Notes under the pieces: model-generated
The model's database searches: none
What the model was told of the DNA's origin: nothing
The model's input: only the letters and a program-made list of their open reading frames with translations
Shown here: positions 1-25,612 of the stretch, piece after piece
Layout of the letters: the number at the start of each line of letters is the position of its first letter
Numbering within the stretch: the stretch's first letter is position 1
Position numbers and translations under genes: made by a program
Origin: a virus
Strand: one strand, 5' to 3'
Length of the DNA stretch: 25,612 bases
Virus record (IMG/VR): IMGVR_UViG_3300025098_000255
Coordinates: 1-25,612 of that record

Positions 1-427
1 TATCTGTGTTGGCTTCATCATTGTTGTAATCAGTAAATGATTTGTAGAAATCATCATACATAGCATTACCATCTTCTCCCCAAGATTGTGCTGCTTTGTT
101 TATAGTTTCATCTGTTTCATCAGAGTAGTAATACTTAACATCATAAGTATTATTTACTGCACCAACTAGAAATCCTATCTCATATACATCTTCTGCAAAT
201 TCAAATAAATAAGTACCACTCTGTATAGCTAATGAACAACCTGTTGTTCCATATCTTCCTTGTTCATTACAGTAAATATACGCATCACTGCTACCACCAC
301 TAATAGTTAAACCTGTTTCGTATGTGTCATCCTCGAACGCTTCGTTAACTGTAACTTCATTAGGTACTTCTTCTGCGAATACAGGGGTAGGTATTAATAA
401 GAATAAAGCTAAGAGAAGTCTTAGCAT
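1..427 (-). CDS. Secreted protein with signal peptide, 3' end cut by window
   Basis: The frame is open from an ATG at 427 down to base 1 with no stop, giving 142 visible residues; the C-terminus lies outside the window. Residues 1-18 look like a Sec signal peptide: an Arg at position 3, a leucine-rich core, then a V-F-A site before two glutamates. There is no lipobox cysteine. The mature part is acidic and rich in Tyr, Gly and Thr, with Cys53 and Cys64 eleven residues apart, which could form a disulfide after export. Its ATG shares one base with the stop of the 55-residue membrane gene upstream (TAATG), so the two are probably co-translated. I do not recognise the family. Export from the host during late infection fits lysis, surface modification or exclusion of other phages. 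A role as a virion fibre is less likely given the signal peptide. Confidence 0.8.
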   Translation of the reverse strand, partial: MLRLLLALFLLIPTPVFAEEVPNEVTVNEAFEDDTYETGLTISGGSSDAYIYCNEQGRYGTTGCSLAIQSGTYLFEFAEDVYEIGFLVGAVNNTYDVKYYYSDETDETINKAAQSWGEDGNAMYDDFYKSFTDYNNDEANTD

Positions 428-594
428 TACATTACAAAGGCTGCGACAACTCCACCTATTGCTACAATGAGCATTAATACTTTATAAAACTCTGCCTTAT
501 CTAATTTGGCATCTAGCTTATCTTCAATTTTATCGAGTCGTTCAATAACCATATTAAGAAGTTCCTTTTGGGTATAGCCATTGCTGTCTGTCAT
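427..594 (-). CDS. Small XhlA/holin-like membrane protein (55 aa)
   Basis: This is a complete 55-codon gene starting at ATG 594, directly after the previous stop (TAAATG, no gap), and ending in a TAATG overlap with the secreted-protein gene. Residues 9-35 are charged with heptad-like Leu/Ile spacing (for example ELLNMVIERLDKIEDKLDAK), suggesting a coiled coil. Residues 36-54 form one hydrophobic membrane segment ending at the C-terminus. A short coiled coil followed by a C-terminal membrane anchor is the architecture of XhlA-type, holin-associated phage proteins. The family call rests on architecture and position, not on a motif. It could instead be another small inner-membrane phage protein. 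Its neighbours, another tiny membrane protein and an exported protein, fit a lysis or envelope module. Confidence 0.75.
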   Translation of the reverse strand: MTDSNGYTQKELLNMVIERLDKIEDKLDAKLDKAEFYKVLMLIVAIGGVVAAFVM

Positions 595-735
595 TTATGG
601 TAAATCCTCATGCGACATCCAGTCCCATTCTTTATCATAGGCACGATTATCTAAGTCCCACTTACTTAATCTTTTAAGATAAGAACTAATTTCTTTTAAA
701 AAATAACCTAATAAAAATCCGATTATAAAATCCAT
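595..735 (-). CDS. Tiny membrane-anchored protein (46 aa)
   Basis: The gene runs from ATG 735 to TAA 597-595. It starts 12 bases after the stop of the 241-residue gene and its stop abuts the next ATG. Residues 2-13 (DFIIGFLLGYFL) are hydrophobic and would make a short membrane segment. A basic stretch follows (residues 14-27), then a tryptophan-rich acidic tail with the bulk of its charge after residue 28. I do not recognise a family. The compact size, N-terminal hydrophobic segment and position next to another one-pass membrane protein make a holin or holin-partner role possible. There is no clear Shine-Dalgarno before the ATG, so it probably depends on ribosomes terminating just upstream. 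Confidence 0.65.
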   Translation of the reverse strand: MDFIIGFLLGYFLKEISSYLKRLSKWDLDNRAYDKEWDWMSHEDLP

Positions 736-747
736 TATTGGATTATA

Positions 748-1473
748 TCATGTCTTTCTAAAATTTCTAAGATAACCACTTTTAAAAGTACCGTGAACTG
801 TTAAGTAATTTTTATTAAAATATTTTTTTGCTTCTTCATCTTCAGAATATTTAGTAACTTCCATTGCTAATTGTTTTTCTCTCTTATAAGGTACGTATAC
901 ACACAAGGGTGTATGTTGTGGTATAAGTATTTTTTTATTGTATTTTTTTATTGCTATTTGTATATTAAGTTCGTTAATGACATCCGTTTTTAAAATACCA
1001 TAGACACTCTCCCAATCATCATTGTCTTCAAACAAGTATGACATAGGTATTTGTCTGCATGAATATCCTGGTGGTGTCATAACATACATAGGAAATTGCA
1101 TTTTTAAAACTTTAACAATACTTGAATCTTTAGGTAAATGATTTACCATCTGAACATCATTATGTCCTGATATAAAGTCTGCTCTTACTGTATGTAAAGC
1201 ATCTGTATCAAAGATTGTTTTAGTTTGCCATGTAAATGAACCATCTTCTTTGACTTCAATTTCTACATCAACAGGTGTAGTTATTACATAACCTTCTTTA
1301 AATACATCTAAGAATGAGGGACAGGTTTGTACTGTTGTTGTACTTGGGTAATCTTTATTAGGTATTTTTTTAAACCAATGAGGTATATATTCTCTCATAG
1401 GTTTTGGGTGTAAATCTTTATTGTAATAAACCATGTCAGAGAACATAGCAAATTTAATTTTATTCTTCTTCAT
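748..1473 (-). CDS. Unknown protein, second copy of a tandem paralogous pair
   Basis: This complete 241-residue gene has an ATG at 1473 that lies 14 bases inside the end of the preceding gene. It is a diverged copy of that neighbour. Both have an aromatic xPxW[FY]K motif (here residues 30-35), a Cys-Pro followed by an Asp-Gly-Val-Ile-Asp-Ile pattern (residues 51-72), an aligned Gly and Trp ten or so residues later (Gly78, Trp82), and a TPxGY motif in the second half. I see no signal peptide or membrane segment. I have a memory of similar unnamed proteins in marine phage genomes but cannot attach a function. The conserved Pro/Trp/Gly/Asp pattern suggests a beta-rich fold. Its place after the fibre genes could mean a virion accessory or host-takeover protein. 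Confidence 0.85.
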   Translation of the reverse strand: MKKNKIKFAMFSDMVYYNKDLHPKPMREYIPHWFKKIPNKDYPSTTTVQTCPSFLDVFKEGYVITTPVDVEIEVKEDGSFTWQTKTIFDTDALHTVRADFISGHNDVQMVNHLPKDSSIVKVLKMQFPMYVMTPPGYSCRQIPMSYLFEDNDDWESVYGILKTDVINELNIQIAIKKYNKKILIPQHTPLCVYVPYKREKQLAMEVTKYSEDEEAKKYFNKNYLTVHGTFKSGYLRNFRKT

Positions 1474-2206
1474 CTAATATTTTCTTTGTTCTGCGCCAAT
1501 TATTACTAACAGTATTATTTAAACCATTGTTTCTATTATATAAATTATCTTTTTCTTCAGAGTAACTGTGTAAATTTAATTTAGTTTTATCTGATTTTTT
1601 ATACACAGATGCTACGACTAATGGCTCTCCTGCTTTGACAGAAATTAGTTTGCTGTCTTTTGGTACATCTGTATTGTCAAATTCAAATGGAAAGTTTACC
1701 TCGTGCCATATATCTGTTTCTACTTTACCAGGTAACAATCTTATATTATTTCTATGATGATAGAAAGGGTCATAAAAATGTGTGCCATAACCTTCAGGTG
1801 TTTCAAACATATAGGGTGTATTTAATTTTAACACACCTAAATTTTCTATATCCCATAAACCCATACCTTCTATTTGTTTTTGGTCCTGTTTGTCTAAAAA
1901 ATTATTATCAAAAGCAATACTGTTTCCAACAGGTACATTCCATTCAACAACACCATTTTGATTTACAACTATTTGTATATCTGTCCATGCAGGTATCACA
2001 ACACCGTCAACTAAGTAATCTTGTATTGCAGGACATTGCTTCGCATGCTTCTGTATTAAAGGATTTACAAGAACATCTTCTGTAGTTACATAGTTTGGTT
2101 TTTTTTCCTTATACCATTTAGGTAGAAATTTATTTGCAGATACTGGCGGGTAAGCATTTAAAAGTATTTCATATTCTTTTTTTATAGGATATATATTAAG
2201 TTCTAT
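1460..2206 (-). CDS. Unknown protein, first copy of the paralogous pair, apparent AUA start
   Basis: A reading that begins at the GTG at 1999 gives only 179 residues and loses the conserved N-terminal third. The frame stays open upstream, with no ATG, GTG or TTG until an in-frame stop near 2243. Homology with the 241-residue neighbour begins well upstream of 1999: LPKWYK at residues 28-33 matches IPHWFK in the paralog. The best start is an ATA at 2206-2204, preceded by AGGAGA at 2213-2218 and overlapping the TAG stop of the 67-residue gene. That gives 248 residues, close to the paralog's 241. Residues 57-79 align without gaps to paralog residues 50-72 (8 of 23 identical), and Gly85/Trp89 to Gly78/Trp82. 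Function unknown. Alternatives to an AUA start are a sequencing error or a recent ATG-to-ATA change. Confidence 0.8.
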   Translation of the reverse strand: MELNIYPIKKEYEILLNAYPPVSANKFLPKWYKEKKPNYVTTEDVLVNPLIQKHAKQCPAIQDYLVDGVVIPAWTDIQIVVNQNGVVEWNVPVGNSIAFDNNFLDKQDQKQIEGMGLWDIENLGVLKLNTPYMFETPEGYGTHFYDPFYHHRNNIRLLPGKVETDIWHEVNFPFEFDNTDVPKDSKLISVKAGEPLVVASVYKKSDKTKLNLHSYSEEKDNLYNRNNGLNNTVSNNWRRTKKILDEEE

Positions 2207-2406
2207 AGTAAATCTCCTAACACTAATAATCTTGGTAAAGTACTTTGATTAGTTGTTATATTAAGACCATTATAAACGCTTCTTAATGTAGTTGATAAAT
2301 TTCCATCTTGATTGGGTTTTAAATCTGTCTGATATTGGAAAGGTAATTCAACAGTTGACACATAGGTTTTTACATTGCTTTCAAAATGTGTAAGTATAAA
2401 TGCCAT
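2203..2406 (-). CDS. Small protein related to the 64-aa gene upstream
   Basis: This complete 67-residue gene has an AAGGTGG ribosome site just before its ATG. Residues 35-65 align without gaps to residues 34-64 of the 64-residue protein encoded at 4223-4417, with about 13 of 31 identical, including a G-x-L-S-T start, then Arg, Val, Asn, Leu, and a final R-x-x-V-L. The N-terminal halves differ more. It sits directly after the 152-residue fibre-associated gene, and its TAG stop overlaps the apparent AUA start of the next gene. No membrane segment or signal is visible. I do not recognise a named family. The repeated presence of this module beside fibre-type genes suggests a small virion or fibre-associated protein. 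Confidence 0.75.
   Translation of the reverse strand: MAFILTHFESNVKTYVSTVELPFQYQTDLKPNQDGNLSTTLRSVYNGLNITTNQSTLPRLLVLGDLL
2213..2218 (-). promoter_or_regulatory. Shine-Dalgarno that places the AUA start at 2206
   Basis: On the minus strand AGGAGA ends six bases before the ATA at 2206. The same AGGAGAT-type site lies before the capsid gene, the 323-residue gene and the 196-residue gene, with 4 to 8 bases between AGGAG and ATG. Here the spacing from AGGAG is 7, inside that range. The site lies in the last codons of the 67-residue gene. Confidence 0.65.
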
Positions 2407-2422
2407 GTTCCACCTTTTTAAA

Positions 2423-2881
2423 TTATTGGTCTGAAATATCTACCCAAGCCCCATCAATCCAACTATAAGTTTTACCATCTGTTGGATATGCTTCTGTTGC
2501 TTCCCATGTTGTATCCCAAGATTTTGTATCTTCATTCCATACGTATCCTTTTAAAGCAGGTGTAGCATTAAAGTCTGCAGGATAATCTACTGGTGGTTGC
2601 CATTCATCATTTTCGTCAAGTACCCAAGATGGAAATTCTGCAGGTATAATAAACTTCTCTGTCTCTGAATTATATGTGCTACCTTTTCCCGCATAAGAAC
2701 CTCTTATATTTTTATTATAAGAAGTTTGTACCCAATTAGTGTCATCTCCATGTAGATTTTGCAGATATGCTATTCCTAAACTTTCTTGCTCATCTCCATT
2801 TTCATCTGTAATAATTGTGTTATCTACAACATGAACTGATAAGACTACATTGTTTTCATCTAGTTTTGCAAAGTGTGCCAT
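2423..2881 (-). CDS. Conserved marine-phage fibre-associated protein (152 aa)
   Basis: The start (MAHFAKLDENNVVLSVHVVD) and a middle block with TNWVQTSYN then YAGKGSTYN match a protein type I recall as common in marine cyanophage and pelagiphage genomes, usually annotated as hypothetical or virion-associated. Residues 85-150 are rich in Trp, Pro and acidic residues (PSWVLDENDEWQPP, and a WDTTWEA/SWIDGAW tail), which looks like short aromatic beta repeats. There is no signal peptide. Its ATG shares a base with the stop of the glycine-rich gene (TAATG), suggesting coupled production with that fibre-type protein. The exact role is unknown; fibre tip, decoration or fibre assembly are possible. 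Confidence 0.8.
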   Translation of the reverse strand: MAHFAKLDENNVVLSVHVVDNTIITDENGDEQESLGIAYLQNLHGDDTNWVQTSYNKNIRGSYAGKGSTYNSETEKFIIPAEFPSWVLDENDEWQPPVDYPADFNATPALKGYVWNEDTKSWDTTWEATEAYPTDGKTYSWIDGAWVDISDQ

Positions 2882-3852
2882 TAGAACTGTGCCGACCCAT
2901 CTCCTGTAAATTTATAAACTGTGTTATCACCTATAGATATTTCTGTTGGAGAACCTGTTGTAGAGACTGGTTTTTTTGAATTTGCTACTTTAAATAAAAT
3001 TACTCCTGAACCACCATTACCACCATCTCCAGTTGGGTGTCCGCCACCGCCACCGCCTGAACCTGAATTAGCTATTGCAGAAGTTCCATTTTGTCCATCA
3101 CCATTACCACCATCTCCTCGTCCTGCAGAAGATGTAGTTAAATCTGTTGAGTTGCTTTTAGCATTGTTTGTTCCTCCACTACCTCTACTACCATTACCAC
3201 CTGCAGCATAATAAAGTGAAGTACCTGTCAATAAATTTTCTTTTCCTGCACCACCAAAGTGACCATTAACATCAGTACCACCATGTCCACCTGAACCAGT
3301 AGCACCACCGCCACCACCGCCACCGCCACGACCTCCGCCACGACTTTGTCCACCACCTGAACCTTCAGAAGGAGTATAACCTCCTTCGTTACCTGAACCA
3401 CCACTTATATTGCTACTACCATCATTACTTCCACCGCCACCGGAACCACCTGATGAACCAGTTGTTGCAGTTCTTGATTTACCACCACCATGACTTTCGA
3501 ATGAACCGAATGAACTTTCACTACCATCAGTACCCTGACCTGTAGCACCTGTTCCACCTGCACCTATAGTTATTGTAACATTAGTACCTCTTGTAACAGT
3601 TTGTGTAGTGCTGTTTCTAAAACCACCTGCACCACCACCACCTGTGCCACCTCTACCATTACTGTTAGAACCTGAAGCACCTGCACCACCTGCTACTACA
3701 AGTAATTCAAGTAGCTCTGTAGACCCTGCACTGCTAAATGCACCATCATTGTTTAAAGAATTTGCTTCGGTAAAAGAGAACACGCCATTATTACCTGAAG
3801 CTGTTTGTTCAGGTCCTGCACCTAAATAACCAAATTCATTAGTTCTACCCAT
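2881..3852 (-). CDS. Glycine-rich tail fibre or adhesin protein
   Basis: This complete 323-residue gene has AGGAGAT upstream of its ATG. From about residue 50 to 290 the protein is dominated by glycine, with many runs of two to seven glycines separated by Ser, Thr, Asn and Asp. The block opens with LLVVAGG and closes with GGSGVILFKVA, a layout seen in glycine-rich phage tail proteins. A TVTRGTNVTITIGAGG strand pair is typical of that family. By analogy with glycine-rich phage adhesins, the loops may form polyglycine helices that present a receptor-binding face, but that is inference. The N-terminal 45 residues (GAFSSAGS-type) would attach it to the particle, and the C-terminal 35 residues are less glycine-rich. 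The GGT/GGC repeats make this stretch prone to slippage. Confidence 0.8.
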   Translation of the reverse strand: MGRTNEFGYLGAGPEQTASGNNGVFSFTEANSLNNDGAFSSAGSTELLELLVVAGGAGASGSNSNGRGGTGGGGAGGFRNSTTQTVTRGTNVTITIGAGGTGATGQGTDGSESSFGSFESHGGGKSRTATTGSSGGSGGGGSNDGSSNISGGSGNEGGYTPSEGSGGGQSRGGGRGGGGGGGGATGSGGHGGTDVNGHFGGAGKENLLTGTSLYYAAGGNGSRGSGGTNNAKSNSTDLTTSSAGRGDGGNGDGQNGTSAIANSGSGGGGGGHPTGDGGNGGSGVILFKVANSKKPVSTTGSPTEISIGDNTVYKFTGDGSAQF

Positions 3853-3867
3853 TAAAAAATCTCCTAA

Positions 3868-4197
3868 TTATGTAATTTCTAAAATACTGGCAAATGCTTC
3901 TATATCACTAGCTGCACTTGCAGTTAATCTGACTTTATCTCCTGCTTCTAAAACAATCTTTGAAGCACCTGCTAGTTCTAATGTACTATCTGCAGGTACA
4001 GATATTGTTGAAGCAATCATAGAGTTAGTTGAACCATCACTATCTAAAACTTTTGCATCTACAGTTGCTGAATTAGTTCCATCAACATTTGTCATTCTTA
4101 ATGTAAGAACAATCGCAGTTGTAGAACCTGGGCAAGTGTAAAAATCCGCTTCAGAATCGGTTACATCTAAGTAAGCATTCTTGAATGTTTCTGCCAT
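3868..4197 (-). CDS. Small beta-rich virion protein (109 aa)
   Basis: This complete gene has a GGAGAAG ribosome site before its ATG. The protein is rich in Thr, Ser, Ala and Asp, with alternating strand-like segments: ADFYTCPGSTTAIVLTLRM, an ATVDAKVLDSDGS stretch, then ISVPADSTLELAG-KIVLEAGDKVRLTASAA. The last part, with P-A-D-S-T-L-E-L and L-E-A-G-D, resembles a small protein type that I recall next to fibre genes in many marine phages. It has no signal peptide and no membrane segment. A small jelly-roll or immunoglobulin-like fold on the fibre or capsid is a reasonable guess. It sits between the 64-residue and the glycine-rich genes, within the fibre block. Confidence 0.75.
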   Translation of the reverse strand: MAETFKNAYLDVTDSEADFYTCPGSTTAIVLTLRMTNVDGTNSATVDAKVLDSDGSTNSMIASTISVPADSTLELAGASKIVLEAGDKVRLTASAASDIEAFASILEIT

Positions 4198-4222
4198 TTT
4201 ATATCTTCTCCATCATATATTT

Positions 4223-4417
4223 CTATACTTCTAATACTATAGCACGACTTGTGCTACTTGTGCTACTTGTTACAGATAATGTATTAAATACAACTCTGAA
4301 ACTTGTAGATAAACTACCACCTTCAGGTAGTAAATCTATATCTTCATCTATAGGTTTATTACCAATGGTGTCTATTCCTAGACTTCCACCTTCTTTGAGC
4401 ATTATTAACATTGACAT
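4223..4417 (-). CDS. Small protein related to the 67-aa gene downstream
   Basis: This 64-residue gene has an ATG that forms a TAATG overlap with the stop of the 196-residue fibre-type gene. Its C-terminal half (residues 34-64, GSLSTSFRVVFNTLSVTSST onward) aligns without gaps to the 67-residue protein at 2203-2406. The N-terminal half has an I-D-T-I-G-N then E-D-I-D-L-L-P-E pattern. It is too short for domain calls. The stop-start overlap and the related copy two genes away make it a real gene rather than a chance frame. It is probably a small fibre-associated or virion protein; function unknown. Confidence 0.7.
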   Translation of the reverse strand: MSMLIMLKEGGSLGIDTIGNKPIDEDIDLLPEGGSLSTSFRVVFNTLSVTSSTSSTSRAIVLEV

Positions 4418-5007
4418 TATGACAACGCTATTACTATACCTAAAGATGCCTTTGTGTTGACTTGTGTATCAACATAAGACTTTACTGCTTTTGCTGAAGC
4501 TAATGTATCATCACTACCACTAACAGAACTAATGTCTGTATCTAGTACCCCTGACTTTAAGTCAGCTACATCTATGTTAGATATAGAGTTACCTGTTGCT
4601 TCAACATTAAAAGTTTTATTTGTTAGTGTATCTGTTGATGTTGCAGTAATACTTGTATCTACTCTGTCATGTAAATCTTCAAACATTTCTTTGATAACTG
4701 CCATACGAACAACAGTTCCTTCTCCATGATTAGGTGCAGTTGAGGCATCTCCAGGAGTTCCATATCTTCCTTCTTTATCTCTTGTTATTGCTGATAATGA
4801 TGTTCCAGTTGCAGCAGTTACTTCTATAACTTCTCTTGCAGAAGCATTATCAGGGTCTACTACTAAATAATAATTTGCACCAATAGCTGTACTACCATCT
4901 GTTGTTGGTGCTGCTGTTAAAGTACAACTTACTACACTTTGTGGTAAGCCACCAGTAGAGAGTGTACTCTCATAAAAATTTGAAAACTTTACTTCTTGGT
5001 TTGCCAT
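4417..5007 (-). CDS. Short tail fibre-type protein
   Basis: This complete 196-residue gene has a ribosome site (TAGGAG) that includes the stop codon of the preceding gene. Residues 1-105 hold an adaptor-like beta module (EVIEVTAATGTSLSAITRD, an EGRYGT turn, then H-x-E-G-T-V-V-R). Residues 115-190 carry the low-complexity fibre shaft pattern known from marine phage fibres: DTLTNKTF, GNSISNIDVADLKSGVL, then SGSDDTLASAKAVKSYVDTQ. Known fibres with this pattern are often much longer, so this may be a short fibre or only the particle-proximal part of a multi-protein fibre whose tips are the small genes downstream. Trimerisation is likely by analogy with other fibres. Confidence 0.8.
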   Translation of the reverse strand: MANQEVKFSNFYESTLSTGGLPQSVVSCTLTAAPTTDGSTAIGANYYLVVDPDNASAREVIEVTAATGTSLSAITRDKEGRYGTPGDASTAPNHGEGTVVRMAVIKEMFEDLHDRVDTSITATSTDTLTNKTFNVEATGNSISNIDVADLKSGVLDTDISSVSGSDDTLASAKAVKSYVDTQVNTKASLGIVIALS

Positions 5008-5014
5008 TTATCTC

Positions 5015-7003
5015 CTATGCACCAAATCTCACAAATCCTAATGCGTTAATACCAAACACATGAACACTTGTTACATCAGTAACAGTTGGTTGTCTAGTAC
5101 CACGCACAGTAATTATAGCATACTGTGTTACGCTTCCTCTTTCAACATTAGAATTAATTGGATAACTAATTCTTTCTACTACACCTCTAATAATTTCTGA
5201 AGGGTCAAATAATTCTAAAGTAACACTATCACCTTCTTTACTACGAAGTGCATTATATAAAGTATCTCCAAGACCTTTAACCTTTATAGGTTTTCTTCCT
5301 GGTCTTTCTACTCTATCAGATATGTTTATAGGTATCTGTGCAACTACAAGTTCTGGTCTAGCTAATGCACGAAATTGTACTGATTTAACTTTAGGTGTAT
5401 TTGCACCATTTTCTGATTTTAAAACAACTTTACCTATGATGTATCTAGCAATCTCTGCTATTTGTTTTTCTTCATCACCAACACCAGTAGCTTGTGTGAA
5501 TGCTAATTGAAATGATGTGTCATTAGGATTATCTAATGCTTCAAACTTAGTTGAGTAAAATAAATCTACTGTTGTATTACTAGGCATAGTAAATGTAGAA
5601 GTTTCTGCACCTACAAACTGTTTATGTTCTGCTGTAAAGAAATCTGCTGCTGACATTATAAGATAACCTTCAAGTTCGTATGTAGATGTTTCTAAGAATA
5701 TATCTTGTCCTGCTACAGCTATAACAAACTTACCATTTGAATTGGTTATACCTGTAATAAAACCTGATGCTCCCATCTCTAAATCTCTAGCGAATCCTGC
5801 AGTAGGTAAGTAATATCTCCACAAGTAACTCTCACTATCGCTTTCTTTTATTCCACAATAAACACTATCTCTTGTAACAAACATATGCTTAGGTGTTGTA
5901 TCTACATCTGTTATAACCCATTCTTTTATTAACTGTCTATTAGCTAGTACATATAAATCATCTGCAACTGTTAAGTCTGCACGATAAAATCTACCTACAG
6001 CTCTTGTAAAATCTTTTGTACCAAAAAATACAATTCCTTCTGCTGCAGCTATAGAGTGTACTTCTTCAAAAGGTATGTTTGTTTGTCCTTTAAGTGTAAA
6101 AGTTCCTGCTACATCTTTGACTGAATATATATCTCCATTAGTAGAAGCTACTAAGACTACTGCACCTGCATCTACAACTTGTGATACGTGGTGTGAATCC
6201 TCAAAAGTTATGATTGCAGCTGCATCTGCTAAGTCAGAACCTGACCAAGTTTTATTGAATGGACTTATTGCCCATACTCTTTCTACTGAACCATCATCTC
6301 CACTAAATACTAGTTGTCCTTTTGCAAACCACACACCATTCAAACCTCCTGATGAAGATTGTGCTGTTGTTTCCTTTGACCAAGTAGATACACCATCAAA
6401 CTTAATAAGCTCTGAGTTACTTGTGCCATCTGCAGTTGTAGCAAATATCATATCTCCTACTGAAGCTATACCAGTAAAGTTGTAGTTTATAGTAAATCCT
6501 GTAGTTACTGGTCCCCAAGTAGAGCCACTGTTTGTAGATTTATAAATTACATTAGCATCAGTAACATATATGTCACCATTAGTAGTCTGTGCTAAATAGT
6601 TATTACTACCTGCAAATGTTGTATCATCCCCTCTTACATTTTTATCTGCTGTTGTAAATAACAAGTGTGTGTGATAAGAAGTTTCATCATCTCCATGAAA
6701 TACATCTACACCTTTGCTATCCCAAAATCTTGTTGAATCTTTAGTTGTACCATTTTGTCTGTGTGCTGTGTCTAGTCCTTGTCCACCTGTAAAATTATTT
6801 CGTGAATAGATACGACCTAAGTTAGAAGTAAAGTCCTCTGCATTTTGCTTTACATTAACTTGACCTTCTTGTACATCTGAAGATTGTATCTGCATTTCTC
6901 TACCTGGACCAACAGCAGAACGAAGTAATATATTATCAACACGAATATCATATCCATATCTTTTAGGATTGGACGTATTTATTGTAGTGGCTACTCTAGG
7001 CAT
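5015..7003 (-). CDS. Beta-propeller-like tail nozzle or tail tubular protein
   Basis: This complete 662-residue gene has an ATG that forms a TAATG overlap with the stop of the connector gene. From about residue 100 to 450 the protein shows repeating short beta segments separated by NGDIYV, DDGSVE and NGDIYS turns. It contains an Asp-box-like motif S-T-N-S-G-S-T-W at residues 156-163, typical of beta-propeller blades. The C-terminal 200 residues form a separate region with KPIKVKGLGDTLYNALRSKE and VTLELFDPSEIIRGVVERI. Length, position directly after the connector and the propeller-like repeat fit the nozzle protein of short-tailed phages (T7 gp12-like role). This is a structural analogy, not a sequence match. 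A receptor-binding or fibre-anchoring propeller is the alternative. Confidence 0.65.
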   Translation of the reverse strand: MPRVATTINTSNPKRYGYDIRVDNILLRSAVGPGREMQIQSSDVQEGQVNVKQNAEDFTSNLGRIYSRNNFTGGQGLDTAHRQNGTTKDSTRFWDSKGVDVFHGDDETSYHTHLLFTTADKNVRGDDTTFAGSNNYLAQTTNGDIYVTDANVIYKSTNSGSTWGPVTTGFTINYNFTGIASVGDMIFATTADGTSNSELIKFDGVSTWSKETTAQSSSGGLNGVWFAKGQLVFSGDDGSVERVWAISPFNKTWSGSDLADAAAIITFEDSHHVSQVVDAGAVVLVASTNGDIYSVKDVAGTFTLKGQTNIPFEEVHSIAAAEGIVFFGTKDFTRAVGRFYRADLTVADDLYVLANRQLIKEWVITDVDTTPKHMFVTRDSVYCGIKESDSESYLWRYYLPTAGFARDLEMGASGFITGITNSNGKFVIAVAGQDIFLETSTYELEGYLIMSAADFFTAEHKQFVGAETSTFTMPSNTTVDLFYSTKFEALDNPNDTSFQLAFTQATGVGDEEKQIAEIARYIIGKVVLKSENGANTPKVKSVQFRALARPELVVAQIPINISDRVERPGRKPIKVKGLGDTLYNALRSKEGDSVTLELFDPSEIIRGVVERISYPINSNVERGSVTQYAIITVRGTRQPTVTDVTSVHVFGINALGFVRFGA

Positions 7004-8007
7004 TATCCGTAACTTATACTGTTGATAGTAACTGGTTCAGGATATCTAGCTCTAAGGTCCTTTCGTGCTTGTTGTATTAAAGCTCTTTGATATGAAAGAA
7101 GAGAGTTTCTAATTCTAGTAGCAGAATCAACAGGAAAGTTACTGACGGATAACTGGTCTGTTATGTAGTCTGCAGTTGCTGTTGGTATATCTCTACCTGA
7201 CATAAGTTGTGCTGCAACTCCTGCCATAATAATTGGTTCGTATTCGTCTTCTAATCCTACTGTTGCAAGTGTATCTGTCTCAGCAGTAGGGTCTATAAAC
7301 TTCTTTTTAAATGTTACATATACGGTATGACCTTGTTGTATATTATATGTTTGTATTGCGTTTACTACATTTGGTCCAGTTGTATATGTTTTAGTTCTTG
7401 ACACACCATCACTGTCTACGTATGTAAAAGGATTAGGTAAGTCGACTAACTCTACTGTGACACCTCTGTACTGTATTCCTGTTGAATCGGAGTTAGCTGA
7501 AAAATCTGTATATTGTGATATTGCTTTTATAGGAGCAACTAAATAATTATTATTATCTTGGTCAGTTCCGTGTGTTCCAAGTATTTCATAGCCTACTGCT
7601 GCGGTAACTGTTTTAGTTTCAACAGCAAATAGTGTAGGATATAAGTTTTTTATTTGGTCAGATACTGCATCAAACACATTCTTTCTTGGGAATGGTGGTG
7701 CTATTTTAATTAAGTCACCTGCTGTATGTAATGTTTTAGTTGTACCTCTTGCACCTCTTGTTACAGTTATTGTATTAGTAACAGCGTTAAGGTCTTTACA
7801 TAGCATAAGCTCTTGACCTATTTCAATTATAGTTCCTGCATCTAAAGCATCTTGTTCTTCAACAGATAACAAATCACCATTGAAAACAATTTCTGTAGCA
7901 GTAGTGTTTACACCAGTCGACAGTGTTGTATAACTAACCAAGTCATCCATAGGTTCGAGATATTCTCGATAAGTCCTATCGACAAGGTCACCAATAGTCG
8001 TACTCAT
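7003..8007 (-). CDS. Head-tail connector / tail adaptor protein
   Basis: This complete 334-residue gene has an AGGAGG ribosome site that includes the stop codon (TAG) of the 112-residue gene. Residues 1-20 (TIGDLVDRTYREYLEPM) form an amphipathic helix of the type found at the start of portal-binding adaptor proteins. Residues 60-105 form a beta module with IGQELMLC then NTITVTRGARGTTKTLHTAG, a recurring motif in phage connector proteins. A helical region follows (FDAVSDQIKNLYPTLFAV), and the C-terminus is helical and basic (RNSLLSYQRALIQQARKDLR). Position between capsid and nozzle supports a connector that docks on the portal, comparable in role to T7 gp11. The module at 60-105 reappears in the 196-residue fibre-type protein. 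Confidence 0.75.
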   Translation of the reverse strand: MSTTIGDLVDRTYREYLEPMDDLVSYTTLSTGVNTTATEIVFNGDLLSVEEQDALDAGTIIEIGQELMLCKDLNAVTNTITVTRGARGTTKTLHTAGDLIKIAPPFPRKNVFDAVSDQIKNLYPTLFAVETKTVTAAVGYEILGTHGTDQDNNNYLVAPIKAISQYTDFSANSDSTGIQYRGVTVELVDLPNPFTYVDSDGVSRTKTYTTGPNVVNAIQTYNIQQGHTVYVTFKKKFIDPTAETDTLATVGLEDEYEPIIMAGVAAQLMSGRDIPTATADYITDQLSVSNFPVDSATRIRNSLLSYQRALIQQARKDLRARYPEPVTINSISYG

Positions 8008-8015
8008 TGGTCCTC

Positions 8016-8354
8016 CTAGGCTGTTCTAAATATTAACTTTATGCTTCTGTCTGCTGCTTCAGCACTACCTGATGTAACTCTAATAAACCCACTTGATGCA
8101 AAAGCCCAACCACTAGGGTCTACTCTTACAACATCACCTGCTGTGACTGTGTATGTTACTGCAGTTCCATCTGTTTCTACAACATCATACCAGTTGGTAT
8201 TGTCTACAGAAAAATCAAAAGTAACTTCTGTACCTGTCATAGCTGCAGGAAATACTATTCCTGTAAGCAACATGCCATCTGTGTTTACCCCACTAGATAT
8301 AGTTGTATTATCAGAAATATCTATTAAAACTTCTTTTACGTTTGTCTTGTACAT
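8016..8354 (-). CDS. Beta-rich protein after the capsid gene, possible head decoration
   Basis: This complete 112-residue gene is the first after the capsid terminator hairpin, with AAGGAAG before its ATG. The sequence is almost entirely strand-like with Thr/Val/Ser alternation (VEVTFDFSVDNTNWYDVVET is close to the core), acidic turns and no helical charge pattern, consistent with a small beta-sandwich. I do not recognise a named family. The position one gene after the major capsid protein and before the connector is where head decoration or head-fibre proteins are often found. A fibre-linked or connector-accessory protein is equally possible. It lacks a signal peptide and membrane segments. 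Confidence 0.7.
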   Translation of the reverse strand: MYKTNVKEVLIDISDNTTISSGVNTDGMLLTGIVFPAAMTGTEVTFDFSVDNTNWYDVVETDGTAVTYTVTAGDVVRVDPSGWAFASSGFIRVTSGSAEAADRSIKLIFRTA

Positions 8355-8372
8355 ATCTTCCTTACTATAGCA

Positions 8373-8410
8373 GAAGAAAAGGGTGGAGGTGGAGTTCCAC
8401 CCTAATCTTC
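8373..8410 (-). terminator. Rho-independent terminator after the capsid gene
   Basis: Ten bases past the capsid stop, GGGTGGA (8381-8387) pairs with TCCACCC (8396-8402), extended by an A-T pair, then a 2x2 mismatch and five more pairs (GAAGA 8373-8377 with TCTTC 8406-8410). Read on the minus strand, the GC-rich core is followed by TTTTCTTCTG. It probably ends or thins transcripts after the capsid gene, so capsid mRNA exceeds that of the tail genes. An alternative inner pairing also exists around 8388-8401. Confidence 0.75.
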
Positions 8411-8420
8411 AAATTAATTA

Positions 8421-9515
8421 CTACGGAGTAGCAATTTCATCTATGTGAAGGTGATATTGTGGAGGACCGAAGTCTATTCCCATCTCCATATAGATTGCTT
8501 TTGCAACTCTTGCATAGTCGTCTTGGTCAATGTCTCTTACGAAAACAGTTCCTTTGCCAGGAATGTTTGTGAAGATAGGACTTACATAAGCCATATCTAC
8601 GATATAAGCATCATTGCTTCCTAAGATGTTTGAGTCAAGAACCATCATTCCAATAGAGCCAAATGGTGTAATGATAGTATCAATGTCGATACCTCCTACA
8701 TTTCTGTCTCTTGGAAGAACAGCAGCAGTTGTACCACCTGATTGTGGGTTATGTAGCTGCTTGTTAAGTTCTAACATGTTAGCTGAGTTAACCAATAGGA
8801 CTGGATTCTTAACTGGTGCTGAAGCATCATAAAGTTTCTTTAATGATTTTGCTACGCCATCCCAGTCGAGTTTCTTAGCAGTACCACCTGTAGCTTCTGT
8901 AGCTGTGTTGAAATATTTGTTACCACCATTCAACGCAGTATGAGCTGCAAGTCCTCTAAATGTTCTATTGTCTCCAACAGGGTTAGAGGCATGAACACCA
9001 TCTGCAAAAGTACCATTGATAGCGAAGTATTCTACTTCCCTAGCAACTTTTTCTAATGCAAGTTCTAGTTGTTCTGCTAGTTCGTCTGTTATTGGGTTAC
9101 CTCCGAAAAGAGCTAACTTGTCTGCAGCAGTAAGTGTTCCGTCACCGTCTGAGGTGTTGAATCCTGCTGCGCCTAAATCAAAGGCATTTTGTTGGTTGTA
9201 AGCTGCCATAGCTGTGTATGACATTTTTACACCTTTATGAAATATCTGCGTAACCTGAGTATACGCTCCTCTATTTCTACCAAGGTATTCTGTTGGCTGT
9301 CCGCCTTCAGTTCCTTCTGTAGGTGCTGAAGAGATTGTCTCGTTATCAGCAGTTTGGAATTGGAAGAAAGTAGATTGTATTACTTTTCCTCCGCCTGACA
9401 AACCACCAATTGCAGATAAGAAAGGTGTTCTTTGACCACCTACACGAAATAATTCTCCTTGAAAATTATTTATATCGCTTGTGTAGATTGGGTCAGGGGT
9501 TGATATTGGTCCCAT
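8421..9515 (-). CDS. Major capsid protein (HK97-fold)
   Basis: This complete 364-residue gene starts with AGGAGAT before its ATG, 14 bases after the scaffold stop. The N-terminus (residues 15-40, with TPFLSAIGG) and the segment with VTQIFHKGVKMSYTAMAAY around residues 88-106 are typical of the SU10/DUF5309-type major capsid proteins, which adopt the HK97 fold. The C-terminal part (PVLLVNSANMLELNKQ, then GIDIDTIITPFGSIGMMVLD, then a GTVFVRDID segment) follows the order seen in those families. The length is normal. It forms the procapsid shell with the scaffold encoded immediately before it and is followed by a terminator hairpin, as expected for the most abundant virion protein. Confidence 0.9.
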   Translation of the reverse strand: MGPISTPDPIYTSDINNFQGELFRVGGQRTPFLSAIGGLSGGGKVIQSTFFQFQTADNETISSAPTEGTEGGQPTEYLGRNRGAYTQVTQIFHKGVKMSYTAMAAYNQQNAFDLGAAGFNTSDGDGTLTAADKLALFGGNPITDELAEQLELALEKVAREVEYFAINGTFADGVHASNPVGDNRTFRGLAAHTALNGGNKYFNTATEATGGTAKKLDWDGVAKSLKKLYDASAPVKNPVLLVNSANMLELNKQLHNPQSGGTTAAVLPRDRNVGGIDIDTIITPFGSIGMMVLDSNILGSNDAYIVDMAYVSPIFTNIPGKGTVFVRDIDQDDYARVAKAIYMEMGIDFGPPQYHLHIDEIATP

Positions 9516-9529
9516 TTGAATCTCCTAAA

Positions 9530-9988
9530 TTATTTGTCTTGTTGCTCCATCATTGCCAATTTGGCAGCGATAGATTGTTTTGTACTTGTTTCTGAAGAAT
9601 TAACAAATTGTTTGAACTCAGCCATTGTATCCAGTGGCTTATTGTCTACTCCAACTTTATTTAGTTGCTCTACACGTGATTGAGCTTGAACAACGTTGTC
9701 AGCAACAGTAGGCTCTTGAACTGGCTCATTAGTTACATTAGCAACTCCTTCACCAAACTCTTCTTGTACAAACTGTGCGATAGATTCACTATTCATTTCA
9801 CCATCATACAATTTAGTCACAGCCTTACCTATGCCTTTATCAGCTTCTAATCCGATTGATTGCAAAGCAGAATTCATAACGTTCTGTTTATATGCTTTAT
9901 TCTCAGCCTTGAGACGTTTGTATTCATCTCTTAGTTGAGCTATAGCATTATCATCAGATGATTCTGTATTAATTTGTTCTTCTGTCAT
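9530..9988 (-). CDS. Capsid scaffolding protein
   Basis: This complete 152-residue gene sits directly before the capsid gene, the usual place for scaffolds. The protein is acidic and Glu/Gln-rich. Residues 15-40 have heptad-like spacing (AIAQLRDEYKRLKAENKAYK), predicting a coiled coil, and the C-terminus is short, helical and mixed-charge (AAKLAMMEQQDK), suited to binding the inner capsid face. No protease is encoded beside it, so it is probably expelled or cleaved by something else. A GGAG ribosome site lies 8 bases before the ATG, and the leader upstream (9989-10160) carries the strongest regulatory structure of the window. Sequence identity to named scaffolds is not claimed; the call is from composition and position. 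Confidence 0.8.
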   Translation of the reverse strand: MTEEQINTESSDDNAIAQLRDEYKRLKAENKAYKQNVMNSALQSIGLEADKGIGKAVTKLYDGEMNSESIAQFVQEEFGEGVANVTNEPVQEPTVADNVVQAQSRVEQLNKVGVDNKPLDTMAEFKQFVNSSETSTKQSIAAKLAMMEQQDK

Positions 9989-10017
9989 TTATATTCTCCA
10001 TCTTCTCTAGCATATAA

Positions 10018-10056
10018 AATCCCATATACATTAATCGCTAGGTAATTAAAGGGATT
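10018..10056 (-). promoter_or_regulatory. Stem-loop in the scaffold/capsid leader
   Basis: AATCCC (10018-10023) pairs with GGGATT (10051-10056), with an inner TTAAT/ATTAA pair (10031-10035 with 10045-10049). On the minus strand the stem is followed by TTTTATATG, so it could be a weak terminator or a leader hairpin 30 bases before the scaffold ATG. It is small and AT-rich, so only moderately secure. Confidence 0.4.
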
Positions 10057-10082
10057 GTTACACAAGGGTTTGCGAACAACAA

Positions 10083-10105
10083 AGAGAACACCTTGGAGGT
10101 TCTCT
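10083..10105 (-). terminator. Hairpin with T-rich tail between ejection and scaffold genes
   Basis: AGAGAAC (10083-10089) pairs with GTTCTCT (10099-10105), seven pairs around a nine-base loop. On the minus strand it is followed by TTTGTTGTT. It may end transcripts from the ejection-protein block, or protect the 5' end of a capsid transcript that starts just upstream. No other feature explains it. Confidence 0.45.
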
Positions 10106-10112
10106 CGAATAC

Positions 10113-10138
10113 GACCCTATATTTAGTGTGCCGAACTC
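10113..10138 (-). promoter_or_regulatory. Possible single-subunit phage RNA polymerase promoter
   Basis: The minus strand reads GGCACACTAAATATAGGGTC here. Its CACTAA and TATAGGG pieces resemble the cores of T3 (CACTAAAGGG) and T7 (CACTATAGGG) promoters, but with different spacing. It lies in the only sizeable non-coding gap, in the right direction, upstream of scaffold and capsid. A start at the GGG (10117-10115) would give a leader of about 130 bases containing both hairpins. No polymerase gene is in the window, so this is a suggestion only. Confidence 0.25.
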
Positions 10139-10157
10139 GTCAGGCACTACATGTAGT
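10128..10157. repeat. Inverted repeat and 12-bp perfect palindrome
   Basis: GTGCC (10128-10132) pairs with GGCAC (10143-10147), and directly overlapping is the perfect palindrome ACTACATGTAGT (10146-10157), followed by an AGTATACT palindrome (10155-10162). It begins three bases after the stop of the 362-residue gene. It could be a protein-binding site or a transcript-end hairpin. Confidence 0.5.
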
Positions 10158-10160
10158 ATA

Positions 10161-11249
10161 CTAGACTTCTTCTAAGCCTGCAACTTCTCCTGTTTGTGTT
10201 TTCCTAGCACCTGTATCTAATGAGCTGAGAGATGCTTGTTGATTAAGAATACGCTGTTGTTCTATTACAGCTTGAGGGTCTTGTTGTACTTCTGAAGAAA
10301 TAATATCTTGTAGTCCTATCTCAGTGGTTCTACCTTGTCCTGTACGTAGTCTGTTTAGTCTTTGAATATACTCTGAAGCTCTACTAAATAACCTTTGACC
10401 ACCTGATTGTGTAATACCTGCTTGTATTAATCTTTGTGCTTGTTCTGTAGATAAATCTAAGTTTCTTAATGCAGCTTCTGCTCCTAGTTCTGCTTGTTGT
10501 ATCTGACCTTGTAATATTCCTATAGAAATGTCAGGGTCAAGTGCTGCTGCAAATACAGCATTGTCAGACAAATCAATATCGAAGTTAGCTGAATAATAAG
10601 TTTTAATTTCATCTGCTATAGGGTTATCTCTAAATGCTTGTCTTGTTGATTCTATTCTACCTTTAAATTCTGCAACGCTCACGTCTCCTGCAATTAATGC
10701 AGCTACTTTACCTCTTGCTTCAAAGACAATAGGGTTTAAATCATTCTCTAATAATATTCTATAAAAACCTTCACGAACTTGTTCGTACTGTGATTCATTC
10801 ATTCTTAATGAACCATCACCTCTTTTGATACCAGGATAATACTCTGCATACTCACCTAAGTTTCTAACTGCAGCTAATGCAAACTCTGCACTACCTGTCT
10901 CTATGTACTGATTTGTATACTCTTGTAACAAGTTACCTTTACCTGCTAACCAAGGTATTAAATCTTCTATCTGTTGAGGAGTAGCTACAAAATCAGGAGA
11001 GCTTGTACTAGAAGCTCCTATGTTTTCTATAGCAGTGCTTAGTTTATTAAACAATGAACTAAAGTCCCCAGTTAAATCATCATCACCTTCGTCTGTATCA
11101 GTATCTGTAGCACGATTATCTGTTAAAGAATATCCTTCTCCTAATAATTTGTCTAAGTCTTCTTGATTAAATGCTTCATCTCCTCCTGGAGGTGAATCAT
11201 ATCTATATATTTTTACACCTTTTTTAAAATCTTCTTCTGTAAATTCCAT
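10161..11249 (-). CDS. Helical internal virion protein, unknown (362 aa)
   Basis: This complete 362-residue gene has an ATG that forms a TAATG overlap with the 413-residue gene. The N-terminal 60 residues are acidic and Asp-rich (a TDTDTDEGDDD stretch), while the rest is helical and rich in Ala, Gln and Leu (AELGAEAALRNLDLSTEQAQ and LRTGQGRTTEIGLQDIISSE). The C-terminus is Gln-rich and disordered. No signal peptide, membrane segment or enzyme motif is visible. It is the last gene of the block that includes the giant protein and the lysozyme-like protein, and helical Gln/Ala-rich proteins in such blocks are typical of ejection or internal-core proteins. I do not recognise a family. Confidence 0.75.
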   Translation of the reverse strand: MEFTEEDFKKGVKIYRYDSPPGGDEAFNQEDLDKLLGEGYSLTDNRATDTDTDEGDDDLTGDFSSLFNKLSTAIENIGASSTSSPDFVATPQQIEDLIPWLAGKGNLLQEYTNQYIETGSAEFALAAVRNLGEYAEYYPGIKRGDGSLRMNESQYEQVREGFYRILLENDLNPIVFEARGKVAALIAGDVSVAEFKGRIESTRQAFRDNPIADEIKTYYSANFDIDLSDNAVFAAALDPDISIGILQGQIQQAELGAEAALRNLDLSTEQAQRLIQAGITQSGGQRLFSRASEYIQRLNRLRTGQGRTTEIGLQDIISSEVQQDPQAVIEQQRILNQQASLSSLDTGARKTQTGEVAGLEEV

Positions 11250-12490
11250 TATCCTTGTCCTGTTATTGTCGGGCTAAGATATACTGGACTAAATCCTAGC
11301 TTAGATAAATCTTGACCCATCTTTTGCAATGCACCTTCATCTCCTACGTTAAGGAAGTGTGCTGTTGCTTGTTTTCTTTGTTCACTTGGGTCATCAATAG
11401 TAAACAAATTATAAACTAAATCTCTATCTCTACCTGTCTCATCAAGCCTACCGTATCTATTTGCCATAGTTCTAATGCCAATAACAGAGGTAGTGTAGTT
11501 TTTACCTTTGTATTTATCCGCTACATTCTCATCCCATACTGTTTGAAGTTGTGCATCTAATAACTGTGAGCCATTAGTTTCAGCTAAGACATTACTAAAT
11601 GTTCTATAGTCATCATCTGTAAACAACCCTGATAAGTACGGTCCTACTTTTGCATTAACTTGGTCTTTAGCTTTATCAATGTAAGCTAAGTTATCAGGTA
11701 TAGATATATCTCGAGATGACATAAACTCAACAATATCGTCATTTCTAAATCCTGGAATTTCAGGAAATACTAATAACTTATACTGTTCAGCTAATGATTC
11801 TTTTGTAAGAATACCTTTAACTCTTTGGTCATATAAATAATCTAATACATCTTGTGGTACTTCATACTGTGCATACTTAGAAACTAATCCTGCAAGTTCT
11901 ATCTTTGCAGTATCTTGTAGTCTTCTTAAAGTTGCATTGGCTTTAGGGTCAGTACCTAATGCCTGAGCTTTAAAGTATGCTAACTGGTCTCCTGATAAAG
12001 CATTTATGTAATCACTAGCAATAGCATAATCCTTGTACTCTGCAGGTCTTCCCTCGAATAAAGATTCTAAAAATACTCCTACTGCATTAAAGTTACCATC
12101 AGACTCAGCAGCTTTAAGAATATAATCATTTAATTTAAGTTCGTCTTTTAAATCATCTAACAATAGATTGAGAGGGTTTCTACCTTTCATTCTTGTATCT
12201 ACTTCAGATAAATCTCCAAAGAATAATCCACTAGCTTTTATATCATCTACATTACCTGTAGTAAAACTTTGTTTATAGTTTGTTGTGTCTGTGTAATACA
12301 CTGTTACATCTTGGTCAAGACCATCTATGTCTTCTGCTTTTAATGTATATATAAAGTAAAACAAACCATCATCACCTTTAATTAATGTATCAGCTACAGG
12401 CATATCCTCTATTGGAGGAGCAGCACTGAGAGATTCGTCTATAATTTTGTTTAACTCTTCTTCAGATAAAGTGAAATCGTATTCTTCCAT
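11249..12490 (-). CDS. Helical internal virion protein, unknown (413 aa)
   Basis: This complete 413-residue gene is joined at both ends by TAATG overlaps to the lysozyme-like gene (upstream) and the 362-residue gene (downstream). Residues 1-100 are acidic and partly strand-like (GDDGLFYFIYTLKAEDIDGL, then VTVYYTDT). From residue 110 the sequence is predominantly helical, with Ala/Leu-rich segments such as LNALSGDQ-type turns and TLRRLQDTAKIELAGLVSKY. The C-terminal 100 residues contain RTMANRYGRLDETGRDRDL and a mixed-charge helix. No known motif or membrane segment was found. By context it is a component of the internal or ejected virion complex, comparable in position to its two neighbours. 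Confidence 0.75.
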   Translation of the reverse strand: MEEYDFTLSEEELNKIIDESLSAAPPIEDMPVADTLIKGDDGLFYFIYTLKAEDIDGLDQDVTVYYTDTTNYKQSFTTGNVDDIKASGLFFGDLSEVDTRMKGRNPLNLLLDDLKDELKLNDYILKAAESDGNFNAVGVFLESLFEGRPAEYKDYAIASDYINALSGDQLAYFKAQALGTDPKANATLRRLQDTAKIELAGLVSKYAQYEVPQDVLDYLYDQRVKGILTKESLAEQYKLLVFPEIPGFRNDDIVEFMSSRDISIPDNLAYIDKAKDQVNAKVGPYLSGLFTDDDYRTFSNVLAETNGSQLLDAQLQTVWDENVADKYKGKNYTTSVIGIRTMANRYGRLDETGRDRDLVYNLFTIDDPSEQRKQATAHFLNVGDEGALQKMGQDLSKLGFSPVYLSPTITGQG

Positions 12491-13365
12491 TATTTAGCAC
12501 CTTCTACTTTTTTCTTACTAAGCTCTCCTAAAAAGTTTAGTATAACTGTATCTAACTCTGAGTAATTAGAACGTACATCTATAGGTATTTCTGCTGTATC
12601 TAATCCTTTCAAGCTAGCTAACATCAATGAAGATTGTCTTATAGTCTCAGGATTAGTAGGGTCTGAAGGATTAATTTTCTGTGCAATCTTATCCCTAGAC
12701 CTTTCAAAAGATACTATCTCTCTTTCCGTAAAGTTTTTAATTCTTCTTTCCTGACCTAGACCACCTCTGAAATCACCACCACCAACAACTTCAGGTGCTT
12801 CTATATCAGGTGCATCTGAGGCTTGTGGTTCTTCTCCTAATGTTTCTGAACCTGTACTATAGAATGCATCAACATACGCATTGATACCTGCAATCACATC
12901 TGACTTTTGTCCTGCTGCATCAGTGCCTCTACCTTTAGGCATTTGACCATTTAGATAAGGTTCTACATAATCTGTGTATCCTTCCCATACTGAGAAAGGA
13001 TTATTGTTATTATCTCTGACTATAGGAAACTGTTCAGGATTAGCTTTTACGTCATTTAAATAAGATATCGCAAAGTTTGCATTATACTGTGGGTCTTTCA
13101 ATGCTTCTTCAAAATCTGATTCAGACAATGTATTACCTGTAGATTTAAAAAATTTACTTAATGATGGGTCAGGTTCATTGTTGTCATCATAAAAAGAACT
13201 TGCATTTATTTGAAATAAGCCTATAGCTTTTGTTGTATCATTCTGTGCTTCAGTCTCAAAGTTTGATTCATAAAAAGCAGTCATAACTAATGTAGGAATA
13301 TCTTCTTTTGAAGCTCCTGCATTCTCTAAATATTTTACAATCTCTTGAGCAGTTACCTTTGCCAT
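12490..13365 (-). CDS. Virion lytic transglycosylase-like (lysozyme-fold) protein
   Basis: This complete 291-residue gene is joined by TAATG overlaps on both sides. Residues 1-140 match the soluble-lytic-transglycosylase/lysozyme pattern: an E-S-N-F catalytic block with Glu33, GLFQIN at 49-54, an AxxYL-type helix (FAISYLNDV), and a FSVWEGYTDYV segment near residue 125. The catalytic Glu cleaves between MurNAc and GlcNAc in peptidoglycan; family knowledge suggests a local hole in the wall during genome entry. Residues 150-290 are Pro/Asp/Glu-rich then helical, probably for docking with other virion proteins. The neighbours are giant and helical virion proteins, and there is no holin beside it, so it is more likely a virion-associated wall-degrading enzyme than the endolysin. 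Activity is not shown by sequence alone. Confidence 0.8.
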   Translation of the reverse strand: MAKVTAQEIVKYLENAGASKEDIPTLVMTAFYESNFETEAQNDTTKAIGLFQINASSFYDDNNEPDPSLSKFFKSTGNTLSESDFEEALKDPQYNANFAISYLNDVKANPEQFPIVRDNNNNPFSVWEGYTDYVEPYLNGQMPKGRGTDAAGQKSDVIAGINAYVDAFYSTGSETLGEEPQASDAPDIEAPEVVGGGDFRGGLGQERRIKNFTEREIVSFERSRDKIAQKINPSDPTNPETIRQSSLMLASLKGLDTAEIPIDVRSNYSELDTVILNFLGELSKKKVEGAK

Positions 13366-14960
13366 TATGCTCCTCTACCTAAATTTCTTAGACTACGTGA
13401 TGCTTGTGCAAAGTTAGCTGTAGCAGCATCAAATGCACTTTGCCTTGCAGAAAAATCTTTTTCCTCACCGTATATATTATCAATAGCTCTATTGAGCCTT
13501 CCATTAAATAATGCAGAAAATCTTTCATTCTGTCCTGTTAATGCAAACGGATTACCTGGTGTTGCTGAAGGTCCAAGCTCTTGACTTGTCTCAACCCTAA
13601 ACTCTTTCATCTTTGTAGAAACTAATGTATCTAACATTTGGTCATCTGCAAAAGGATATTGTTGTTTAAGAGATTGTTTGTATCCTTCTTCACTTCCATA
13701 CTTATCCAACCATCCTTCATAACCTAACTGTTTAACTTGTGCATCTATATCTTGTTTAATGTTTTGTGTAACCATTCCATCCATATCACGTTTAGTTACT
13801 TCAAGTAACGAATTAACAACTCCTGCTAAAGACTGAGCTTGTGTAAAACTAATTTTATCTGCACCACCAAAGTAGTTACGTACTGCATTCATAGCTATGT
13901 ATCCTGCAGACTCAGTGTCATACTTAGGTACATCTACTGTATAGTTATCTAATAAACGTTCTTCTAAATCATTAACATCTGTATCTAATTCATTAAAATA
14001 AAAATCTCTAATTTCTCTTTTCTTGTCTTCTGTAAATGCATACTGACTCTTATATTGTTTTGCTGCATCACCTGAATAAATAATCTGATTAGGGTTAGAA
14101 GGGTTTATAATTTGTTCTACTACTTCACCATCCTCATTTATTCCTACTGTTGTAGATAAAGTAAGTAACGCACCTTCTATAGCAAAACCATCATCAAAAT
14201 ACGGCACTCTACCTTCAAGGTTGTGTGATGTCATTGATGCAGATATAGCTGCTATTGTAGGTGCGTCCATTGTTCCAGCATCAAAACCACCAACAAGATA
14301 ACCTGATTTAACTAACTTAGTTTGTAAGTCTCGGACGTATTGTTCTCCTAACATATCGTCCATAAACAGGGTTGTTATTAGTGGTGTGATATACACAGGA
14401 TTGTCACCATATCCCTCACCTGCACCTTTATATCCTAAAGGTGTTCCCAAAGTTCCTTCAAATCCTAAAAACTGTGTTACTCCCTGAGTACCTAGCCTAA
14501 GCTGTATAGCTTCATCAGGTGTAAGTGGTGCAACAGGGTCGTTGATTCCAGGAAAAAGATACTCTCCATCTTCATCCTTTTCCATTTCTTCTAGTTCCCC
14601 ATCATCATTAATTACAAATCCATACGGAGGTTTATAGTTAGGGTCTGTGTAATATTCTTTAACAGCTTGGTCAATTTCGCTCGGTGATAAAGCTCTAGGT
14701 ATAACTCCACCTGAACCAACTTCAGGTCCTGGAGTTTGATTTGGTCCTGATGCTGCACCAGTTCTTTGTCCTTCTTCTAATCTTTGTTCAAATAATGTAT
14801 AGTCGGTAATAGGTATTCCTGCTGTATCTACTGCATTTCTTACTTCACCCGTATCAGTGTTATACCATAATGCTTTAGAATAATCAGTAGAAGTAGCTGC
14901 AGTAAATTCTGAAACTGCACCTGAGTTTGTAAATAATACTTTAGAAATTAGTTTCCACAT
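13365..14960 (-). CDS. Internal virion protein with peptidoglycan-binding-like stretch (531 aa)
   Basis: This complete 531-residue gene has TAATG overlaps with the giant protein (upstream) and the lysozyme-like gene (downstream). Residues 208-246 (YVRDLQTKLVKSGYLVGGFD, then GTMDAPTIAAI) match the pattern of the PG_binding_1 fold: a leucine-glutamine helix, GY, G-x-F-D-x-G-T, then a T-x-A-A-I helix. The N-terminal 150 residues are Gly/Pro/Asp-rich and acidic and may be disordered. The C-terminal 230 residues are helical (EERLLDNYT, SLAGVVNSLLEVTKRDMDGM). It is probably a virion protein that helps the neighbouring transglycosylase-like protein reach the wall. A coincidental match to the 40-residue pattern is possible. 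Confidence 0.7.
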   Translation of the reverse strand: MWKLISKVLFTNSGAVSEFTAATSTDYSKALWYNTDTGEVRNAVDTAGIPITDYTLFEQRLEEGQRTGAASGPNQTPGPEVGSGGVIPRALSPSEIDQAVKEYYTDPNYKPPYGFVINDDGELEEMEKDEDGEYLFPGINDPVAPLTPDEAIQLRLGTQGVTQFLGFEGTLGTPLGYKGAGEGYGDNPVYITPLITTLFMDDMLGEQYVRDLQTKLVKSGYLVGGFDAGTMDAPTIAAISASMTSHNLEGRVPYFDDGFAIEGALLTLSTTVGINEDGEVVEQIINPSNPNQIIYSGDAAKQYKSQYAFTEDKKREIRDFYFNELDTDVNDLEERLLDNYTVDVPKYDTESAGYIAMNAVRNYFGGADKISFTQAQSLAGVVNSLLEVTKRDMDGMVTQNIKQDIDAQVKQLGYEGWLDKYGSEEGYKQSLKQQYPFADDQMLDTLVSTKMKEFRVETSQELGPSATPGNPFALTGQNERFSALFNGRLNRAIDNIYGEEKDFSARQSAFDAATANFAQASRSLRNLGRGA

Positions 14961-17900
14961 TATTGGTCTGCCTTATATAATTGTTGGTTATAAGTATAGC
15001 CGTATCTTATCAACTCTTCTTCATTCTCTCTGAGTATTCTATCCAAAACTTGTTCATTTAAAAAGCTAAACAAAGGATATGCTTTAGATATCTCTTGTCC
15101 TTTTAATCTTAATTGGTCTCTTGCTAAATACCAATTAGCGTTTGTTGGGTCAGAACCAGGTCTACCTGTCTCTGTTGAACGTACTGTAAGTATATTATCA
15201 TAACTTTCTAGCCATATCTTTAAACCTTTTATAACTTCTTCATTCTGTAAATCAGGGTCTTCAGACATTTGATACAACTGTTTTAGTTTAGTTCCTAAGT
15301 CTGTAGGACTTTCTGTCCTAGGTTTTTCTAAATAACCAGGAAAATAATCAGCTAAAGTATCTTTGTATGTCGTAACCATAATCTCTCTAATAGCTTCGTC
15401 TGGTACAAACTGTGGACTATTTGGGTCAGTTATAACTCTTCTGTATCTTTCAAGAGCCATTCTTCCTGCAGCTTGATTGTGTAATTGCGCCCACTCTCCT
15501 AAGTCTAAGTCTGTTCTAGCAGAATAATCTCCTAGATAATTGTCATCAAAAGAGTTAACCCAAGATGCCATAACGAATTCATCTGTTCCAATATCAGGTC
15601 TTACATAGTAAAACATATCAGGATAAATTTTATATTTTTCTTCATTGTCCATTGCATAATCTAATGCTTCATCTGTATAAGGTACTCTTCTTATTTCTTT
15701 TGACTTTGAAATAATCAATGCGGTTGGGTCAGTACCAAATAAGTGTGTAAATACTTGAGTAGCTATAACTTCATCCTCGTATTCTCCAAGTAATCTACCG
15801 TACACACTTTGTAAAACATTGAATCCAAATATTCTACCTTCAGGGTCTATACCTCTATCTCTCAAATACTTAGGGTCTACATGCATACTTTTTCCAGGTT
15901 CTACCTCTAGCTCCCATCTAAATGATGGAGACACAAAAGTAAACTGTGCTGCTGATTTAATTAAATGCATAACAAGTGCATCTTGTTTTGTTCTCTGTAA
16001 AATCTTATTCATCTCATCTTGTGTTCTTGGTTCACGACCTTGCTCTATAGCACCACTAACTAACTTAGCTCTTAGTACTTCTTTCTGTGTATTAGAGTAA
16101 GCTCTTGACCAAGACTGAGGACTTGTACTTATTGCAGAACCTAATTTTTGAATCCATTCAGGTAATAAGTAATCTGCTGCTTGTTCTACAGCATTACCTG
16201 ATGGTTCACCAAAAGGAAATATAAACTCGTATAATGCAGAAGTTTCTTTCATATTAGGCATAATTGCTTTTGCTGCTATCTGTGCTACAGGTCCTACTCC
16301 AGGAACTAAACCACCTGCAACTATGTTTGCTGATGACGTAAATCCTACAGCTCTAAGGTTTACTTCACTTCTAGGTTGCTGTCCACCTAGGTCTCTACTT
16401 TGTACATTTTGGAAAAAGTTTCTAAGTATAGGGTCTACTAATGGATATACAAATACTTCTTCGTTTGTGAGTTCATCAGTATATACCATAGGCTTATCAT
16501 CTGCTGCATCCCCACCTAAGAAATCAAAGTTAAATGGATTACCTTCTTTTAAAGTATCTGTTGTTATTTGTAACTTACGTAGTTTTCTAGGGTTTTCTGT
16601 AAGTAATCTTGTCCACGTTTTAGCTATTTCTAAATGAACTTCAGCGAAAGGAAATAGCAATGCATTAGCCTGTGTAAACTGTGACCTGTTGTTTAAGCTA
16701 TATAGTAATTCTTCTGTTTCTGATAATGCTGTAGCTTTAAGAAAATCATCAATATTTTCTAACTCATCTACACTTACACCAGTACCTTTTGGTTTAGGTA
16801 CTAACTGGTCAAGATATTGTCTAGTAGATTTTGGCATAGCTTCCATGATGTCTTTGTTCTTGTATAGCTCTGCTAAAGTATCTGCTTCAAATCTGTCTGC
16901 CATCTTTTCTAAGTTACGATAGTAAAACTGTTTAAAAGCAGGCGCTCTTGATAGTTTGTTTGTTGGCGTTGACATAAAGAAATCAAACGCTCTTTCAATA
17001 GCTCCATTGTATGATTTTACATCTACATCATTAATCATCTTCTTAGATACTTTTACTACGTCAGGTCCATTCTCTGCATAGTCACTAAGTATCTTTGTAC
17101 CTGTTTTAAATTGTCTTTCAGTGTTCAGACCATTCAATGGCATTTCAAAACTTCTAGTTTTAGTGTTTATCATTAGCTTTCTATTAGCAATCCACTCTAT
17201 GTATTGAAATGTTTTATCTCCTGGAACAAGTTCATACAACATACGTATAGGTAAATCACCATCATTTGCTCCTGGGTTTTTATAAACTACACCTTTATTT
17301 ATTTCAACAATGTATCCTTTTTCTAATGCTTCTTCAAAAGATACTGTAGATAAGTCAGGTATTTTATCAGGGTCAAGTTTTGGGTTTTGTACATATTTTT
17401 TAAATCCACCACCACCACCTACTTTGTCATATAGTCTAGCAGCGTATGATTGCAGTAACTCCATAGTTCTGTCTTTGTCACCACGAATCATTTGCCTACC
17501 TGTATTAGTTATGGCATCACCACTATTAGTCCATTCCATAAATGTTTTCTTAGCTGCTTGTGCAGATTTAGTATTATCTAATACAGCTAATCTTTCTGCA
17601 GGAAAATTACCTGTTAAGTAGTCTCCTAATTCATCTAGGTTTCTAAATGGTGTTCTTGTAGCTTTACCATTATCTGCTAGTACATTAGCAATAACAACCA
17701 TTAACTCATCATCAGCTAGCTGTGTCATTTCTGTTAACCAACCTTTAGCGTATTGTCTACGGCTTTTAGTACTATTAGTAACAGAATCTCTTTTAATAGT
17801 TTTAAAGAATCTATCTACAGAAGATGCTTTACGCATCATAATTCCATTAGAACCTCTTGACATTGCTTGTTTAAATAAAAGTTCTTCAGACATCTTTCTA

Positions 17901-20900
17901 CCTAAAATATCTACTTCTCCTTTTTTTAAACCTGCTACAAACTTTTCTCCAAGTCTTACGTCATCAGGAAAAGGTAATATATCTAAAGCCTTACTTATAT
18001 TATTTACTAAATTACTATCGGGTTTGAGAACATAACTCATATGAGCTACAGGATGTGACCATACATTAGTCATGTCTGCTGCAAACATTCTTAATTGCTC
18101 TTCTGCAATAACCCTTGTTGTCCACGCTAATCTTAACAATGTAAAAGGTTTCCATGCTTGTTGCATTGCGTTGTTTGCCCAACGTATGTATGCTTTGTTA
18201 ACAAGTTTTACACCTTCATCTGTAGCTATTTGTGAATAAAACAATTTTGCTATATTCTTAGTAACAGCATTAGAGGATATGTTACCTACATTAAGTGCTG
18301 TGTTTATCTGTGTAGGTGTTGTTAACTGATTAAGTATCTCAAATGTTTCATCATCAATAAGTTCAGCAATCTCATCTGAGCTTTTAGCATTTAAAGTAGT
18401 TCCTGATATTTTTTCATATTGTTCTATAACTTCTTGTTTAGCTTTAAGTTGTAACTCTCGAATGTAGGACTGTTTAACTTTCTTATCTGAAGGTGCTTTA
18501 ACTGGCAATTCCCAATTAGATAAGAACTTTTTAAACTCATCATTAGTTTTAGCTAAAGACAATACAGGGTTTCTATCTAGTTGTTTACCTAATAGCTGTG
18601 GTAAGTCTAATCTTTTAAGACCAGTTAATGTACTTAACCCTGAGATTTTTAACAGAGAGTTACGATATGTACCTAAAACTCTAAATACTTCGTTGGTATC
18701 AAACAAAGGAATATTACCTACAAGCATTTCTGACATAAGCATTGCAGTAGGTTGTGCTATTTCTTGATTACCTAGTGTAATCATAAACTCAGAAATCTCA
18801 TCAGCTTTACCTGCTCTAGCTAAACCTTCAAGTTTTTCTAAATCAAGTTCTGTTTTAATCATATCAAATGCTGTATCTGCTGCTTTTGTAGATGTTTTTG
18901 AAGTACCGAACCCAACATCAACAATATGTTCTCCTACTAAAGATACCCAATACTTTCTTGCATCATCTATCTCTCCAATAAATTTTGTAATACCACCTGC
19001 TAAAGGACCAGGAAAACCTTGAGATGTCATTATCTTTTGCAGTTCTCCTAACACACCTGCATTCTTTGGTGTACCGTCTCCTATAAGTAGTTTAAAAAAT
19101 TCTTCGGTTTGTCTTAGTTTTGAGTATGTACCTTGTTCAGCAAACTGACCTAATATAGCTGCATCTGTAGTTGCAAGTTTTTTATATAAATCTTGTTTAA
19201 TGTTCTTTTCAAAAGGTAAAGACTTTATAAGTTTTTCCATTTCTTTTAATCCTTGTGTGTGTGAAGCAGAAGTAATAAATGTAGGACTAACCTGACCAAA
19301 TATTCTAGCAATAGCAGTATCTTTAAAAGTTCTTTTAGCTACAGCAGATACTCCTAAGAAATTACCCATATCAGATAAATCTACTAAGTTACCGTCACCT
19401 GCAACTCTTCCTGCTTTTCCTAGTAACTTACCTGCATTTCTTGATACGCTACCTTTGAAAGCATAGCTATATGGGTCTAGTCGTTTTGTTATACCACCAG
19501 TTCTAACTTCTCTAGCAATACTTTCTGATACATTTCCTACATTAGGATTTTCTAATATATCTTGTAGAGTAGAAGGACTAGCTTCAGGCATAAGCTGTCT
19601 TAAACTTTCATAATCTAATGACTTATTGGTTACACCATCTGATATAAATTCATAAATAGCTTTACCTGTTGTCATATGCCATTCTTCAAAATCTGTTTTA
19701 TTTAATGATGGTTTTAAAAACTTTTGTAATCCTGATGCATTTTTAGCACCTTCAATATCTGCTATATGTCTATTCTTAAAGTTAGTAACCATTTGTTCAA
19801 CATCTCGTTCTAAATCCCATTGAGACTTTAATCCCATTACACTTTGTGGTTCTCTATCTTTGTTCCACTTAGAAAAGGCTTTATCTCTTCTTCGTCTTCG
19901 TGCAGCCTTGCCCAGTGGATTCCAAATAGATTTATCTAATGCAAATTGTTTTGGTGATTTACCTTTAGCAACCCAAGTGTGTGCTAGCTCATGGAGTATA
20001 GTATTATCTATCAGCTCATCCATAGTGTCGAATTGTTTAGCTTGCCACTTATGGTCAGACTTAAACCATTTATAAAATTCTTTTATATGACTTTCATCTG
20101 CATCTACCCACTTTAAAACAGCTCTACCAACTTCTTCATCAAAAGTAATATCACTACCATATCTGTTTAAAAACAATGCAAATTTATTATTTTTAACTTT
20201 ATTTAGATTTACTAAGTCAGCCATCTTATTACCAGTCATGTTTAATATTGCGTTGTCTACAAAACTACCACCAGTTCCTGTTCTTAAACCTTCTGTAAAT
20301 TTTCCATTACGAAGTTCTGCATTGTCATAAAATTTTATATTGTGTACAAACTTGTCATCTACACCACGTGTATAACCTTCACCATAACGATTAGCTCTTA
20401 AAAATTCTTGATACTGTCTACTATTGTTTATCTGTGCGCCTTTTCTACCATTGGCTCTAGCTATTTCATTTAATTCATCCATAGTGTATGTGATGTCACC
20501 ACGAAGTATTGTTTCTCCTACATCAACACCTACAACATTTTTATACTGAGCAGCATCTGACATTTTAAAAACATTAGCAGTAACTGCTTCATCTGATACT
20601 TTAACTGTTTGAAACAATCTATTGCCTTGACCTATAAGAGTTCTTGCTCCTACATTGCCTCCACTAGATACTTTTTCACCAACAGAAAATGCTTTACCTG
20701 CTTTTCCAAGTTTACCAACCCATGCACCTGCAAGGTTTGCAGGGTCTAATCCTAAAGTAACAGCACCATCAATAAGACCTGATATAAACTTAAACCTATC
20801 TGTTCCTGGTTCAGCCATTTGTACTGCAGCTACTCTTCCAGGACTTATAGTTACACCACGGTATTTATTAGATTCTAACTTTTCTCTTTGTGTTCCTGTT

Positions 20901-21631
20901 ATATCAAAACCAAGTTGTCCCTGTATAACTTTCTCTATTGCAGATAATTGTTGCGGGTCAGATATAGTTTGTGATAGCTCTTTATATATATCTGTATCTC
21001 TAGCAAGTGTAGAGTTACCAAAATATCCACGTCCTAGGTTTACTCTATTACCTTTAGCCATTTCTTGTATTGCATATCCTGCAGTTGTAGGTCCTAGTTC
21101 GTCTTTAGCTGTTTCATAATCTTTACGAAAATTACCGTACGCTTCTCCACCCATTGTCATTTCCATTATTGGTTTATCTAAACCAACTAAGTTTGTAAGT
21201 GTGTGTAAATATGCTAGGTTTACATTCATTCCATTGTCTATTAATGAACGTGCTGATGCTTGAAAAGGTCTTTTAACTGTAGCTTCTGCTAAAGAATCCA
21301 TACCAACAAAAGCATTTCTTACAAGTCCTCTACCTGCTGCTTTTGTTTTTTCCCAAAAACTTGAGTTCTTTTCTTTTTCTAACTCTTCGTATCTTTCTAA
21401 CAGTAAACCTACTTCAGGAGATATAGAAGAAAAACCCATTAAAGCACTACCAACCATTATGTCTTTAGGTAGAACGTTACCCCATTTATTTACAATGTCT
21501 TCTAAATTATTACCAACTTGAGGTTTTTGTTGAATAGTTTGTTTAATAGCATTATATTTTTGTTCTCGTTCATTAGATTTATTTATGTAATCTTCTTCGA
21601 GGTCAGGTGGTTCGTAAGCGTAAAATGCCAT
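14960..21631 (-). CDS. Giant internal virion protein (2223 aa) with HELAH zinc-peptidase motif
   Basis: This is the largest gene of the window, over a quarter of its length. Its ATG lies two bases after the TAA of the 120-residue gene, and no ribosome site is evident, so it is probably coupled. Residues 547-551 are HELAH (HExxH), the zinc-binding, catalytic signature of zincin peptidases. A downstream YEFISDG segment carries Glu661, a candidate third ligand as in phage polyvalent peptidases. A five-Arg run sits near 574-581. The rest is long and mostly helical, with an FPFAEVHLEIAKTWTRLLTE block near 1656-1676 of the type seen in large marine phage virion proteins, and hydrophobic stretches such as FISGLIDGAVTLGLDPANLA. 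Proposed roles are cargo, ejection and host-protein cleavage; none is proven. It is not a clear tape measure or RNA polymerase. Confidence 0.8.
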   Translation of the reverse strand: MAFYAYEPPDLEEDYINKSNEREQKYNAIKQTIQQKPQVGNNLEDIVNKWGNVLPKDIMVGSALMGFSSISPEVGLLLERYEELEKEKNSSFWEKTKAAGRGLVRNAFVGMDSLAEATVKRPFQASARSLIDNGMNVNLAYLHTLTNLVGLDKPIMEMTMGGEAYGNFRKDYETAKDELGPTTAGYAIQEMAKGNRVNLGRGYFGNSTLARDTDIYKELSQTISDPQQLSAIEKVIQGQLGFDITGTQREKLESNKYRGVTISPGRVAAVQMAEPGTDRFKFISGLIDGAVTLGLDPANLAGAWVGKLGKAGKAFSVGEKVSSGGNVGARTLIGQGNRLFQTVKVSDEAVTANVFKMSDAAQYKNVVGVDVGETILRGDITYTMDELNEIARANGRKGAQINNSRQYQEFLRANRYGEGYTRGVDDKFVHNIKFYDNAELRNGKFTEGLRTGTGGSFVDNAILNMTGNKMADLVNLNKVKNNKFALFLNRYGSDITFDEEVGRAVLKWVDADESHIKEFYKWFKSDHKWQAKQFDTMDELIDNTILHELAHTWVAKGKSPKQFALDKSIWNPLGKAARRRRRDKAFSKWNKDREPQSVMGLKSQWDLERDVEQMVTNFKNRHIADIEGAKNASGLQKFLKPSLNKTDFEEWHMTTGKAIYEFISDGVTNKSLDYESLRQLMPEASPSTLQDILENPNVGNVSESIAREVRTGGITKRLDPYSYAFKGSVSRNAGKLLGKAGRVAGDGNLVDLSDMGNFLGVSAVAKRTFKDTAIARIFGQVSPTFITSASHTQGLKEMEKLIKSLPFEKNIKQDLYKKLATTDAAILGQFAEQGTYSKLRQTEEFFKLLIGDGTPKNAGVLGELQKIMTSQGFPGPLAGGITKFIGEIDDARKYWVSLVGEHIVDVGFGTSKTSTKAADTAFDMIKTELDLEKLEGLARAGKADEISEFMITLGNQEIAQPTAMLMSEMLVGNIPLFDTNEVFRVLGTYRNSLLKISGLSTLTGLKRLDLPQLLGKQLDRNPVLSLAKTNDEFKKFLSNWELPVKAPSDKKVKQSYIRELQLKAKQEVIEQYEKISGTTLNAKSSDEIAELIDDETFEILNQLTTPTQINTALNVGNISSNAVTKNIAKLFYSQIATDEGVKLVNKAYIRWANNAMQQAWKPFTLLRLAWTTRVIAEEQLRMFAADMTNVWSHPVAHMSYVLKPDSNLVNNISKALDILPFPDDVRLGEKFVAGLKKGEVDILGRKMSEELLFKQAMSRGSNGIMMRKASSVDRFFKTIKRDSVTNSTKSRRQYAKGWLTEMTQLADDELMVVIANVLADNGKATRTPFRNLDELGDYLTGNFPAERLAVLDNTKSAQAAKKTFMEWTNSGDAITNTGRQMIRGDKDRTMELLQSYAARLYDKVGGGGGFKKYVQNPKLDPDKIPDLSTVSFEEALEKGYIVEINKGVVYKNPGANDGDLPIRMLYELVPGDKTFQYIEWIANRKLMINTKTRSFEMPLNGLNTERQFKTGTKILSDYAENGPDVVKVSKKMINDVDVKSYNGAIERAFDFFMSTPTNKLSRAPAFKQFYYRNLEKMADRFEADTLAELYKNKDIMEAMPKSTRQYLDQLVPKPKGTGVSVDELENIDDFLKATALSETEELLYSLNNRSQFTQANALLFPFAEVHLEIAKTWTRLLTENPRKLRKLQITTDTLKEGNPFNFDFLGGDAADDKPMVYTDELTNEEVFVYPLVDPILRNFFQNVQSRDLGGQQPRSEVNLRAVGFTSSANIVAGGLVPGVGPVAQIAAKAIMPNMKETSALYEFIFPFGEPSGNAVEQAADYLLPEWIQKLGSAISTSPQSWSRAYSNTQKEVLRAKLVSGAIEQGREPRTQDEMNKILQRTKQDALVMHLIKSAAQFTFVSPSFRWELEVEPGKSMHVDPKYLRDRGIDPEGRIFGFNVLQSVYGRLLGEYEDEVIATQVFTHLFGTDPTALIISKSKEIRRVPYTDEALDYAMDNEEKYKIYPDMFYYVRPDIGTDEFVMASWVNSFDDNYLGDYSARTDLDLGEWAQLHNQAAGRMALERYRRVITDPNSPQFVPDEAIREIMVTTYKDTLADYFPGYLEKPRTESPTDLGTKLKQLYQMSEDPDLQNEEVIKGLKIWLESYDNILTVRSTETGRPGSDPTNANWYLARDQLRLKGQEISKAYPLFSFLNEQVLDRILRENEEELIRYGYTYNQQLYKADQ

Positions 21632-21633
21632 AA

Positions 21634-21996
21634 TTATATTATCATAGCGCTTGCTTCTTCACTACCTCCCAGTAAATCGTTTATAGCTGCAAGTATCATA
21701 TTCGTGTTTGATGCTTGACCTGGGTCAACGATTTCAAATTCATCAAACGTTGGACTTTGTTGCATCATTGGAGTTGTATCGTTAGTTGCTCCAAATGCAT
21801 TTCCCATCAACTGTTGTGCTTGTATATTTTGTTGAGCTTGCTCAGGAGGTCTTTCCATGTTAATAGGCATTTCAGTCATAGCTGCTTTATCTTCAGGTAG
21901 CAATGGTGCGCCTCTAAGTGCAGCTTCTCTTGCTGCTGAACCTTCTCCTCTTTGTGCATCTATTGCAAATGCACCTTTTTTAACTCCTCGTGTCAT
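21634..21996 (-). CDS. Unknown small Gln/Ala-rich protein (120 aa)
   Basis: This 120-residue gene starts at ATG 21996, 17 bases inside the end of the 78-residue gene and with GAGGAC just upstream. It ends two bases before the ATG of the giant gene. The protein begins MTRGVKKGAFAIDAQRGEGS with basic residues, then is low-complexity with Gln, Ala, Met and Pro (for example EQAQQNIQAQQLMGNAFGA), and ends with a short hydrophobic helix (MILAAINDLLGG). I see no known domain. It may be disordered. Between portal and the giant virion protein, it could be a small accessory for portal or core assembly, but this is only a position argument. Confidence 0.65.
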   Translation of the reverse strand: MTRGVKKGAFAIDAQRGEGSAAREAALRGAPLLPEDKAAMTEMPINMERPPEQAQQNIQAQQLMGNAFGATNDTTPMMQQSPTFDEFEIVDPGQASNTNMILAAINDLLGGSEEASAMII

Positions 21997-22216
21997 TATC
22001 GTCCTCTATCCATACCATTTGTAATTTACCGAATCCTGGTACATAAATAACTGTTAAGCCATTCATGTCTATCCACTCTTCAACACTATTGTCTTCTTGT
22101 AGTTGGTCATTTAAGTATAGCTCAGCTACATCAACTTTGTTTACTTCCCAATCTTCAGCCATAATAATTTGATGAAACAGACTGTTAGTCCTATCAAAAT
22201 TCATATTGTCTGCCAT
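21980..22216 (-). CDS. Unknown small acidic protein (78 aa)
   Basis: This 78-residue gene starts at ATG 22216, sharing one base with the portal stop (TAATG), with GGAGC just upstream. It is acidic (for example EDWEVNKVDVAELYLND, DNSVEEWIDMNG), with a mixed helix then strand pattern and an acidic C-terminus (EDDNDTRS). No motif I recognise is visible and there is no membrane segment. Its start is coupled to portal translation and its end overlaps the next gene, both signs of a real gene. The role is unknown; a small portal or packaging accessory is a fair guess. Confidence 0.7.
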   Translation of the reverse strand: MADNMNFDRTNSLFHQIIMAEDWEVNKVDVAELYLNDQLQEDNSVEEWIDMNGLTVIYVPGFGKLQMVWIEDDNDTRS

Positions 22217-23985
22217 TACGCTCCTTGTTGTAAGAGACTTAATACATCTTGTGGATTAGGAGGAGGTCCACCTGCTTGCGGTGATGGTCCACCCATTCCT
22301 GCCATCATTGCTTCTTCAGGGTTTGGTTGTGGTTCTTCTGCTGTAAAAAACTTTTTAAGTATCTGACCTATAGAATTTGGTTTATTGTATATCTCAACTA
22401 ATGCCATTTGTGCTTTAGCGTCATTGTTACTAGCTCTAGCTAACAAAGATTGAAACATAACTTCTTCTGCTTTATCTTTTGTAATACGTTCATTAATAGC
22501 TTGTAAATCATCTAGTCCATCCATTTCACGCTGCATAGTCTCTTTGTCTATAATACCTGCTTGTAATAATTGCAAACCTGTAATAACTTTTCCTGCTTCA
22601 TCAAATGTAGCCATAGCACCATACTTACGTCTTGTAAGATAGTTACCATCAATATCTGTACCTGGTGTATAGTTTTCAGCAAACGCTGAACCTCGTAGTG
22701 TACCTACTAAAGGTTTACGTTTATTCAAAACTAATTCATCAAGCTCTAATCTTTTGTAATCTATTTGTTGTATACCAACTTGTAATACTTTGTGATATTC
22801 ATTAACCATAGCTCCAATACCTGCTTGTAGTTCTTCTAATCCTCTACCTGTTACAAAGCTATTAGGAGATATAGAGTCATCTTGTACTGGGTAACCTGCG
22901 ACTGTTCTTAGGTGTCTTTCTAGTCTTGATACTTGGTCAAACAACTGATACGGTAAGTTGGTTACTGGTTTTATAACTTGTGAACCTGGTGACAAATAGT
23001 TAATAGCATTTCTACCTTTTCTATATTGTCCTGATTCTATTTCACCAACTATGTTTGTTTCTGTAAATACAGCATCTTCCATAGCAATGATTGACATAAT
23101 GTTTATCTTTGCCATAGCAGCCATTAATCCTATAACTTGGTCAAACTGTCCTTGTATTTGGTCAAAAGAATATCTCTTTACACAAACAAATGCAGGTCCT
23201 GATTTCAATGGATTAGGTACAAAGTCAACTATAGTTTTTGACGCTACGTGTACTATGTATGTACCTTCAGGATTAATATATTCAACAATAACTTCACCTG
23301 ATTCATTTTGATTTTCCCATGAACCATCTTGTCCTGGATTTGTATATAAGCCTGATACAAAGTTATAAGGTTCATTTGTTTTACGACCTTGGTCATTAAA
23401 CCAACCTTTAAGTTCAGGATACATTTCTACTAGATATTCTCCTGGTACTTTTCTAATTGACACAAGTTCTTCTGCCATTTGATTAGCACCTTGATATCCA
23501 GGGAATGTAGAGTAAGGGTCTCTTAGTTCTGCTGTTGGATATACATTACCTTGTGGGTCTGTCTTTGTAGTAATAACCCATACAGCAAATCCATAACCTG
23601 GTAGCCATCTAGCAACTTGTGGTAATTGTAAATCTAAATTTTGAAATTGGTCATAAGCAGTAACTACACGTTCTAACTTATCTTTTTTCTTTTTATTTCT
23701 TTCACTATCTCTAGGGTTTGTGATATGAACATCTAAAGCAGGCGCTCTACCTATCTTCTGAGCTAGTCTGTCTAGTGCAGATACTAATAAGTTTGGAGCA
23801 GGAAGTAATTCTGAATCCATGTTGTTTAATGCAGGACCGAGTAATGCTGCTAGTCCTTGTTCCCCACCATTCATAATTGCTCTAAACCTTGCTCTATCAG
23901 GCAGAGCTTCATCATGCATTTCTTTAAGATGCGTGGTTCTATTTAAAATATCTTCTACTAACAATCTATCTCCATGGAGCGTCAT
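22216..23985 (-). CDS. Portal protein
   Basis: This complete 589-residue gene starts inside the last codons of the terminase (20-base overlap), a normal arrangement. Length and order (large terminase, then portal) fit a phage portal, the dodecameric ring through which DNA is packaged and released. The N-terminal part includes SALDRLAQKIGRAPALDVHI and a W-x-x-G-Y-G region around residue 107; the middle has repeated strand segments ending in VVEYINPEGTYIVHV; residues 270-420 are helical (IGLMAAMAKINIMSIIAMED, then HKVLQVGIQQIDYKRLELDE). The C-terminus is Pro/Gly/Gln-rich, with an NPQDVLSLLQQGA end. The portal call rests on order, length and overall pattern rather than a short invariant motif. 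No MuF-like domain is visible. Confidence 0.85.
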   Translation of the reverse strand: MTLHGDRLLVEDILNRTTHLKEMHDEALPDRARFRAIMNGGEQGLAALLGPALNNMDSELLPAPNLLVSALDRLAQKIGRAPALDVHITNPRDSERNKKKKDKLERVVTAYDQFQNLDLQLPQVARWLPGYGFAVWVITTKTDPQGNVYPTAELRDPYSTFPGYQGANQMAEELVSIRKVPGEYLVEMYPELKGWFNDQGRKTNEPYNFVSGLYTNPGQDGSWENQNESGEVIVEYINPEGTYIVHVASKTIVDFVPNPLKSGPAFVCVKRYSFDQIQGQFDQVIGLMAAMAKINIMSIIAMEDAVFTETNIVGEIESGQYRKGRNAINYLSPGSQVIKPVTNLPYQLFDQVSRLERHLRTVAGYPVQDDSISPNSFVTGRGLEELQAGIGAMVNEYHKVLQVGIQQIDYKRLELDELVLNKRKPLVGTLRGSAFAENYTPGTDIDGNYLTRRKYGAMATFDEAGKVITGLQLLQAGIIDKETMQREMDGLDDLQAINERITKDKAEEVMFQSLLARASNNDAKAQMALVEIYNKPNSIGQILKKFFTAEEPQPNPEEAMMAGMGGPSPQAGGPPPNPQDVLSLLQQGA

Positions 23986-25612
23986 TCCATTCTACTACAT
24001 CAAAGCCATCATAGCTAGGAGTGTAGTCAATTCCCATATCAGAATAATGAGCTTTTTGCAACTTACGCAAAACCTTAATTGGAAACCAACTTGCCATAAC
24101 TATATCAGATTTGTATACATTTTTCCGTTTGGCAGAAAAATAAGATAACTGTTTCCTATACATTTCAGATTTAATCTGTGACTCTGTATTACCGTATGGC
24201 AAAACAATTAGTTTATCTTGAAACATAGGAGCTAAAGAAGTTACACCAAAGTGACTATCCCATTTGTTTTTATAGGTTTCATGTCCTTCAAGAATAATTC
24301 CATTTACATTTGCATATTCTTTTATCCTAGGGTCTTGACGTATAGCTTTCTGAAAGTTGTTTTCTTCAATAACCCAGTGATATAAGTTATACATTTTGTG
24401 CCATTCTTTAATAACTTGTAATGCTTCTTCTATACCACCACCTTTGTTATTTTGTATATCTATCATCTGTAATAGAGAATCTTCCCCATTATCTAATATT
24501 GCCCATAAAAATGCTGCTTGATAACCTGATGCTGCAGGGTCTAGTCCTGCAACTAAATAGGAGTTTCTTGGTATCTTTCCTACTACTTGCGTATTGTCCA
24601 TACATTCTGTAATTGCTTCTACATTAAAAATAGATGCTCCACCTTCTCCTGGTCTATTCTGATAAACCATTTCAAATCTTTGTAAACCACCTGTAGTCAT
24701 AGCATCTCTACGTCTTGACATTAACCATTTGTATGTTCTAAATCCTGACCATAACATACAGTCTACGTGTTCTTCTTCTTCTAACTCAGGTATTTGACAA
24801 CCTGAATCATGTGCTTCTTCCACGATAGTTTCCCATGCTTCTGAATCTAATAAGGAACTATAGATATCGTCAGGATGCTGTCTTGAACCAATAACAATAA
24901 TAGCTGTATGTTCCTCTTTACGTGATGCCAACGTTGTTGTCCACCAGTTTTTTGTATTATGTCTTGCACGTGGTTGTGCAGTAGAAGCGTGGTCTTCAAT
25001 GTCATCTGCAATAATTAAATCACAGTCACGAGAAAGTATCTTACCACCCTTACCTATACCAATAAGCGTTGGTGATTTTATACCGTGTACTGTTCTTGTA
25101 GATACAGTAAAACCATTTTGTGACCAAGATTTACCAGTTCTTGTTTTAGGTTTAAACGTACCACCTGGTCCACAAAAATCTTCTTTAAGTCCTTCGTTTG
25201 ACTCTAATGTATCTATTACAGAAGACACTGAGTTCTTTGCAATATCTTCATTACCACCTACCCACATAATTCTTATGTTAGGATTTTTCATAATACGCCA
25301 AATAGTAAAGTGAATTAACAACTCAGTCTTACCATGACGTGGAGGTGACAGTATCATTTGCTGTCCACCTTCTTCTATAGCTTTGTTAAGTGAATTAATC
25401 CACTCCATATGGAATGGTGCAGTTTCAAATGGAATACCCTTCTCCGTTAAAAAATATCTATTTCTAAATTCTACAAATGACTCTAATGCTTCAATAGCTT
25501 GTTCAGGTACATCCCAATCAGCTTGTGCTTTTTCCGATTCTAAATCTTCTTGATATGCTGCAAGAAATCTTGATATCTGTGCTTTAGATACTTTAAGTAT
25601 TTTAGCTGCATC
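23966..25612 (-). CDS. terL: Terminase large subunit, 5' end cut by window
   Basis: The frame is open through the edge of the window: 68 codons precede the first methionine at 25408, and residues around that Met continue smoothly (FETAPFHMEWINSLNKAIEE), so 25408 is not the start. Numbering from the window edge, Walker A SPPRHGKTE is at 89-97, Walker B LIIADD at 199-204, and a coupling-type IVIGSR at 239-244. The C-terminal RNase H-like nuclease has Asp358 (VAGLDPAAS), Glu417 (WVIEENNF) and Asp503 (KSDIVMAS) as candidate metal ligands. The ATPase drives DNA into the procapsid through the portal encoded next, and the nuclease cuts the concatemer. The small subunit is not in the window. Confidence 0.95.
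   Translation of the reverse strand, partial: DAAKILKVSKAQISRFLAAYQEDLESEKAQADWDVPEQAIEALESFVEFRNRYFLTEKGIPFETAPFHMEWINSLNKAIEEGGQQMILSPPRHGKTELLIHFTIWRIMKNPNIRIMWVGGNEDIAKNSVSSVIDTLESNEGLKEDFCGPGGTFKPKTRTGKSWSQNGFTVSTRTVHGIKSPTLIGIGKGGKILSRDCDLIIADDIEDHASTAQPRARHNTKNWWTTTLASRKEEHTAIIVIGSRQHPDDIYSSLLDSEAWETIVEEAHDSGCQIPELEEEEHVDCMLWSGFRTYKWLMSRRRDAMTTGGLQRFEMVYQNRPGEGGASIFNVEAITECMDNTQVVGKIPRNSYLVAGLDPAASGYQAAFLWAILDNGEDSLLQMIDIQNNKGGGIEEALQVIKEWHKMYNLYHWVIEENNFQKAIRQDPRIKEYANVNGIILEGHETYKNKWDSHFGVTSLAPMFQDKLIVLPYGNTESQIKSEMYRKQLSYFSAKRKNVYKSDIVMASWFPIKVLRKLQKAHYSDMGIDYTPSYDGFDVVEWNDAPWR

Follow-up and report, generated by a model that had tools for sequence, protein, structure and literature searches.

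A clade-specific insert with a probable zincin-like peptidase site in the putative giant ejection protein of marine podoviruses distantly related to Streptomyces phage Immanuel3

The window analyzed here is the whole stretch of 25,612 bases from a virus record (IMG/VR record IMGVR_UViG_3300025098_000255). It has a GC content of 35%, and its main genes lie on the leftward strand. The late genes that could be assigned a known or probable function are the following:

23966..25408, minus strand: terminase large subunit (phrog_38, 1.8e-63)
22216..23985, minus strand: portal protein, 589 aa (21-25% identity to Streptomyces phage portals)
14960..21631, minus strand: giant ORF P0001, 2223 aa, probable internal virion or ejection protein of the Immanuel3 gp09 (phrog_10618) type
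13365..14960, minus strand: 531-aa protein, probable internal virion protein, by position only
12490..13365, minus strand: SLT transglycosylase/lysozyme (PF01464, 3.8e-07), likely ejected alongside the giant protein
11249..12490, minus strand: 413-aa protein, probable internal virion protein, by position only
10161..11249, minus strand: 362-aa protein, probable internal virion protein (phrog_8424, 5.2e-18, annotated as of unknown function)
8421..9515, minus strand: major capsid protein (phrog_1328, 1.8e-32)

The operon runs in the order terL, portal, two small genes, giant ORF, 531-aa gene, SLT lysozyme, 413-aa gene, 362-aa gene, scaffold-sized ORF (152 aa) and major capsid protein. The giant ORF is thus the third gene beyond the portal, and this order bears out the initial annotation, which had described a 2223-residue protein between portal and scaffold; the frame lies on the minus strand. 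It begins with ATG and is close-packed against the neighbouring genes, its stop sharing one base with the start of the 531-aa gene. Judging from its place in a block of lysozyme-type genes bounded by portal and scaffold, the giant protein is probably an internal virion or ejection protein, packed inside the particle.

Several other genes of the window and of related contigs deserve mention. Two adjacent genes at 748-1999 of the window each match phrog_7084 (7.5e-44 and 3.1e-19) and are apparent tandem duplicates from a family of unknown function. Positions 2-427 hold part of a 588-aa protein that continues at 25208-26974 of a 36,447-base contig (L130+L131) and begins with a signal-peptide-like segment, contains one Thr run and one Pro run, and has a long acidic tail. 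The same contig encodes a giant protein identical to that of the window and, at 30832-33052 on the minus strand, an AAA+ ATPase adjoining a protein with a DASGSM (vWA-like MIDAS) motif, an arrangement that, read by eye, recalls MoxR-vWA pairs. In the lineage of contigs L033 and L110, a 294-aa protein (L110:16284-17168) has the size and position of the window's SLT lysozyme and gave no tblastn match; it is probably a lytic enzyme, either much diverged or acquired as a replacement.

The nearest named portals, those with 21-25% identity, belong to Immanuel3-type Streptomyces podoviruses, and the same phages top the terminase list at about 26-27%. It is this kinship of the terminase, portal and capsid that suggests an actinobacterial host. 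The actinophage marker WhiB was searched for in ten related contigs and found in none of them, and a scan of GTDB genomes for relatives of the insert or of the portal gave none.

Comparison with relatives divides the giant protein into three segments. Their coordinates, and those of the candidate active-site residues discussed below, are as follows:

20657..21631, minus strand: residues 1-325, N-terminal module common to relatives without the peptidase domain (BLAST alignment of 9-325 with 10-315 of L039, 38%)
19586..20656, minus strand: residues about 326-682, clade-specific insert with the zincin-like site; catalytic part at about 370-625
19979..19993, minus strand: HELAH, residues 547-551, with predicted zinc ligands His547 and His551 and predicted general base Glu548
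19808..19810, minus strand: Glu608 (in WDLERDV), conserved candidate third zinc ligand, invariant in alignment A1 and replaced by Asp only in L031
19649..19651, minus strand: Glu661 (in YEFISDG), earlier candidate ligand, not conserved
14963..19585, minus strand: residues 683-2223, giant-family core, of which the 1545-1978 region is related to Streptomyces phage gp09

By profile comparison, the core of the giant protein is homologous to Immanuel3 gp09 (phrog_10618). A profile of the shorter relatives matched 485 columns of gp09 with a probability of 96%, a profile of the domain-bearing group matched 350 columns with 78%, and the relative L039 matches phrog_10618 at 1.6e-7; direct tblastn searches with the giant protein found no homologs in known phages. 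The gene order in Immanuel3 (Beephvirinae) is terminase, endolysin, portal, small genes, gp09, gp10, gp11 (peptidase), gp12 (glycosylase), gp13, tRNAs, scaffold-sized gene and capsid, and the window's block, with its SLT lysozyme neighbour, matches gp09-gp13 in order. Like the giant ORF, gp09 follows the portal, precedes lysozyme-type genes, scaffold and capsid, and shows the homology in its C-terminal part. In contrast, it has only 1648 aa and lacks an HExxH motif. The gp11 'peptidase' of Immanuel3 was considered as a counterpart of the insert and rejected, as it also lacks HExxH; its sequence looks like that of an NlpC/P60 protein. The family tolerates accessory domains, since a 2925-aa giant homolog (L045:12241-21015) carries a cpYpsA/SLOG domain elsewhere in the protein (PF12694, 1.9e-12, best match at residues 1388-1426). 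This match and a below-threshold match to ASCH (0.037) lie in segments that the window protein does not have.

The insert is delimited by comparison with L039, whose portal is 67% identical to that of the window. BLAST aligned residues 9-325 of the window protein with 10-315 of L039, 683-1017 with 364-633, and 1120-2203 with 637-1620, and about 310 residues between the first and second aligned blocks are absent from L039. All farther relatives checked (about 1541-1764 aa, and about 2,900 aa in L045 and L046) are without the insert and without HExxH. In the portal tree, the domain carriers fall together with one relative that has a degenerate site, L031, on one side of a single branch with 92/100 support. 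A single gain of the insert is the simplest reading of this distribution, though it may also have been lost elsewhere. The insert is also the most variable segment of the protein, with 51% identity versus 75-86% elsewhere in a closer pair, and 20-24% in wide pairs, where the other segments reach 40-58%, or 40-62% when the pairs include the window protein. A tblastn search of 50,697 phage records gave no match to it. Such rapid change and restricted presence lean toward an accessory function; they fit cis-processing and host attack alike.

The HELAH motif at residues 547-551, reported in the initial annotation, was confirmed and is the sole HExxH in the giant protein. The protein has 17 His in total, and when its residues were shuffled 2000 times, 0.9% of the shuffles contained one or more HExxH. 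Viral contigs searched by portal yielded about 400 relatives, of which the best 80 were kept; giant ORFs likewise sit downstream of the portal. Within the nearest, segment-bearing clade the motif reads HELAH, HEQAH, HELVH, HEATH, HEAVH or HEAEH. The H/E/H residues are invariant in all 13 sequences of alignment A1 and in 18 of the 19 sequences of alignment A3, while the two intervening residues differ from subgroup to subgroup. Across the insert, A1 has no more than 17 invariant positions out of 300, among them His547, Glu548, His551, Gly557 and Glu608; the H/E/H residues and Glu608 are kept even in relatives with as little as 20% identity across the insert. In one contig (L132:1357-7462) the giant gene is split into two ORFs between an HEAIH motif and a conserved block, by either a frameshift or an assembly error.

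The third ligand proposed initially was Glu661. It is present in the window protein, within YEFISDG as described, but the position is occupied by E, Q or N in relatives, and we therefore rejected it. Glu608 is preferred because the acid at this position is invariant, and from the alignments it is most likely the third ligand. It lies 57 residues past His551 in the window virus and 41 residues past the equivalent His in L023, a relative with a short version of the domain.

One relative provides a natural loss of the site. In L031, HSTVK replaces HExxH and Asp replaces Glu608, with the rest of the domain conserved, whereas none of the remaining 18 sequences in A3 departs from any of the four residues. 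A joint change of HExxH and Glu608 is expected if both form one site. We regard this decay as supporting rather than decisive, as it concerns one sequence and the Asp could still bind metal. The initial annotation had named homologs that fail to conserve the HExxH residues as evidence against the site; the H/E/H residues proved to be kept in all members of A3 except L031. Given the invariance of H/E/H and of the downstream Glu, and the alteration of both together in one relative, the zincin-like site is very likely real. HExxH is also found in enzymes that are not peptidases.

Structure prediction, suggested initially as a check, gave models of low to moderate confidence. AlphaFold2 modeled the window segment with a pLDDT of 55 (13 sequences) and the shorter homolog L023 with a pLDDT of 69.5, rising to 80-89 near the site (19 sequences). 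The L023 model runs from strands through a helix and more strands to the HExxH helix (163-181), which is followed by a short helix and then by a helix (208-242) that carries Glu218, the equivalent of Glu608. The HExxH and the later Glu, which is Glu608 and not Glu661, are thus predicted on successive helices after strands, at moderate confidence and with no fold match. The zincins of polyvalent proteins are described with the same order of helices and strands, the segment that joins the two helices being variable (PMC5512222). A zincin fold for the insert is likely on the basis of this model.

No known family could be assigned to the insert. Foldseek found no significant fold in PDB or among viral models, a PDB sequence search returned nothing significant, and neither Pfam nor PHROG gave a significant match. 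The best Pfam hit was SprT-like at 0.14, and the match to LPD/zincin families that the initial annotation had suggested looking for did not emerge, with no listed LPD or other domain detected by Pfam. We therefore call the domain 'zincin-like' and place it in no named family. A profile of N4-type zincins, built from the domains of eleven Schitoviruses, resembled the insert over no more than 13 columns at the motif, with P about 0.002 versus 0.2-0.9 for reversed or shuffled controls. In all eleven Schitovirus domains HExxH is followed by an NE-F/M-A block that includes a conserved Glu. Since the profile likeness covers the motif only, common descent with the N4 MPTase is not established.

The initial annotation knew of no description of this combination of features at this locus, which holds only in part. 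Zincin-bearing giant proteins are already known in N4-like podoviruses (PMC5512222, PMC12633501), and the giant-protein family itself occurs, without the domain, at the same position in Streptomyces podoviruses. The closest analog is the C1/MPTase domain of the N4 virion RNA polymerase (gp50) in Schitoviridae, also a podovirus giant protein with HExxH followed by a conserved downstream Glu, which is packaged and ejected with DNA (PMC5512222, PMC12633501). However, no RNA polymerase domain was recognized in the window protein, and in N4 the zincin follows the polymerase and such a domain is present in 11 of the 11 Schitoviruses compared, whereas the insert occurs in one lineage.

Two other systems offer looser parallels. 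Polyvalent proteins with a zincin-like MPTase (Iyer et al. 2017) are likewise very large and encoded beside late virion genes, and a relative of the window protein carries another enzymatic domain (cpYpsA). P0001 shares the location among late virion genes but has one recognizable enzymatic domain, and Pfam found in it none of the listed LPDs or other domains, where the class is defined by two or more unrelated recognized domains in one polypeptide. It may thus work like a polyvalent protein without being filed as one. The giant proteins of Microbacterium cluster EK/Burro phages (>4,400 aa) also adjoin the portal in actinobacterial podoviruses, a likeness of size and position, and no zincin has been reported in them. 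Burro gp27 is virion associated and was seen at about 250 kDa (PMC7302621); by analogy, it is a partial precedent for a giant protein packed in the virion.

Our preferred reading, to which we assign a probability of roughly two-thirds, is that the virus is a podovirus and a distant relative of Immanuel3, that its giant ORF encodes an internal virion (ejection) protein, and that in one marine lineage a zincin-like metallopeptidase domain was inserted between the N-terminal module and core of this protein for accessory proteolysis linked to delivery. The insert, the constancy of its four residues and their shared decay in L031 are seen directly in the sequences; zinc binding and proteolysis are predicted. 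Zinc would be held by His547, His551 and Glu608, with Glu548 as the general base, and the giant protein would be packed in the head and ejected with the DNA. The most probable use would be cleavage, tied to delivery, of the giant protein itself or of its neighbours in the block, which we somewhat prefer; cleavage of a host protein after ejection would be a less certain use. Iyer et al. proposed the same alternatives, self or neighbour processing versus a host protein, for the N4 vRNAP and for polyvalent proteins.

The strongest competitor is that the domain acts as an injected effector which, soon after infection begins, cuts a protein of the host, such as one serving defence or transcription. 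The insert changes faster than any other segment of the protein yet keeps its catalytic residues; it is accessory, occurs in a single clade and has decayed in one lineage there; and a relative has another accessory domain, cpYpsA/SLOG. All of this would suit such a role. Rapid change, however, is also compatible with a domain that co-evolves with the sites it cuts in proteins of the phage itself, or with one that, being accessory, is under relaxed constraint, and we hold the effector reading only tentatively. A bolder version, in which the insert would represent a distinct zincin clade, known to date from this marine podovirus lineage alone, serving within a non-polymerase ejection protein as a fast-evolving injected peptidase against a host target, seems to us rather doubtful.

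The domain might instead have a zincin fold, perhaps metal-binding, but serve in structure or binding and not as a protease. Its lack of a significant relative among known peptidases and the retention of the domain in L031 after loss of the site would agree with this. We consider it unlikely in view of the invariance of all four residues in the other members, including Glu548, which pure metal binding does not need.

Maturation of virion proteins by the peptidase, as put forward initially, survives in the somewhat preferred form of cutting in cis or of block neighbours; we disfavour the idea that the domain is essential for maturing the head. In jumbo phages, a part in virion maturation has been proposed for zincins (PMC7824862), and no other head protease was recognized within the window. 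Yet most relatives have no such domain, and those without it have homologous portal and terminase genes and an equivalent gene block, which makes an essential role of the insert in prohead maturation very improbable.

A chance HELAH in a helical structural protein, which the missing family match and the low-confidence model of the window protein would allow, is hardly credible given the 0.9% frequency in shuffled sequences, the constancy of H/E/H across divergent relatives while the intervening residues change, the invariant Glu608 and the coordinated loss in L031.

Zincins in giant phage virion proteins are thus already known, and what appears to be new here, as judged from sequence comparison, is a clade-specific insert in the gp09-type family. 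This extends zincin-like domains to a second giant-protein family, without a detected link to the N4 RNA polymerase. Related viruses carry the same giant protein with the insert, without it, and with a degenerate site, and this natural comparison makes the role of zincins in giant ejected phage proteins, whether in self-processing, delivery or host attack, testable.
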